Assembly: GCA_040223695.1 (NCBI GenBank)
Contig: JAVKFU010000006.1
Span: forward strand, 1-64,000
Direction: 5' to 3'
Length of the DNA stretch: 64,000 nucleotides
Source of the DNA: Deltaproteobacteria bacterium
GTDB taxonomy: Bacteria > Desulfobacterota_D > UBA1144 > Nemesobacterales > UBA2774
Below, one piece after another: positions 1 through 64,000 of this stretch (within the stretch, counting starts at the first letter, position 1; the number at the start of each line of letters is the position of its first letter). The translations under genes were made by a program, and so were the position numbers. The notes beneath the pieces were generated by a model, which was given only the letters and a program-made list of their open reading frames with translations, was not told the DNA's origin and searched no databases.

Positions 1-86
1 TTCGGGATCGTACCCTAAAATATTTTTACGATTCCGTAATTTATTTTTTTAACGCAATTTCTGTAATGTCGGGAAAGGAAAAAGAC

Positions 87-114
87 GAGATCCTGAATCG
101 GTGTTCAGAATGAC
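87..114. repeat. Short palindromic repeat, CTGAA/TTCAG type
   Basis: CTGAA (93-97) and TTCAG (104-108) form a small stem, flanked by GAGATC on the left and AATGAC on the right. A closely related copy with longer arms lies at 56436-56461, and a looser one near 56503-56523. The conserved flanks show it is a dispersed element rather than a chance hairpin. Confidence 0.6.
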
Positions 115-212
115 TGCTAAAGATTAAGGACTGGATTTCTCTAGGTTATACGGCGCAAGGTAAGTGAAGGCGTCCAGCTGCTCTTATTCATCGCAGCTGT
201 CCCCAATCCTGA

Positions 213-236
213 CCTTCCCCCAATTTGGGGGGAAGG
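213..236. repeat. C-rich/G-rich hairpin repeat
   Basis: CCTTCCCCC (213-221) pairs with GGGGGAAGG (228-236). The same design, followed by AAnTG, recurs at 20222-20244 and 20544-20568. The stem is strong, but no T-run follows and no gene ends here, so a terminator role is not indicated. Confidence 0.6.
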
Positions 237-299
237 AACTGTATTGTACAGGGTAGGAGTATGCGGAGGAGTAGGGAAGAAGGGGGGTATCCTTCGACT

Positions 300-314
300 G
301 CACACTTCGTGTGC
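300..314. repeat. GCACAC-TTC-GTGTGC palindrome
   Basis: Perfect 6-base arms (300-305 and 309-314) sit inside a longer imperfect palindrome that begins TCCTTCGACT and ends CTCAGGATGA. It belongs to the CA/TG palindromes also found at 389-401, 507-525, 20336-20350 and 20486-20506. Confidence 0.6.
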
Positions 315-370
315 GCTCAGGATGATTGGGTTCTTTGTCGGCTGCTGGTGATATTCGGAGGAGCACCGAA

Positions 371-392
371 GAAATCGTATATGAGCGGCACA
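371..392. repeat. 22-base direct repeat, copy 1
   Basis: These 22 bases are identical to 490-511. The copy runs into a small palindrome (CACAT 389-393, ATGTG 397-401). Only two exact copies occur here; a diverged third copy lies near 20474-20506. Confidence 0.75.
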
Positions 393-473
393 TAACATGT
401 GTTTGTATTCGAGAGTAACGAAACGGAAGAAGATAATCGATCAGGCTGGGGAGATAGGAAGAATCGAGTATCA

Positions 474-488
474 GCGGACATTGTCCGC
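474..488. repeat. GCGGAC/GTCCGC hairpin
   Basis: Perfect 6-base arms with a 3-base loop, directly in front of the second copy of the 22-base repeat. Short, and not followed by a T-run. Confidence 0.45.
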
Positions 489-489
489 A

Positions 490-511
490 GAAATCGTATA
501 TGAGCGGCACA
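490..511. repeat. 22-base direct repeat, copy 2
   Basis: Identical to 371-392. It continues into the palindrome GCACAC (507-512) / GTGTGC (520-525). The element therefore looks like a conserved head followed by a CA/TG palindrome whose sequence varies between copies. Confidence 0.75.
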
Positions 512-564
512 CCACGTGTGTGTGCTCAGAACTAGCAGGTGCTTAAAATGATACCAATTGATAA

Positions 565-856
565 AATCCACCCTATTTTGGTTACAAGTAAGCAATGCAT
601 GGAGTTAATGAACCTCTATGCCTTTGGCGGGGTTGTCCGATTTGTTTGGATTACACAATACGTTCCCAGGAACATCAACAATGTTGCACTCAGCTCAAGG
701 TGTCCGAATGTTTCGTTTTCAGAAAGTTTGTCCGAAGTTCAAGCACATTCTTGCATTTAGCCAAGGTCGACCAGCTCTTCACTCGCTCAAAACTGTTGCA
801 TTCTCGAATTCGTTGCACGCTCAAAATCGTTTCCTTTTTCAAGGGAGGGAATCAAA
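565..856. repeat. Degenerate intergenic repeat related to 56560-56686
   Basis: Three segments align by eye to the second island: 565-599 to 56560-56594 (sharing TTTGG and TACAA), 756-797 to 56618-56660 (starting TTTAGCCAA, with CGCTCA near the end) and 816-856 to about 56645-56686 (ending GGAATCAAA or GGAAATCAAA). The CGCTCA-AAC/ATC-GTT part is present twice in this copy. It looks like decayed non-coding mobile or repeated DNA. Confidence 0.5.
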
Positions 857-864
857 GACAAGGA

Positions 865-1866
865 TTAGCCCCCGGGAGCGAGACCGAGGATCGTCTCTCT
901 CACAAGCGGACGCGAGGCTTTAGGGGGGAAAACAAGAATGGGGAAATCGACCCCATGTCTGTAGTACTCATTTATTATCGACTTGCCGTGCGCGGCGTCG
1001 CCTGAAACCGACAGGGAGTCGAGCATGCGGCCGCTCACACCGTCTGCGGCATCGTTCCTGCCGCCCTTCTTCCACGCATCGTATATGACGCGCGCCTCGT
1101 CACCGAAACCGTAACGGCTCACTGTATCCCTGTAAAACGCTCCCATCCCGCCCACGTAGTAGGCGATATGCTCTTTAACGGCGCTTCTCGCCGAATCCGC
1201 GTCCTCTGACACCAGGGACGTGACATAAGGGCATATCATAATTTTCTCAGGCTCTCTTCCCCTTGACCGAGCGCCTCGACGGAGATGTTCTGTTGCGTCT
1301 TCTATATGCTCCACGGGTATCATGAAGGGAATCCATCCGTCCGCGACCTCCCCAGTAAGCGTGATGTTTTTAGGCCCGATGGCCGCAACCAGAACGGGGA
1401 CGTCGCTCCTCAAAGGGCTGAACTGGAGACGAAAACCGCTCAGAGAGAATATTTCCCCTTCGTAATTAGCCCTCTTTGAATCGAGAATCATCTTTATTAT
1501 CTCTACATATTCTCTCGTGCGCTGAAGGGGCTTCTCGAATTTAAGGCCGTGCCAGCTTTCTATTACCGCAGGACCGCTCGTACCGAGGCCGAGCATCATG
1601 CGGCCGCCTGAAATCTCATCGAGCGTCGCCAGAGTCTGGGCGATGACAGCGGGCGTGCGGCTATAGACCGGTATTACGCCGGTGCCGAGTTTTATCTTAT
1701 TCGTGCAAGTAGCCAGGAGACCCAGGATTGAAAACGCGTCCCTCCCCCACATCTCGGGAACCCAGAGGGAGTGGTACCCGAGCTCCTCGGCGAGCCGCGC
1801 TACCTCGATGAGCTCTTCTTTTTTAATATCGCTCCAGTAAGGGACAACGATACCGATTTTATTCAT
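865..1866 (-). CDS. LLM-class (luciferase-like) flavin-dependent oxidoreductase, probably F420-dependent
   Basis: This 333-residue protein has the TIM-barrel layout of bacterial luciferase-like oxidoreductases. It begins with a beta strand (IGIVVPY, 4-10), has SLWVPEMWG at 33-41, LGTGVIPVYSRTP at 60-72 and the family signature SGGRMMLGLGTSGP at 86-99. This resembles methylene-tetrahydromethanopterin-reductase-like and F420-dependent members more than FMN monooxygenases. Family knowledge makes coenzyme F420 the likely cofactor, and cofC, an F420 biosynthesis gene, lies 27 kb away; the substrate cannot be read from the sequence. The gene diverges from the aminopeptidase gene across 118 bases. 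An ATG start at 1866 directly precedes the first strand. Confidence 0.88.
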   Translation of the reverse strand: MNKIGIVVPYWSDIKKEELIEVARLAEELGYHSLWVPEMWGRDAFSILGLLATCTNKIKLGTGVIPVYSRTPAVIAQTLATLDEISGGRMMLGLGTSGPAVIESWHGLKFEKPLQRTREYVEIIKMILDSKRANYEGEIFSLSGFRLQFSPLRSDVPVLVAAIGPKNITLTGEVADGWIPFMIPVEHIEDATEHLRRGARSRGREPEKIMICPYVTSLVSEDADSARSAVKEHIAYYVGGMGAFYRDTVSRYGFGDEARVIYDAWKKGGRNDAADGVSGRMLDSLSVSGDAAHGKSIINEYYRHGVDFPILVFPPKASRPLVRETILGLAPGG

Positions 1867-1984
1867 ATCTGCTCATATTGATTATTTAGCTTGCGCATAA
1901 TGTTTACAGCGGAGTAGAACATAGGGCATTATTATAATGTCTAAATAAGTGAGCTCAAAACGCGATATACCGGAGGCCTGTCGA

Positions 1985-2944
1985 ATGGATAAACTTATGA
2001 GTGCTGCGCATATTGCTGTAAGGGACTGCATGGCTGTGAAAGAGGGGGAGAACGTGCTCGTTATAACGGACGAGCCGCTGAGAAAAATCGGATACGCCCT
2101 GTGGGAAGCGGCCCGGGACGGGGAAGCGGAAGCGGTGATTGTAGAGATAATACCCAGGAAATCTAACGGCGAGGAGCCGCCTGCGCCCGTGGCCGAGCTG
2201 ATGAAGCTAATGGACGTGGTACTGATACCCACGTCGAAATCTTTAAGCCACACGGACTCAAGAAGAAACGCATGCAAGGCGGGCGTAAGGATCGCTACAC
2301 TGCCTGGAATTACGGAGGAAACGATGGTCAGAACTCTTAACGCCGATTACGAGAAGATCGCCGAGAGGAGCGATAAGCTGGCCGGGGTTATAAGCCGCGG
2401 CTCCAGGGTACAAATCACAACGGACAAGGGAACGGACATTAATCTCGTGATCGAGGGGAGAGAGGGGAATTCGGACACGGGATTAAATCACAGCCGGGGG
2501 GATTTCAGCAATCTGCCCGCGGGAGAGGCCTACGTGGCCCCGCTCGAAGGGAAGTCAGAAGGGGTTATAGTTTTTGACGGCTCCATGGCGGGGGTGGGGA
2601 AGCTCGACAATGAAGTTATCAGGGTCAAGGTCGAGGAGGGATTCGCCACTGAAATCACAGGAGGGAAAGGGGCCGAGAAGCTGCTGTCAATAATGGAGCC
2701 CTTCGGGAAGCCCGCTTTTAACCTTGCCGAGCTCGGCATCGGAACCCATGACAAGGCTCTTATCACCGGAAGCGTGCTCGAGGATGAAAAAGCGATAGGC
2801 ACAATACACATAGCTTTCGGGGACAACAAAAGCATGGGCGGTACCGTGAGGGTCGCGAGCCATCTGGACGGAGTGGTAATGAACCCGACGGTGGTGGTTG
2901 ACGATGCGGTAATAATGAAAAACGGAAAGCTTCTTATAATATGA
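1985..2944 (+). CDS. M29-type (aminopeptidase T-like) metallopeptidase
   Basis: The protein resembles the short, roughly 320-residue branch of the M29 thermophilic aminopeptidases. Candidate metal ligands of the family are present: Glu in LPAGEAYVAP near residue 180, Glu in AELGIGTH near 248, His in IHIAFG near 274, and His and Asp in SHLDG near 292-294. It would remove N-terminal residues from peptides in the cytoplasm. An in-frame GTG at 1949 could extend it by 12 residues, but CGGAGG at 1971-1976 sits 8 bases before the ATG at 1985, so I chose that start. The next gene begins 43 bases downstream on the same strand. It is shorter than classical AmpS/AmpT (about 410 residues), so activity is inferred. 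Confidence 0.82.
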   Translation: MDKLMSAAHIAVRDCMAVKEGENVLVITDEPLRKIGYALWEAARDGEAEAVIVEIIPRKSNGEEPPAPVAELMKLMDVVLIPTSKSLSHTDSRRNACKAGVRIATLPGITEETMVRTLNADYEKIAERSDKLAGVISRGSRVQITTDKGTDINLVIEGREGNSDTGLNHSRGDFSNLPAGEAYVAPLEGKSEGVIVFDGSMAGVGKLDNEVIRVKVEEGFATEITGGKGAEKLLSIMEPFGKPAFNLAELGIGTHDKALITGSVLEDEKAIGTIHIAFGDNKSMGGTVRVASHLDGVVMNPTVVVDDAVIMKNGKLLII

Positions 2945-2986
2945 TTTTATAAGAAAACCCCCAACCCTTGTGGTAAATTTAAATTA

Positions 2987-5239
2987 ATGGACAAAGCGGT
3001 AAGCAAGCTCGTTTTTCTCAACCCTCCAGGCGCGGTGGAATGGGTTTTATTAATCCTGTTTTTTCTGATTGTCATATACGGCTCTCTCAGAAGCGTGAGG
3101 CACCTGCGAAGCGCGCGAAGGAAAGCCGCGATAGTCTCGCTCCATATTACGGCGTTCATTCTAATCTCGATAATTCTGATGAACCCCGCGTTGAGAATAG
3201 AAAGTTATAAAGAGCAAAAGAGAAACCTGGCGGTTCTCGTCGACGGCTCGTGGAGCATGAATCTCGCTGGAGACAGAAGCGGCGAGTCCAGAATAGAAGC
3301 GGCGAGAGGCTTTTTGGAAACGAACAACGATTTCTTCACCGGTCTTGAAAAGAACTTTTTTGTGGACTACTACAGTTTCGATGAGAGCCTGAAGCCCGTG
3401 ACTCCGGAATCGATCTTGCGGGAGACGCCCGAAGGCATACACACGGATTTAAGCGGGATGGTCGGCCAGCTAAGGAACAGGGCCGAAAGGGGGGAGCTCG
3501 ACGAAGTCATTCTGATATCGGACGGGGGAGACAACGGGGACGAGTCCGAAAACACCGGTGAAAACCTGAAGGACTCCGGAGTAAGAATTAATACGGTGGG
3601 AGCGGTTACAGAGGAGAGAACGGATGATTTCTGGGTCGATGAAATAAATTCGAGCGAGGTTTCCTTTCTCAGATACCCTTACTCCGTTGAGGTCGTCGTT
3701 AAATCCGCCGAAAGGGGCGGAATGAAAATTCCCGTGTCCCTCTACGAGGGAGATAAACTGATTTCGATAAAAGAGGCCCCGATAGACTCCGCCTCTAAAC
3801 AGGGAAAGGTGGAGTTCGGGATTAATCCGATAACGCTCGGGAGAAAGATTTATACCGTATCGATCCCCGTTCTATCCGACGAGCTCGTACACGAGAACAA
3901 CCAGAAGTCCTTTTATACGGACGTGATAATAAATAAGATCCGGGTGCTGCACGTGGCGGGAAGCCCGTCCTGGGACGTAAGGTTCCTGAGAAAGACGCTC
4001 AAGCGGAACCCGAATATCGACCTCGTTTCATTCTTCATCTTGAGAGACCCTTCGGACCTGGTATTCGCCACGGAAAACGAGCTCAGCCTCATACCCTTCC
4101 CGGTGAACGAAATATTCGGAAGCGAGCTCGGGACATTCGACATCGTTATATTCCAGAACTTTAATTTCCAGCCCTACGGCATCTTCGGATTTCACCTGAG
4201 GAGCATTAAGGACTACGTGCTTAACGACGGGGGGGCGTTTCTGATGATAGGAGGGAGCAAGAGCTTCGACAGCGGCAATTACGGGAGGACTCCGATCTCC
4301 GAGATTCTGCCCGTAGAGCTCGATTACCTGCCCCGCACACTGTCGGAAACAATAAGCGACGACACATTTCACCCCAAGCTCACAATCGCCGGCAAGAACC
4401 ACCCGATAATGAAAATAACTCCGAATAAAGAGGAGAACGAAAGACAGTGGAACAATATGCCGGAGCTTGAGGGATTTAACATTGTGCAGGGATTAAACCC
4501 CGAAGCCGTGCCGCTTCTTGTCTCTCCCGAGGGAGAGCCCATATTTGCCGTGGCCAAGGTTAAATCGGGCAAGGTCGGGACATTCCTCTCGGACTCCTCA
4601 TGGAAATGGAATTTTGTAAAGGGAAGCGAGGGCGACGTATCCCCTCATTATGAGAGATTCTGGAACAGGCTCTTTCTCTGGTTCGTAAACGACCCGGAGC
4701 TCGATGATATACGCATTGAAACCGATAAGGCCATATACAATCCGGGAGAGAACCCCGAATTAAAAATAAACGTGCTGAACCTCGAAGAGGACGAGGTCGA
4801 AATTAAGCCTCTGCTGACGCTCCCGGACGGGAGCAAAATCGATATTACTCCCGAGAAGGTATCCTCCGAGAGATATACCGGGCGGATAGAGGCCCCGGAG
4901 CCCGGAACATACGGCGTATCGCTGGACAGAGCGGGGGACACGGGACCGCACGCGGATTCCGAACCCGGACGGATATCGTTTATTGTCATCCCTCCCGATA
5001 GGGAAGTGCGGGGACCTACCGCGAATACGGGACTTTTAAGATCTATAGCCTCCGGGACGGGCGGGAGCTATATCAACGTAAAAGACGATCCCGAGAAGCT
5101 TAAAATAGACCGCTCCGGAAAGAAAACCATAACGGGTTACGAGACTGTAGCGCTGTGGGACAAGCCTGTATTTTTTCTCCTGATAATGGCATTATTATTC
5201 TCTGACTGGTTTTTGAGAAGAAGGTGGGGTCTCAAATAA
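2987..5239 (+). CDS. Membrane-anchored VWA / glutamine-amidotransferase-like protein
   Basis: A 750-residue protein with two N-terminal membrane segments (about 17-34 and 48-66), a von Willebrand factor A-like domain and one C-terminal membrane segment (about 727-743). The VWA-like part starts at LAVLVDGSWSMN (about 79-90), where DGSWS corresponds to the DxSxS metal site, and continues with ILISDGGDN near 170. A second domain from about residue 315 (IRVLHVAGSPSWDVRFLRK) to GGAFLMIGGSKSFDSGNYG near 415 has the class-I amidotransferase-like fold seen in large membrane VWA proteins; I see no catalytic Cys-His-Glu triad. Most of the chain is probably periplasmic. It is 43 bases downstream of the aminopeptidase and 78 bases upstream of coaX. 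The molecular role is unknown. Confidence 0.75.
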   Translation: MDKAVSKLVFLNPPGAVEWVLLILFFLIVIYGSLRSVRHLRSARRKAAIVSLHITAFILISIILMNPALRIESYKEQKRNLAVLVDGSWSMNLAGDRSGESRIEAARGFLETNNDFFTGLEKNFFVDYYSFDESLKPVTPESILRETPEGIHTDLSGMVGQLRNRAERGELDEVILISDGGDNGDESENTGENLKDSGVRINTVGAVTEERTDDFWVDEINSSEVSFLRYPYSVEVVVKSAERGGMKIPVSLYEGDKLISIKEAPIDSASKQGKVEFGINPITLGRKIYTVSIPVLSDELVHENNQKSFYTDVIINKIRVLHVAGSPSWDVRFLRKTLKRNPNIDLVSFFILRDPSDLVFATENELSLIPFPVNEIFGSELGTFDIVIFQNFNFQPYGIFGFHLRSIKDYVLNDGGAFLMIGGSKSFDSGNYGRTPISEILPVELDYLPRTLSETISDDTFHPKLTIAGKNHPIMKITPNKEENERQWNNMPELEGFNIVQGLNPEAVPLLVSPEGEPIFAVAKVKSGKVGTFLSDSSWKWNFVKGSEGDVSPHYERFWNRLFLWFVNDPELDDIRIETDKAIYNPGENPELKINVLNLEEDEVEIKPLLTLPDGSKIDITPEKVSSERYTGRIEAPEPGTYGVSLDRAGDTGPHADSEPGRISFIVIPPDREVRGPTANTGLLRSIASGTGGSYINVKDDPEKLKIDRSGKKTITGYETVALWDKPVFFLLIMALLFSDWFLRRRWGLK

Positions 5240-5317
5240 AAGTGGGACTCCGCCCGACGAACCCGCATTCGAAATTAATAAAAAAAGAGAGTTAAGAGAG
5301 ACCGGGAGATAAAAGAT

Positions 5318-6082
5318 ATGCTGCTTGCGGTTGACATCGGCAATACGAACATCGTTTTCGGTATATTCGAGGGCAGTAAAATTGCCTGCCACTGGAGAAT
5401 CGCAACGGACAAATCAAAGACAGCCGACGAATACGGCATATTGTTCAGAAAGCTGATGGAGTTAAAGGAGATAGATATAAAATCGGTGACCGGAGCGGTG
5501 ATTTGCTGCGTCGTGCCGCACATACAGTCAACCGTTTTCGATGCCCTAAAAATCTATTTCGATGTAAGCCCTGTTGTCATAGGCCCCGGGGTGAAGAGCG
5601 GAATGCCGATATTATATCACAACCCCAGGGAAGTGGGGGCCGACAGGATAGTGAACAGCGTGGCCGCCTTCGATAAATACAGGAAGAGCATTATAATAGT
5701 CGATTTCGGCACGGCCACTACTTTCGACTGCATATCGGAGAAAGGGGAATATATGGGAGGGGTGATCACGCCCGGGCTCCTGATCTCCGCAGACGCCCTT
5801 TACAGGGAAGCGTCCAAACTGCCGAGGGTGGAAATACTAAAGCCCGAGAGCATAATCGGAAAGACCACAGTCGAGAGCATTCAGTCGGGGCTTGTGCACG
5901 GGTACGCGGGGCTCGTGGACGGTATAGTGGAAAAAATAAAATCCGAGATGAAAACGAAGCCTCACGTTCTCGCCACGGGGGGAATCGCGCATCTTATAGC
6001 TCCCGAGAGCAGGACAATCGAGACAGTGGACGACTTCCTCGCGCTCAGGGGACTCAAACTCATATATGAGAGAAATACCTGA
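5318..6082 (+). CDS. coaX: Type III pantothenate kinase
   Basis: CoaX phosphorylates pantothenate in the first committed step of coenzyme A synthesis. The 254-residue length is typical. The phosphate-binding motif VDIGNTNIVFG is at residues 5-15, GADRIVNSVAA at about 107-117 and the second nucleotide-binding motif DFGTATTFD at about 128-136. The C-terminal ATGGIA matches the acetate/sugar kinase superfamily adenosine motif. GGGAG at about 5304-5308 is a reasonable ribosome-binding site for ATG 5318. The gene often neighbours birA, but here its 3' end overlaps by 17 bases an unrelated LigD-type phosphoesterase gene. Confidence 0.95.
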   Translation: MLLAVDIGNTNIVFGIFEGSKIACHWRIATDKSKTADEYGILFRKLMELKEIDIKSVTGAVICCVVPHIQSTVFDALKIYFDVSPVVIGPGVKSGMPILYHNPREVGADRIVNSVAAFDKYRKSIIIVDFGTATTFDCISEKGEYMGGVITPGLLISADALYREASKLPRVEILKPESIIGKTTVESIQSGLVHGYAGLVDGIVEKIKSEMKTKPHVLATGGIAHLIAPESRTIETVDDFLALRGLKLIYERNT

Positions 6083-6464
6083 ATTCGCAGTACGAAAACA
6101 TAAAACGGAAAAGCCTCACTTCGATCTTGTGCTCATTCGGAACGGGCAAAGAAGGCACTGGATTATCCCGAACAGCATTCCGAAAAAATACGGGGAGAAG
6201 AGAATCGCGGTAGAGGAGGACTATCATGATGAGGTTGATGCGGGCGGAAAGTCATCGAGAGCCCCGGAAGACAGATACGGCGGCGGGGCATCGGAGCTCT
6301 GGGACAGAGGCGATTGCGAAGTTGTCGAATCCAAGAAATTCAAGCTCGTCATAAAAGCAGGCGGAGAGAAATTCCGGGGTAATTATCTTTTGTTTCTTCC
6401 GGGCTGGGGCAGATGGACGAAAAGAAGGCTCTGGGTGATTGAGAGAATCAGGGGAAATTCATAA
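6066..6464 (+). CDS. Stand-alone LigD-type 3'-phosphoesterase (PE) domain protein
   Basis: This 132-residue protein is colinear with the N-terminal 3'-phosphoesterase domain of bacterial DNA ligase D. It shows RKHKTEKPHFDLVL (10-23), then PNSIPKKYGEKRIAVEEDYHD (in 35-55), and YGGGASELWDRG (71-82). His12, His18, Asp20 and His54 occupy positions of known metal or phosphate ligands. The usual Arg two residues after the Asp is Val22, and the usual Tyr four residues after the last His is Asp58, so it may be a variant. The family trims 3'-ribonucleotide and 3'-phosphate ends of DNA. No ligase or polymerase domain, and no ku gene, is nearby. The ATG start lies inside the end of coaX, implying co-translation. 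Confidence 0.8.
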   Translation: MREIPEFAVRKHKTEKPHFDLVLIRNGQRRHWIIPNSIPKKYGEKRIAVEEDYHDEVDAGGKSSRAPEDRYGGGASELWDRGDCEVVESKKFKLVIKAGGEKFRGNYLLFLPGWGRWTKRRLWVIERIRGNS

Positions 6465-6526
6465 TCGCGTATATCTTTTATCTCCTCCATATGTTTCTTA
6501 TAGATTCTGCCTGTTTGCTCATGCCT

Positions 6527-6546
6527 GTTAATTCCCCCGAATTAAC
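6527..6546. repeat. GTTAATTC/GAATTAAC inverted repeat
   Basis: Perfect 8-base arms with a CCCC loop, 62 bases after the phosphoesterase gene. The stem is AT-rich and no T-run follows, so it is a weak terminator candidate; it could be a binding site for a dimeric regulator. The surrounding 6465-6674 shows no gene. Confidence 0.4.
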
Positions 6547-6662
6547 ACTCCCCTGGGTCCTTCCATTTCAAGCACCCGTTTTCCCTTTATTTGCAATAAC
6601 CTGGCGTGTATTCTAAGATGCTAATGTCATATATACCCATTTTTAATATTAAGCAGATTTAA

Positions 6663-6684
6663 TCGGATCCGAGCTTGGATCCGA
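6663..6684. promoter_or_regulatory. TCGGATCC/GGATCCGA inverted repeat before the DASS transporter
   Basis: Perfect 8-base arms (6663-6670 and 6677-6684) with a 6-base centre end 11 bases before the ATG at 6696. The hairpin would cover the ribosome-binding region, so it could be an operator or a translational control element. It is seen directly; the role is inferred. Confidence 0.4.
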
Positions 6685-6695
6685 CCGGTTCCGTA

Positions 6696-8036
6696 ATGAA
6701 AAAGAATCTTGTTATAGTTTTAAGCGGCCTGGTTTCATTCGCGATTTACTTTCTTTTACCCGTAGAAAAAGAAATTCTCAAAGGCCTGTCCATTTTATTT
6801 TTCATAGCCGCCCTGTGGCTGACCGAGGCTGTTCCCCTTACCGTAACCGCGCTGCTCACGCCGATTCTCGCGGTACTGACCGGAATCCTGGACGTGAAGG
6901 GGGCGCTCAGCCACTTCGCCAATCCGGTCATATTTCTATTCATGGGCGGGTTCGCGCTCGCCGCGGCGCTCCACAAACACGGCCTCGATGAGCTTATCGC
7001 GGGGCGGATAATGAAGGCCGCGGGCAAGAAATCACTCTATTCGATTCTGGGGTTATTTTTATCGACGGCGCTCCTCAGCATGTGGATAAGCAATACCGCT
7101 ACCGCCGCGATCATGCTTCCGGTGGCGCTCGGAATTATATCGAATTTTAAAGACCCCTCCCCCTCAAGGGACGCCTTTATACTTCTGGGGGTCGCGTATT
7201 CGGCAAATATAGGGGGGATCGGGACCATTGTAGGAAGCCCCCCAAACGCGATAACCGCCGCCAATCTCGGACTCAGCTTCAGGGACTGGATAGCGGTGGG
7301 GGCACCTATCGTGGCAATCCTGATGCCGATTATGATCGCAGTCCTTTACTACGTGCTTAAACCGGCCCTCCCCGAGCGAAATATTCAGCCTTCAGGCAAC
7401 ATCAACGCCCCTAAAACAAGGGATATGTACAAGGTGGGTCTTATATTCCTGGTCATCGTCACGCTGTGGCTGTTCAGCAGACCGATCTCTAAAATGCTAG
7501 GAATAGAAGGGGATTTCGACTCCATAGTGGCCCTCTTCGGGATTTTCCTCCTCGTCTTTTTCAGGACCATAAAATGGAACGAGATACAAAGATTTACGGA
7601 CTGGGGCGTGCTGATTCTTTTCGGCGGGGGGCTAGTCCTGAGCGCGGTCTTATCGGAGACGGGCGCAAGCGGCTATCTGGCGGGGCTTGTGGAAACCCAT
7701 ATGTCCGTATACGGTCCGTTTCCGCTTATTCTCGGCTCGGTGCTGCTCATGATATTCCTTACGGAGGTAGCGAGCAACACCGCAAGCGCGGCAATAATGG
7801 TCCCGATTTTTCTGGCGCTCGGTCAGGAGACGATTCATTCCTCGCCCAGGACTATCGCGCTGAGCGTGGGGATAGCAGCCTCGTGCGCGTTCATGCTCCC
7901 TGTGGCGACTCCGCCTAACGCGCTCGTCTACGGGACCGAGAAGGTACGGCAGAGGACAATGATAAAAACGGGGCTTTATTTAAATATTATCTTCGCGGTG
8001 GTGATATCGGTCGTCGGCTATATTTTCTTGAAATAG
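6696..8036 (+). CDS. DASS (SLC13) family sodium-coupled anion/dicarboxylate transporter
   Basis: A polytopic membrane protein of 446 residues with the two internally repeated Ser-Asn-Thr motifs of the divalent anion:sodium symporter family: SNTATAAIMLP near residue 131 and SNTASAAIMVP near 359. Each SNT motif helps form the sodium and substrate site in this family. GGIGTIVGSPPNAI near 180 and ATPPNALVYG near 410 are also typical. Substrates in the family are C4-dicarboxylates, citrate or sulfate; which applies here cannot be decided. I prefer ATG 6696 over the in-frame TTG 6675 because the latter falls within the loop and arm of an inverted repeat. The gene stands alone and converges with the methylmalonyl-CoA epimerase gene. 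Confidence 0.9.
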   Translation: MKKNLVIVLSGLVSFAIYFLLPVEKEILKGLSILFFIAALWLTEAVPLTVTALLTPILAVLTGILDVKGALSHFANPVIFLFMGGFALAAALHKHGLDELIAGRIMKAAGKKSLYSILGLFLSTALLSMWISNTATAAIMLPVALGIISNFKDPSPSRDAFILLGVAYSANIGGIGTIVGSPPNAITAANLGLSFRDWIAVGAPIVAILMPIMIAVLYYVLKPALPERNIQPSGNINAPKTRDMYKVGLIFLVIVTLWLFSRPISKMLGIEGDFDSIVALFGIFLLVFFRTIKWNEIQRFTDWGVLILFGGGLVLSAVLSETGASGYLAGLVETHMSVYGPFPLILGSVLLMIFLTEVASNTASAAIMVPIFLALGQETIHSSPRTIALSVGIAASCAFMLPVATPPNALVYGTEKVRQRTMIKTGLYLNIIFAVVISVVGYIFLK

Positions 8037-8086
8037 TCCGCGGGGCCGGGAGTAAGAAGACCGGAGCACACTTCGGCTTTGAAAAA

Positions 8087-8524
8087 TTATTCATCCTCCG
8101 AGAGCTCGGCGAGCTCTATGAGCACTCCGTTTACGGCTTTGGGGTGTATGAAAGCTACCCTTGAATTGTAAGCGCCCGGACGCGGGGTCTCGTCTATAAG
8201 TCTCACGCCTTCTTTTTTAAGCCTCTCGAGAGCAGACTCTATATCATCGACCATGAAACAAATATGGTGAATACCCTCTCCCCTTTTGTCCAGAAATTTG
8301 GTAATCGGGGAGTTTTCGTCGAGAGGCTCAAGAAGCTCTATGGCCGTCCCTCCCTTCTCCGGCACGAGCATGGAAGTCCTGACTCCCTGCTCCTCCACCA
8401 CCTCCCTGTGCTCTACCCTGAGACCGAGCGCGGTCTCGTAAATTTTCTCCACCGCGTCGATATCGTTAACGGCGACCGCCACGTGATACAGGTTTTGAAG
8501 GATGCCTTTACCCACTTGATTCAC
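8087..8524 (-). CDS. mce: Methylmalonyl-CoA epimerase
   Basis: This enzyme interconverts (R)- and (S)-methylmalonyl-CoA in propionate metabolism. The 145-residue protein has two glyoxalase-fold halves: YHVAVAVNDID at 13-23 and HHICFMVDDIESA in the second half. His14, His of GIHHICF and the C-terminal Glu of LIELAEL are the family metal-binding positions. A GTG at 8524 starts it. The upstream gene on the same strand, a hot-dog thioesterase, ends 33 bases away, so they are probably cotranscribed. A meaB-type mutase chaperone gene lies at 20741-21700, but the mutase itself is outside the window. Confidence 0.92.
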   Translation of the reverse strand: MNQVGKGILQNLYHVAVAVNDIDAVEKIYETALGLRVEHREVVEEQGVRTSMLVPEKGGTAIELLEPLDENSPITKFLDKRGEGIHHICFMVDDIESALERLKKEGVRLIDETPRPGAYNSRVAFIHPKAVNGVLIELAELSEDE

Positions 8525-8556
8525 TCCGTCTATCCGTATGAAATCCGAGCCCTGAA

Positions 8557-8979
8557 TTACCCCGTCTCCGCCTTCGGGGACTGAAATTGCTGCTTTCTTC
8601 TGATGCCCTTCTTGAACCTTTCCTCGTTGATAATGTACATATCATTATATCCCGTCGCTATCTTCTCCACGTCGTCATAGGCTTCGATCTTGAAATAGAC
8701 CTTATCGCCTTCTATTTTAACGATCTCGGCCCTGATATTTATTGGAGATCCGATCGGGGCGGAGGCGAAATGACTCATTTCGATCCTGACGCTGACCACC
8801 ATTTCCGTATTGTCCAGGAAGGGGGCCATCAGATCGGCGCATGTCGTCTGCATGAAAGTTACGAGCGAAGGACTCGACAGCACGCGGGGCGAGTTCTCAT
8901 GAAAGCGGGAAGCCGCCATTTCAGGCTTCGTCTCTATCTTTTTTTCTATGAACATCCCGGTCTGAAACGATTTTCTCAT
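8557..8979 (-). CDS. Hot-dog thioesterase, fluoroacetyl-CoA-thioesterase-like
   Basis: A 140-residue protein matching the length and pattern of FlK-like hot-dog thioesterases. It has SPRVLSSPSLVTFMQTTCADL followed by MSHFASAPIGSPINIRAEI, equivalent to the catalytic helix and the His-containing loop of FlK. FlK uses Thr, Glu and His; here the helix position corresponding to the Glu appears to be Gln (FMQTT), so chemistry may differ. It would hydrolyse a small acyl-CoA. An upstream in-frame start at 9039 adds 20 residues, but AGGG about 8 bases before ATG 8979 and the family length favour the shorter form. It lies just upstream of the methylmalonyl-CoA epimerase gene. Confidence 0.78.
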   Translation of the reverse strand: MRKSFQTGMFIEKKIETKPEMAASRFHENSPRVLSSPSLVTFMQTTCADLMAPFLDNTEMVVSVRIEMSHFASAPIGSPINIRAEIVKIEGDKVYFKIEAYDDVEKIATGYNDMYIINEERFKKGIRRKQQFQSPKAETG

Positions 8980-9108
8980 AATGACACCCTGACGATTATA
9001 AAATAATGATCCTGCACTGAACACATAGTCCTTATACAATAATAGGACAATCTAAATATACCTGCGAATTAATATTCTGCATATGTAAAAAGCCCGGAAC
9101 GCGGTCGT

Positions 9109-10248
9109 TTACAAGCTGTCCCCGTAACCGGTGAGCTCTACGTACCCGCTCCCTTCGAGCCCGCCGCCTGATACACCGACAGCGCCCTCCCAGTATACAA
9201 ACGAGAGGAGGAGCTCCTGCCCGGCCTGATATGGGGTAACAGCAAATTCCATTCCGAGACCGGGAATTTTAATCAGCCATCCGGAGGGGTACACGATCCC
9301 GGTATCGGGACTTTTCCATCTGTCGAGGACCTCGATCTCAAACTCGTCCGCGCTCAATGGGACTACCGATCCGTCCTCGCTTACGAGTGTCCCGGAGGAG
9401 GACGCGTCCATACCTCCGCCTTTCAGTCTCAGCCGGTAAAGCATCAGTTCCCGGCCGTCATCAAACTGAAGGGAAAACCAGTCCCACCCCTCCTGCTCGG
9501 GCCCGAGCGCGCTCGTGCTCCATTCGCGGTCAAGCCAGCTTAGACCCCGGACCTCATATTCCCCGCCCTCTACGGAAACAGTGCCGCTTGTCTCAAGGCG
9601 GGTTTGAGAAAAGTAATAGGAGGCGTTTCCGGGCTCCTTACTCTTCTGGCTGAGACCCTCATCCCCTTGAAGCACAACCGGTTTTAAGGGATTTAATTTT
9701 AAGTCGATTGAGACCGATTCGGCATTCGCGGCAAGCTCGTAGAGGTCGCCTGTCTTTTTGACCGACCACTCGCCCACCCATACCTTGAAAGGCCCGGCTG
9801 CGGCGCCGGCAAGCCCCATGCTCCCCCTCCCCCACCGTTCATACGAATGGAATTCTTCCTCCCGTATGTCGCTGAGCGCGAAGTGGGCGAAGTAAACCTG
9901 GTTCGTCCCCCACTTCGATTCCCTATCAGGGTTTTCCGGACTGAGCCCCCTTCTGAAAAACGTAAGCTGGTATCCGAAGCGCCTGCCGGACGGAGAGGTC
10001 ACATTGCCGGTGTAGTACCACCATTCAGTCTGGAATTCGGGATGCGGCCCGAAGTCCTCCGGAAAAACGAAGGGGCGTTTTTCATAAGCCCTCTCGAACC
10101 CCTCCGCTCCGTCTTCCGAAAGCATCCGGGCCACGTCCAGCTTGGGAGCGGCCCGTTGCTCAGGTCTCTTCATTAAAATCCACGCTCCCCCCAAAACCGA
10201 GGCAAGCAGAAAGAATAATATTAAGAAGCGCAATTTTATTTTAACCAT
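9109..10248 (-). CDS. CrtC/AttH-type lipocalin-like exported protein
   Basis: A 379-residue protein with one N-terminal membrane or signal segment (about 6-26) and the two-part calycin-like domain of the CrtC/AttH family. Characteristic motifs are EFQTEWWYYTGNV in the first half and LSWLDREWSTS in the second. AttH proteins are partners of AttEFG ABC transporters; CrtC members are carotenoid hydratases. The position directly downstream of the permease (10 bases) fits an AttH-like role on the periplasmic side, perhaps carrying or modifying a hydrophobic substrate. The substrate is unknown, and no carotenoid genes are nearby. Confidence 0.85.
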   Translation of the reverse strand: MVKIKLRFLILFFLLASVLGGAWILMKRPEQRAAPKLDVARMLSEDGAEGFERAYEKRPFVFPEDFGPHPEFQTEWWYYTGNVTSPSGRRFGYQLTFFRRGLSPENPDRESKWGTNQVYFAHFALSDIREEEFHSYERWGRGSMGLAGAAAGPFKVWVGEWSVKKTGDLYELAANAESVSIDLKLNPLKPVVLQGDEGLSQKSKEPGNASYYFSQTRLETSGTVSVEGGEYEVRGLSWLDREWSTSALGPEQEGWDWFSLQFDDGRELMLYRLRLKGGGMDASSSGTLVSEDGSVVPLSADEFEIEVLDRWKSPDTGIVYPSGWLIKIPGLGMEFAVTPYQAGQELLLSFVYWEGAVGVSGGGLEGSGYVELTGYGDSL

Positions 10249-10258
10249 GATCGAGCGC

Positions 10259-12823
10259 CTATTCTTCCCTCATGAGGGAAGCCGTGTTTAGTTTTCCAAT
10301 TCGGAAGGCTGGATATATACCGGCGCATACGGCCGCTACAAGGGCTATCACAAGGGCCTCTATAAAGTACCGGGGCTCGGCGGAAAATTCGAGCGTCCAG
10401 CCGAACGAACGGAGATTCACAACATAAATAAGTATAAGGGAGAGAACCACGCCGATAGGTATGGAGAGCATACCCGCGGTCAGTCCTATAATACCGTTCT
10501 CGAGAAACGTCATCCTTCTCAGTTGTGAGACGGTCACACCGAGCGCCCGCAACACCCCGAACTCTCGCGCCCTCTCAAGCTGGAGGGACATCAGCGAGCT
10601 GAGCACTCCGATAAAAGCGACAATTACGACGAGTATTCGAAGAGCGGTCGTTATGGTGAAAGTCCGGTCGAAAGTGTCGATCGCGGATTCCTTAAGTCCC
10701 CTGTTCGACCTTAAGGTCAGATTGTATCGTCCCGAAATCGAATTTCGCATTTCCTCCATAACCCTTCCCACATCAGAGCCGGGGGAAACAAACGCGGCGA
10801 CGGAGGTGATTAGCCTGTCTTTCCAGTATTCGCGGTAGAGCTCGTCGGACATTAGCACTATTCCCCCCTGAGCGCCGTAATCGTAATAGACGCCGGAAAT
10901 TTTGAACTCCATTGACCCGCTGTCGGTCGGAAGCTCCACAACCGCCCCCGGAACATGTTTTATACCGTTACGGTTGGCGAAGGATTCGGAAACAAGTACG
11001 GAGCCGCTTTGCATCTTCTTCCAGAGATCGGCTCCCCCGGATTCGCTCCAGAGGAACTTTCTGTTCTTTATTCCCACATCCTCGGTTACGGCGACCAGAT
11101 TCAGGCGGCCGTAACGGGGGGTATTGAGTATCACCCTTCTTACGGTGGCCGCTCTATCGACACCGGGAACCCCTTTGAGCCTGTCTATAATGCCGGGGTC
11201 TATTCCCGCGTCGCCGCTTATGCTTCCCGAGGGCATCGAGATAAAAATGTCGGCGTTCAGGGTATAGTCCAGCCAGTCCGCAACGGTTGTCCTGAAACTG
11301 CCTATCATTATGTCTACGCTTACGATTACCGAGACCGCTATTGTGAGTGAGGCGATCGCGACTCCGGTCCTGCTTATGGAACGGATGATATTCCCGGGGG
11401 CCATACGGTAGACAGCGCCCGCCCTTCTCAGAAGAACCGAGTATAAACGGGTGAGCCGGTTTGTAGCGAGAGGGACAAGAAATGATGACCCGAGCAGTAT
11501 CAGGAATAACGATACGAGGCTCAGACCGAGGCCGCTTCCAGGCAGGTATATAGCGAAAACGCCGAGTAATAACAAAGCTATACCGATCAGGCTTAAAACC
11601 GGAATCGATTTAAGGAGAGAGCTTTCCAGCAGAGAGCGCCGGAAGGCGCCCGCCGGCTTGACCCCGGAAGCCTCCGCAGCCGGTATGAGGGCGGCAAAGA
11701 CGGAAGCGGCAACGCCTAATAATAGTCCTTTGAGTAAGGTGTAATAGGAAACCGTGAAATCCGTTACGGTGAGCGTGAAGTAAAGATCGTTTATCGTCCT
11801 CGTAACGAGACCGACTATACCCCGTCCCAGTAATACGCCCAGAGCGAGCCCGGCAAGGGCGCCGATTAAACCGATTACCAGCGCTTCGGACAAAACCATA
11901 CCGAAGACCTGCCGCCTCGTTACGCCCAGGGCCCTGAGCGTGCCGTACATTTCCCTCCTCTGTAAAACGGAGAAAGTAACCGTGTTATAGATAAGGAAAA
12001 CGCCTACAAAGAGCGCGAGCAGGCTGAGCGCGAGCAGGTTGAGCTCAAAGGCCCTTGTCATGCTTCTGGTGGATTCCGCTAAATTGCCGGGACGCTCGAC
12101 CCTGGCGCCCGCAGGCAGAATTTCCCTTATCCGGCTGAGCGCAGCTTTCCCCTCAGGCGTGTCTTCATCGACGGCAATGTCTATGTAAGTAAGAAGACCG
12201 ATCTTGCCGAGAAGCTCCTGAGCGGTGGAAATATCGGCGATAAAAACGCCGCCCAGACTTTCGGGAACGCTCTCTTCTCCGGTATCAATAATGCCTATAA
12301 CACGCACGGCGATCGTGTCCGCTCCGTATTCAAGCTCCAGGGTTGTGCCGACATCCAACTCGTATTTACTAGAAATATCACCCGAGACAAGCACCCCGCC
12401 GGGCTCTGTTAATAGCTCATCCAGTGCTCCTTCGGGGACATATTCCATGTAGCTCCGCTCGCCTCTGCCGGGACCCGCGCCCGCCAGGGGGTCGATGCCC
12501 AGGATGCGGAATGTCCTGCCGTCAAGGGGGGGCGCTTTCACATAACCCTCAACGTGAGGGGAGATAGCGCGGACACCCGGCACCAGTGTCAGCTCGCGGT
12601 ATAACCGCTCTTCTATACCGGAACCGTCGGCGGTAATCCTGTGACTAAACCCGCCTGTAAGGGTTTCCGTCGAGAGGGCGAGCGAACGGTTCGCGCTCTG
12701 ATTCGCAAGGTCCACCGACACTACCAACGCCACACCGAGCGCGATTCCCAGAACGAGCAGGAAGCTCTGGAGTCCGTGCTTCGAGATGTAGCCGATACTC
12801 ACATTTAAGAGTGAAAAATTCAT
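10259..12823 (-). CDS. ABC transporter permease with two FtsX domains (AttFG/LolCE-like)
   Basis: An 854-residue membrane protein that looks like two MacB/LolC-type permeases joined. Each half has a periplasmic region followed by an FtsX core. The first core (about 260-390) contains FLIYNTVTFSVLQRREMYGTLRALG; the second (about 725-850) contains SSLMSLQLERAREFGVLRALG. A first membrane helix lies near residues 15-35. The duplicated ERAREFG/RREMYG-type coupling motifs would contact the ATPase encoded immediately upstream. Proteins of this class move substrates such as lipoproteins or lipids out of the inner membrane rather than importing them. The ATPase gene ends 26 bases before this start. Confidence 0.9.
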   Translation of the reverse strand: MNFSLLNVSIGYISKHGLQSFLLVLGIALGVALVVSVDLANQSANRSLALSTETLTGGFSHRITADGSGIEERLYRELTLVPGVRAISPHVEGYVKAPPLDGRTFRILGIDPLAGAGPGRGERSYMEYVPEGALDELLTEPGGVLVSGDISSKYELDVGTTLELEYGADTIAVRVIGIIDTGEESVPESLGGVFIADISTAQELLGKIGLLTYIDIAVDEDTPEGKAALSRIREILPAGARVERPGNLAESTRSMTRAFELNLLALSLLALFVGVFLIYNTVTFSVLQRREMYGTLRALGVTRRQVFGMVLSEALVIGLIGALAGLALGVLLGRGIVGLVTRTINDLYFTLTVTDFTVSYYTLLKGLLLGVAASVFAALIPAAEASGVKPAGAFRRSLLESSLLKSIPVLSLIGIALLLLGVFAIYLPGSGLGLSLVSLFLILLGSSFLVPLATNRLTRLYSVLLRRAGAVYRMAPGNIIRSISRTGVAIASLTIAVSVIVSVDIMIGSFRTTVADWLDYTLNADIFISMPSGSISGDAGIDPGIIDRLKGVPGVDRAATVRRVILNTPRYGRLNLVAVTEDVGIKNRKFLWSESGGADLWKKMQSGSVLVSESFANRNGIKHVPGAVVELPTDSGSMEFKISGVYYDYGAQGGIVLMSDELYREYWKDRLITSVAAFVSPGSDVGRVMEEMRNSISGRYNLTLRSNRGLKESAIDTFDRTFTITTALRILVVIVAFIGVLSSLMSLQLERAREFGVLRALGVTVSQLRRMTFLENGIIGLTAGMLSIPIGVVLSLILIYVVNLRSFGWTLEFSAEPRYFIEALVIALVAAVCAGIYPAFRIGKLNTASLMREE

Positions 12824-12849
12824 TTTAAGGTTGCTGACCGATTTTACGC

Positions 12850-13563
12850 TCAGGTTCGCAGGACACGGGAATCTTTGTCATCTGATACCGGAATGAGCCT
12901 CCCGTTGTGAATCGTGTAAACGGCATCGGAGAAACTCTTTATCTCGGCGCTGTGAGTGGCGATTATCATCGTTTTACCCGACTCCCGGACCAGATTGAGG
13001 AGGAGGGACAGGACCTCGCCCGCGGTGTCTTCGTCCAGATTGCCCGTGGGCTCATCCGCCAGAATAAGGTCGGGATCATTGATAAGCGCCCGCGCTATGG
13101 CAACCCTCTGCTGCTCGCCCCCCGACAGGCGGTCGGGATAGGAGTTACTCCTTTCAACGAGGTTTACCCTTTCGAGTAGCCCCGCCGCTTTCCGACGGCT
13201 CTCCGCGCGGGCGAGGCCGTTTAGCTCCCCTGGGAGCGTAACGTTCTCAATTACGGTGAGAGTCGGAATGAGATGAAAAAACTGGAAAACAAGCCCTATA
13301 CGGCTCCGGCGGAACAAAGTAAGCTCCTCCTCGGTCATATCTGAAAGCGAAGTATCCCCTATCAGCACCTCTCCCTCGTCGGCAGAGTCTATGCCGGAGA
13401 TTATGTTAAGGAGCGTCGTTTTGCCGGAGCCGCTTTTTCCCAGAAGAGACACAAGCTCCCCGTTGTAAACCACGGCATTGACGTCCTCGAGTATATCGAC
13501 CCTTTTTCCGCCTTCGTCAAAATGCTTGCTCACGCCTTTTAATCGCAATTTAGCTTCTTTCAT
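12850..13563 (-). CDS. ABC transporter ATP-binding protein (LolD/AttE-like)
   Basis: The nucleotide-binding subunit for the adjacent double FtsX permease. It shows Walker [10 protein letters not shown], the Q-loop (VFQFFHL), the signature [15 protein letters not shown], Walker B LILADEP with catalytic Glu, the D-loop GNLDEDTA and the switch His (IIATHSAEI). The [18 protein letters not shown] stretch is typical of the MacB/LolD subgroup. An in-frame GTG at 13626 would add 21 residues not expected in the family; I chose ATG 13563, although no clear ribosome-binding site supports either. Confidence 0.92.
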
Positions 13564-13685
13564 AGTTTGACGTATTGAAATCCCTTGTGAGAGGTCAGGA
13601 TTATGATTGGGAGCGCCATAACTCACAGAATATTAAGGGTAATGATTAGACGATTGTTTTCAAGGAAAAGCGGCGGCGGGAGGAT

Positions 13686-14441
13686 CTATTGAAAGGCGGA
13701 TTCCTCATCCGGGTTTATCGACAGCGTGAGCTCCTGTACGGCCTGAGCGCCTTCTGAATCCGAAACGATAATTGTAACAATATAGTCCCCAGCATCTTCT
13801 CCTCCGTATTCCCAACGGATAAGACCCGTAGCGGGCTCCATCGTCATACCCGCGGGGGCGTTCCGGAGGGTAAAATCGACGGGGTCTCCGTCAGGGTCCT
13901 CCGCCATGACCGTGTAGCTGAACCCGCCTTCTTCAAAAGAAGCCCCCGGCTCTGAGATTATAACGGGCGGAGAGTTGGGTATCCTGAAGCTGCCCTCTGC
14001 CGACAGGGCGCCCTGCCCGAGACCGCTGTAGGGCGTGACTGAGACCGTTATGGTATCCCCTTTTTTAAATTCATCGCGCCATTCGAGCTCCTCGCCGCTT
14101 TCGCCCGTTATATCATCTCCGTTCAGCTTCCAGTCATACAAAAAGCTCGTATCATCGGGTTCGTTCCCGGAGTGAACGACTTCGGCCTTAAAGCCGTCTC
14201 GCGGATTCTCGGTGAGTGTAACAACCTTTATCGCCTCTACCCGGGATAATGACGGCACGGATGAATCGTAATCATCGTAAACGGGCGTTGTCCCGGCGAG
14301 CTCATCCTCCGAAAACGAAGGCGCCTCCGGGGTCGCCTCGGGCGAATCCACGCCCGCTTCGACCGCTTTTTGACTTTCGTCGCCGCAGCCTGAAGAAAAG
14401 AGCATGATTATAAAAATACATAACGTGAAAAAAATTCGCAT
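13686..14441 (-). CDS. Lipoprotein with cadherin/Ig-like domain
   Basis: The chosen ATG (14441) gives a signal peptide ending in FSSGC, with Cys19 as the lipidation site; upstream in-frame starts at 14468 and 14459 would only lengthen the signal. A Glu/Pro-rich linker follows, then a first beta domain (about 65-150) and a cadherin- or putative-Ig-type domain beginning NSPPVI and containing AEDPDGDPVDF and DAGDYIVTIIVSDSEG. Such domains bind other proteins or calcium. It sits 122 bases upstream of the ABC ATPase on the same strand, so it may be a further part of that exporter locus. No enzymatic motif is seen. Confidence 0.75.
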   Translation of the reverse strand: MRIFFTLCIFIIMLFSSGCGDESQKAVEAGVDSPEATPEAPSFSEDELAGTTPVYDDYDSSVPSLSRVEAIKVVTLTENPRDGFKAEVVHSGNEPDDTSFLYDWKLNGDDITGESGEELEWRDEFKKGDTITVSVTPYSGLGQGALSAEGSFRIPNSPPVIISEPGASFEEGGFSYTVMAEDPDGDPVDFTLRNAPAGMTMEPATGLIRWEYGGEDAGDYIVTIIVSDSEGAQAVQELTLSINPDEESAFQ

Positions 14442-14521
14442 TGATGATCCGTCGTTCATTCCGAGCACAGCCTCAACACTAATAATAATGCCGACTGAAA
14501 ATCAAATACAGTCCTCACTGG

Positions 14522-16009
14522 TCAATTAACGATTAGCTCGTATTTCCCGACTTTACCGTCAACCGACTTAAAACCGATTTTGATGCCGCTCTCCTTTTCG
14601 AGCTGTTTCAGATTTTGAAGCTCGGACTCCTTTAACCTTTGTATCACACCGGGATCCGCGTGCACCTGGATCTTCTTCACATGGGGTTTTGAGACGTGGT
14701 ATTTAATATCCCTGATGATTTCGTAAGAGACAGTGTGCCTGGATTTGAGCAGACCGACGCCGTCGCAATTCGGACACGGCTCCGCAAGCTCGGTCAACAG
14801 GCTCTCTCTGATACGCTGACGGGTCATTTGTATTACGCCGAACTGGGACATCTCAAGAACGGCGGACCTGGCCCTGTCCTGCTTGAGCGCCTCGACAAAA
14901 GCCTCATATATCTCATCGCGGAGCTGCCTGTTTTTTATATCGATAAAATCCACAACGACAATACCCACAAGATTTCTGAGCCTGATTTGCCTTACAATCT
15001 CAGTGGCGGCTTCGAGGTTTAATGTATAGATAGTCTCTTCCTGGTCTTTTCCGCTCTGGTACCTGCCCGTATTCACATCCACTACGGTAAGCCCCTCGGC
15101 CTCGTCTATGATTATATGGCCGCCCGACTTGAGCCATACCTTTTTACTGAAAATTTTCTTTATTTCACTCTCCACCCCGAACCTTCTGAACAGAGGTTCC
15201 TGGTCCTCGTAGAGCTCGACGGTCATATCCGCGTCAGGGAAATTGCGCTTGAGATAATCGGTTATCTCACCGTAAACCGGCTCGGAATCAACCAGCACTT
15301 TTTTTATGTCCGCGGATATAAAATCCCTTATAGCCTTGATATACAGCCTGGGTTCCTCATAGAGCAAAGACGGTCCTTTTTTCTCTTCGCTCTTCCGCTT
15401 TACGTCTTCCCAGATTTTAATTAACTCCCTCGTGTCCTGTTCCAGCTCCTCTTTCGAAATACCCTCGCTGGCCGTTCTGGCAATGAACCCTATACCCTCT
15501 GGCCTGATATCTCGGATGACTTCGCCGAGCCTCTCCCTCTCCTCTTCATCGTCTATTTTCCTGGAAATACCAACTATATCGGCGGAGCCGAGGAGGACTG
15601 TATATTTCCCCGGTATTCCAATATATGAGGTAAGCTTGGCGCCCTTGCCGCCTACGGATTCCTTCAGGACCTGAACAAGAACGTGCTGCCCCTCTCTGAG
15701 AATATCCTGTATAAGTGTTTTATCCTGCTTCGCGCCCTGCCCGCTCGTGTCTCCGTTCTCGAGAAAAAAATCAAAAAGCGAATCCTCGTGAACATCTTCA
15801 ACCGATATAAAGCCGGATTTTTCAAGCCCTATATCGACGAAGGCGGCCTGCATGCCGGGCACCACTTTCCCCACTATTCCTTTGTATATGTTTCCGACAA
15901 TACGAGGGGTGGATTTTCTTTCTACATAGAGCTCGGCCACCGAGCCGTTTTCAATCACCGCGACCCTGGTTTCATTGAACGTAATATTAATCAGTATCTG
16001 ATTATACAT
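14522..16009 (-). CDS. rng: Ribonuclease G (RNase E/G family)
   Basis: A 495-residue endoribonuclease with the RNase G layout: an S1 RNA-binding domain (about 35-130, starting IVGNIYKGIVGKV), a 5'-sensor region and a DNase I-like catalytic core. Metal-binding Asp residues are in VVDVNTGRY (Asp311) and VVVDFIDI (Asp354). The zinc-link CPNC at 412-415 holds the dimer together in this family. It lacks the long C-terminal scaffold of RNase E. Known roles are maturation of 16S rRNA 5' ends and mRNA decay. The start ATG 16009 faces the divergently transcribed LysM gene across 194 bases. Confidence 0.95.
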   Translation of the reverse strand: MYNQILINITFNETRVAVIENGSVAELYVERKSTPRIVGNIYKGIVGKVVPGMQAAFVDIGLEKSGFISVEDVHEDSLFDFFLENGDTSGQGAKQDKTLIQDILREGQHVLVQVLKESVGGKGAKLTSYIGIPGKYTVLLGSADIVGISRKIDDEEERERLGEVIRDIRPEGIGFIARTASEGISKEELEQDTRELIKIWEDVKRKSEEKKGPSLLYEEPRLYIKAIRDFISADIKKVLVDSEPVYGEITDYLKRNFPDADMTVELYEDQEPLFRRFGVESEIKKIFSKKVWLKSGGHIIIDEAEGLTVVDVNTGRYQSGKDQEETIYTLNLEAATEIVRQIRLRNLVGIVVVDFIDIKNRQLRDEIYEAFVEALKQDRARSAVLEMSQFGVIQMTRQRIRESLLTELAEPCPNCDGVGLLKSRHTVSYEIIRDIKYHVSKPHVKKIQVHADPGVIQRLKESELQNLKQLEKESGIKIGFKSVDGKVGKYELIVN

Positions 16010-16203
16010 ACCGGTCGTTGGAAACCGCCTTTCATCAAACCTTATAAGCGTTGTTAAGTATAGTATATAAGTTGTCTATATGAAAGCTTAATAGAGTTAT
16101 TTATCTCTTTTAATTTTATACAAACAAGTGTAAAATTGAAATACGCTGCGTTTAAGGCGGTCCGGCTCGGCAGTTATAACGGCTTTAACGGAGGATAGAG
16201 AGG

Positions 16204-17205
16204 ATGCATTTCAGAATTTTCTTAATTGTATTTCTGTTGACGGGAATGGCTCTGGCCCAGGGCAGCCTTCCACAACCCAAGGACGGCACAACTATTTATA
16301 TTGTTAAACCGGGCGATTCTCTCTGGAAGATCTCCGGCAAATTTTTCGGGAACCCGCTGTTCTGGCCGAGACTATGGGAGATAAATCCATATATCGACAA
16401 CCCCAATCTCATATATCCCGGAGACGTTATATCGCTAAAGGCCCAGCCGCCCGACATACCTGTGGTGAAGGTAGAGCCGAAAGCCCACAAGGTATCATTC
16501 GAGGACATAGAACCGCCTCCTCCGGTCTATTATTATTCGAGAGGGGGCACAGAAGGGTTTATTACACGGAAGCAGTGGGAACACATGGGCACGGTACTCA
16601 CATCGGAGCCTCCTAAGTTGTTACTGGGCACGGGCGATATAGTTTATACGAACGTAGGCTCGAAGAACGGCGTCGGCACGGGGGACAAATTCACGATATT
16701 CCGGACTTCGAAACCGGTGCTCCATCCCCTCAATGGACAGAGAATAGGATATAAGGTTCAGATCGAGGGCGAGCTCGAGATTATAGAAGTACTGGGCAAG
16801 AGAAAATCGACCGCTGTCATCACTTCATCGTATGTGGAAATCACCAGAGGGGCGAGAATACGGCCACAGGAGCCGTTTGTAAAAGAGGTGGTCCTGAGAA
16901 AAGGCGAGCAAAGGGTCGACGGCTTTATAGTGGACAACAAAAACAATACGGCCCTGAGCGGCAAGGGAGACGTAGTGTATATCGACGCGGGAGAAGTCTA
17001 TTCGGTAGTACCCGGCAATACATTTTCAATATACACCCTGCCCAGAAAGGTTTATGACCCTGACGCCAACAAAAGGGTGGTGATTCCGGGCACCCTTATC
17101 GGGAAGATGGTGATACTCGAAGTCGAGGAAGAGAGCGCCACGGGAATAATAACGGATAGCTCAAGACAAATAGAGCTCGGCAATATAGTGAGCCTGGATA
17201 TCTGA
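16204..17205 (+). CDS. Exported LysM-domain protein
   Basis: A 333-residue secreted protein: a signal peptide (about 1-19, ending ALAQ) is followed by one LysM domain (about 30-80; YIVKPGDSLWKISGKFFGNP). LysM domains bind peptidoglycan. The remaining 250 residues, rich in beta strands with repeated short patterns such as GTGDIVYTNVGSKNGVGTGDKFTI and GKGDVVYIDAGEVYSVVPGNTFSI, contain no hydrolase motif I recognise. The two patterns look like an internal duplication of a small beta domain. Probably a periplasmic cell-wall-binding protein of unknown partner. A purine-rich GGAGG lies about 10 bases before the ATG. Confidence 0.82.
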   Translation: MHFRIFLIVFLLTGMALAQGSLPQPKDGTTIYIVKPGDSLWKISGKFFGNPLFWPRLWEINPYIDNPNLIYPGDVISLKAQPPDIPVVKVEPKAHKVSFEDIEPPPPVYYYSRGGTEGFITRKQWEHMGTVLTSEPPKLLLGTGDIVYTNVGSKNGVGTGDKFTIFRTSKPVLHPLNGQRIGYKVQIEGELEIIEVLGKRKSTAVITSSYVEITRGARIRPQEPFVKEVVLRKGEQRVDGFIVDNKNNTALSGKGDVVYIDAGEVYSVVPGNTFSIYTLPRKVYDPDANKRVVIPGTLIGKMVILEVEEESATGIITDSSRQIELGNIVSLDI

Positions 17206-17309
17206 TTTTTTAGCTTTCCGGCATTTAATAAGAAAAGACCCTAATCCCGGCATGCGAATTACTCGCTGCCGGATACCGCTTAATCCGATTCCTTAACGTT
17301 TTCCGGACG

Positions 17310-18026
17310 TCACTCCTTTTCCGGCTCTCCGGTCATGGGTACGAAGCGTACGGACGTTATCCTTTTAGTTACAATCCCCTCTTCGGTTTTCTCGATCAGG
17401 AGAAGCTCCTGATTTTCCTCCCCGACGGGTATTATGATTCTTCCATAGGGTTTTAACTGCTCGACGAGCTTCCGGGGAATATGGCCGGGGGCGGCGGTCA
17501 CTATAATTCCGTCGAAGGGAGCGTGCTCCTCCCATCCCTCATAACCGTCGCCGATCTTATAGCGGATTCCGGAGTAACCGAGATCATCGAGAATTTTGCG
17601 CGCCCTTTCCGCTATATCCTCCAGAATCTCGATCGTGTAAAGCTCGCATCCCGTCTCCACCAGCACGGCGGACTGATAGCCGGACCCTGTGCCGACCTCG
17701 AGCACCTTCATACCCGGGACGGGTCTAAGCAGCTCCGTCATGAGGGCGACTATATAGGGCTGGGAAACCGTTACTCCCCTCCCAATAGGGACCGGGTTGT
17801 CGTTGTAAGCCGCCTGTCTGTGCTCCCGGGGAACGAACTCCTGCCTGGGCACTTTTAACATGGCCTGTATTACGCTTGAGTCTCTTATGCCGCGGGAGAT
17901 AATCTGATTCTCCACCATCTCCCAGCGTCTCCCCGCATCCGGGTCGCTTCCGTCCCCGGGAGGAGAGCTCTTCGACAGGAGGAAAAGAAGAAAGGAAACT
18001 GACGGGAAAAATAATTCGAGCTCCAT
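17310..18026 (-). CDS. pcm: Protein-L-isoaspartate O-methyltransferase, possibly exported
   Basis: Pcm methylates isoaspartyl residues so that damaged proteins can be repaired. The SAM-binding motif LEVGTGSGYQSAVL is at about 103-116, preceded by VTVSQPYIVALMTELL. The canonical enzyme would begin at Met37 (ATG 17918), which has GGGGAG about 10 bases upstream. The longer form from 18026 adds a hydrophobic segment (FFPSVSFLLFLLS) that could be a signal or anchor, and the RRWEMVENQI junction resembles exported relatives. Which start is used decides between cytoplasm and periplasm, and the sequence alone does not settle it. Confidence 0.88.
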   Translation of the reverse strand: MELELFFPSVSFLLFLLSKSSPPGDGSDPDAGRRWEMVENQIISRGIRDSSVIQAMLKVPRQEFVPREHRQAAYNDNPVPIGRGVTVSQPYIVALMTELLRPVPGMKVLEVGTGSGYQSAVLVETGCELYTIEILEDIAERARKILDDLGYSGIRYKIGDGYEGWEEHAPFDGIIVTAAPGHIPRKLVEQLKPYGRIIIPVGEENQELLLIEKTEEGIVTKRITSVRFVPMTGEPEKE

Positions 18027-18334
18027 ATGGTAGAAGAATACATCAAGCGGGCTACGGTTAACAACGCATAAAACCAGTACTTGTTATAAATTACGTGATT
18101 GTATAGATAACAAACCCAAACACAACGTTTAGGACCCAATATGAGTACCATTTTTAATCAAGAGAGCCACCGAGTAAATCCGCTCTTGTGGGTTAGGCAT
18201 CATATTGTGTTGCTATGCTGGCTCTCAAGTTTTATTTGTCTTTCTGCTTTTTCCGTTTCACCCGAGCCTTTTCGTTTATTTGCTTATTCTCTTTAGATGG
18301 AACAGATAGTAGGGCTTTCATAAGCCGATTAAAA
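18027..18334. other. Non-coding stretch between pcm and the channel gene
   Basis: No gene seen. It is AT-rich and contains a distant inverted repeat: GAGAGCCA at 18162-18169 and TGGCTCTC at 18219-18226. Open frames here are short shadows. Together with 20045-20740 it brackets a gene of unusual codon use. Confidence 0.6.
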
Positions 18335-20044
18335 TTAACCGGTCATTTCATATAATTCCGCGAATTCTTCCCGCTGGTCCGCATTTCCGAGCATAACCAG
18401 TTCACAACCTGCTGAAAGAGTTGTTGAGGCGGGAGGATTGGTCACTACATGACCATCCTGCTGAATCGCAATCACATTAAGACCCGTGTGTGCGCCAATG
18501 CCGCTTTCGGCAAGTTTTTTTCCCTCCAGCGAGCCGGGCAGCGAAACATAGAACAGGTCAAATCCCTCTCCCAGGACCACAAGCTCCTTGCCTTGGAGAA
18601 GAGAAAGAAAGGCTGAAACGCCCAGCGAGTCGGAGCTGAGCACGAAATTCGCACCTGCGCGGTGAATGGATTCCATATTCCGTTCATAATTTATGCGGCT
18701 TACTATATGCAGTTCCGGGTTGAGATGGCGGCAGTAAGACGTTAAATAGATATTCATAGCGTCGTCATTCGTCGTTAGCAGCACAGACGGGGCTTCCCGC
18801 AGACCGGCTCGCATGAGCAATGCATGATCGGCTGCATCCCCGATAAAGATATCATCCAGAATCTCCGCTATACGCCTGTGCAAATTTTGATCACGTTCAA
18901 TCAGATGCACCGGGATATCCTTATTTTTGAGTGCCTGCGCTGCGGCACGCCCTACTTTACCTCCGCCGATCACCAGGACAGGATTAGGATTGACATCATA
19001 GTCAGCAAGCAAGCTGTCGAGCTCACTCAGCTGCGAGGCTGTTCCAACCACCGTGAGGACACACGCATCGGAGAGTAGAACATCAGGATGAGCCGGCAGC
19101 AAGACGCCCTGTTCCCATACGGCAACTATACTTATACCCGTTCTCGAACGCAGCCGTGTATCCCTTATGGTGCGGTTCGACAGCGGCGTGTTATGAAGAG
19201 GCAGCTCGGCAATGAGCAAATCTTTGTATCTGCCGACCACGTGTGATTGTGCTCGAACCGCCTTTATGCGATTCGCCAGTTGTTCACCCAGCCACTTTTT
19301 TAGAGGCAGTACATGTGTGGAGCCGCTGAATTCAAGAATATCAATCGAGTCCTCGTAGTTGGCAATTGAAACAATGGGCACGTCCGGTGCGACCGCTCGA
19401 ATGGTGAGAGCGATATTTGTATTGACCGTGTCTTCTCTATTAGCCAGCACCATGCGCGCATGGGGGACGCGCAAGGCTTCATAGGTCTTATTACTATCGA
19501 CTTCGCCCGCGACCACAGATACGCCCTCTTCATGTAAACCCGCAGCTACGTGAGGATCAGGCTCAATGACGAAATAAGGAACTCCTATAACCTTTAGTCT
19601 CTTAATCAGCTCGGGCGACATTGTGTCGTATTTACATATCACAACGTGTCCCTTCGTTTCATCGGGAACGCTGCGCGGGGCTCTCATCCGTATCTGCGCC
19701 TCAAGCCAGGGCGCGTAGAAAAAACGGATAAAAGCAAATGGGAGAACTATGAGAAGTAGTACGATGCCGGAAAGCAGTACGACCATGCTGAAAATCCTTC
19801 CCACATCACTGTGAAATGTAATGTCTCCGAAGCCAAGCGTGCTCATCACGGTTAAAGTCCAGTAGACGCCCGTAATCCAGGAATAGTTTTTTCCTTCTAT
19901 ATGGAGCATAATCAGGTGGAATATGATGGAATAAACCGCTACGACAACGATTAAAAACGCCAGGTATTTCAGCAGCGCGCGGACATTCCGCTTCACTTGC
20001 CGGTCAGTCAGGAAGTAGGAAAGCTGAGTGCTAAGAAACTTCAT
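18335..20044 (-). CDS. Two-RCK potassium channel (GsuK-like)
   Basis: A 569-residue ion channel subunit. Two membrane helices (about 24-48 and 84-110) flank a pore with the filter TLGFGD (69-74), the GFGD variant of the potassium signature. Two RCK/TrkA units follow: the first near 130-340 lacks a clean Rossmann glycine motif (HVVICKYDTMSPE), the second starts with VLVIGGGKVGRAA near 354 and should bind NAD or a nucleotide. Each is followed by a TrkA-C-like part. RCK units open or close the pore in response to ligands. Arg codons are mostly CGC/CGG and Leu CTG, unlike the AGG/AGA-rich neighbours, and the gene is flanked by long non-coding stretches, hinting at transfer. Confidence 0.9.
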   Translation of the reverse strand: MKFLSTQLSYFLTDRQVKRNVRALLKYLAFLIVVVAVYSIIFHLIMLHIEGKNYSWITGVYWTLTVMSTLGFGDITFHSDVGRIFSMVVLLSGIVLLLIVLPFAFIRFFYAPWLEAQIRMRAPRSVPDETKGHVVICKYDTMSPELIKRLKVIGVPYFVIEPDPHVAAGLHEEGVSVVAGEVDSNKTYEALRVPHARMVLANREDTVNTNIALTIRAVAPDVPIVSIANYEDSIDILEFSGSTHVLPLKKWLGEQLANRIKAVRAQSHVVGRYKDLLIAELPLHNTPLSNRTIRDTRLRSRTGISIVAVWEQGVLLPAHPDVLLSDACVLTVVGTASQLSELDSLLADYDVNPNPVLVIGGGKVGRAAAQALKNKDIPVHLIERDQNLHRRIAEILDDIFIGDAADHALLMRAGLREAPSVLLTTNDDAMNIYLTSYCRHLNPELHIVSRINYERNMESIHRAGANFVLSSDSLGVSAFLSLLQGKELVVLGEGFDLFYVSLPGSLEGKKLAESGIGAHTGLNVIAIQQDGHVVTNPPASTTLSAGCELVMLGNADQREEFAELYEMTG

Positions 20045-20221
20045 GGATTACACAGTTCTTTGTGCATGCCACCCTTTTAAGATTCAATATATACCAGTTT
20101 TAATACCCGTTCTCAGAAAACTTACTACTTAAAAGAAATTATAACCTATATATTTGAATTATCGGAAAGCCTCTATGTACAGTCGGTTAAATTGACAAAT
20201 GGTAAAAGCCCCCACTTTAGT

Positions 20222-20244
20222 CCTCCCCCCTGTAATGGGGAAGG
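20222..20244. repeat. C-rich/G-rich hairpin repeat
   Basis: CCTCCCC... pairs with GGGGAAGG with one mismatch around a TGTAAT centre, and is followed by AAATTG as in the copy at 20544-20568. Confidence 0.55.
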
Positions 20245-20335
20245 AAATTGATGGCTCAAGGTTAGGATATATGCATGGATGGGGTACGCATTCGGCGGAC
20301 AGAAGATATTTTCTTTCCACTGATAAAAAAATCAC

Positions 20336-20350
20336 ACACACATAGTGTGT
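20336..20350. repeat. ACACAC-ATA-GTGTGT palindrome
   Basis: Perfect 6-base arms with a 3-base centre. A shorter relative (ACAC-ATA-GTGT) lies at 20385-20395, with similar flanks containing CTGAAAAGA. Confidence 0.6.
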
Positions 20351-20414
20351 TTTCTGAAAAGATTCCGTGTGCTTCCTGAAAAGAACACATAGTGTGTGTT
20401 TATAAAAAAATGCC

Positions 20415-20436
20415 GTCCTTCGATTGGACTCAGGAC
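20415..20436. repeat. GTCCT/AGGAC palindromic repeat
   Basis: GTCCTTCGATTGGACTCAGG continues to GAC; it is the uninterrupted version of the element split by the CA/TG palindrome at 291-324. Confidence 0.5.
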
Positions 20437-20485
20437 GAGCGGGCGAATGGCATCCGCTGCACGCGTGTCGAGTAGAAATCATAGA

Positions 20486-20506
20486 GACACACATCGTGTG
20501 TGTGTC
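20486..20506. repeat. GACACAC/GTGTGTGTC palindrome with diverged repeat head
   Basis: ACACAC (20487-20492) and GTGTGT (20496-20501) surround ATC. The preceding AGAAATCATAGAG resembles the head of the 22-base repeat at 371 and 490, so this is a diverged third copy. Confidence 0.5.
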
Positions 20507-20543
20507 CGCCGGTTATATTGGAGGAGTTCGCCCCCCTCCTTAA

Positions 20544-20568
20544 TCCTCCCCTCTGTAATGGGGGAGGA
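20544..20568. repeat. TCCTCCCC/GGGGAGGA hairpin repeat
   Basis: Perfect 8-base arms (20544-20551 and 20561-20568), followed by AATTGCTTCGCT. Strongest member of the C-rich/G-rich family in the window. Confidence 0.65.
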
Positions 20569-20740
20569 AATTGCTTCGCTTCATCCGCTCAGAACTGTTT
20601 CCGGATCGCGTTCGTTCCTTTATAATGGTTTAGAACCGTGAAATAGTATTACAGGTGCGTGTTTAGTGATTAAACAGAAATTGATAAAAAGGGGAGCAGT
20701 ACATTCGTCGTATAGACATTGGCAACGAATCAAAAATAAA

Positions 20741-21700
20741 TTATGACGCTGCGATTTTTGCTAATACAAGCCGGGCGGCCTCGTATGGATCGAGCTCCCC
20801 TTCCCGTACACGGGAGAATATCTCTTTCACTTCCTCGTCACGCATTACATCAGCAACGCTATTCTCAAGCACTTCCTTGATAATTTCAGAAAATTCTTCT
20901 TCCCTTCTTCTTTCCCTCTTTATCTCAAGCCCGCCGGATTCGCCGAGATAGGCTTTGTGCTCCTCAATCCGCTCCTGTATTTCATCGATTCCCTCGTCTC
21001 GGATGGCGCTTGAAAGAAGGACCGGCATAACCCAATCGCAGCCCCCGGATTTTAGCGACACGATTTGCTGTATCTCCTTTGAAAGGAGCCGTGCTCCCTC
21101 CCGGTCCGCTTTATTCACTACAAATATATCGGCTATCTCCATAAGGCCGGCCTTCATAGTCTGAACCTCGTCCCCCGCCTCAGGCACCAGCACGACGAGC
21201 ACCGTATCCGCGACGCCTACGATGCCGAGCTCTGTCTGCCCTACCCCTACGGTTTCGACAATGACGTAATCCATCCCGTAGGCGCTCATGAGCTTGATTA
21301 TGTCCTTCGTCGCCCTGGCGAGCCCGCCGTGAGTGCCCCTAGTGCTGATGCTCCTAATGAATACGCCGTCGTCGAGTGCGTGGTCGTGCATGCGTATCCT
21401 GTCGCCCAGTATAGCGCCCCCGCTGAAGGGGCTCGAGGGGTCAACGGCAAGAACACCTATCTTTTTACCCGCTTCTCTGTAGAGCTGAATCAGCTTGTTC
21501 GTGATAGTGCTCTTCCCCGCTCCGGGAGGGCCTGTTACGCCGATAATATAGGCATTTTCGGCTTTGGAAGTAAGGCTTTTCAGTATCCCGGGAGTGGAGG
21601 GATGCCTGCATTCGGCAAGGGTAATCAGGCGGGCGAGCGAAGCGCGGTCACCCTGCAGCATATTGTCGATTAACCCTAGTTCATTTTCGGAAAGCGGCAT
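20741..21700 (-). CDS. meaB: Methylmalonyl-CoA mutase-associated GTPase MeaB (ArgK family)
   Basis: MeaB is a G protein that loads and protects the B12 cofactor of methylmalonyl-CoA mutase. The 319-residue protein has Walker A GPPGAGKS at 57-64, the family stretch VDPSSPFSGGAILGDRIRM, the ETVGVGQTE switch region and the guanine-specificity motif NKAD. The C-terminal helix (EEVKEIFSRVREGELDPYEAA) is the dimerisation arm. The mutase genes are not in the window, but methylmalonyl-CoA epimerase is at 8087-8524. The gene for an EVE-domain protein ends 43 bases upstream on the same strand. Confidence 0.94.
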   Translation of the reverse strand: MPLSENELGLIDNMLQGDRASLARLITLAECRHPSTPGILKSLTSKAENAYIIGVTGPPGAGKSTITNKLIQLYREAGKKIGVLAVDPSSPFSGGAILGDRIRMHDHALDDGVFIRSISTRGTHGGLARATKDIIKLMSAYGMDYVIVETVGVGQTELGIVGVADTVLVVLVPEAGDEVQTMKAGLMEIADIFVVNKADREGARLLSKEIQQIVSLKSGGCDWVMPVLLSSAIRDEGIDEIQERIEEHKAYLGESGGLEIKRERRREEEFSEIIKEVLENSVADVMRDEEVKEIFSRVREGELDPYEAARLVLAKIAAS

Positions 21701-21743
21701 CGGGAGATACGATAATGCGGCTGGGGTTGATTGTCAAAATAGA

Positions 21744-22157
21744 CTACCGCTTGCCGGAGCCCATTTGTACGATAAGCTCGTATTCCTCTTTTTTAACGGG
21801 CATTACGGAAAGGCGGCTCTGTTTTATAAGAGACATGTTCTGTAAGCGTTTCTCCTCTTTAACCTCCGAAAGCGGCACTGACCTTTTGAGAGCCCTGACC
21901 GGTTTAAGGTCAACTACTACCCATCTTTCATCCTCCGTCGTGGGGTCCTGATAGAACTCCTTTACGACTTCGGCTACGCCCACGACCTCAAGGCCTTCGT
22001 TGCTGTGATAATAGAGCACCCTGTCACCTTTCTTCATAGCCTTGAGGTTATTCCTGGCCTGATAGTTCCTGACTCCGTCCCAGTAAGTGCGGCCGTCCTT
22101 TGCGAAGTCGTTCCATGAGTACTTAAAAGGCTCCGATTTCACAAGCCAATAGTTCAT
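21744..22157 (-). CDS. EVE domain protein (Thy28 family)
   Basis: A 137-residue single-domain protein of the EVE/PUA-like fold. It opens MNYWLVKSEPFKYSW and continues with WDGVRNYQARNNLKAM and GDRVLYYHSNEGLEVVGVAEV, the signature of this family. EVE domains are thought to recognise modified bases in DNA or RNA. It lies upstream of meaB on the same strand; the functional link, if any, is unknown. Length and ends match the family exactly. Confidence 0.93.
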   Translation of the reverse strand: MNYWLVKSEPFKYSWNDFAKDGRTYWDGVRNYQARNNLKAMKKGDRVLYYHSNEGLEVVGVAEVVKEFYQDPTTEDERWVVVDLKPVRALKRSVPLSEVKEEKRLQNMSLIKQSRLSVMPVKKEEYELIVQMGSGKR

Positions 22158-22258
22158 CCCGATTATTATGGAGAAAACGGGGGATAATTCAAATTCGTGG
22201 GCCCGCTCCGTTACAGGGTTCTTTTACTAACCGTATATTACTGTATATTTATTAGCAG

Positions 22259-22945
22259 ATGGAAATCATTAACCGCATTCCGGTCATGTATATACTGGTA
22301 TTTATCTTTGTTTGCTGCCCGAACCTCACGGCGTTCAACGAAACGAAAGCCTATGGTCAAATCGAGGAACCGGAAGCAACGGAAACCATCAAGAAAGAAA
22401 AGATCAAGGCCCTCGCGTTGATACCCTTCACCTCCAAATCCGGTATCGCGGAAACAAAACCGGAGGAAGAAATCACGACAAACGAAAGGTTCTTGACCGT
22501 TTCGCTCTACGACGCGCTTATAAGAGAGACAGGCCGAATAAAAATTACCCCCCTTCAGGAATCAGAAGCGGCATATGCGCAAATAAAGTCGGAAAAGGAA
22601 TTCTCCTATTACAGGGACATAGCGGTCAGCGCCGGGAAGAAACTAAACGTCGATGCCGTCATGACGGGCGTGATTTCAGAGTACAGGGAAAGAGAAGGTT
22701 CCGAATTGGGGGTCGAGTCTCCCGCTTCGGTCGCGTTCAGCGTCCAGGTTCTGGATGCGGAAGACGGGACCATACTCTGGGAGACTTATTTCACCGAAAC
22801 GCAGAAGTCGCTCCTCGAAAACCTGTTCGAGATAGATAAATTTTTCAAAAGGGGCGGTAAATGGATTACCGCTGACGAGCTTGCCAAGGAGGGGGCCAGA
22901 AAGGCCGCCTCGGAATTTAACCAGTACCTGCTGACGGAGAACTGA
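22259..22945 (+). CDS. Exported protein of unknown function, CsgG/LpoB-like pattern
   Basis: A 228-residue protein with an N-terminal hydrophobic segment (about 8-24) containing two Cys, probably a signal peptide. The body has KIKALALIPF, a region of YDALIRETGRIKITP, and VDAVMTGVISEYREREG followed by VAFSVQVLDAEDGTILWET. That order resembles periplasmic proteins with a CsgG/LpoB/DUF799-like fold, but the match is by pattern only. Its stop codon (22943-22945) directly abuts the hisA start, so it is probably cotranscribed with hisA-hisF although unrelated to histidine synthesis. Confidence 0.6.
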   Translation: MEIINRIPVMYILVFIFVCCPNLTAFNETKAYGQIEEPEATETIKKEKIKALALIPFTSKSGIAETKPEEEITTNERFLTVSLYDALIRETGRIKITPLQESEAAYAQIKSEKEFSYYRDIAVSAGKKLNVDAVMTGVISEYREREGSELGVESPASVAFSVQVLDAEDGTILWETYFTETQKSLLENLFEIDKFFKRGGKWITADELAKEGARKAASEFNQYLLTEN

Positions 22946-23668
22946 ATGATTATCATTCCCGCTATCGATCTCAAGGACGGAAAGTGCGTGAGACTCTTCA
23001 AAGGAGAGGAGGGGACTGAAACGGTATTTTCGGAAGAGCCTGCCGAGGTCGCCCGGAAATGGGAGGCCTGCGGGGCAGAGTGGATACATGTGATCGATCT
23101 CGACGGGGCTTTCTCGGGGGAGCCCGGGAACATGGAGGTAATAAAAAACATCGCAGGCTCGGCTTCGTGCCCGATACAGGTGGGAGGGGGGATAAGAAAT
23201 ATCGAAACCGTGCGGGAGTACATCGGCATCGGCGTTAAGAGAGTAATAATCGGAACAGCCGCTTTTTCGGACGAGGAATTTTTGAGGGAGGCCTGCCGGG
23301 AGTTTCCCGGAAGAATCGCCGTGGGCATAGACACGAAGAACGGAAAGATCGCGGTCAAGGGGTGGAAAGAGGTAATAGACGCTGACACGGACGAGGTGCT
23401 CGAAGGCCTGCGGAACATCGGCGTCTCCCTGGTACTGAATACGAACATCGACAGGGACGGCACTATGGAAGGGATCAATATCGAAGCGGCCAGGGATTTC
23501 ATAGAAAAGTCCCCGCTCCCGGTAATAGCCTCGGGGGGAATCGCTACGACCGGGGACCTGGATAAACTGGCGCCTCTCGAAGGGCTCGGACTCTACGGCG
23601 CGATACTTGGAAAATCGATTTACACCGGAACAATAGAGCTTAAAGACGCAATAGAAAGGTACTCATAA
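22946..23668 (+). CDS. hisA: HisA: ProFAR isomerase
   Basis: HisA converts ProFAR to PRFAR in histidine synthesis. A 240-residue TIM barrel with the N-terminal catalytic Asp in [17 protein letters not shown] and the second Asp in [15 protein letters not shown]. Phosphate-binding loops GGGIR and ASGGI are present. The start follows the upstream stop with no gap, and CGGAG lies just before. The stop TAA shares its last base with the ATG of hisF, so translation is coupled. hisH, normally next to hisA and hisF, is not adjacent. Confidence 0.95.
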
Positions 23669-24426
23669 TGCTGTCAAAGAGAATAATTCCGTGTCTTGAC
23701 GTAAAGGACGGAAGGGTCGTTAAAGGGGTAAATTTCGTCAACCTAAGGGATGCCGGAGACCCGGTAGAGATCGCCAGGAAGTACAGCGACGAGGGCGCGG
23801 ATGAAATCTGTTTTCTCGACATCACGGCTTCGCACGAAGAAAGGAAGACTATGATCGATGTCGTGGAGCGGACTGCGGGAGAGGTGTTCGTACCGCTCAC
23901 TGTAGGCGGAGGGGTGAGGACTCTTGACGACGTAAGAGAGCTGCTCCTCGCGGGCGCCGATAAAGTTTCAATCAACACGGCGGCGGTTAAAAATCCTGAC
24001 TTTGTGAGAGAGGCCGCCCAGAGATTCGGCAGCCAGTGCATAGTGGTTGCGATAGACGCGAGGGCGGTATCGGACGGAAAGTGGGAGGTTTATACGCACG
24101 GCGGCAGGAACCCGACCGGAATCGACGCTGTGGAATGGGCAAGGAAGATGGAAAACAACGGGGCGGGCGAAATATTACTTACCAGCATGGACAAGGACGG
24201 AACTAAATCGGGTTACGATCTCCCGCTCACAAGGACTATATCTCAAGCGGTTTCAATCCCGATAATCGCCTCCGGCGGCGCGGGAAATCTGGAGCACCTG
24301 TCGGACGGGGTCGTGGGAGGGGAAGCGGACGCGGTTCTGGTCGCCTCCATATTTCATTACGGGGAATACACGATAAGTGAAGCCAAGGAATTTCTGGACT
24401 CGAAGGGAATATCGGTCAGGATGTAA
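23668..24426 (+). CDS. hisF: HisF: imidazole glycerol phosphate synthase cyclase subunit
   Basis: HisF closes the imidazole ring using ammonia delivered by HisH. The 252-residue barrel has catalytic Asp in [13 protein letters not shown] and VAIDARAV, and phosphate loops GGGVRT and ASGGAGN. The ordinary glutaminase partner HisH must be elsewhere, since 24427-24462 is only a short gap before dgt. The first base of its ATG is the last base of the hisA stop. Confidence 0.95.
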
Positions 24427-24462
24427 TTTCATGTTTTTCGCAACGAACCCCCGGGACACGCC

Positions 24463-25512
24463 ATGAATATAAGGGAGCAGCTAGAAGAGATTGAAAGAAA
24501 AACCCTATCCCCCTTTGCCGCTCTCAGCTCCGAGACCAAGGGGAGAGTGGTTCGTGAAGAGCCCTGTTCGATACGAACCGACTATCAGAGGGACAGGGAC
24601 AGGATAATCCACTCGAAATCCTTCAGGAGGATGAAGCACAAAACGCAGGTCTTTCTATCCCCCACGGACGATCACTACAGAACCAGGCTCACTCACGTAA
24701 TCGAGGTGGCGCAGATAGCCAGGACGATATCGAAAGCGCTAAGGCTGAACGAGGACCTTACGGAAGCAATCGCGCTCGGACACGATCTGGGCCATACCCC
24801 TTTCGGGCACGCCGGAGAGGCCGCTCTCGACGAGATATACCCTGAAGGGTTCAAGCACGTAATTCACAGCCTTAGGGTAGTGGACGTGCTCGAGAAGGGA
24901 GGAAGGGGACTCAATCTGACCTACGAAGTGAGGGACGGCATAGCGAAGCACTCCAAGGGAATGGGAGCGGTCGACAACCCGAAATACCGCCCCGAGACGC
25001 TCGAGGGGCAGGTGGTACGCGTCTCGGACCTCGTGGCATACGCGAATCACGACCTGGACGACGCCATAAGGGCCGGGATTATCACAATAGAGGACGTACC
25101 GAAAGCGTGCGTTGAAGAGCTCGGAAAGACGAACTCCGAGAGGATAAACAGGATGGTAACGGATATTATAACGGAAACAATCAAGCATAACGGGGAGAAA
25201 GTGGCGGCGAGCGCTGAGGTCGAGCAGGCGATGGTTGAGCTCAGAAGTTATCTGTTCAACACGGTTTATATGAACGAGAAGATTAAGAACAACTTCCTTA
25301 AAGCTAAAAAAGTCATCAAGGAACTTTATGAATACTTCTGTGAAAACGAGGATGAATTCTGGAAACACTATAAAAAAGGACCGAGAGAAGGGGAAACAAT
25401 CGAGCGCGCCGTGTGCGACTTCATAGCGGGCATGACCGATTCCTACGCAATCAGCATTTATGAGGCGATATTCCTTCCCAGGAGATGGCAGGGTGACTTG
25501 AGCACGTTTTAA
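24463..25512 (+). CDS. dgt: Deoxyguanosinetriphosphate triphosphohydrolase-like protein
   Basis: An HD-superfamily dNTP triphosphohydrolase, 349 residues, of the shorter bacterial type. It has the sequence FRRMKHKTQVF, metal-binding His in RTRLTHVIEVAQIAR, and the HD motif ALGHDLGHTPFGHAGE. The later Asp of DLVAYANHDLDDA completes the metal site. These enzymes cut dNTPs to deoxynucleosides and triphosphate and help control dNTP pools. It starts 36 bases after hisF and is probably in the same transcript. Confidence 0.93.
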   Translation: MNIREQLEEIERKTLSPFAALSSETKGRVVREEPCSIRTDYQRDRDRIIHSKSFRRMKHKTQVFLSPTDDHYRTRLTHVIEVAQIARTISKALRLNEDLTEAIALGHDLGHTPFGHAGEAALDEIYPEGFKHVIHSLRVVDVLEKGGRGLNLTYEVRDGIAKHSKGMGAVDNPKYRPETLEGQVVRVSDLVAYANHDLDDAIRAGIITIEDVPKACVEELGKTNSERINRMVTDIITETIKHNGEKVAASAEVEQAMVELRSYLFNTVYMNEKIKNNFLKAKKVIKELYEYFCENEDEFWKHYKKGPREGETIERAVCDFIAGMTDSYAISIYEAIFLPRRWQGDLSTF

Positions 25513-25618
25513 GATCACCGAATTCAGGTAACCTTATTCACCTCGAATACATCCGTCATTAAAAGTTTAAACAAGCTGCGGTTAAATAAACTACTTACGG
25601 CTAGAACGGGTTACAATA

Positions 25619-26413
25619 TTGATAAGATTAGGTTCCGTATCCTTCATTAACGCAAAGCCCCTTACATTCGCGCTCGAGAAGAGGTTGATAGACCACGGTT
25701 TCGAGATAATATTATCCCCTCCTTCGGTGCTTTCGGAGATGCTTTTCAGAAAAGAGATCGATCTGGGGTTGATACCCGTGGCGGAATTGCTGAAAAGAAA
25801 AAACTACAGTGTGGTTCCGGATATATCAATTTCCTCTTACGGAAAGGTGGACAGCGTGATTCTGCTCACAAAGGGAGATTTGAAGAATATAAAAACTGTA
25901 GCCGTGGACAGGAGATCTCAAAGCTCAACCGCTCTTCTGAGAATCATTCTCGAAATTTTTAACGGCGTTTCCCCTGCATATATACCGAGGGACACAGGTA
26001 AGGATTTTTTAAAAGACGCCGACGCTGGGATGCTGATAGGGGATACGGGCCTCGAAAAAGCCGGCGCCCCCCCTGATGGATACAGGGTATTCGATCTGGG
26101 GGAGATATGGTCCGAGGAAACGGGGCTCCCCTTTGTGTACGCTGTGTTCGCAGTAAACGAGGGAGTCGCGCTCTGGGAAAACCTGGAAGCGCTTCAGAGG
26201 TCGAAAAACTACGGACTCGGCATCGTGGGGAAAATAGCCAGGCTCGAATCCGTAGCTGCCGGAATAGACGAAGAAACATGCTACAAGTATCTAACGGAGC
26301 GGATCACATACGATCTGGGCGAGAAAGAGATCGAGGGCATGATTAAATACAGCGAATATCTATCCAGGCTCGGAGAGTCGGAGAAAATTTCAGGTATCAG
26401 AATGTACTCATAA
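25619..26413 (+). CDS. mqnA: Chorismate dehydratase MqnA
   Basis: MqnA makes 3-enolpyruvyl-benzoate from chorismate, the first step of futalosine-type menaquinone synthesis. The 264-residue periplasmic-binding-like fold begins RLGSVSFINAKPL and has DLGLIPVAEL, VAVDRRSQSSTALL, LIGDTGL and LGEIWSEETGLPFVYAVF, all family landmarks. A TTG at 25619 is the only suitable start; an upstream ribosome-binding site is weak. mqnD follows after 26 bases, indicating an operon. Confidence 0.94.
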   Translation: MIRLGSVSFINAKPLTFALEKRLIDHGFEIILSPPSVLSEMLFRKEIDLGLIPVAELLKRKNYSVVPDISISSYGKVDSVILLTKGDLKNIKTVAVDRRSQSSTALLRIILEIFNGVSPAYIPRDTGKDFLKDADAGMLIGDTGLEKAGAPPDGYRVFDLGEIWSEETGLPFVYAVFAVNEGVALWENLEALQRSKNYGLGIVGKIARLESVAAGIDEETCYKYLTERITYDLGEKEIEGMIKYSEYLSRLGESEKISGIRMYS

Positions 26414-26439
26414 TAAAGGGAAAAAAGGAGAACCGAAAC

Positions 26440-27273
26440 GTGAGCAAGAAAACAATGAGACTTGGGCACAGCCCGGATGCGGACGACGCCTTTATGTTTT
26501 ACGCTATAGCCAAGGAAAAAGTGACCTCTGACAAAATCGATTTCGTGCACGTCGTAGAAGACATACAGTCCCTCAATAAACGCGCGCTCGGGAAGGAGCT
26601 TGAAACTACCGCCATTTCGGCGCACGGATACCTGAAAGTACAGGACAATTACCGGATTCTTTCCTGCGGCGCCAGCATGGGAGAGGGATACGGGCCTATT
26701 GTGGTGTCGAGAGAGCCTGTGGAAAGCCTCAAGGGGAAAAAGATCGGAGTGCCCGGAAAGCTGACTACGGCGTTTCTTTTGCTGAGCATATATGCGGACG
26801 ATTTTATACCCGTTGAGATGCCGTTTGACGAGATCATGCCCGCCGTCGCCAACGGGGAAATAGAGACCGGTCTTATAATCCACGAAGGTCAGCTTACGTA
26901 CAGGGACTACGGCCTGGAGATGCTGTTTGATTTAGGGGATATGTGGGCAAAAGATACTTCGCTCCCTCTCCCGCTTGGCTTAAACGTAGTGAGGCGGGAC
27001 ATAGGCGAAGAGCTCCAGAAAGAGGTGCACAGAGTACACAAGGAAAGCATAGAGTACGGACTCGCTCATAAAAAAGAGGCGCTCGAGTATGCAATGGAGT
27101 ACGGACGGGGGATGGAAGAGAACGTAGGGGAGAAATTCGTCCTGATGTACGTAAACGACCTCACGCGCGATCTTGGGGAAAAGGGCAAGGGGGCGCTCGA
27201 ATACCTCTTCGACAGGGCCCATCAAAAGGGGATAATATCGGAGAAGCCGAGACTGGACGTACTGGAAGGCTGA
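26440..27273 (+). CDS. mqnD: MqnD: 1,4-dihydroxy-6-naphthoate synthase
   Basis: MqnD converts cyclic dehypoxanthine futalosine to 1,4-dihydroxy-6-naphthoate in menaquinone synthesis. It starts with LGHSPDADDAFMFYA, the family N-terminus, followed by AISAHGYLKVQDNY, GVPGKLTTAFLL, IIHEGQLTYRDYG and LPLPLGLNVVRRDIG. AAGGAG at 26425-26430 sits 9 bases before the GTG start. Together with mqnA it forms a two-gene operon; the radical SAM steps (MqnC, MqnE) are not in the window. Confidence 0.95.
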   Translation: MSKKTMRLGHSPDADDAFMFYAIAKEKVTSDKIDFVHVVEDIQSLNKRALGKELETTAISAHGYLKVQDNYRILSCGASMGEGYGPIVVSREPVESLKGKKIGVPGKLTTAFLLLSIYADDFIPVEMPFDEIMPAVANGEIETGLIIHEGQLTYRDYGLEMLFDLGDMWAKDTSLPLPLGLNVVRRDIGEELQKEVHRVHKESIEYGLAHKKEALEYAMEYGRGMEENVGEKFVLMYVNDLTRDLGEKGKGALEYLFDRAHQKGIISEKPRLDVLEG

Positions 27274-27407
27274 TTTTTAATAAGCTGTAAATAGTTCGTT
27301 CAAGTAAACGTACAGCCATTCATTAATTCTTAGCGGAGCTATATTTTTCCGCACATAATCCTTTTACCACCCTTTTTCTTCTATATACGACATCTGGCAG
27401 AATTTGC

Positions 27408-27435
27408 TTGTTGTGCAAAATAATTAGAGTACTAT
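27408..27435 (+). promoter_or_regulatory. Candidate promoter of the aldehyde dehydrogenase gene
   Basis: TTGTTG (27408-27413) and TACTAT (27430-27435) are spaced by 16 bases. Transcription from here would start near 27442 and give a leader of about 50 bases before ATG 27492. The -35 match is poor. Confidence 0.3.
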
Positions 27436-27491
27436 TTTTAAAGCGCCTGTATTTTAAAAGGACTCACGAAACTGAAAAAAGGAGTTTAAAA

Positions 27492-28931
27492 ATGGCCCGG
27501 GAATACGGATACCTGCTTAACGGGAAATGGATAAAAAGCGGCGAGAAAAAAGAAATTAAAAGCCCTTATAACGGTGAGGTGGCCGGAGTAATTACGGTCC
27601 CCGCTCGGGAAAAGGCTATGGAATCGATTGGGGACGCCCAGAGCGCATTTGAGAAATTCAGGAATATTCCGAGCTACGAAAAGAGCGGGATTTTAAAAAA
27701 AATAGCCGAGGGGATAGAGGAAAGAAAAGAGGAATTCGCCAGAACGCTAGTGCTTGAGGGAGGGAAGCCGCTTAAGACGGCAAGGGTGGAAGTAACGAGG
27801 GCAATCACGACTTTTTCCGTCGCCGCGGAGGAGGCAAACAGGTTCTCTGAAGGCAAGCTTATTCCCATAGATATCACTCCGGGTAATGAGGGAATGTTCG
27901 GAATCGCGAGAAGATTCCCGCTCGGGATTGTGGCGGGGATATCCCCTTTCAACTTTCCCCTTAACCTCGTTGCGCACAAGGTTGCACCCGCTATCGCCTC
28001 CGGAAACGCCATGATACTTAAACCCGCATCCCAGACACCTCTATCCGCCCTGATACTCGGGGAGATAGTTGAGGAAGCCGGGCTGTCCGAGGGGATGCTT
28101 AACATTCTTCCACTACCCGGGTCCGCGATCGAGCCTGTGCTCGACGACGGACGCATAAAGAAGATTTCATTTACCGGCAGCGACGAAATAGGCTGGGAGC
28201 TAATGGGCAGGTATTCCAAGAAGAAGGTAACGCTTGAGCTCGGAGGAAACGCGGCGACTGTAATCGACGAGGACCCGCCCGACCTCGACTTCGCGGCAAG
28301 CAGGAACGTGTGGGGGGCGTTTTATCAGGCGGGGCAAAGCTGTATCTCGGTACAGAGAATTTACGTGCACGAAAAAGTATTCGACAGATTCACGGAGAAA
28401 TTCGTTGAGGAGACAAGGAAGCTGAGACTGGGCGACCCTATGCTGGAAGATACCGACGTCGGGCCAGTGATAGACCGGGGGGCAGCAGACAGGATCATGA
28501 GCTGGATCGGAGAGGCTCTCGACAACGGGGCCGAATTGCTGTGCGGTGGGAAGAGCGACGGAAGCCTGATTGAGCCTACTGTTCTCACGAACGTCACGCC
28601 TGATTCAAGAGTGAGCCGGGACGAGGTATTCGGTCCTGTAGTGCACATCGAGAGCTACAGGGATTACGAAGACGCTCTTGCCTCGGTGAATAACTCGAGA
28701 TACGGCCTTCAGGCGGGCGTATTTACCAAAGACATGAAGAAGGCGTTTATGGCTTATAACGCGCTCCAAGTTGGGGGAGTGGTAGTGAACGATTATCCGA
28801 GCTTCAGGGTGGAGAATATGCCTTACGGCGGGGTCAAGGACTCCGGCGTGGGGAGAGAAGGCCTCAAGTACGCGATAGAGGAAATGACAGAGTTAAAGCT
28901 GATGGTCGTGAATCTGGACTACAAGGTATGA
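27492..28931 (+). CDS. Aldehyde dehydrogenase, lactaldehyde-dehydrogenase-like
   Basis: A 479-residue NAD(P)-dependent aldehyde dehydrogenase. The general-base Glu is in TLELGGNAA and the catalytic Cys in AGQSCISVQRI; GISPFNFPLNLVAHKVAPA and the C-terminal ENMPYGGVKDSGVGREG are close to lactaldehyde/glycolaldehyde dehydrogenase members such as archaeal CofA. ATG 27492, with AAAAAGGAG just upstream, is preferred to an upstream in-frame start at 27408 that falls in the candidate promoter. It converges with cofC (25 bases apart). The actual aldehyde is not determined by the sequence. Confidence 0.9.
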   Translation: MAREYGYLLNGKWIKSGEKKEIKSPYNGEVAGVITVPAREKAMESIGDAQSAFEKFRNIPSYEKSGILKKIAEGIEERKEEFARTLVLEGGKPLKTARVEVTRAITTFSVAAEEANRFSEGKLIPIDITPGNEGMFGIARRFPLGIVAGISPFNFPLNLVAHKVAPAIASGNAMILKPASQTPLSALILGEIVEEAGLSEGMLNILPLPGSAIEPVLDDGRIKKISFTGSDEIGWELMGRYSKKKVTLELGGNAATVIDEDPPDLDFAASRNVWGAFYQAGQSCISVQRIYVHEKVFDRFTEKFVEETRKLRLGDPMLEDTDVGPVIDRGAADRIMSWIGEALDNGAELLCGGKSDGSLIEPTVLTNVTPDSRVSRDEVFGPVVHIESYRDYEDALASVNNSRYGLQAGVFTKDMKKAFMAYNALQVGGVVVNDYPSFRVENMPYGGVKDSGVGREGLKYAIEEMTELKLMVVNLDYKV

Positions 28932-28955
28932 TAAGTCCCGAATCCGCACGGCCTC

Positions 28956-29609
28956 TCAACCCGCGACTTTGTTAAGGAGGTTCATACCTGACAGAAGCTC
29001 GTATGTCTTCGTATCGCTCTTGATGGAAGCGAATTCCCTTAGATCATCGGGATTGTCGATATCGAGAGCTATCCTCGGATTCTCAAACGTATCGATTTTT
29101 ATATTTCTTCCGGCTGCTTCATCGAGATGCTTCCTGAAGCTGTCGTGTCCGAAGAGTGAAGGAAACGCGTCGGGCGGTTTTCTCAGTATTGCGTTTGTCC
29201 CCAAATAGTCCCGCGCCGGCACGAGAATCGCGGAAGGCGCGTCACTCTCCCTCTCCAGAATGAAATCTATGTCTTCCGTGGTAATGAGCGGAGCGTCTCC
29301 CGGAATCACCAGTACCGATTGAGCCCCCATCTCTTTACAAATCCGCGAAGCAAAATCGACCGACGCGCTCTCTCCCTTCTGCTCCGTCTCGTGAATGACC
29401 TCGATACCTAAATCCTCCGCGATTTTAATCGCGGTCGTGTCGAGAGAGACTATGAACTTCCGGTCGAGCAGCCCGGAGCCGGCAAGCGCAGTCAGCACAT
29501 CCTCAAGCATAGCATAGGCAAGCGCGGTCCTTACATCCTGGGGCAGGATTGAGGAGAGTCTTTCTTTTGCCCTGGACGGGTCTTTTACAGGTACAATTGC
29601 AAACTTCAT
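28956..29609 (-). CDS. cofC: 2-phospho-L-lactate guanylyltransferase-like (CofC/FbiD)
   Basis: A 217-residue nucleotidyltransferase of the CofC family, which activates 2-phospholactate (or phosphoenolpyruvate) with GTP for coenzyme F420 synthesis. It opens KFAIVPVKDPSRAKERLSS, contains VLVIPGDAPLIT with the metal-binding Asp, and ILVPARDYLGTNAIL. These match the family well. Further F420 genes (cofD, cofE, cofG/H) are not in the window, but the flavin oxidoreductase at 865-1866 is of an F420-using type. Confidence 0.9.
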   Translation of the reverse strand: MKFAIVPVKDPSRAKERLSSILPQDVRTALAYAMLEDVLTALAGSGLLDRKFIVSLDTTAIKIAEDLGIEVIHETEQKGESASVDFASRICKEMGAQSVLVIPGDAPLITTEDIDFILERESDAPSAILVPARDYLGTNAILRKPPDAFPSLFGHDSFRKHLDEAAGRNIKIDTFENPRIALDIDNPDDLREFASIKSDTKTYELLSGMNLLNKVAG

Positions 29610-29815
29610 ATAATGTCTTGGTCGTGCGGATTATTCCTCTATCTTTTGACACCCGCGTGTTTTACAGGGCCTTTTAAAAACAGGTTATGATACCCGTAAT
29701 TTCTAAAATTCTATAATCGGCAAGGTAAAACCTTTGCAACACAGGCGGTATCCGCAATACTCAGATTGGATTAGCACGGCTTTCACAAGTTATAATTATC
29801 ACCCTGGCGGCTCTT

Positions 29816-32707
29816 ATGAAAAGCAACCCTCTTTACCGCGAACTCGAAGCCGAGCTCACAAAAAAAATGCGCGGAGAAGTCCGGTTCGACACCTTCACGA
29901 AAACCCTTTACAGCACCGACGCGAGCAATTACCAGATCGAGCCCGTAGGCGTGGTAATACCCCGAACCGTCGACGACGCTGAGGCTACGGTCGAGACGGC
30001 CGTTAGATACGGGGTCCCCATACTGCCCAGAGGGGGAGGAACGAGCCTTGCAGGGCAGGCAGTGGGACACGCGCTCGTAATTGATTTCTCGAAGTACCTG
30101 AGCAATATCATCGAGGTGGACAAGGAGCGTAAAACTGTCCGCACGGAACCCGGCATATATCTTGAGCAGCTCAACCGGAAGCTGAGGCCGCACGGTCTCA
30201 AGTTCGGACCCGACCCCTCAACCGCACGAATAGCCACCGCAGGAGGCGCGGTGGGCAACAACTCCACAGGGGCGCATTCGATACTCTACGGCATGGCGGG
30301 GGATAATGTGGAAGCCGCGACTATTCTTACCGCTGACAACGGTCTTCTTGAATTACACGAGCTGAGCGAAAACGGCCCGGCGGCAAAAGCGCCGGGACAG
30401 AACGGAGCGCTCCTCGACAGGCTTTACAAGCTGCGAGAAGAGAATGCCGGGATAATAAAAAGTAAATTCCCCCGCCACTGGCGGAGGGCTTCGGGATACA
30501 GCCTGAACTATCTCACTGACAATCCTTTTAATCCCGCGAAGCTCCTGGCCGGCGCGGAAGGGACGCTGGGGCTGGCTACCGAACTGACACTAAGGCTAGT
30601 CCCGATTCCCTCTTATACGGGGCTTTCGATACTTCAGTTCGGCGATGTAAGATCCGCTATGGAGGCGGTGCCCCTGATTCTGGAGCAAAACCCGTCTGCA
30701 ATCGAGCTTATTGATTCGATGCTTATCCGTCTTACAAAAGCCCACGCCGGTTACAGAAAGATGCTTTCGTTCGTGGACGGGGAGCCGGAAGCGCTGCTGG
30801 TAGTCGAGTTTTACGGGGAAACAGGATCTGAAATTAGAGGCAAGACCAGAAACCTTGCCGCACTGCTCGGAGAGAAAAAAATAGGCTGTAGCACGACCTG
30901 CGCGCTCACACATAAAGAGCAGGAAAATGTATGGGGGGTAAGGAGAGCAGGCCTCGGGCTTTTGATGAGCAAGCGGGACGAGTATAAACCCGTAACCGGC
31001 ATAGAGGACCTTTCGGTTCCGGTTAATAGACTCCCTGAATTCGTTTCGGATATCTCCGACCTCTTCGGACGCATAGGAACAAGGGCCGCTTTCTACGGGC
31101 ACGCGAGCGCGGGATGCCTCCATATAAGGCCGCTCGTGAATCTGAAGACGGAACAGGGAAAATCCGTTATGAAGGAGCTTACCGAGGAGTCTCTCAAGCT
31201 GGTACTCAAATACGGCGGTGTCCTGAGTGGTGAGCACGGGGACGGCCTTCAGAGAAGCTACCTGAACGAAAAGCTGTTCGGGCCCGAGCTATACGGAGCG
31301 ATGCGCGGGCTTAAAGCGGCCTTCGACCTTGACGGATTATTTAATCCCGGGAAGGTGGTAGACCCGCTACCCCCGGACGAAAACCTTCGCTACGGAAATG
31401 ATTCTAAATCGTACGAAGTTGATACTTACCTGGACTGGTCACCTGACGGCGGGTTCTCAGGCGCGGTCGAGATGTGTAACGGTCAGGGCGTGTGCCGTAA
31501 GCTCGGCGAGGGAACCATGTGCCCTTCCTACATGGCGACCCGCGACGAGAGGGACACGACCAGGGCGCGCGCAAACGCTTTAAGGGCCGTGCTTTCAGGG
31601 AGGCTGGAGAAAGAATCGCTTACTGGCGGGGATATGCACAGTGTATTTGACCTGTGCCTTTCATGCAAGGCCTGCAAGAGCGAGTGCCCGTCGCGTGTGG
31701 ACGTGGCCAAGATGAAGCTTGAATTCATGGCTCATTACAACGCCGAGAACGGGGTCGGGCTGAGGGACCGTATCTTAGGGAACGTACATAAAATGAGCAG
31801 GCTTGCCTCCCGCGCGCCGGGTCTGTCCAATTTTCTACTCTCCAACCCCGTTACGAGAAGGATAATGTCTGGTATCGGCATCCATCCCGCCCGGACGCTT
31901 CCGCTTTTAGCGGGGGAGAGCTTCACCGACTGGTTTTACGGAAGACAGCCGTCGGCGAGAGACAGCGGACGTAAAAAAGTCGTCTATTTTCACGATACAT
32001 GGGCCGCTTTCTACCATCCGGAAACGGGCAGGGCTGCTGTCAGGCTCCTTGAGGAAGCCGGGTTTGAAGTCGTGCTCGCCGAGAAGAGAGCGTGCTGCGG
32101 GCGTCCCATGCTGAGCAAGGGGATCATAGAGCCCGCAAGGGAGATGGCCCTCTGTAATACCGTGACCCTGGCCCCGTACGCGCGTGAGGGAATACCGGTG
32201 GTGGGAACGGAGCCGAGCTGTATCCTGACCTTCAGGGACGAATACAGGGACCTTCTACCGCACAGCGCGGACGCAAAGCTGCTCGCCGAAAACTCGTATC
32301 TTCTGGAGGAATTTTTATATGGACTCTCGGAGGCGGGAACCCTGGATATATCGTGGAAAGAAGACGTGCCTCCGGTGCTGTACCACGGGCACTGCCATCA
32401 GAGGGCGCTCTCGGACATGGAAGCGCCGTTAAAACTACTCTCACTCTCAGGCTGCGGCGTGAGAGAAACAGGGGCCGGCTGCTGCGGGATGGCCGGGAGC
32501 TTCGGATATGAGAGCGAGCACTACGAGGTCTCCCGCGCCATAGGCGAAGACCGCTTGTTCCCCGCGGTAAACGAAGCGCCGCCTGAAACGGAGATCGCCG
32601 TCTCGGGGGTATCGTGCCGACATCAGATCGAGCATTTTACGGGCAGAAAAACTAGACACATAGCTGAAATACTGGCAGAACGCGTCATCGGGAAACGTGC
32701 TCTATAA
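29816..32707 (+). CDS. FAD/Fe-S D-2-hydroxyacid dehydrogenase (GlcD-GlcF-like fusion)
   Basis: A 963-residue protein fusing a flavoprotein and an iron-sulfur protein. The N-terminal FAD domain has PRGGGTSLAGQAV near residue 63 and GEHGDG near 472. A ferredoxin-like part follows with CNGQGVC...MCPSY near 553 and CLSCKACKSECP near 610. Two CCG-type domains lie toward the C-terminus (CCGRPM near 760, CCGMAGSFG near 887). Relatives oxidise D-lactate, glycolate or D-2-hydroxyglutarate and pass electrons to the membrane or a cofactor. Its 3' end overlaps the convergent GGCT-fusion gene by 23 bases. Confidence 0.93.
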   Translation: MKSNPLYRELEAELTKKMRGEVRFDTFTKTLYSTDASNYQIEPVGVVIPRTVDDAEATVETAVRYGVPILPRGGGTSLAGQAVGHALVIDFSKYLSNIIEVDKERKTVRTEPGIYLEQLNRKLRPHGLKFGPDPSTARIATAGGAVGNNSTGAHSILYGMAGDNVEAATILTADNGLLELHELSENGPAAKAPGQNGALLDRLYKLREENAGIIKSKFPRHWRRASGYSLNYLTDNPFNPAKLLAGAEGTLGLATELTLRLVPIPSYTGLSILQFGDVRSAMEAVPLILEQNPSAIELIDSMLIRLTKAHAGYRKMLSFVDGEPEALLVVEFYGETGSEIRGKTRNLAALLGEKKIGCSTTCALTHKEQENVWGVRRAGLGLLMSKRDEYKPVTGIEDLSVPVNRLPEFVSDISDLFGRIGTRAAFYGHASAGCLHIRPLVNLKTEQGKSVMKELTEESLKLVLKYGGVLSGEHGDGLQRSYLNEKLFGPELYGAMRGLKAAFDLDGLFNPGKVVDPLPPDENLRYGNDSKSYEVDTYLDWSPDGGFSGAVEMCNGQGVCRKLGEGTMCPSYMATRDERDTTRARANALRAVLSGRLEKESLTGGDMHSVFDLCLSCKACKSECPSRVDVAKMKLEFMAHYNAENGVGLRDRILGNVHKMSRLASRAPGLSNFLLSNPVTRRIMSGIGIHPARTLPLLAGESFTDWFYGRQPSARDSGRKKVVYFHDTWAAFYHPETGRAAVRLLEEAGFEVVLAEKRACCGRPMLSKGIIEPAREMALCNTVTLAPYAREGIPVVGTEPSCILTFRDEYRDLLPHSADAKLLAENSYLLEEFLYGLSEAGTLDISWKEDVPPVLYHGHCHQRALSDMEAPLKLLSLSGCGVRETGAGCCGMAGSFGYESEHYEVSRAIGEDRLFPAVNEAPPETEIAVSGVSCRHQIEHFTGRKTRHIAEILAERVIGKRAL

Positions 32708-33734
32708 ATTCCGTAAGGAATTGAAACAGCCTCGTAAAATTCGAAGGCGTCCTCTCGGGCTGCCTCAAGTCCCGGTTAATTTCGAGCTGGATTGCCGGAA
32801 TCCCCAGCCCCGTGGCCGCGAATTTTGTTACGGTCATTTGTCTCACGGCGGGGAAGACATCCAGTCCGCCGAGGGAGATATTGTTCAAAGCCGCGGCTTC
32901 CTCAAGCTCGGACAGAAAGTGATTGTTACCCAGGAGGAACTCACCGCCCCTTCCGACTCCCGGATAGATTTCACTTTTTCTCTCACTCCCCGTTCCGTGA
33001 ATATCTATAATTAATCCTATATCGTAATTCGAGGCAATACCGGCGAGCCTTTTCTTAAAGGGGGATTCGTCGTAGTAGTTCGGGTCGACCCCGGATAGAC
33101 GGTCAGTATACAGGGCGTGACAGCCGGTCACGGAATGGAGCATTACCGAAAGCGCCCCCGTGTAGAATTCCTGCCTCTTCAATTTACCCATTCTCACATG
33201 GGCCGTCGCGTGTGGCGACGTGACGAGCACCGGGATATGACCCCTTACGTAGAGGGTTCCGTCCGACTCCGTACCGGCGGCCTGCCTGTAGGTCTTCTTA
33301 AGATGATTTTCAAAACCGAGGGCGAAATCAACCGGGTCGGTCAGTGCGAGAGACGAATGATTTCTCCAGACTCCGCGCAAAATCCTGTTTTTATCCGAAA
33401 CGCATTCTTCGAGCAACCTGCCCGGCTCATAGCTGTAGAATTCAATCCCGCCCTGATTGATTTTTACTCTTTTGAAGAGACCGTCCCCGGTGCCCTCAAC
33501 TTGGTCAAGCTCTCTCAGTTTCGTAACGGCGTTTTCCATCAAGTAAAGCTCGCCGTACACGGTTTCTTTTAACGCCGCATCGAATACGGCGGCCGGATAG
33601 CCTTGCCCTGTATCGAATATCCGGCCCGGGACCTCAAATTCCCCCGAGAGCTCGCAGTCTTGCATGAAACGGCTCCGGGGCTCGCCGCGGAGAAGGGTTC
33701 CATATACGAATATCTTTTCAAGAACGTCCGGCAT
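32685..33734 (-). CDS. Gamma-glutamylcyclotransferase-like / N-formylglutamate amidohydrolase-like fusion
   Basis: Two unrelated domains in one 349-residue chain. Residues about 6-115 are a GGCT/AIG2-like domain: FVYGTLLRGEP (9-19) and LDQVEG, where Glu80 is the expected general acid/base. Residues about 165-349 resemble N-formylglutamate amidohydrolase: VLVTSPHATAHVR (metal-binding His175), DPNYYDESPFKKRL, IIDIHGTG (His247) and QLEINRDLR. Both families act on glutamyl or glutamate-derived compounds, so a shared substrate is plausible but unproven. The reading frame is uninterrupted, with no start signal at the junction. Confidence 0.8.
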   Translation of the reverse strand: MPDVLEKIFVYGTLLRGEPRSRFMQDCELSGEFEVPGRIFDTGQGYPAAVFDAALKETVYGELYLMENAVTKLRELDQVEGTGDGLFKRVKINQGGIEFYSYEPGRLLEECVSDKNRILRGVWRNHSSLALTDPVDFALGFENHLKKTYRQAAGTESDGTLYVRGHIPVLVTSPHATAHVRMGKLKRQEFYTGALSVMLHSVTGCHALYTDRLSGVDPNYYDESPFKKRLAGIASNYDIGLIIDIHGTGSERKSEIYPGVGRGGEFLLGNNHFLSELEEAAALNNISLGGLDVFPAVRQMTVTKFAATGLGIPAIQLEINRDLRQPERTPSNFTRLFQFLTEFIEHVSR

Positions 33735-33751
33735 GGCTGATTAATTGAGAA

Positions 33752-34987
33752 CTACATGTAGTCTGAGAATAGAATATTTCCCCGGACCATGAGAAATCTG
33801 AGATCTTGGGAAGTCGATGATATTACGGAGAGGTAAGGGTCTTTTGATTTGTTTTTCGGCTTAAGAAAAATCAGATCGGCCTCCTTACCCGCTTCGATAC
33901 TGCCTGTTTCCTCTTCCATATATAGAGCTCCCGCGCCCCCCAGGGTAGCGCAATGAACCGCCCTGCGAGCCGCCTCCTCCGTAAGAGAGCGGGACATCAG
34001 AAGATGAAGAAACCTTATCTCCTCGAAGAAATCGAGGTTATAGTTGCTGGATAGACCGTCCGTGCCGAGTCCTACCCTTTCGAGCCCGGCGTACTGTTTT
34101 AGCGGGGGCTCGCCCACCTGAAGGAGGAAGTTGCTCCTCGGGCAGAGAACTATGCCTATATCCCTGTCTCTTAATTCACCGGTCTCTTCTTCGCCGACAT
34201 GCACCATGTGCACAAGTGTTATCTTTGCGCCGGGCGCGAGACCCGATTTCTTCAGGTATGCGTAAGGGGTCTCGGCAACGGGTCTTTCGAACGGGGTTTT
34301 ATTTATGAGGGGGAAGACCTTCTTCTCTATTCCGTTCTCCTCACCCCTTACGAACCTGACCTCATCCGTGCTCTCGGCGAGATGAATACCGAGCGGAACA
34401 CCATTTCTGTCATGGGAGTCGAGAGCCTTCTTTATGAGACGGGGACCGCACGAATAAGGTGCGTGAGGAAAAAGCCTCTCCTGAAATAGTCCGCCGCTCT
34501 CAAGCGTATAGAAATCGACTTCATTTTCATTGCTGTCCATGATTTCCCTGTAGAGGACGGTCCTTAGGCCCGAATTCTTCAATATGGGCTTATCGACGCC
34601 CCCGTAGGACGATATCTCGCCGACCGTAGTGACCCCTGTTCCGATTAACGCATCGATTCCCTCCCTGACCGATTTCGTCAAGCTGTTTTCAGAGACCCCG
34701 TCCCTCTTGGTTTTCACAATCTGCTCGAGCCAGCCCGTAAACCCGTCAAAATTGCCCAGCCTCTCTTTTATCCAGCCCAGCTCCAGATGAGTGTGCGCGT
34801 TCACAAAGCCCGGGAGCAGAATCCCTTCCCCAAGGTCCAGTTCTTTCACGCTTTTATTGCGTCTCCTTATGATATCGGTTTTCCCGATTTCGCGAATCTT
34901 GCCGCCAGCTACAAGAAGGGAGACATTTTTAAGCGGCTTTGAGGAAACGGGAAGAACCGTCCGGGCCGATAAGATGAGTTTATCCAT
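33752..34987 (-). CDS. Amidohydrolase, probable aminodeoxyfutalosine deaminase
   Basis: A 411-residue member of the MtaD/SsnA/TrzN amidohydrolases that deaminate purines and related nucleosides. Metal and catalytic motifs are VNAHTHLEL (His65, His67), GIHLAES (His near 217), LVHMVHV and LGTDGLSSN. Some bacteria with MqnA use such an enzyme to deaminate aminodeoxyfutalosine, and mqnA-mqnD are 6 kb away, making that role attractive; S-adenosylhomocysteine or methylthioadenosine deaminase are alternatives. An in-frame GTG at 34996 would add three residues; no ribosome-binding site distinguishes them. Confidence 0.82.
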   Translation of the reverse strand: MDKLILSARTVLPVSSKPLKNVSLLVAGGKIREIGKTDIIRRRNKSVKELDLGEGILLPGFVNAHTHLELGWIKERLGNFDGFTGWLEQIVKTKRDGVSENSLTKSVREGIDALIGTGVTTVGEISSYGGVDKPILKNSGLRTVLYREIMDSNENEVDFYTLESGGLFQERLFPHAPYSCGPRLIKKALDSHDRNGVPLGIHLAESTDEVRFVRGEENGIEKKVFPLINKTPFERPVAETPYAYLKKSGLAPGAKITLVHMVHVGEEETGELRDRDIGIVLCPRSNFLLQVGEPPLKQYAGLERVGLGTDGLSSNYNLDFFEEIRFLHLLMSRSLTEEAARRAVHCATLGGAGALYMEEETGSIEAGKEADLIFLKPKNKSKDPYLSVISSTSQDLRFLMVRGNILFSDYM

Positions 34988-35059
34988 AACTAGCACCGCT
35001 CTTGGGACTAAGATGTAAGTTTAATAGAGGCAACGCGTTTCAGTAAAAATTTGAAATTG

Positions 35060-35926
35060 CTACACATTAAGCGCTTTTATTCTGTCAAGGATATCATCGC
35101 TCAGTGTGCCGTGAGCGACCTCTTCCACGGGGCCCCTCATTTTAATAGACCAGTCGTCCCTTATTTCTATATCAAGCTCCCCTCCCGGCATGGATACGGT
35201 CACTTTTTTATCGGTGAAACCGTTTTTGACGCAAGCGGCCGCGGCCGCGCAGGAGCTGCTTCCCGAAGCGAGCGTGTAGCCCGCCCCCCGCTCCCATATA
35301 AGAATCTCCACTTTATCCCGGGAAAGCACTCTGGCGAACTGTACGTTTATTCGGTTGGGGAAGAGCTCGTGATTCTCGAGAAGCGGGCCCATTATCCTTA
35401 AATAGCCCTCGTCCAGCTCATCGAAGAAAACGACACAGTGAGGATTGCCGACCGAAACGGCGGTGATTTTTAATGGTTCGCCCTCGACCCGCAGCTCTTC
35501 ATCGATGACTTCCCTCTCCTCGCCTTCCACTGGTACCAGACGGCTGTTAAAAGTCGCCTTACCCATTTCTACAGTCACGAAACGGACTTTATTATCCGTT
35601 ATCTCAAGCTCAGCGGTTACTATTCCGCCCATCGTGTCGATCTTAAAAATATTTTTATCCGTGTGTCCGTGATCGTATAGGTACTTGGAGAAAATCCTGA
35701 GCCCGTTTCCGCTCTTTTCGGCTTCGCTGCCGTCGGGATTCAGTATCCTGAGCCCGAAATCCGCCCTGTCCGAAGGCACGAGAAGGAGAATACCGTCCGA
35801 GCCTACGCCGTAGTTCCTGTTGCAGAGAAGCTTCGTCACCCGAGGCGTGAGCTCAAAGGATATCCGGGAGGCGTCCAGCACGAAATAATCGTTTCCGAGC
35901 CCGTGAGATTTTACGAAATTGTTCAT
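35060..35926 (-). CDS. dapF: DapF-family epimerase with Ser at both catalytic Cys positions
   Basis: A 288-residue protein of the diaminopimelate epimerase family, which isomerises LL- to meso-diaminopimelate. The fold-defining segments are intact: SHGLGNDYFVLD (7-18), NPDGSEAEKSGNGLRIFSKYL (start 63), VSVGNPHCVVF, and WERGAGYTLASGSSSC. The two cysteines that act as acid and base in authentic DapF (CGNG and ACGTG) are Ser72 and Ser221; the codons are AGC and TCG. A Cys remains at 226 but is not at the catalytic position. It may be a distinct subfamily with a different substrate or a slower mechanism. dapB is 19 kb away at 54817. Confidence 0.85.
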   Translation of the reverse strand: MNNFVKSHGLGNDYFVLDASRISFELTPRVTKLLCNRNYGVGSDGILLLVPSDRADFGLRILNPDGSEAEKSGNGLRIFSKYLYDHGHTDKNIFKIDTMGGIVTAELEITDNKVRFVTVEMGKATFNSRLVPVEGEEREVIDEELRVEGEPLKITAVSVGNPHCVVFFDELDEGYLRIMGPLLENHELFPNRINVQFARVLSRDKVEILIWERGAGYTLASGSSSCAAAAACVKNGFTDKKVTVSMPGGELDIEIRDDWSIKMRGPVEEVAHGTLSDDILDRIKALNV

Positions 35927-36048
35927 ATGCTTATTCCTCCACGCAGCCTGCCGATTCAGACATATAATGCCCAGGCCAATCAGAATGTTAGCAGCGTGCT
36001 ATTCTATGAATCCGCTAACCCGCAGCGTCCCTTCAAGCCCGGTTTTCA

Positions 36049-36717
36049 TTATTCGATTATAACCCTCCCCCTGTGCCCGTCCCTTCTGAGGTTCGAGGCG
36101 GCTCTTTCGGCGTCGCGCTTATCGGAGTACTGCCCGACCCTGACCCTGTAATAGTTATTACCGCTCACCTCTATGGACTCGACTCTGACGTCATCGTACC
36201 TGACATCGAGCTTTCTTTTCAGGTTAACCGCGTTAATCCGGTCGCTGAAGGAGCCCACCTGTACTGTGTAGAGCGCGTTGAAAATTCCACCCTGCCTTGT
36301 TGAAGGCGTAGAGACGACTTCAACCTTCACCTTGACCGTGCCTTTCTGAACCATGCCGATAGATTGTGCGGGGGCGTGGGATAGGTCGATGATGCGGCCT
36401 CTGACGAAGGGGCCCCGGTCGTTAATCTTGACGAGCACGTCCCTGCCGTTCTCCAGATTGGTGACCCTGACCACGGTTCCCATCGGAAGGCTCTTGTGAG
36501 CAGCCGTGTATGCGTGCTTGCTGAAGCGCTCACCGTTTGCGGCGTAACGGTTATGCTCCTCTATCCCGTACCAGGAAGCTATGCCGACTTGCGTGTACCC
36601 CTCTTCGACATATCCGCCCGAAGGATAATCAGGCATACGGGTCGATTCAACCCCCTTTTTCGCGCACGAAAACACTACAGGGAGAAGTAACAATAATAGA
36701 ATTATTCTATTATTCAT
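36049..36717 (-). CDS. rlpA: RlpA-family lipoprotein with SPOR domain
   Basis: RlpA binds and may cleave denuded glycan strands of peptidoglycan at the division site. The signal peptide ends VVFSC, placing the lipid anchor at Cys18. A double-psi barrel (about 42-135) contains GIASWYG, AANGERFSKHAYTAAH, LPMGTVVRVTN and INDRGPFVRGRIIDLS. A C-terminal SPOR domain (about 145-222) begins ALYTVQVGSFSDRINA and would bind septal peptidoglycan. A second, shorter RlpA gene lies 47 bases upstream on the same strand. Confidence 0.92.
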   Translation of the reverse strand: MNNRIILLLLLLPVVFSCAKKGVESTRMPDYPSGGYVEEGYTQVGIASWYGIEEHNRYAANGERFSKHAYTAAHKSLPMGTVVRVTNLENGRDVLVKINDRGPFVRGRIIDLSHAPAQSIGMVQKGTVKVKVEVVSTPSTRQGGIFNALYTVQVGSFSDRINAVNLKRKLDVRYDDVRVESIEVSGNNYYRVRVGQYSDKRDAERAASNLRRDGHRGRVIIE

Positions 36718-36764
36718 GCTCTCTTGCGTTCAGATAGGGGATGTAAGCAACGATGAATTCCCGC

Positions 36765-37169
36765 CTATAGCATGGAGCCGGGGGTCGGGGCCAGGCCATA
36801 GGGATACGAGATCACTTCGATACTGACCCTTACAATTCCCCTGTTTACGATTCCTATAGCTTTGGCCGCCGCGCGGGAAAGGTCGATAACGCGGCTTCTT
36901 ACAAACGGTCCCCTATCGTTAACTTCCACTATTACCTCTTTACCGTTTCTTAAATTCCTGACCTTTACCTTTGTTCCGAACGGGAGGTTTCTGTGAGCCC
37001 CGGTAAACTCGTTCATATCGTAATATTTACCGCTTGCCGTTTTCTTGCCGTGAAAAGCCTTCCCGTACCAGGAAGCGTTTCCGTACTGCATCGGCTGTTC
37101 GGAAGACACAGAGGGCAGGACAAAGAAAAGAAGCAACAGAACTGAAAATAAGCCTAGTTTGATCTTCAT
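36765..37169 (-). CDS. Short RlpA-like double-psi barrel protein
   Basis: A 134-residue secreted protein: a signal peptide (about 1-23) without a lipobox, then a double-psi barrel with GNASWYGKAFHGKKTASG, MNEFTGAHRNLPFG and VNDRGPFVRSRVIDLS. It has the same core as the adjacent 222-residue RlpA but no SPOR domain and no anchor Cys. The tandem arrangement suggests duplication with specialisation: one copy tethered to the outer membrane and the septum, one soluble in the periplasm. Confidence 0.88.
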   Translation of the reverse strand: MKIKLGLFSVLLLLFFVLPSVSSEQPMQYGNASWYGKAFHGKKTASGKYYDMNEFTGAHRNLPFGTKVKVRNLRNGKEVIVEVNDRGPFVRSRVIDLSRAAAKAIGIVNRGIVRVSIEVISYPYGLAPTPGSML

Positions 37170-37265
37170 AGCGTCTAAACTCTGTAATTTATCTATTTTC
37201 CCTTAATTTTCTTGAGATTGTCAAGGATTCGAATAAAATTAACTCAAAACAGGAAAGGACCCAGC

Positions 37266-38450
37266 ATGCAATACTCACCCGAAGAGTTCTCACTCATAAG
37301 AAGGCTGCCGCCCTATGTATTCAGTATAGTGAACGAGCTTAAGCACAGAGCACGGGCACGGGGAGAAGACATAATCGACCTGGGAATGGGCAACCCCGAC
37401 CAGGCCACGCCCGAGCACATCGTCAATAAACTGATAGAGACATCGAAAGACCCGAGGGCTCACAGGTACTCGTCTTCGGCGGGTATCCAGAAGCTGAGGA
37501 TCGCCATAGCGGACTGGTATAAGAGGAATTACGACGTGGACGTTGACCCGGATTCGGAAGTGGTGGTTACAATAGGCTCAAAAGAGGGGATATCCCACCT
37601 CATGCTTTCGATCCTTTCTCCGGGGGATACGGTCATTGTTCCGAACCCCTCCTATCCGATTCATATATACTCCGTTATCATCGCGCGGGGGGACGTGCAC
37701 AGCATACCTTACACGAGAGACTCCAACCTACTTGAAGGAATCGAGAAAGCCGTCAGGGAAACCTGGCCGAAACCCAAGGTGCTCATGATTTCCTTTCCGA
37801 ATAATCCTACTACGAAAGTTGTCGATCAGGATTTTTTCAAGGACGTCTATGAGCTCGCAAGGGAGGCCGGATTAATAGTCGTTCATGATTTCGCCTACGC
37901 GGAGCTTTGCTTCGACGGCTACCAGGCACCCAGCTTCCTGCAGGTGCCCGGCGCCAAGGAATTAGGGGTGGAGTTCTACTCGCTTTCCAAAAGCTACAGC
38001 ATGCCGGGATGGCGCGTGGGATTTATGGTCGGAAACGCAAGAATAGTATCCGCGCTGACGCGGATTAAAAGCTATCTGGACTACGGAATCTTTACCCCCA
38101 TACAGGTCGCGTCCATAACGGCGCTCAACGGCCCGCAGGACTGCGTGGAGGAAATCAGACAGTCCTATAAACTCAGAAGGGACAGGCTGGTAGAGGGACT
38201 ATCAAGAGCGGGCTGGGAGATACCCAAGCCGAAAGGGACGATGTTCGTCTGGGGGGAAATGCCGGAAGAATACAAGGAAATGGGATCGCTCGAGTTTTCC
38301 AAGCTTCTGATCAATGAAGCCAAGGTCGCCGTTTCCCCCGGCATAGGCTTCGGGAATTACGGGGAGGGCTTTGTCAGGTTCGCGCTTGTAGAGAATGAAA
38401 AAAGAATAATGCAGGCCGTAAGGGGTATCAGGAGATTTTTGAAGAGTTAA
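37266..38450 (+). CDS. Class I/II aminotransferase (alanine-transaminase-like, AlaC type)
   Basis: A 394-residue fold-type I PLP enzyme. The N-terminus ([19 protein letters not shown]) and [16 protein letters not shown] match AlaC-type transaminases. The PLP lysine is in [15 protein letters not shown] near residue 242, and FPNNPTT and HDFAYAEL provide cofactor contacts. These enzymes make alanine from pyruvate; some relatives act on methionine or in lysine synthesis. ATG 37266, preceded by AGGAAAGG, is preferred to an upstream in-frame start at 37212. Confidence 0.9.
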
Positions 38451-38504
38451 TTATAAATTCCTAAATTTTCAGAAAGCACCACAATAAAAGCTGACGTATG
38501 AATA

Positions 38505-41500
38505 TCAATAGTCGAAGTTAAAAAACAAGTCCGCGCCCGACTCCTCCCCTATTTCACTCTCAACTGTCATGAAATCGGTAACCCTGTATTCGATAACAGC
38601 CCTGTTGGCTGTAACGGTCGAGGAAGGAAGTCCCGGACTGAAAAAATACCTTTCGTAAAAAAAGCGCTCGTAGGACATGCGCTCGTAACCCACATAGAGG
38701 TCTTCCGTGAGATATTTACCTATCTCGAGGTGAGTGTCCCTGAAACCGGTTTGCCCTCCCTTGATGGTCATGACGTCGATCGCGAAGTCGTCTCCGAACA
38801 TCTGCCTGAGCTCGCCCACAGCCATAGCTCCGAGAACCTCACCGGCCTTTTCCTGAAACTCTATCCTTTCATCCGTGCCGAGCTTGTCGGAAGAGGTGCC
38901 GAAAACCAGATAGGAGACTATTTCATTCTCGTCAAGGGGAGGATCGCTTAAGAGGTGTATCCTGGGCTTCTCGGCCGTCCCGGTTATGTTGATGTAAACC
39001 TGCACACTCGAGACCTCGTAGAGAGCACGGAGGTCCAGGAAAGGGTTGATTATCTTCTTACCCCTGAAACTCACCGTGCCGCTTTCGATATTGAAAATCC
39101 TGCCCATGAACTGATAATCGCCCCTGATGACATCTATATTTCCCGAGACGAGGTAGGGATCCCCGTATCTCTTGTCAATACCGAGTTTCCCCTCTACCTC
39201 AATATTTGCTCCGCTTCCCTTGACCCAGGAGTTTTTGGGAATATCCACATTCAGATCAAGAGCGATAAACTCCTCGACGTAATCGTCCTTCTTTTCACCC
39301 CTGAAAATGAATTCCTCCCGCTCGTCATCGTTTTCATCGACGAACTTGATATTTTCAATTTCCTTCAAGGGTTTTTGAGGCACCACGGCTTTTAGATTTT
39401 TGACATCAATATCACCCTTTATGAAAGCGTTCAGAAACTTTCCCTCGACCTCCAGATTTCCGTCAAGGTTGGCTGTGACATCGGCGAGAGACGTTTTCAT
39501 AAGCATACCGGACATTTTGCCCTTTCCTGTGTAGGAAAGATCCCGGAAATCCAGAGTGCCTTCAAAAACCCCCTCCCCCTCCCCTGTTCTGATAGTCACG
39601 GGACGGAGGTAACCCGACTTGCCGCGCATATCCATTACGGCGCTGTCTATCGTTATCTTGTTTCTCATTGCCAAGATTTTTAACGAGATGTCCTTAAGCT
39701 CGAGGCTTCCCGATACGTTCGGATTTCCCCCGGACCCCTCTGCGACCACATCAACCAGTAATTTCCCGTCCAGCTCCTGAATCTCTTCGTTTAAAGCGGT
39801 AATAGGACTTACATCGACACCATTTGACTTTATCACGGCCCTGTAGGACGCCTGCCTCAGGCTCCTTTCCATGTCCTCCATATTCAGATTAAATCTCGCT
39901 TCAACTACAGCTGACAGAATTTCTTCAGAGTTATCGGTAATTCCGAGATTTAATTGGAGTGCGCTTGCTGAAAAAAGAAGCGACATCTGAAGCTCATCGC
40001 TCTTAAAATTCATATATTCCAGTTTTTTTGCCGTGATATTGGCCTTGATATCGGGATTCTTCAATGATGTTCCCAGGCTTATCTCCCCCGAGACCTCTCC
40101 TTTAACGGGAATCTCGACGTCCAGCAGCTGCGAGAGATCAAGCAGGCTTAACCGCTCAAGCTTTATTGTTCCTTCCATGCTTTGATCCAGACCCAGACTG
40201 ACGTCTCCGATCACGAAATTGTCCTTGTGATAGAGGTTAAAGGAATTGAAATTTATCTTATCGCCGAGAAGGGTTATATAAATAGGCCTGCGGTTCTCCA
40301 GAACGGCGTCCTTGAAATTAATAAGAACCTTGCTCACCTCGAGCTTCGTTTTATCCTGGCCGAATTCCATAAGCTTAAAATTCATTGAATAATTTCTTTT
40401 CGGAGTTTCCCGGATACCGAGCTCCCCGTGTATTTCTTTGCCCAGGCTGCGGGCTTTGAAATCAATAAGCTGAATCTCCCGCTCCTGAATCTCAACACCC
40501 TTGAGCTCTCCACCGGCGTTTAACCCGAGGTCATTCAGATTAAAGTAGCTTTCTCCCTCGAGTTGAATCTTTTTTATCTTGATTCCCTGTTTTTCATGCA
40601 CAAAATCGGACCCGGCGGCGGAGACGAAAAGCCTGGGATTCTTGATACTTCCCCTTATATCGCCTTTGAGATCAAGGGAGCCGGACAGGTCGATTCCGTC
40701 CGAAAACCGCGAAAGAACGCCAAGATCGCTGAAACTAATATCGTATTTAATCCCCCCGCCCCCTGAATCGGCAATATCCCCGGAAGCCACGATCTTTAGA
40801 GGTTCCGTATCGATTGAAAGAGATTTTATCCCCAAGCTCGTCTTATCATAATAGGCGTCGATGACGGCCCGGTTCAGATTGATGCCCATGATTTGAGAAG
40901 GCCTTACCTGACCCTCGACAGAAACCCGGAGGACATCGGGAGTTTCACCGCTGGTGTCCAGAGAGCCTTTCAGGCGAAGATCCGAATTAAAATCGCTCGC
41001 GTATCTTTCATCATTCAGAATCTTCCCGAAATTAGTATTCGCAAATGAAGCGGCAATTTCATATTCCACTCCGGAATCCGTAATATGGAGAGGGCCCGTT
41101 AAATTGATCCTGCCTATATCGCTTTCATCTATAATCATCTCCTTTATGTCGATATCGGCATTTACAAGAGAGGATTTCCTCCATTTGCCTTTAATATTTA
41201 ATTCGGACTTAATAAGGGCGGCTATATTATTATTGATCCCGTTTTCCTTAATCTCGCTTTTTTCTTCCAGCATCTCTAGGGTATCGGACAACCTGAGAGA
41301 CTTAACCAGCACCTGAAGATCGAATTCATTATCGCTGCGCGGTCTGGCCATCTCTCTGAGAGAAAGGGCGCCTTCAAACCCGGCGCTGCCGAAATCGGCT
41401 GTGAGCGTGCCCTTTTTGAGCTCAACATCGGTATTTGTAACTATTACGGTCTCTACCCCGCCGTTTATCTCCCTGTCAAGAAACACGGAATCTACGAAAA

Positions 41501-42401
41501 CCAAGCTGCCTCTGGCATGCAGGTCCTTCCATAGATTTGAATTGCCTTCCGCCTCGATTTTTACATTGAGACTTCCCATTTCAGGGATATCTATCCCCCT
41601 TATTACTCCCTCGAGTTCAAAACTGGGATTCATAAAATTTCTGATGATCCCCTTTGCCGAGTAGTCCGCTTCATTAAATTTAAAAACCACTTTCTCTACG
41701 TCGAGTTTATCAATTATCTCCTTGTTCGAATATACGGCTCTCCCGGATATATCGTTGAAGTGCATCTTTTCGTAATCGCTGCTCTCGAAAGCGGCGGTAA
41801 GGTCGGCGTGGTTCAGCTCCAGCACCGCCCTGTCAGTCATTTTAAACATGCTGAGAGATAAATCGGCATCCCTTAACACGAATTCGGACTTTTCCCCGTT
41901 CATCCGGTCATCTATCCACATTTTCGCGTTCCGGATATCGCCTTTCTGCATAAGCACATTCCAGTCGGGATTCTCCCTCCTTTCCCCCTGAACAATCAAC
42001 TCATTGAGTTTTTCAAAATTCCAGGAATCATCCGGGTAGTGCACAAGATAAATCTTGAGGCCTTTAACGGATACCCTGCCGAGCGGCACCACCTTGCTGA
42101 AAAGCATCGAGCCGTCGAGTATGAGCGGAAGCGAGTAATCGATGTAAATCTCCTCAAAATCGAGAAACCGCTCGTTCTCAATATCAAATCTAACGTTTTT
42201 GAGTGTAATTCCCTTCAGGAAGTTGCCCTCGATGCTTCCTATACTGAAATTCTGGTTGGTAAGCGCGGTTACTATAGAATTCGTTGTAATTTTAACGAAA
42301 TTTCTGAAATAACGGGTCTGTACAACGACCACTAGAACCGCTGCGAGCAAAGCCAGAATGAAAAGGAATATAGCTATCGGTTTGAGGACTTTGGAGCGCA
42401 T
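38505..42401 (-). CDS. tamB: TamB: translocation and assembly module inner-membrane component
   Basis: A 1298-residue AsmA-like protein. One N-terminal membrane helix (about 9-29) anchors it in the inner membrane; the rest is a long series of beta strands forming the periplasm-spanning groove. The C-terminal TamB domain has the usual pattern: IDVIRGDYQFMGRIF, VYINITGTAEKPRIHLLSDPPLDENEIVSYLVFG (from about 1115), and a beta-rich end closing with a terminal aromatic-type motif (NFDY). TamB moves phospholipids or helps insert outer-membrane proteins with TamA/BamA. No tamA gene is adjacent. It lies convergent to the aminotransferase. Confidence 0.93.
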   Translation of the reverse strand: MRSKVLKPIAIFLFILALLAAVLVVVVQTRYFRNFVKITTNSIVTALTNQNFSIGSIEGNFLKGITLKNVRFDIENERFLDFEEIYIDYSLPLILDGSMLFSKVVPLGRVSVKGLKIYLVHYPDDSWNFEKLNELIVQGERRENPDWNVLMQKGDIRNAKMWIDDRMNGEKSEFVLRDADLSLSMFKMTDRAVLELNHADLTAAFESSDYEKMHFNDISGRAVYSNKEIIDKLDVEKVVFKFNEADYSAKGIIRNFMNPSFELEGVIRGIDIPEMGSLNVKIEAEGNSNLWKDLHARGSLVFVDSVFLDREINGGVETVIVTNTDVELKKGTLTADFGSAGFEGALSLREMARPRSDNEFDLQVLVKSLRLSDTLEMLEEKSEIKENGINNNIAALIKSELNIKGKWRKSSLVNADIDIKEMIIDESDIGRINLTGPLHITDSGVEYEIAASFANTNFGKILNDERYASDFNSDLRLKGSLDTSGETPDVLRVSVEGQVRPSQIMGINLNRAVIDAYYDKTSLGIKSLSIDTEPLKIVASGDIADSGGGGIKYDISFSDLGVLSRFSDGIDLSGSLDLKGDIRGSIKNPRLFVSAAGSDFVHEKQGIKIKKIQLEGESYFNLNDLGLNAGGELKGVEIQEREIQLIDFKARSLGKEIHGELGIRETPKRNYSMNFKLMEFGQDKTKLEVSKVLINFKDAVLENRRPIYITLLGDKINFNSFNLYHKDNFVIGDVSLGLDQSMEGTIKLERLSLLDLSQLLDVEIPVKGEVSGEISLGTSLKNPDIKANITAKKLEYMNFKSDELQMSLLFSASALQLNLGITDNSEEILSAVVEARFNLNMEDMERSLRQASYRAVIKSNGVDVSPITALNEEIQELDGKLLVDVVAEGSGGNPNVSGSLELKDISLKILAMRNKITIDSAVMDMRGKSGYLRPVTIRTGEGEGVFEGTLDFRDLSYTGKGKMSGMLMKTSLADVTANLDGNLEVEGKFLNAFIKGDIDVKNLKAVVPQKPLKEIENIKFVDENDDEREEFIFRGEKKDDYVEEFIALDLNVDIPKNSWVKGSGANIEVEGKLGIDKRYGDPYLVSGNIDVIRGDYQFMGRIFNIESGTVSFRGKKIINPFLDLRALYEVSSVQVYINITGTAEKPRIHLLSDPPLDENEIVSYLVFGTSSDKLGTDERIEFQEKAGEVLGAMAVGELRQMFGDDFAIDVMTIKGGQTGFRDTHLEIGKYLTEDLYVGYERMSYERFFYERYFFSPGLPSSTVTANRAVIEYRVTDFMTVESEIGEESGADLFFNFDY

Positions 42402-42647
42402 AACCTGTATTTTGAATTATAACATAAGCCGCAGCCGGAGATACGGGGAAAAACGCATATTTAAGCAGACGCGAACTGAAAGCTAAAAACACTGAAAGAT
42501 AAAAAGCTCCGGCTTCACCGGCGAATCCGTATTTTTAACCGTATAGATATTATAACCTTTTCCGATCACTTCATATTTTCCACGCGGCTTGCTAATGTAA
42601 AATTGCTCAGATAATCTTTTCCGAATACTCGCTACATTGATTTTTCT

Positions 42648-44246
42648 ATGCCTAAACTCACAATAGACGGAATAGAGATTGAAGTAGAAAACGGTCTTAA
42701 CCTTATCGAGGCCGCTTCCCGTGCGGGAATAGACGTCCCTCATTTCTGCTACCATCCGGCCCTGAGCGTCGTAGCGCAGTGCAGACAGTGCCTGGTGGAG
42801 GTAGAGGGCGTGCCAAAGGTAATGCCCGCCTGTAATACCTACGTCAGGGACGGCCTGATAGTCAAAACGAATTCGGAAAGGGCGATAAAGGCAAGAAAAG
42901 CGACTGTCGAGTTCACCCTGATTAATCACCCGCTGGACTGCCCGATATGCGACAAGGGAGGGGAGTGTCCTCTTCAGCTTACGACTGTAAAGCACGGCCC
43001 GGGATACAGCAGGTTCGAAGGGCCCGAGGAAAAGAAGGTGAGAAGAAAGTATTACCTGAGCGACAGGATATTGTACGACCCCAACCGCTGTATCATGTGC
43101 ACGAGATGCGTCAGATTTACGGATGAAGTCACAAAAACACATGAGCTCGGATACGAGGGAAGAGGGTTCAGGAAAAAGATAGTTGTGTTTCCGGAGAAAG
43201 ACCTCGATAACGAGCTTGCCGGAAATGTTACGGACCTCTGCCCTGTGGGGGCGCTTCTAAATAAGGAAAATCTCCACGAGGAGCGCGTATGGTACTGGAA
43301 ATTTACGGACAGCGTGTGCTCTCTATGCAGCAACGGCTGCAACATAACGGTGGGCGTGGACCCGAGAAAAGGCAGGGTCGCGCGCGTTAGGCCGAGAATC
43401 AACATGGATGTAAACGAGTACTGGATCTGCGACAGGGGAAGATACGACTTCAAGGAAGTACAGGAGGGGAAGACGCGCCTCAAGGACCCGATAGTGAGAA
43501 AGGGGGAGGGGTTTGAGATCTCAGGCTGGGTTGAAGCCATTGAGCTCGCATCGAACCAGTTAAAAAAAATCAGCCGTACAGACCCTGAATCGATAGCAGT
43601 CATCGGGTCGCCGACTCTGACAAATGAGGAGCTGTATCTGCTTAAAAAACTGTCCGGGACTCTTAAAACGGGCAGAATCGCTTCAAATATCGGGACCGTG
43701 AATCAGGAAAAACGGTACGGCCTTATCAGCTCCGACCCCTATCCGAACAGCAGGGGGGTCAAGGACATGGGGTACCCTTCCGGCGCGGAGAAGATTCACG
43801 AGCTGATCGAGCAGATACTGGGAGGGCGTATAAAAGCCCTCTATGCCGCGGGAGAGGATTTATTTAATTTCGTCTCGGTGGAGGAGCGACCGAAACTGAT
43901 AGAGGCCCTTACGGGGCTTACGCTCCTGGCGGTTCAGGATTACAGGATTACGGAAACCGCAAAACTGGCCCACGTCATCCTTCCGGGCGCAAGCCCTTAC
44001 GAAAAGGAAGGCACATTTACGAACGACAGGGGGAGGGTTCAGAGAGTAAGACAGGCGATAGCCCCTCCGGGCACGGCAAAACCCGACTGGGAAATACTGG
44101 CGCTTCTCGGAACTACATTTGAGGCGGAGACGTTCAGCTATGAGAATCCTTCTGAAATAATGGCGGAGATCGCGGGCGCATTCCCGGCCTACAGGGGAAT
44201 GAACTACAGCAACATCGGCATGCTCGGAGCAGACACGGCTGACTGA
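42648..44246 (+). CDS. nuoG: NADH-quinone oxidoreductase subunit G, short form
   Basis: The iron-sulfur subunit of complex I. A [2Fe-2S] site (CYHPALSVVAQCRQC...PAC), the His-ligated N5 cluster motif HPLDCPICDKGGECPLQ, a ferredoxin-like pair with CIMCTRC, and the N7 motif CSLCSNGCN are all present. The molybdopterin-like C-terminal part is short: the protein is 532 residues, compared with roughly 700-900 in many NuoG. It ends 22 bases before nuoH. Neither nuoE/F upstream nor nuoI downstream is adjacent, so complex I genes are split. Confidence 0.92.
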   Translation: MPKLTIDGIEIEVENGLNLIEAASRAGIDVPHFCYHPALSVVAQCRQCLVEVEGVPKVMPACNTYVRDGLIVKTNSERAIKARKATVEFTLINHPLDCPICDKGGECPLQLTTVKHGPGYSRFEGPEEKKVRRKYYLSDRILYDPNRCIMCTRCVRFTDEVTKTHELGYEGRGFRKKIVVFPEKDLDNELAGNVTDLCPVGALLNKENLHEERVWYWKFTDSVCSLCSNGCNITVGVDPRKGRVARVRPRINMDVNEYWICDRGRYDFKEVQEGKTRLKDPIVRKGEGFEISGWVEAIELASNQLKKISRTDPESIAVIGSPTLTNEELYLLKKLSGTLKTGRIASNIGTVNQEKRYGLISSDPYPNSRGVKDMGYPSGAEKIHELIEQILGGRIKALYAAGEDLFNFVSVEERPKLIEALTGLTLLAVQDYRITETAKLAHVILPGASPYEKEGTFTNDRGRVQRVRQAIAPPGTAKPDWEILALLGTTFEAETFSYENPSEIMAEIAGAFPAYRGMNYSNIGMLGADTAD

Positions 44247-44268
44247 TTTCTCATAACAGGTCAAAATT

Positions 44269-45336
44269 ATGATTTGGGTCGAACTAGGAATCTCACTCGT
44301 AAAAATAGCGCTTCTGTTCTTTGTCGTGCTTACGCTCGTGGCCTACCTCACGCTGGCCGAGCGCAGGGTGAGCGCTTTCATACAGGACAGACTGGGACCC
44401 AATAGGGTCGGCCCCTTCGGATTTCTCCAGCCCCTGGCCGACGGCGTAAAATTCATATTCAAAGAAGATATAATCCCAACAAAGGCCGACAGGACTTTCT
44501 TCGTCGTCGCCCCCGCATTCGCGCTCATCACAGCTTTAATCGCTCTTGCCGTGATCCCGATAGGCAAGGGGTTCTACACGACCATTTTCGGGCTTCTGCA
44601 GGACCCGGTATATGTAAAGCTGCAGATAGCCGACCTGAACGTGGGCGTGCTCTACGTGCTCGCCATAGGCTCGCTCAGCGTTTACGGCGTGGTGCTGGGC
44701 GGCTGGGCCTCAAACAGCAAATATTCTTTTCTGGGGGGACTCAGGGGCGCCGCGCAGATGATAAGCTACGAGCTTGCCATGGGAATATCCATCCTCGGCG
44801 TTGTCGCGTGGACGGGCTCTCTCAGGCTCGATGATATCATCGAAGCGCAGTCTCAATACTGGTTCGCCTTTCCCCAGATACTGGGCTGTCTGGTGTTTAT
44901 CATAGCTGCGTTTGCGGAAACCAACAGGCTCCCCTTCGACATGCCGGAGGCCGAAACCGAGATAGTCGCGGGGTACCACACGGAGTACAGCAGCATGAAA
45001 TTCGCGATGTTTTTCATGGCGGAATACACGCACATGATCGTGGTATCATGCCTTGTTGTGGCGCTCTTTTTCGGAGGCTGGTATCCGCTGCCCTTCGGAG
45101 GCTGGTTCGGAATAGATATAGATACATACTGGTACCTGCCGCCTCTCGTATTTATTGGAAAGGTGCTCGCGTTTCTGTTCTTCTTCATCTGGGTGAGGTT
45201 TACGCTGCCGAGGTTCAGGTACGACCAGGTTATGAACCTGGGATGGAAGGTGCTCCTTCCGGTAGCCATAGCGAATATAATCATCATCAGCATCGCCATA
45301 CTGGTGCTTCAGAATTACGGATATCTGCAAGCCTGA
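44269..45336 (+). CDS. nuoH: NADH-quinone oxidoreductase subunit H
   Basis: NuoH forms the quinone-binding cavity of complex I next to the peripheral arm. The 355-residue membrane protein has AERRVSAFIQDRLGPNRVGPFG near 30, the acidic loop FAETNRLPFDMPEAETEIVAGYHTEYSSM near 222, and about eight membrane helices. These motifs are diagnostic. It follows nuoG with a 22-base gap; transcription then meets the convergent cupin gene. Confidence 0.96.
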   Translation: MIWVELGISLVKIALLFFVVLTLVAYLTLAERRVSAFIQDRLGPNRVGPFGFLQPLADGVKFIFKEDIIPTKADRTFFVVAPAFALITALIALAVIPIGKGFYTTIFGLLQDPVYVKLQIADLNVGVLYVLAIGSLSVYGVVLGGWASNSKYSFLGGLRGAAQMISYELAMGISILGVVAWTGSLRLDDIIEAQSQYWFAFPQILGCLVFIIAAFAETNRLPFDMPEAETEIVAGYHTEYSSMKFAMFFMAEYTHMIVVSCLVVALFFGGWYPLPFGGWFGIDIDTYWYLPPLVFIGKVLAFLFFFIWVRFTLPRFRYDQVMNLGWKVLLPVAIANIIIISIAILVLQNYGYLQA

Positions 45337-45426
45337 TTACTAATTCAAAGATTTAGGCAAGCTGCCGGAATCTATAAACGCCGTATAGTAGAATATTAAA
45401 GCCGCAGAGCCGACCGGGAAAGGCCC

Positions 45427-45795
45427 TCATTTCTTTTTTTCTATGAGCGATATTTTATCGTCCTGATTGGGCACCATGCAGAGGAACTCGAAGTTTTCAT
45501 CCCCCAGCACCTCGTACCAGTGGGGAACGCCCGCCGGAATGAATAGCACGTCGTCGGGCTTAACCTCGTAAACGGCGTCGCCTATGCCTATCCTCGCCCT
45601 GCCGCGGAGCACAAACTGCTCGTGCTCGACCGTGTTGGTGTGAGAGGGAATACCTCCTCCGGGCTCCATGATGAACCGCCTCATCGCGAAGTTGGGACCC
45701 TCTGCGGGGCCTATCAGAACCTGTCTGTAGGTGGATTTACCGGCTCCGAGCTTTTCAACGGGGATTTCACTTAAATTTTTTACGGACGCGGACAT
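45427..45795 (-). CDS. Small cupin-domain protein
   Basis: A 122-residue single-cupin barrel. Metal-binding candidates are two His and a Glu in SHTNTVEHEQFVLRG and a later His in PAGVPHWYEV. Single cupins include sugar isomerases, dioxygenases and regulators, so function is undecided. It is the last gene of the minus-strand block headed by tgt and secDF, 36 bases after gyrB. Confidence 0.85.
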   Translation of the reverse strand: MSASVKNLSEIPVEKLGAGKSTYRQVLIGPAEGPNFAMRRFIMEPGGGIPSHTNTVEHEQFVLRGRARIGIGDAVYEVKPDDVLFIPAGVPHWYEVLGDENFEFLCMVPNQDDKISLIEKKK

Positions 45796-45830
45796 GGCTT
45801 CCTAATATTAAAGAATTTCATACTCCCGGA

Positions 45831-48305
<2,475 letters not shown>

Positions 48306-48347
48306 CTACCTCCGCATACGCATATAGGGGGGAATAATTAGACAATA

Positions 48348-48356
48348 ATTATACCA
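48348..48356 (-). promoter_or_regulatory. Extended -10 promoter element for gyrB
   Basis: Read on the minus strand the bases are TGGTATAAT, a perfect extended -10. The -35 region (TTTCCC) is weak, as is usual with extended -10 promoters. It would start RNA near 48341, about 42 bases before the TTG. Confidence 0.4.
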
Positions 48357-48485
48357 TGACAGGGGAAAAAGGGAAATAAAATCAGGGGGTTTAATCGCAT
48401 GAACGCGCGGGGACCACGAGGGCATGAAAAGCCCGGAGCATAGCGGTCTCGGAGGACCCGGACAGGGGAAAATCCCGAGCGGCCT

Positions 48486-49040
48486 CTAAACCTTGGGCGG
48501 GGTGATTCCAACCTGCTTCTGATACTTGCCCTTTTTGTCGGCGTAGGATACCTCGCACATCTCGTCCGCCTCGAAAAAAAGGACCTGCGCTATCCCTTCA
48601 TTCGCGTAAATCTTTGCGGGAAGCGGGGTCGTGTTCGATATCTCGAGCGTCACATAACCCTCCCACTCGGGCTCGAAGGGAGTAACGTTAACTATTATGC
48701 CGCATCGCGCGTACGTGGATTTTCCCACACAGAGGGTAATAGTGCTTCTGGGAACCCTGAAATACTCGACGGTCCTGGCCAGAGCAAAAGAATTGGGGGG
48801 GATCATACACACATCCGACTTGATTTCGACAAATGACTTGTCGTCGAATTTCTTGGGGTCCACTACGGAATTATATATGTTCGTGAAGACCTTAAATTCA
48901 TCGCTGACCCTGATATCGTATCCGTAAGCCGACAGACCGTATGAAATCGAGCCTTCCCTTATCTGCCCGTCTATAAACGGTTCTATCATATTTTGCTCAA
49001 GGGCCATCTTTCTAATCCAGTGGTCAGGTTTTACTCCCAT
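48486..49040 (-). CDS. dcd: dCTP deaminase
   Basis: Dcd deaminates dCTP to dUTP on the way to dTMP. The 184-residue protein has [44 protein letters not shown] and [28 protein letters not shown]; the Glu in TLEISN is the catalytic residue and the Arg of TYARCG a substrate contact. GGAG about 8 bases before the ATG supports the start. It has its own upstream gap of 118 bases after pheS. Between it and gyrB 186 bases contain the gyrB promoter. Confidence 0.94.
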
Positions 49041-49158
49041 TACAAATGCTCCTTAGATGTAATATTTCAACCGAAGAGGAAAAGCATAGTACCATAGACG
49101 CGGGCCTTACTCAATTTACGGGCCTCCTGCGGGATTAATCGCAGTACGCGCATAATCC

Positions 49159-50178
49159 CTACACGAACTGCTTTAAGAAACGGACATCGTTCTCGAAAAA
49201 GAGTCTTATATCATTTATGCCGAATTTAAGCATAGCGATCCGCTCGATCCCCATGCCGAAGGCAAATCCGCTGTACTTATCAGGGTCGTAACCCACGCTC
49301 CTGAATACTTCGGGATCAACCATGCCGCAGCCCAGAATCTCGAGCCATCCGGTATTCTTGCACACCCTGCAACCCTTTGCGCCGCATATTACACAGCTCA
49401 TATCCACCTCGGCGCTGGGCTCCGTGAAGGGGAAGAAGCTCGGCCTGAACCTCACCCCTATGCCCTCTCCGAAAAAGAGCCTCACAAACTCCGTGAGAAC
49501 CCCTTTCAGATCCCCGAAGGTGACTTGCTCATCCACGAGCAGCCCCTCGATCTGGTGAAACATCGGGGTGTGCGATACGTCGCTGTCACACCTGTAAACC
49601 TTACCCGGCGCGATAATCTTTACGGGCGGCTCCTGTTTCTCCATAACCCTTATCTGAACCGGTGAAGTGTGGGTTCTCAAAACTATTTCTTCCGAGATGT
49701 AAAAGGTGTCCTGCATGTCCCTCGCGGGGTGGTTTTTGGGTATATTGAGAGCCTCGAAATTGTAGTAGTCAGTCTCAATCTCGGGCCCTTCCGCGACCTG
49801 AAACCCCATCCTCTCGAAAATCGAGACAATCTCTTCCATCACCAGGCTTACCGGATGCTTTCCCCCCCCGGGCATTCCTCTTCCCGGAAGGGTCACATCT
49901 ATTTCTTCCTCCAGAAGGGCACGGTTCTTCTTTTCCTCTCTCAGCTCCTGATGCCTTTTCTCAAACATCTCCTCGACGAATGTCTTGGTCTCGTTAATGA
50001 GCTTCCCCATTTCGGGGCGCTCGTCCGGGGGGACGTCCTTCATACCCTTCAGAATTTCCGTGATTACGCCCTTCTTACCCACGAATCGCGCTTTGAGGTT
50101 CTGAAGTGACACCTCGTCCCGTATTTTCTCCAATTCGTCCCGCGCCTCGAGCCTGAATTGTTCGAGCTTTTCTTCCAT
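49159..50178 (-). CDS. pheS: Phenylalanyl-tRNA synthetase alpha subunit
   Basis: PheS is the catalytic subunit of the heterotetrameric enzyme. The 339-residue protein has the N-terminal coiled coil (about 1-90), motif 2 around [21 protein letters not shown], and motif 3 [21 protein letters not shown] near the end; [10 protein letters not shown] is also typical. pheT, normally the next gene, is absent: 49041-49158 is non-coding and dcd follows. The beta subunit must be encoded elsewhere. Confidence 0.96.
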
Positions 50179-50181
50179 AAC

Positions 50182-50688
50182 CTAATTCCTCACCACGGAG
50201 ACTATCGTAATTGCAATCATCGTCAAACCGATCGCGCCTTTTGAAATCGCGCCGCCCACTCTTCCGAGAAGAGCGCCCTGACCCGATTTCACTGCCCTGT
50301 CAAAATTCTTCTCAAGCAAAAGCTCAATTATAAAAGCGCCGACAAAGGCCCCTATGAATGCGCCGATAACCGCCCCTATTCCGAAGAAAAAGGGAATCCC
50401 GAGAACTCCGCCGATGATTCCAAAAATAATCGAACCCACTACCGCCTTGTTGCTCGATTTATATTTCTTGGCTCCCAGTATTCCCAAAATAAATTCTATA
50501 ACCTCCGCAAGCACTGCGAGAGCGACGAGGATAATTATAATCTTAACGGTAATTTCCCCGAAACCGCCGTACCAGCCGTAAAGAATAGAGGCCCCGAGAA
50601 TTATAAAGTTACCCGGCAGTCCGAACACGTGGGATATTAAACCTGCTGCGGCTATCAGAATAAAAAGGGCAAATATAACATAATCCAT
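50182..50688 (-). CDS. DUF456 membrane protein
   Basis: A 168-residue hydrophobic protein with five or so membrane helices, rich in Gly. It matches the DUF456 pattern: LISHVFGLPGNFIILGASILYGW near the start and GIIGGVLGIPFFFGIGAVIGAFIGAFVGAF in the middle. Function is unknown. It ends 3 bases before the pheS start and begins 38 bases after secF, so it probably shares their transcript. Confidence 0.85.
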   Translation of the reverse strand: MDYVIFALFILIAAAGLISHVFGLPGNFIILGASILYGWYGGFGEITVKIIIILVALAVLAEVIEFILGILGAKKYKSSNKAVVGSIIFGIIGGVLGIPFFFGIGAVIGAFIGAFVGAFIIELLLEKNFDRAVKSGQGALLGRVGGAISKGAIGLTMIAITIVSVVRN

Positions 50689-50726
50689 AGGCTCGGGACT
50701 CGGACGTCATAACGTCAGGGACGTTC

Positions 50727-51644
50727 TCAGGTGAGCGTGCCCTTTCTTTTCCTCCAGTATATTACGGCCGCGCTCGCGACGAATATCGAAGAATAAGTAC
50801 CGACAAGGACTCCGACTATCAACGTAAAAGCAAAATCATGTATCACGGAGCCGCCAAGCACGAAAAGGGGTATCAGTACGAGGAACACGGTGATGCCCGT
50901 AAGTATTGTCCTCGACAGAGTCTGGTTAATCCCCTCGTTGACTACATCTTTAAAGCCCGATTTCGAGCTTTTCTTCATATTCTCCCTGATTCTGTCGAAT
51001 ATTATTATAGTATCGTTTACTGAATAACCGATAACGGTCAGAAGCGCGGCAACGAGGGCGAGGTTAAATTCCTTATCCGTTATAGAAATTGCGCCGAGAG
51101 TGATTACGGTATCATGAACGAGCGCTATGACCGCGCCCATGGCGAACGCGAACTCGAATCTCATCATTACGTAGATAAGAATTCCCACACAGCCGAGAAG
51201 TATTGATATAACTGCCTTTCTTATGAGCTCACCGCCTACCTTCGGACCTATATAATCCACTCTGAGAATTGAGCCCCCCTGGAACTGGGGATTTTTCTCA
51301 ATCAAGCTCTCGAGCTCGGTCTGAAAAACCTGTATCTCCTCGAACTTCACAAGCTCGGAGGAAAACCTTATCAAATACTCGTTATCGCTCTGAAGGCCCA
51401 GCCTCTGAACTTCTTCGGGCGGATAACCGACCTCGCCCAGGGTATTTTTTATATCTTCAATGCTCACGTCTTTTGCCAGTTTTATGTGTATCTCCGTGCC
51501 GCCCGTAAACTCAACGCCCCAGTTAGGCCCTTTATGATAAATAAGCGAACCGATAGATATAATAATCAGAACCAGAGACAAAATAACGGCCTTCCCCATT
51601 TTCCCCACAAAATTTATACGAGTGTTAGGTTTTATTAAATCCAA
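50727..51644 (-). CDS. secF: Protein translocase subunit SecF
   Basis: SecF works with SecD to pull exported proteins through SecYEG using the proton gradient. The 305-residue protein has a first membrane helix (about 16-36), the GVEFTGGTEIHI motif of the periplasmic domain, and five further helices including ALLTVIGYSVNDTIIIFDRIREN, the SecD/F signature. AGGAGG lies 10 bases before the TTG start. It begins 26 bases after secD. Confidence 0.95.
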   Translation of the reverse strand: MDLIKPNTRINFVGKMGKAVILSLVLIIISIGSLIYHKGPNWGVEFTGGTEIHIKLAKDVSIEDIKNTLGEVGYPPEEVQRLGLQSDNEYLIRFSSELVKFEEIQVFQTELESLIEKNPQFQGGSILRVDYIGPKVGGELIRKAVISILLGCVGILIYVMMRFEFAFAMGAVIALVHDTVITLGAISITDKEFNLALVAALLTVIGYSVNDTIIIFDRIRENMKKSSKSGFKDVVNEGINQTLSRTILTGITVFLVLIPLFVLGGSVIHDFAFTLIVGVLVGTYSSIFVASAAVIYWRKRKGTLT

Positions 51645-51670
51645 AGTTCGTGATCCTCCTGGGTTTTCCG

Positions 51671-53269
51671 TCAGATGCTTAGGGCCGGAACCTTTTTATC
51701 CTGGTAAATGAGATTTGTAATGACTCGGGCAACCACCACGTTGCTGAAAACGGTTGAAATAATACCTATGGAAAGGGTTGCGGCGAAACCCTTGATCGGA
51801 CCCGTGCCGAACCAGAAAAGGATAAGAGCCGTTATCAGAGTGGTTATGTTCGCGTCAAGCACCGTCCAGAGCGACCTCGAGTAACCGGCGTCAATGGCGG
51901 CGATAGGGGACTTCCCGACTCTGAGCTCCTCTTTTATTCTCTCCAGAATGATTATATTTCCGTCAACCGCCATACCCAGCGTGAGCACGAGCCCCGCTAT
52001 GCCGGGGAGTGTGAGGGTAACCCCGAAGGCGGAAAGAAAGCCCATAATGAAAAGCATATTAAGCGCAAGCGCAATGTCGGACACAACTCCCTGCAGCTTG
52101 TAGAAAAATATCATAAATATTATGACCAGCACGCCTCCGACCATCATGGAAAGCTTCCCTTTTTCTATGGAGTCCTTTCCGAGCGAAGGGCCGACTGTGC
52201 GCTCCTGCTCTATATTTACCGGGACCGGAAGGGCTCCCGACCGGAGAACGAGGGCGAGGTCCTTTGCCTCCTCCGCCGTGAAATCCCCCGTAATCCTTCC
52301 CTGAGAAGTAATCCTCTCCTGTATAGTGGGCGCGGATTTAATAGTGCCGTCCAGAACGATGGCAAGCCTGTTGCCGATGTTCGTCTCCGTCAACTCGCCG
52401 AACTTACTGGCCCCCTCTCCCTTGAAATTAAAGCCCACCGCCGGCCTGCCGAATTCATCGAAAATAAGCCTCGCGTCCGAGAGGGACTCGCCCGTTACCT
52501 GCGCCTCTGAAGTGGTCACAAAAAACTTCTCGTTTTCCGAACCCGTAGCGCCGGGATGGAGCATTAAATCCTGGCCGGACAATTCGTCAGGATTGCTTAC
52601 GCCGTACTTCGCGAGAACTGTTTCCTCGGCTGCCCCTGTGTCCCTGACGATTTTAAATTCGAGTACCGCCGATTTTTTTATAATATCTATTATTCTCTGT
52701 CTGTCCTTTTCCGAGGCTCCGGGAACCTGAATCAATATCCTGTCGGAGCCCGCCTTCTGAATGGACGGCTCGACCAGACCCAGCTCCTGAACTCGATTTT
52801 CAATGACCTGTTTTACCTGGTCGATGGCCCTTATCTTTATATCATCCAGATAGCCATCCTTGAGCGCGAATCTCAGCGACAGGCCGTCCCCGTCTATGTC
52901 CGCTCTGTCACTGTAGTTGTCATCGGCGATTTTTTTGGCTTTCTCCAGATCCCCCTCAGAGAAAAAGCTGAGCGTTAGATCCTTTCCCTCTATCTGTGTC
53001 CCCTTAACGAGCACCTTTTCATTTTTTAACTCACTCGCCGTAAAATCCTTGATACCGGTGAGCTCATGCTCCACAGCGGCCTCCGAGTCCACACCTATGA
53101 GGAGAAAAATACCCCCCCTCAGGTCGAGGCCCAGTCTTATTCCCCTGTCGGGGAACACTTTGCCCCACCAGCCGGGAAGCGCGTCACCCAAAAAAGTAGG
53201 GGCCAGAAGAATTACGGATAAAACCGCTACGGTAAATATGGTTATAAGCCAGCCTTTAGAAGCTCTCAT
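51671..53269 (-). CDS. secD: Protein translocase subunit SecD
   Basis: SecD, 532 residues, with one N-terminal helix, the LGLDLRGGIFLLIGVD motif, a large periplasmic P1 domain (including IIDIIKKSAVLEFK and GRITGDFTAEEAKDLALVLRSG) and five C-terminal helices with LTLGMAVDGNIIILERIKEEL. Its ATG overlaps the yajC stop (ATGA), which couples their translation. Gene order tgt-yajC-secD-secF is the classical one. Confidence 0.96.
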   Translation of the reverse strand: MRASKGWLITIFTVAVLSVILLAPTFLGDALPGWWGKVFPDRGIRLGLDLRGGIFLLIGVDSEAAVEHELTGIKDFTASELKNEKVLVKGTQIEGKDLTLSFFSEGDLEKAKKIADDNYSDRADIDGDGLSLRFALKDGYLDDIKIRAIDQVKQVIENRVQELGLVEPSIQKAGSDRILIQVPGASEKDRQRIIDIIKKSAVLEFKIVRDTGAAEETVLAKYGVSNPDELSGQDLMLHPGATGSENEKFFVTTSEAQVTGESLSDARLIFDEFGRPAVGFNFKGEGASKFGELTETNIGNRLAIVLDGTIKSAPTIQERITSQGRITGDFTAEEAKDLALVLRSGALPVPVNIEQERTVGPSLGKDSIEKGKLSMMVGGVLVIIFMIFFYKLQGVVSDIALALNMLFIMGFLSAFGVTLTLPGIAGLVLTLGMAVDGNIIILERIKEELRVGKSPIAAIDAGYSRSLWTVLDANITTLITALILFWFGTGPIKGFAATLSIGIISTVFSNVVVARVITNLIYQDKKVPALSI

Positions 53270-53652
53270 TTCCTGGATTTATCCTCCTTTTCCTTCAACT
53301 CTTGTTTTTCGGAAGGCTGTAAACCCGCTATGCCTGAACGGCTTATGCGTATGCTGACGCCTTTAGCTATTTCAAGCGTGACGACGTCGTCATCTGAAAT
53401 GTTCAGAATTTTACCGTAGATCCCGCCCGAGGTAATAACGCTGTCCCCGCGCTTAAGATTCCTGATCATTTCATCCCTTTTCTTGCCCTGCTTTTGCTGA
53501 GGCCTGAGTATGAGGAAATAGAAAAGGACAAATATCAGGATAAACGGAAGAAACGCCAGAGGGCCGCTTCCCGCCCCGCCCTCACCGCCGGGGGCGCAGC
53601 CTCCGATCGTAATTAAGGCTATCGCTATTATAATAACCAAGTTCTTCAACAC
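53266..53652 (-). CDS. yajC: Preprotein translocase accessory subunit YajC
   Basis: A 128-residue protein with a signal-like N-terminal segment, a membrane helix (about 31-50, LAFLPFILIFVLFYFLILRPQQK) and a cytoplasmic domain containing GDSVITSGGIYGKI. The family normally has only the second helix; here an extra hydrophobic N-terminus ending in TIGGC precedes a Gly-rich stretch, so it might be lipidated or doubly anchored. It overlaps tgt by 7 bases and secD by 4. Confidence 0.92.
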   Translation of the reverse strand: MLKNLVIIIAIALITIGGCAPGGEGGAGSGPLAFLPFILIFVLFYFLILRPQQKQGKKRDEMIRNLKRGDSVITSGGIYGKILNISDDDVVTLEIAKGVSIRISRSGIAGLQPSEKQELKEKEDKSRK

Positions 53653-54761
53653 TGCTCTTTACCTCCGAGGGATTTTACCCGACTTAAAAGATTCGGAAAA
53701 TTATCGTTATTTATACTCTCTCTTATGTCTCTCATTAATTTCCCGTAGTAACCGAGATTATGAAGCGTGAGAAGGCGTAAAACCAGAACTTCTTTCGCCA
53801 TGTAGAGATGTCTCAGATATGCTCTTGAAAATTTCCTGCACGTATAGCAATCGCAATTCTCGTCAATGGGCCTCTCATCCTCAGCATACCGGGCATTTTT
53901 TATAACCAGTTTTCCGCCGCTTGTAAAGAGAGTGCCGTTTCTCGCATTTCTCGTGGGAATAACACAGTCAAAGAGGTCCACGCCCATAGATACGGCGATT
54001 ACGATATCCTCGGGCCTGCCGAGGCCCATAAGATATCTCGGTTTGTCTTTGGGGATAAAAGCCAGTGTGGAATCGGTTATCTCGTAGGTCCTTTCAGGGT
54101 CCTCTCCGATGCCGAGCCCTCCGAGAGCGTATCCGTCGAACCCTATTTCAAGGAGGCCGGAGGCGGACCTTTGCCTCAGATCGGGATAAACGCCTCCCTG
54201 AACAATTCCGAAAAGCGCGCTTTCATCTTTATTCCGCGACTGCATGCACAAGCTTGCCCAGCGCGTAGTCAAATCCACGGATTCCCTCATATATTTTTTC
54301 TCCGAGGGATAAGGGGGGCACTCGTCGAGACACATCATAATATCAACGCCGAGGGCTTCCTGTATCCGAACGCACTTCTCGGGGGTGAGCAGATGCCTGC
54401 TCCCGTCGAGATGGGACTGAAAAATAACCCCTTCCTCCGTTATTTTCCTCGACTTCGCGAGGCTGAGAACCTGAAACCCACCGCTGTCCGTCGTGACGGG
54501 ATTCTTCCAGGACATGAATTCGTGAAGCCCGCCCAGTTTTTCGATAGTTTCATGCCCGGGACGTATATACATGTGGTAGGCGTTTACGATAATCATTTGA
54601 AACCCCATGTTCTCGACCTCTTCGGGGCAAAGGGCCTTGACCGTAGCCTGCGTGGCCACAGGCATAAAGGCGGGCGTGTCGACCGCGCCGTGCGCGGTAT
54701 GAAGCCTGCCAAGTCTTGCTCCGGTTCCGCTTTCTCCCTTCAGGATTTCGAAATTGAACAT
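53646..54761 (-). CDS. tgt: tRNA-guanine(34) transglycosylase (queuine insertion)
   Basis: Tgt exchanges guanine 34 for preQ1 in tRNAs with GUN anticodons. The 371-residue protein has the nucleophile/base Asp residues in VTTDSGGFQVLSLAK and DLFDCVIPTRNARNGTLFT, and the zinc site CDCYTCRKFSRAYLRHL with a downstream His. Upstream in-frame codons to 54827 would add 22 residues including PDYHSK, which are not part of the family; ATG 54761 gives the standard length. Confidence 0.95.
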   Translation of the reverse strand: MFNFEILKGESGTGARLGRLHTAHGAVDTPAFMPVATQATVKALCPEEVENMGFQMIIVNAYHMYIRPGHETIEKLGGLHEFMSWKNPVTTDSGGFQVLSLAKSRKITEEGVIFQSHLDGSRHLLTPEKCVRIQEALGVDIMMCLDECPPYPSEKKYMRESVDLTTRWASLCMQSRNKDESALFGIVQGGVYPDLRQRSASGLLEIGFDGYALGGLGIGEDPERTYEITDSTLAFIPKDKPRYLMGLGRPEDIVIAVSMGVDLFDCVIPTRNARNGTLFTSGGKLVIKNARYAEDERPIDENCDCYTCRKFSRAYLRHLYMAKEVLVLRLLTLHNLGYYGKLMRDIRESINNDNFPNLLSRVKSLGGKEQC

Positions 54762-54816
54762 TTTGGAATGGTAATCCGGTGAGCCCGGTAGAGGAATAAA
54801 CCGGGAGCGCTGCCTT

Positions 54817-55617
54817 CTAAAGCGCAAGTACGTCTTTCATCGTGTAAATTCCAGGGGGCTTACCGTATATCCATTTTACGGCTCTCACGACCCCTTTGGC
54901 GAAATTATCCCTGTTAAGCGCCCTGTGGGTGAGCTCTATTCTCTCTCCCTCACCTATAAACATTACGGTGTGCTCACCGACTATGTCTCCTCCGCGTATG
55001 GTCTGCATGCCTATCTCTTTTTGTTGCCGCTCCCCTATCCTCCCGTGTCTCTCGAACGTGGCAACATCCTGAAAATCCCTGCCGAGACCCTCGGCTGCGG
55101 CTTCGCCCAGCCTGAGCGCGGTTCCGCTCGGAGAGTCCACCTTGTGCCGGTGATGCGCCTCAATTATCTCGACGTCGTATTCATCCCCGAGTGTCCGGGC
55201 AAGAATTTCCGTCATTTCAAACATTACGTTTACCCCAATGCTCATATTGGGGGCTATCACGCAGGGGAAGGTCTGCGACAACTCCTCAAGCTTACTCCGC
55301 TCTTGAGGCGTGAAACCAGTGGTTCCGATGACCATAGCCTTTCCCTCACGGCTCGCGTATTCCGCAGCCGCCAGAGTAGAATCAGGAGAGGTGAAATCCA
55401 CAATCACGTCGGCTTCGGACGAGGATTCGCTTAACTCACTCGTCAGGGGGACGTTTATATCCCCGATGCCGGCCAGAGTCCCCGCATCGCTGCCCAGAGA
55501 GGGATGTCCGCTCTCTTCCACGGCCCCGATGATTTTAATTTCTCGCTCACGGTCCAGAAAATTAATAATCCTCTGTCCCATCCTCCCCGCGGCCCCCATT
55601 ACGGATACTCTAATCAT
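54817..55617 (-). CDS. dapB: 4-hydroxy-tetrahydrodipicolinate reductase
   Basis: DapB reduces the dihydrodipicolinate intermediate in the diaminopimelate/lysine pathway. The 266-residue protein has the dinucleotide motif VMGAAGRMGQRI at 6-17, VIGTTGF, APNMSIGVNVMFE and the catalytic-site motif EAHHRHKVDSPSGTAL. It starts 3 bases after the upstream lipoprotein gene and ends 55 bases before the tgt start. The DapF-like gene of the same pathway is at 35060. Confidence 0.95.
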   Translation of the reverse strand: MIRVSVMGAAGRMGQRIINFLDREREIKIIGAVEESGHPSLGSDAGTLAGIGDINVPLTSELSESSSEADVIVDFTSPDSTLAAAEYASREGKAMVIGTTGFTPQERSKLEELSQTFPCVIAPNMSIGVNVMFEMTEILARTLGDEYDVEIIEAHHRHKVDSPSGTALRLGEAAAEGLGRDFQDVATFERHGRIGERQQKEIGMQTIRGGDIVGEHTVMFIGEGERIELTHRALNRDNFAKGVVRAVKWIYGKPPGIYTMKDVLAL

Positions 55618-55620
55618 AAT

Positions 55621-56115
55621 CTATTCTGTTATCTGGACCTCGGCTTCCTTTTCCACGCAGTTCTTTATGCATTTATCATTCGTAATCTTCCACGCATCTT
55701 CAAAAAGACCGAGATCGTACTGGCTTCTCTGGGTTCTCTCCACGAGGCTTCCCGTCTTAGGAGAATTACGCTTGATCGTAATTTCGGCGACAACGATCGA
55801 TGTCCTGTCATATATCTGCGTTCCAAGTATCTTGTAGCTTACGATGGAAACCTGATTGGCAGACACCGTGTTTTTCATTTGATTCACGTAGCCTAATTTA
55901 TCCGAATAGGGCACGTATACGTATTTGTAAGCCTTATCAAAATTCTCGGCTTTAAGGGCTTTAAGAAATTCCTGAACGACCTCGGTGGGTGAGGGATCGA
56001 TTTCCTTGCGCTCGGGAATTACAGGCTCGGGATTTTTAGGTCCGCAGGAGAGCAACCCCAGAAGGAGAAAACCAATTATTACGGGATAATATCTATTTTC
56101 CATCAATGCTTTCAA
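55621..56115 (-). CDS. Small lipoprotein with NTF2-like (DUF4878-type) domain
   Basis: A 164-residue lipoprotein. The signal peptide ends LLGLLSC (Cys24 from the first Met; a second Met at residue 5 could also start it), followed by a Pro/Glu-rich linker. The body has TEVVQEFLKALKAENFDKAYKYV, the helix pattern of NTF2-like domains, then beta strands up to DLGLFEDAWKI. Probably periplasmic and without an enzymatic role. It is the first gene of the dapB-tgt-sec transcript. Confidence 0.75.
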   Translation of the reverse strand: MKALMENRYYPVIIGFLLLGLLSCGPKNPEPVIPERKEIDPSPTEVVQEFLKALKAENFDKAYKYVYVPYSDKLGYVNQMKNTVSANQVSIVSYKILGTQIYDRTSIVVAEITIKRNSPKTGSLVERTQRSQYDLGLFEDAWKITNDKCIKNCVEKEAEVQITE

Positions 56116-56435
56116 ATTTCCTCTGTTTTCAGATAATTAGAATAAGTTGTTAGAGACTATATATCAAGAATTTTTTCAATTCCCAACCGGCCAGGGTCCG
56201 GTTACGAGACACTCTACTCATTTTTCCTTTATCGGCTGAATAAGATATTGTCCGAAATCACGAGGCACGGCAAATTAAAATCGACCAAGTATTATTATAG
56301 ACGGCACTACGGAATATCTCAGGGCGAAATAATACCCGTGAATGTGCGAATGTGTATATTAAGTGCATCGCTCGCCATAAAGAATGGGGCAAATATCAGC
56401 GGGGAGATTTCTGATGGAAACAATATAAGGAAAAA

Positions 56436-56461
56436 GAGATTCTGAAACAAGTTCAGAATGA
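56436..56461. repeat. Short palindromic repeat, TTCTGAA/TTCAGAA type
   Basis: Perfect 7-base arms (56440-56446 and 56452-56458) within GAGAT...ATGA. It is the best-preserved relative of the element at 87-114. A looser copy (CTGACACGGATCCAGG) follows near 56503-56520. Confidence 0.65.
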
Positions 56462-56559
56462 CGTGCATGAATTCAGGACATGGGGTCAGAAAGAATAGAA
56501 CCTGACACGGATCCAGGGTGACAATGAAAGAGAGATTGCTTCGCTCATAACGAAGATGA

Positions 56560-56686
56560 AATCCCCCTTAATTTGGCTACAAATATGCAGTGCCGGATTT
56601 CGACAGACTTCTATAAATTTAGCCAACGGCGTCCGATTCTAGCGCGCGCTCAGAATCGTTCCCCTTTTTCCAAGCGGGAAATCAAA
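56560..56686. repeat. Degenerate intergenic repeat related to 565-856
   Basis: Second copy of the sequence described at 565-856, in more compact form. The shared blocks occur in the same order, so these are two copies of one longer element rather than chance matches. Confidence 0.5.
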
Positions 56687-57036
56687 TATAAATCACAGGT
56701 TCGCTTCGGCTCTCTTTTTCGCCCAGCTCCCCGAACGGAGGAAGGTATTTTATACTGCCGATAATTTCTACCTTAACCCTAACTTTCCCAATGTGGACAT
56801 GTACAGCACCGGTGCGGCTGGCCGGCAATAGATAAATAATTGAAATTCCGGTGTTAATAAACCTGAGGCAATATTGTATTATTGAATACAATCCCGGCAG
56901 CAACAGTATAGAAATATGAATCCGCAGGAACAAAAAGGAATTAACATGCTGACGACGCGTTCTTATTGCGATCGAAAGGGCCTTATATAAAACGGATGAC
57001 AGCCACGAATAATTTGCTAAGTCAGCTTATGCAAAC

Positions 57037-57573
57037 ATGAGCGAACTCAGAGAGCCTAAACCGGTAAGGCTTATTGCCGGAATCATATATAAACCCGATT
57101 CCAGACTGGACGACTGTATCGAGAGCCTCGGAGCGAGATTCGGGGAAATAAATTTTATAAGCGACGCGCTGCCCTTCAAAAATACAAAATATTACGAAGA
57201 CGAGATGGGTCTTGACCTTGAGAGGAAAATTATCGCATTCGAAAAGCTCATAAGACGGCAGGATATAGCGGATGCAAAAATATTTACAAATAAACTGGAA
57301 AAAGTATATTCATATGGTAATAAAAGGACTATAAACATAGATCCCGGATACATTGCCCAGGAACATTTGATATTGGCCACAGGAAAAGGATACTCTCACC
57401 GCCCGTACATCGGCAAAGGGGTGTACGCCGATCTTACGCTCCTCTATGTAAACGATGAATTCAGACCGCTTGAGTGGACATATCCGGATTATAAAACACC
57501 GGAAGTGAGAGGATTATTCAAAAGGCTCAGACAAGAGTACGCAAACCAACTGAAAGAGGAACCCGATTTATGA
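57037..57573 (+). CDS. DUF4416 family protein
   Basis: A 178-residue cytoplasmic protein of the DUF4416 family. Recognisable segments are PVRLIAGIIYKPD, FTNKLEKVYS, NIDPGYIAQEHLILATGKGYSHRPYIGKG and ADLTLLYVNDEF. Function is unknown. Its end overlaps the yicC start by 4 bases (ATGA); this tight coupling suggests a link to RNA metabolism, but this is inference only. Confidence 0.88.
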   Translation: MSELREPKPVRLIAGIIYKPDSRLDDCIESLGARFGEINFISDALPFKNTKYYEDEMGLDLERKIIAFEKLIRRQDIADAKIFTNKLEKVYSYGNKRTINIDPGYIAQEHLILATGKGYSHRPYIGKGVYADLTLLYVNDEFRPLEWTYPDYKTPEVRGLFKRLRQEYANQLKEEPDL

Positions 57574-58439
57574 AAAGTATGACAGGATACGGAAAAAGCG
57601 AAGCGGAAACGAAATTCGGAAAGGCGGTTATCGAGGCGAGATCGGAGAACCACAGGTTCCTCGATATCAAGATACAGACTCCGGAGTCGATTTCGTCAAT
57701 AGAGCCCGAGCTTGCGGAGTCAGTAAAAAAAACCGTTCTCAGGGGCAAGTTGAGGTTAACAGTGTCGCTCGAAGGAACGAAAAACAATTCCCCTGCGCTC
57801 AACGTGGAGCTCGTCAGAGAGTCCAAAAAGAACCTGGAGAGGCTGAAGAGGGAAACCGGCATCGACGAAGAAATACGCATAGAGCACTTCCTGATGATTA
57901 AGGATATATTCGCGCCCGAAAACCGCGAATCCCTGAGCAAAAAAGATATACTCGATATCGATAAGATCCTGAACGATGCCATTCGGAAACTCGACGAGAC
58001 GAGGAAAATAGAGGGCAAAAAGCTTGAAAAGGACTTAAAGGAGAGACTGAGGAATCTCCAGAGCCTTACCCGCACGATAGCTACTAAAAGAAAAGATTTC
58101 ATGAAAACCGCCTCTGCAAAGATTAAGGACAGAATATCAAAAGTGCTCGATGAGAATCAGATTGATGAGGCTAGGCTTTATCAGGAAACGGCTTTCCTCG
58201 CCGAGAGAAGCGATATAACGGAGGAGCTTGTAAGGCTCAAGGCCCATATAGGGAAATTCAGGGAAACTACCCGAAAGCAAGGGTCGATAGGGAAAGAGCT
58301 CGACTTCCTCATTCAGGAAATGAACCGTGAAGCGGGAACCATATCGGCGAAAGCCAAGGACGCGGAAATTTCCCACCTTACGATAGACCTGCGCTCGGAG
58401 CTGGAAAAAATGAGGGAACAGATACAGAACATCGAATAA
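57570..58439 (+). CDS. yicC: YicC family endoribonuclease-like protein
   Basis: A 289-residue protein with the YicC N-terminus MKSMTGYGKSE, then ARSENHRFLDIKIQTP, and the C-terminal DUF1732 part IGKELDFLIQEMNREAGTISAKA. Relatives have been reported to cut RNA and to affect small-RNA stability. A long helical middle (about 130-215) is rich in Lys and Glu. Translation is coupled to the preceding DUF4416 gene. Confidence 0.93.
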   Translation: MKSMTGYGKSEAETKFGKAVIEARSENHRFLDIKIQTPESISSIEPELAESVKKTVLRGKLRLTVSLEGTKNNSPALNVELVRESKKNLERLKRETGIDEEIRIEHFLMIKDIFAPENRESLSKKDILDIDKILNDAIRKLDETRKIEGKKLEKDLKERLRNLQSLTRTIATKRKDFMKTASAKIKDRISKVLDENQIDEARLYQETAFLAERSDITEELVRLKAHIGKFRETTRKQGSIGKELDFLIQEMNREAGTISAKAKDAEISHLTIDLRSELEKMREQIQNIE

Positions 58440-58640
58440 ACCGATTCTCGCAAGCAGCGGATAATAAACAGAAGCGGGAGAGAGGCTGCTTAACGCAAAA
58501 AGTCGGCGGGATGGAGATAATTTCGCCGCGTAAAACAGGCAGGCCGGCTTCAGGTTGAAACAGTTAAAACACTATGTTATGTTTCTCCCCGCAATCCGGC
58601 ATTTGAATTCATAACTCGGATAAACAAGGAGTACGGCATT

Positions 58641-59510
58641 ATGAGTATTTTAGTCAACAAGGATAGCAAGGTGGTAGTTCAGGGTATTACGGGTAGCGCG
58701 GGCCTATTTCACGCGACTCAATGCCGTGAATACGGGACGAATGTTGTAGGGGGAGTAACCCCGGGAAAAGGGGGAACAGAGGTGGAAGGATTTCCGGTTT
58801 TCGATACCGTTACCGATGCCGTTGATAAGACAGGCGCCGATACCTCCCTGATTTTCGTTCCCGCTCCTTTTGCCATGGATTCGATGATTGAAGCCGTGGA
58901 TGCGGGGATTGAGCTCGTTATCTGCATAACCGAGGGAATTCCCACCCAGGATATGATTAAGGTCAAAAAATTTACGGAAGGCAGGAACTCCAGGCTTATA
59001 GGCCCGAACTGCCCCGGTGTAATCACCCCCGGAGAGGCGAAGGTAGGGATCATGCCGGGATATATTCACACTCCGGGAAGAATCGGAATTATCTCGCGGA
59101 GCGGAACCCTTACATATGAAGCGGTCTGGCAGCTCTCGAACCTGGGGATCGGACAGTCAACGTGCGTCGGTATAGGCGGGGACCCGATAATCGGCACTAC
59201 ATTCATAGACGCCCTGAGCATGTTCGAAGAAGACGAGGATACGGACGCCGTAGTAATGATAGGGGAAATCGGGGGAAGCGCCGAGGAAGAGGCCGCAGAA
59301 TTTATAAAAGAAAAGCTGAGCAAGCCCGTAGTCGCATTCATCGCAGGAGCGACAGCCCCCAAGGGAAAGAGGATGGGCCACGCGGGGGCAATCATTTCAG
59401 GGAGCTCCGGAAGCGCAGAGGACAAAGTAGCCGCGCTCGAAAGAGCAGGGGTCAGGGTATCGCCGAGCCCTGCTGAGATGGGCGAGACGCTCAAGGAAGC
59501 CATCAGCTAG
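58641..59510 (+). CDS. sucD: Succinate-CoA ligase alpha subunit
   Basis: SucD binds CoA and carries the phosphohistidine of succinyl-CoA synthetase. The 289-residue protein has [43 protein letters not shown] and [17 protein letters not shown] with the active-site His. AAGGAG at 58626-58631 supports the ATG. The beta subunit gene sucC, usually directly upstream, is missing: 58440-58640 is non-coding. Its end overlaps the convergent epimerase gene by 8 bases. Confidence 0.95.
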
Positions 59511-60462
59511 CCGTCAGGTAAAGCTCCAAATTATTCAATAGCCATTCATAATGTTTTCTCAGTCCCTCCCGGATTGGAACGGCGGGGGAAAACCGGAAAT
59601 CCGTTTCAGCTTTCGATACGTCGGCGTAGGTATGTTTGGCGTCTCCCCTCTGTGATTCGGTAAATTTCAGCCGGGCCTTTTTACCGGAAAGTTCCTCTAT
59701 AATCCTGACGCATTCGATCAGCTTGATCCTGCTCCCGCCGCCTATGTTGTAGATTTCTCCGTCGATACCATTTTCAAACGCGCGCAGATTCGCCTGAACC
59801 GCGTCGTCTATGTAGGTAAAATCCCTTGTCTGCTCCCCTGTCCCGTAAATCTCTATTTCTTCTCCGAGAATTACAGCCCTGATGAATTTATGAAAAGCCA
59901 TGTCGGGACGCTGTCTCGGGCCGTAAACAGTGAAGTATCTGAGAGAGACAGCGGGAATGCCGTACGCTTTGTGATAAAGGGATACGAGATGCTCGCCCCC
60001 AAGCTTGGATACCCCGTAGGGGGATATCGGATTCGTCGGAGAGGTCTCGGAGACGGGCAGCTCTTCCGCATCCCCGTAAACCGAGGACGACGAGGCGTAG
60101 ATGAATTTTTTGAGCTCCCTGTTTTTACAGGCCTCTAAAAGCATCTGTGTTCCGAGTATGTTGTTCTTTACGTATTCATCGAATCTGCCGCCCCAGCTGG
60201 ACCTCACGCCCGCGATAGCGGCCTGATGGAACACGGCTTCAATCCCCTCCGTGATCTTCCCGAGATCGAGGCCGAGAATATCGGCCTCGATGAACTCGAA
60301 ACCCGGCTTCCCGAGCAAGTTCCTGATATTGTACTCTTTGATTTGGCGGGGATAGTAGTCTAAAAATGAGTCCACTCCCAGGACGCTGTTCCCCTCTTCT
60401 AAAAGCCTTTCGGCCAGATGCGAGCCTATGAAACCCGAAACTCCCGTTACTAAAACCTTCAT
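59503..60462 (-). CDS. NAD-dependent sugar-nucleotide epimerase/dehydratase
   Basis: A 319-residue short-chain dehydrogenase-type epimerase. It has the NAD motif GVSGFIGSH (7-15), the catalytic Ser/Thr region ASSSSVYG, the YGVSK pair (Tyr and Lys), and [14 protein letters not shown]. These match UDP-glucose/UDP-glucuronate 4-epimerase-like enzymes. It probably feeds cell-surface polysaccharide synthesis, but no glycosyltransferase genes surround it. The preferred ATG at 60462 has GGGA 8 bases upstream. Confidence 0.92.
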
Positions 60463-60512
60463 ATAAAATCCCGACCTCTCTAACTCGATTTACCGGTTCA
60501 GTCCGGCCTAAT

Positions 60513-60540
60513 TTGACAAAGAATGAAACCACAATACATT
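60513..60540 (+). promoter_or_regulatory. Candidate promoter for the exported protein gene
   Basis: TTGACA (60513-60518) and TACATT (60535-60540) with a 16-base spacer. RNA would then start near 60547, downstream of the first ATG (60523), which would favour the ATG at 60553 or a leaderless form. The -10 match is only 4 of 6. Confidence 0.3.
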
Positions 60541-61047
60541 AGTATGAAAAATATGAAAAACAAGATAACATTATCGCTTATTTTAACCGCATTTTCCATC
60601 GCACTGAATCACGCTTACGCGGTTCCGCCTCCGTGCACGACCGAGGAGCTTCTTAAGAGCTCCGATTACGCGGTCGAAGGGACAGTAATGAAAATCGAGT
60701 GCGGGGAGCCGTACGACTCAGAGGAATGCAAGCCGCTTGACGAATCTTCAGGAAATTTCGTTCCCGAACTGGTGGCCAAGTGCATGGCTACCGTAAAGGT
60801 CACGAAGAATATAAAAGGCGGGTACGAGGCAGGAAGCGAGGCTCCGGTGCCGTTTCTCAAAATAGCTCAGGATTGTGAGAACGGCTCTCACATAATTCCG
60901 GGGAGCCCGACAAAAGACCTGGCTGTAAATAGCAACATCGAGTACTACAACTCAGAGCTGTGCAGATACTGGAACCTGAAGGAGCCTGCTCCGCAGACGC
61001 CGGGACCCGGGAACAGTGATGAATCGGCAGACAAAAAACCTGAATAA
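60523..61047 (+). CDS. Exported cysteine-containing protein of unknown function
   Basis: A small secreted protein I do not recognise. A signal peptide ends near HAYA before VPPPCTTEE; Met8 (60544) or Met11 (60553) are equally good starts. The mature part has six Cys (PPC, ECG, ECK, KCM, DCE, LCR), suggesting disulfide bonds, a beta-rich body (YAVEGTVMKIECG, CMATVKVTKNIKGG) and a Pro-rich tail. VKVTKNIKGGYEAGSE resembles a beta domain seen in NTP-binding or netrin-like exported proteins, but this is only an impression. It is 32 bases upstream of the hydantoinase-B gene. Confidence 0.6.
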   Translation: MKPQYISMKNMKNKITLSLILTAFSIALNHAYAVPPPCTTEELLKSSDYAVEGTVMKIECGEPYDSEECKPLDESSGNFVPELVAKCMATVKVTKNIKGGYEAGSEAPVPFLKIAQDCENGSHIIPGSPTKDLAVNSNIEYYNSELCRYWNLKEPAPQTPGPGNSDESADKKPE

Positions 61048-61079
61048 AATATCGCAAATAAGACTCACAATTTTCTTTT

Positions 61080-62651
61080 ATGCCGCTCAGCCCGTTTGAA
61101 CTCGAAATTTTTCAAAACATACTCAGCTCCATAGCCGAGGAAATGGGCGTGGTGCTCATCCGCGCCGGATTCTCGCCGAATATCAAGGAAAGAAGGGACT
61201 TATCCTGCGCGATATTCATGGCTAACGGCGAAATGATAGCACAGGCGGCCCACATTCCCGTACATCTGGGCTCGATGAGCTTTGCGGTAAAGGCCGTAAT
61301 AGACGAACCCGAAATAAACGAAGGAGACGTCTTCATACTTAACGACCCGTTCAGGGGGGGGACGCATCTCCCGGACGTTACCTGCATTGCCCCGGTATTC
61401 GTGAAAGACAGGCTTGAATTCTTTGTCGCCTCCCGCGCCCACCACGCCGATATGGGGGGGCTTACGCCCGGCTCAATGCCCCTTTCGACCTCTATTCACG
61501 AGGAAGGGATATTAATCCCGCCTTCGAGGCTCTACCGAAAAGGGAAACTGAACAAACCCCTCTTCGACAAGATACTCTCATCGACGCGCGACCCCGAAGA
61601 AAGGGAAGGAGATTTCAGGGCCCAGGTCGGCTCACTCGAACTAGGCGCAAGGAGGCTCCGCGAGGTCATCGACAAGTACTCTCTCAAAAAGGTGAAGACT
61701 TCCGGGAGCGAGCTTTTAAATTACAGCGAGAAGATGATGAGGGAAGTTGTAAAACAAATCCCCGCCGGGACTTATGAATTCGAGGACCGTCTGGACGATG
61801 ACGGGGCGGGGACAAAAAATATACCGCTCAGGGTCTCGATCAAGGTCAGACGGGAGACGGCAGAAGTGAATTTCGAGGGATCGTCAAAGATGGTAAAGGG
61901 TTGCCTTAATACGCCGTTAAGCGTGACCACAGCCGCCGCGATATACGTATTTCAGTGCCTGGCTCCAAAAGAAATGCCCTTGAACTCGGGCCCCCTGAGA
62001 GTAGTCGGAATTAAGGCGGAAAAAGGGTCCATTCTAAATGCCGAATTTCCGGCGGCCGTCGTGGGAGGGAACGTAGAAACCTCTCAGCGGGTCGTGGACG
62101 TAGTATTCGGCGCACTTTCCCGCGCAGTCCCCGAAAAGGTGCCCGCCGCAAGCGCGGGCACTATGAGCAATACCACGTTCGGCGGCGTGAACCCCCGGAC
62201 CGGGAATAAATTCGCATACTACGAGACAATCGCGGGGGGGATGGGAGGAAGATTCGGCAAGGACGGCGTAAACGCGGTTCAGACGCACATGACGAACACG
62301 CTGAATACACCGATAGAGGCGCTTGAAAGAGAACTCCCGGTGATGATCGATTCATACGGCGTCCGAAAGAGGAGCGGCGGGAAAGGCAGGTATAAAGGAG
62401 GCGACGGCATCATAAGAAAATACAAATTCCTTACCGACGCCACTGTTTCGCTCATCACCGAGCGGAGAAAATCAGCCCCCTACGGTATAAACGGCGGAGG
62501 AGAAGGGAAAAAGGGAAAGAACACACTCGTTAGAAGAGGCGTTAAAGGAAAGATAGCGCCCAAGGAAACCTTCGAAGTAAAGAAAGGAGACGTACTGGAA
62601 ATAGAAACACCGGGCGGAGGCGGCTGGGGTAAGCCCGTATCCGGGGACTGA
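61080..62651 (+). CDS. Hydantoinase B / oxoprolinase family protein
   Basis: A 523-residue HyuB-type protein. Landmarks are FEIFQNILSSIAEEMG-like N-terminus (FELEIFQN), AAHIPVHLGSMSFAV, GDVFILNDPFRGGTHLPDVT, VASRAHHADMGG and the C-terminal GGGEGKKGKN and TPGGGGWGKP. HyuB normally pairs with HyuA to hydrolyse ATP and open hydantoin, 5-oxoproline or acetone-type substrates. No hyuA is adjacent: upstream is the exported protein and downstream, after 10 bases, the Memo-family gene. Confidence 0.93.
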   Translation: MPLSPFELEIFQNILSSIAEEMGVVLIRAGFSPNIKERRDLSCAIFMANGEMIAQAAHIPVHLGSMSFAVKAVIDEPEINEGDVFILNDPFRGGTHLPDVTCIAPVFVKDRLEFFVASRAHHADMGGLTPGSMPLSTSIHEEGILIPPSRLYRKGKLNKPLFDKILSSTRDPEEREGDFRAQVGSLELGARRLREVIDKYSLKKVKTSGSELLNYSEKMMREVVKQIPAGTYEFEDRLDDDGAGTKNIPLRVSIKVRRETAEVNFEGSSKMVKGCLNTPLSVTTAAAIYVFQCLAPKEMPLNSGPLRVVGIKAEKGSILNAEFPAAVVGGNVETSQRVVDVVFGALSRAVPEKVPAASAGTMSNTTFGGVNPRTGNKFAYYETIAGGMGGRFGKDGVNAVQTHMTNTLNTPIEALERELPVMIDSYGVRKRSGGKGRYKGGDGIIRKYKFLTDATVSLITERRKSAPYGINGGGEGKKGKNTLVRRGVKGKIAPKETFEVKKGDVLEIETPGGGGWGKPVSGD

Positions 62652-62661
62652 CGGCAAGAAA

Positions 62662-63888
62662 ATGGAATATCCGAAATTAAGATATATAGAAGCGATTCCG
62701 GCAGAGTCGAACGGCGAAAGGATCGTTTACCTGAGAGACCATCAAAATCCAAGCGGCAGGGTGCTGGCAGTGTCGCCCGAGACGCTTATCGTTCTGAGCC
62801 TCTTCGACGGGACCAGATCGGTAGGAGAAATACAGACGGCGCTAACACGAAAATTCGGCGATCTCGTCAATAAAGGGGATATAGAGAACCTGATTACACA
62901 ACTGGACGAAGCCCTTTTCCTGGACAGCGATAAATACAGGGATTACAAAAATAAACTCGAGCATGAATTCAGAGGGGCGGATAAAAGAGAATCGAGCCAC
63001 GCGGGGCTTTCCTACCCTGCCGATTCTTCCGAGCTTGCAGGATGGTTTGAAACGTTTTTTAGAAAAGCAGAGGAAACGGAGCCCTATAAAAAAGCCCAGG
63101 GGAAACCCAAGGGAATAATCTCCCCCCACATAGATTACAGAAGGGGCGGAACTTCTTACGCTAAGGCCTACAGGGAGCTACTGGGGTGCGAAGAGGCCGA
63201 TACATTTATAATCTACGGAACCTCTCACTATGCGGACGTGGAAAATCCGTTCATCCTGACAAGAAAAAATTTTATAACGCCACTCGGAGAAGCTGTAACG
63301 GACAGAAACGTAGTTGAGTCACTCGTCAACTCGTGCGACTGGGACCTTTTCGAAGGGGAGATTCACCACCGTACCGAGCATTCGATTGAATTTCAGGTCG
63401 CTTTTCTCCAATACTTATTTAACGGAAAGAGGGATTTTAAAATAGTACCGATACTGTGCAACTCTTTTTACCGGCTGATCAGCGAGGGACGGTCTCCGGG
63501 CGGGGATGAAAAGATATCGGGTTTCCTGAATTCGATATCGGAAATAATATCCGGCCTGGGGGAGAGGGCTTTTATAATCGCTGCCGCTGACATGGCACAC
63601 GTGGGCACGAAATTCGGGGACAGGGAACCCGTTAATAACGGGACTCTCGAACGAATAAGAGAGAGGGACATACTGAGCCTCACTTACAGCGAAAAACTCG
63701 ACGCCGAGGGGTTTTACAGGTCGGTGGAGGAGGAGAAGGACTGGAGGAAGATATGCGGCCTGTCCCCCATTTACGCGACCCTTAAAACGATACAGGCCCA
63801 AGAGGGCAGGCTCCTCGATTATGATCAGGCTCTTGAGCCCGACACGGGGTCAGTGGTCAGCTTTGCGAGCATGGGATTTTATCTTTAG
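62662..63888 (+). CDS. AmmeMemoRadiSam system protein B (Memo family) with N-terminal PqqD-like domain
   Basis: A 408-residue protein. The C-terminal two thirds is a Memo domain: SPHIDYRRGG, YGTSHYADVE, HHRTEHSIEFQVAFLQ and the Cys of KICGLSPIYATL are at the positions of Memo's metal-binding His/His/His and Cys. The first 110 residues form a small helical domain (SPETLIVLSLFDGTRSVGEIQTALTRKFG) resembling PqqD or winged-helix substrate-presenting domains. Memo proteins form a conserved trio with an AMMECR1 protein and a radical SAM enzyme; neither is in the window. The gene is 10 bases downstream of the HyuB-type gene. Confidence 0.9.
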   Translation: MEYPKLRYIEAIPAESNGERIVYLRDHQNPSGRVLAVSPETLIVLSLFDGTRSVGEIQTALTRKFGDLVNKGDIENLITQLDEALFLDSDKYRDYKNKLEHEFRGADKRESSHAGLSYPADSSELAGWFETFFRKAEETEPYKKAQGKPKGIISPHIDYRRGGTSYAKAYRELLGCEEADTFIIYGTSHYADVENPFILTRKNFITPLGEAVTDRNVVESLVNSCDWDLFEGEIHHRTEHSIEFQVAFLQYLFNGKRDFKIVPILCNSFYRLISEGRSPGGDEKISGFLNSISEIISGLGERAFIIAAADMAHVGTKFGDREPVNNGTLERIRERDILSLTYSEKLDAEGFYRSVEEEKDWRKICGLSPIYATLKTIQAQEGRLLDYDQALEPDTGSVVSFASMGFYL

Positions 63889-64000
63889 ATTTTGTTTATT
63901 GTTAGTCTCGATACCCCGGTTAATTTCAAATTTTTTTCTAGCCGTTGCATTAAGGGGAAACAACCGAGGATTTTTAAATGCTTACTCTCTAGACACGCAT

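Follow-up and report, generated by a model that had tools for sequence, protein, structure and literature searches.

We found that one gene in the window (the entire 64,000-nucleotide stretch of DNA that was analyzed) is a fusion of a gamma-glutamyl-cyclotransferase-like domain and a divergent zinc-hydrolase domain of the formylglutamate-hydrolase (FGase) fold, and that, judging by the residues retained, both active sites look intact. The gene encodes a 349-aa protein on the minus strand, from an ATG at 33734 to a stop at 32685, and the fusion is conserved across the uncultured lineage Candidatus Dadabacteria.

Gene structure and the N-terminal domain

The original prediction had placed both motif sets in one open frame. 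This was borne out, with YGTLLRGEP at residues 11-19, Glu80, SPHAT at 173-177, DIHG at 244-247, and EINRD at 318-322, as was the spacing of 95 residues from Glu80 to SPHAT. The fused frame recurred, uninterrupted, in 38 of the 44 genomes of the order (relatives 41-62% identical), and the fusion was not seen in approximately 330 other sampled genomes. Because the frame was full-length and stop-free in all 38, an assembly artifact joining two genes was excluded. The features of the gene and its conserved neighbor are as follows:

32685..33734 (-), fused ORF, 349 aa, ATG start, uninterrupted single frame
33363..33713 (-), GGACT/AIG2-like (gamma-glutamyl cyclotransferase-like) domain, residues 8-124, from Pfam PF06094, PDB, and Foldseek matches
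33693..33704 (-), YGTL loop, residues 11-14, invariant save for L14F in 1/30
33495..33497 (-), Glu80, predicted catalytic acid/base of the cyclotransferase domain, invariant in 30/30
33255..33362 (-), linker, residues 125-160, least conserved stretch, with a helix at 134-148 (secondary structure from AlphaFold)
32688..33254 (-), divergent FGase/poly-gamma-glutamate-hydrolase-fold domain, residues 161-349, from hhalign, AlphaFold, and Foldseek
33210..33212 (-), His175 (PH motif), predicted metal ligand 1, invariant in 30/30, aligned with the invariant PH of FGase
33168..33170 (-), Glu189, predicted metal ligand 2, Glu in 29/30 and Asp in one, aligned with the invariant FGase Asp33 of A4
32997..32999 (-), His246 (DIHGT), predicted metal ligand 3, invariant in 30/30, aligned with D-x-H of FGase
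32781..32783 (-), Glu318 (QLEIN), predicted general base, invariant in 30/30, aligned with the invariant FGase Glu212 of A4
33752..34996 (-), upstream co-oriented neighbor, Amidohydro_1, aminofutalosine-deaminase-like, outside the fusion protein, conserved context

Apart from the single Asp at Glu189, the catalytic residues of both domains were invariant across the 30 aligned homologues, in which mean pairwise identity was 50% for the N-half, 55% for the C-half, and 38% for residues 111-160. AlphaFold modeled the whole chain with a pLDDT of 90.3 and a pTM of 0.90, and Foldseek recovered a GGACT half and an FGase-fold half from this model.

Specifically, the N-half matched PF06094 over residues 8-124 (5.5e-14; 53.2 bits, cut-off 22.8), covering profile positions 1-119 of 120, and all 30 fusion homologues also matched this family. 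In the PDB, a sequence search identified YtfP (1xhs, 2e-5) and a profile search YkqA (2qik, 1.1e-8), while Foldseek matched the N-half of the whole-chain model to 1v30 and 1xhs; 3jud, the E82Q mutant of human GGACT, was also among the Foldseek matches. The family features, a YGS/YGT loop and a catalytic Glu, were present as Y11, G12, T13, and E80 in every one of the 30 sequences. We take the YGTL loop to be the glutamyl-binding loop of the GGCT fold, and Glu80 is presumably the catalytic acid/base, as in GGCT/GGACT. To our knowledge, activity is mostly undemonstrated among AIG2-like/YtfP proteins, and the intact motif is thus no proof of cyclotransferase activity.

The C-terminal domain and its predicted metal site

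Searches of Pfam, NCBIfam, and the PDB with the C-half as a single sequence returned nothing significant, nor did sequence profiles of the C-half against the PDB. The window C-half scored 12 bits against FGase (PF05013; E=0.23), below the cut-off of 28.9, and single fusion sequences in general fell short of it, so that the motif reading alone is weak evidence for this half. Profile-profile comparison in hhalign, in contrast to these single-sequence searches, connected the fusion C-halves to FGase both alone (P=1.2e-8) and with homologues added (P=1.8e-11), with scores of 59.5 and 77.8 against at most 27 for column-shuffled control profiles. Additionally, a stand-alone homologue of the C-domain (E=1.3e-39) cleared the Pfam FGase cut-off at 33.3 bits, and a second stand-alone relative did so at 31.5 bits.

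Modeled alone, the C-half reached a pLDDT of 95.1 and a pTM of 0.92, and its top Foldseek match was 2odf, YndL and PghP, both poly-gamma-glutamate hydrolases, ranking among those that followed; the C-half of the whole-chain model matched 2odf, 3a9l, and 5onj. By sequence profile, 2odf and 2q7s belong to the FGase family. The C-half is therefore homologous to the FGase superfamily (PF05013) at the fold level. The poly-gamma-glutamate hydrolase family, PF05908, was not matched by the window protein and only weakly by one stand-alone relative (E=0.0045; 16.9 bits, cut-off 22).

Four residues, located by alignment, form the predicted metal site and general base (see the features above). Two arginines, those of S-R and D-x-N-R, were invariant in 18 aligned FGase sequences and absent from the C-domain family; R57 and R64 of FGase A4 align with Leu213, which is not conserved, and Tyr220 of the fusion. 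As both FGase-invariant arginines are missing, specificity for N-formylglutamate is unsupported, and this compound is, on the aligned residues, an unlikely substrate. As statements about fold and superfamily, the two family assignments of the original prediction thus stood, the N-half by Pfam and the C-half by profile-profile comparison and homologues though not by single-sequence search, while the specificity implied by the name of the second family did not.

We also considered that one half might be a non-catalytic binding or regulatory domain, leaving the other as the sole enzyme. Many AIG2-like proteins lack a known activity, and a degenerate C-domain does exist, in a Bacillota copy (L152) that has lost its metal ligands, but both catalytic sets are invariant in 30 fusion sequences, suggesting that selection acts on each of the active sites, which makes this arrangement rather unlikely.

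Distribution and genomic neighborhood

The fusion was found on no viral contig and no plasmid. Phage records yielded one unverified record. Of 398 genomes sampled from a second, Bacillota-like phylum, 16 carried the C-domain alone; there, the stand-alone genes had no recurrent neighbor beyond lineage-level synteny, and no assigned function was found for relatives of the C-domain. A literature search for the pairing of GGACT and FGase domains found no paper.

The Amidohydro_1 neighbor (AmidoH) was on the same strand in all 19 fusion loci examined and adjoined the fusion in 18. Its superfamily includes HutF (formimidoylglutamate deiminase), which acts sequentially with HutG, and the C-domain has the fold of the HutG deformylase, so that a pair of the histidine-degradation type with GGACT attached could be imagined. 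We give this very little credence, since AmidoH scored far better as an aminofutalosine deaminase (198 bits) than as HutF (TIGR02022; 44.8 bits, cut-off 413), lies near two MqnA/D-like genes, and persists in relatives that have no fusion, while the C-domain lacks the arginine pair.

We also considered the futalosine (menaquinone) pathway, in which the C-domain might act beside AmidoH, for example in removal of a side product. Consistent with this are the conserved adjacency, MqnA/D-like genes nearby in several families, the detection of an MqnB-like nucleosidase below cut-off only, and purine nucleoside phosphorylase among the Foldseek matches. However, the phosphorylase matches had lower TM-scores than 2odf and YndL and were rejected as reflecting the general fold only, the conserved residues being of metal-hydrolase type. 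Moreover, the presence of AmidoH does not track the fusion: one genome without it (G007) has a clean FADox-AmidoH junction, and two further families (f5 and f8) keep AmidoH without the fusion, f8 also retaining mqn genes directly convergent to AmidoH. We therefore regard a role in this pathway as very improbable. The AmidoH-dapF neighborhood is likewise kept in relatives without the fusion, and because the AmidoH-like gene, dapF, and the F420 ligase all persist there, the fusion gene is accessory.

Trimming of the gamma-glutamyl tail of F420, or of folate polyglutamate, was a further candidate role, with the metallo-domain as a gamma-Glu carboxypeptidase and the cyclotransferase finishing the job. 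CofE, the F420 gamma-glutamyl ligase, is present in the organism (1.1e-71), CofC lies 3 kb from the fusion in family f1, and the nearest folds include those of poly-gamma-glutamate hydrolases; in Paenibacillus-like genomes, genes for the stand-alone C-domain have RimK-like ATP-grasp (5/5) and Mur-ligase-like (4/5) genes in their vicinity. Yet CofE occurs in 55 of 59 genomes, including most without the fusion, rendering the co-occurrence unspecific, and CofC is nearby in f1 only. The cyclotransferase, furthermore, needs a glutamyl group with a free alpha-amino group, which attached F420 tail residues do not offer, and we consider this role quite improbable.

Proposed function and comparison with known systems

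Our leading reading, held tentatively, is that the protein may be a bifunctional hydrolytic enzyme of the cytosol, its two active sites carried by a single chain, that acts on a gamma-glutamyl conjugate or oligomer. The C-domain would coordinate a single metal ion (most likely zinc) by His175, Glu189, and His246 and use Glu318 as its general base. Its target would be an amide bond in an acidic, glutamate-like compound, in keeping with the FGases and poly-gamma-glutamate hydrolases that have this fold. The N-domain, through its YGTL loop and Glu80, would act on a gamma-glutamyl amide, giving 5-oxoproline and the free amine. Probably, the metallo-domain trims the conjugate or oligomer and the cyclotransferase takes off the N-terminal glutamyl unit; metal binding, both activities, and this order are what we infer.

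The two-step glutamyl conversion of the original prediction survives in part, in that a bifunctional enzyme for gamma-glutamyl amides is still the best reading. Its second step, from 5-oxoproline to glutamate, is chemically unattractive without ATP. Ring opening of 5-oxoproline is ATP-driven in 5-oxoprolinases, and a simple metallohydrolase is consequently a poor successor to 5-oxoproline release. PxpA, a component of bacterial 5-oxoprolinase, was not found in this genome, and the neighbors indicated no gamma-glutamyl substrate or glutamate pathway. Together with the missing arginines, these points leave the two-step functional inference weaker than the domain assignments.

The C-domain relatives have the signature PHxxxHxR...K..E/D...T, DPN, DxHG, TxT, and QxEI. 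It is possible, if doubtful, that they are a distinct FGase/poly-gamma-glutamate-hydrolase clade and the fusion an enzyme whose two sites are dedicated to a gamma-glutamyl metabolite not yet described. If so, the fixed pairing would be a natural clue to what two poorly understood groups do, the AIG2/YtfP-like proteins and an unannotated FGase-like clade in a number of Bacillota-like genomes, and would suggest that an uncultured lineage contains an unrecognized gamma-glutamyl compound. As it stands, the finding is a well-supported annotation and not a discovery.

Among known systems, YtfP, YkqA, and human GGACT have the fold, YGTL loop, and catalytic Glu80 position in common with the N-half; the relatives with solved structures that turned up are either GGACT proteins standing alone or YkqA (285 aa), whereas here GGACT is joined to a metallohydrolase domain. 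The FGase family (PF05013; Atu2144, 2odf; R. eutropha, 2q7s) shares with the C-half its fold and the sequential arrangement of the PH, D/E, DxH, and E motifs, to which the fusion adds conserved H179, R181, K186, T192, and K227. The predicted His, Asp/Glu, and His ligands of HutG proper are matched by H175, E189, and H246, but its arginine pair is not. The poly-gamma-glutamate hydrolases PghP and PghL (YndL; PF05908) also have this fold in common with the C-domain, and the predicted His-Glu-His site, with ligands placed here by alignment, may correspond to their His/Glu/His zinc site (PMC6506827), although the Glu lies 14 residues past the first His in the fusion and five in PghP and PghL.

One reading frame and its N-terminal domain

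A single open frame with an ATG start encodes both halves of the fusion protein, and every residue named in the original prediction, Glu80 included, is present in it:

32685-33734, minus strand: fusion gene, 349 residues
residues 11-19: YGTLLRGEP
residues 173-177: SPHAT, 95 residues past Glu80
residues 244-247: DIHG
residues 318-322: EINRD

The GGCT-like character proposed for the N-terminal half was borne out by Pfam GGACT (PF06094), which matched residues 8-124 (5.5e-14; 53.2 bits, cut-off 22.8) and all 30 aligned fusion homologues. Among these homologues Y11, G12, T13, and Glu80 were invariant, and L14 was replaced by Phe in one.

The divergent C-terminal domain

Searched as a lone sequence, the C-terminal half returned nothing significant in Pfam, NCBIfam, or the PDB, its match to the N-formylglutamate amidohydrolase family (FGase) reaching only E=0.23. 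Despite these null searches, the predicted FGase relationship is well supported by profiles, stand-alone homologues, structure models, and family membership of structural matches. Specifically, comparison with a profile of 18 FGase sequences gave P=1.2e-8 for the fusion C-half profile and P=1.8e-11 once stand-alone relatives were included; real scores were 59.5-77.8, as against at most 19-27 for column shuffles (60 per query profile) and 13-16 for reversed profiles. A stand-alone homologue from a Paenibacillus-like genome matched the fusion profile at E=1.3e-39 and exceeded the Pfam FGase cut-off (33.3 bits), as did a second (31.5 bits). AlphaFold models were confident both for the whole chain (pLDDT 90.3, pTM 0.90), the check originally suggested, and for the C-half alone (pLDDT 95.1, pTM 0.92). 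The top Foldseek match of the C-half was 2odf; YndL (5onj) and PghP (3a9l), both poly-gamma-glutamate hydrolases, were among those that followed. TM-scores for the C-half were moderate (0.55-0.65), as expected of a divergent family member. Profile searches placed 2odf and 2q7s in the FGase family, and in the paper on PghL these two come next in structural similarity to the poly-gamma-glutamate hydrolases (PMC6506827).

In profile alignments, the invariant His, Asp, His, and Glu of FGases line up with His175, Glu189, His246, and Glu318 of the fusion, respectively; these four fusion residues were invariant in 30 sequences, bar one Asp at 189. The metal site predicted from this alignment would hold zinc; the zinc ligands of PghL are His41, Glu46, and His102 (PMC6506827). 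Because FGase R57 and R64 (numbering of FGase A4) are not conserved, falling at the variable Leu213 position and at Tyr220, respectively, the C-domain substrate would differ from N-formylglutamate. Separately, one stand-alone homologue (L152:7963-8646, genome G672) has PY..RY for PH..H and NLQG for DxHG, and is probably a non-catalytic copy since the predicted metal ligands are lost.

Distribution and gene neighbourhood

Full-length fusions without internal stops occurred in 38 of the 44 genomes of the order Nemesobacterales, the other 37 proteins being 41-62% identical to that of the window, and none was seen outside this order in a sample of genomes that was no census. One matching MAG in the databases is named Candidatus Dadabacteria, placing the lineage there; another carries the label Deltaproteobacteria. 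In a 387-genome sample (~330 outside the class), the C-domain profile added a single genome, which carries the domain as a stand-alone protein. Stand-alone frames (~216-299 residues) were found in 16/398 sampled genomes of that genome's phylum, taken to be Bacillota from spore-former features in its locus (L064), and in 5/201 genomes of its own family. At 882-1484 in MT838589.1, an unverified entry under the name Bacteriophage sp., a C-domain homologue (33% identity) also lies beside an AraC-like regulator frame; this DNA may be bacterial rather than phage.

The neighbouring features were:

28956-29609: CofC (2-phospho-L-lactate guanylyltransferase)
29816-32707: FAD-linked oxidase, convergent with the fusion gene (23-base 3'-end overlap, 32685-32707)
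33752-34996, minus strand: aminofutalosine-deaminase-like amidohydrolase (AmidoH)

The fusion gene follows AmidoH on the same strand after a 17 bp gap, and dapF also precedes it. AmidoH was co-stranded in 19/19 fusion loci and adjoining in 18, and MqnA/D-like genes were convergent nearby in several families. The fusion gene is accessory to this neighbourhood, given that two related families (f5, f8) retain AmidoH and dapF without it, and that in genome G007 the FAD oxidase and AmidoH genes adjoin cleanly with no fusion gene in between (contig 168, 3313-3371), reflecting either loss or a gene never gained. CofC and the F420 gamma-glutamyl ligase (G000:C17:123218-123880) suggest that coenzyme F420 is made in this lineage, the ligase being present in 55/59 genomes searched, with or without the fusion; PxpA was not found in the window's genome. 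In the Paenibacillus-like loci (L064:4270-8190, L093-L096), the stand-alone gene belongs to a small gene cluster that also includes a RimK-like ATP-grasp gene (5/5), a Mur-ligase/FolC-like gene (4/5), and the gene for a protein of unknown function; the first two hint faintly at glutamyl ligation chemistry.

Proposed activity and known relatives

The fusion is best read as a two-site enzyme that would act on gamma-glutamyl amides. The original prediction had the two domains work in sequence, for example yielding glutamate. Opening of the 5-oxoproline ring is known to be ATP-driven, which, with the missing FGase arginines, argues against glutamate as the end product of a 5-oxoproline or formylglutamate intermediate. 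If instead the two domains worked in parallel, the metallo-domain trimming and the cyclotransferase cutting the terminal glutamyl unit, the fit would, we infer, be better. A literature search, partial in coverage, found no description of a GGACT and FGase-like pairing. Both domains are of known kinds, the GGACT half having solved relatives in YtfP (1xhs), YkqA (2qik), and human and mouse GGACT.
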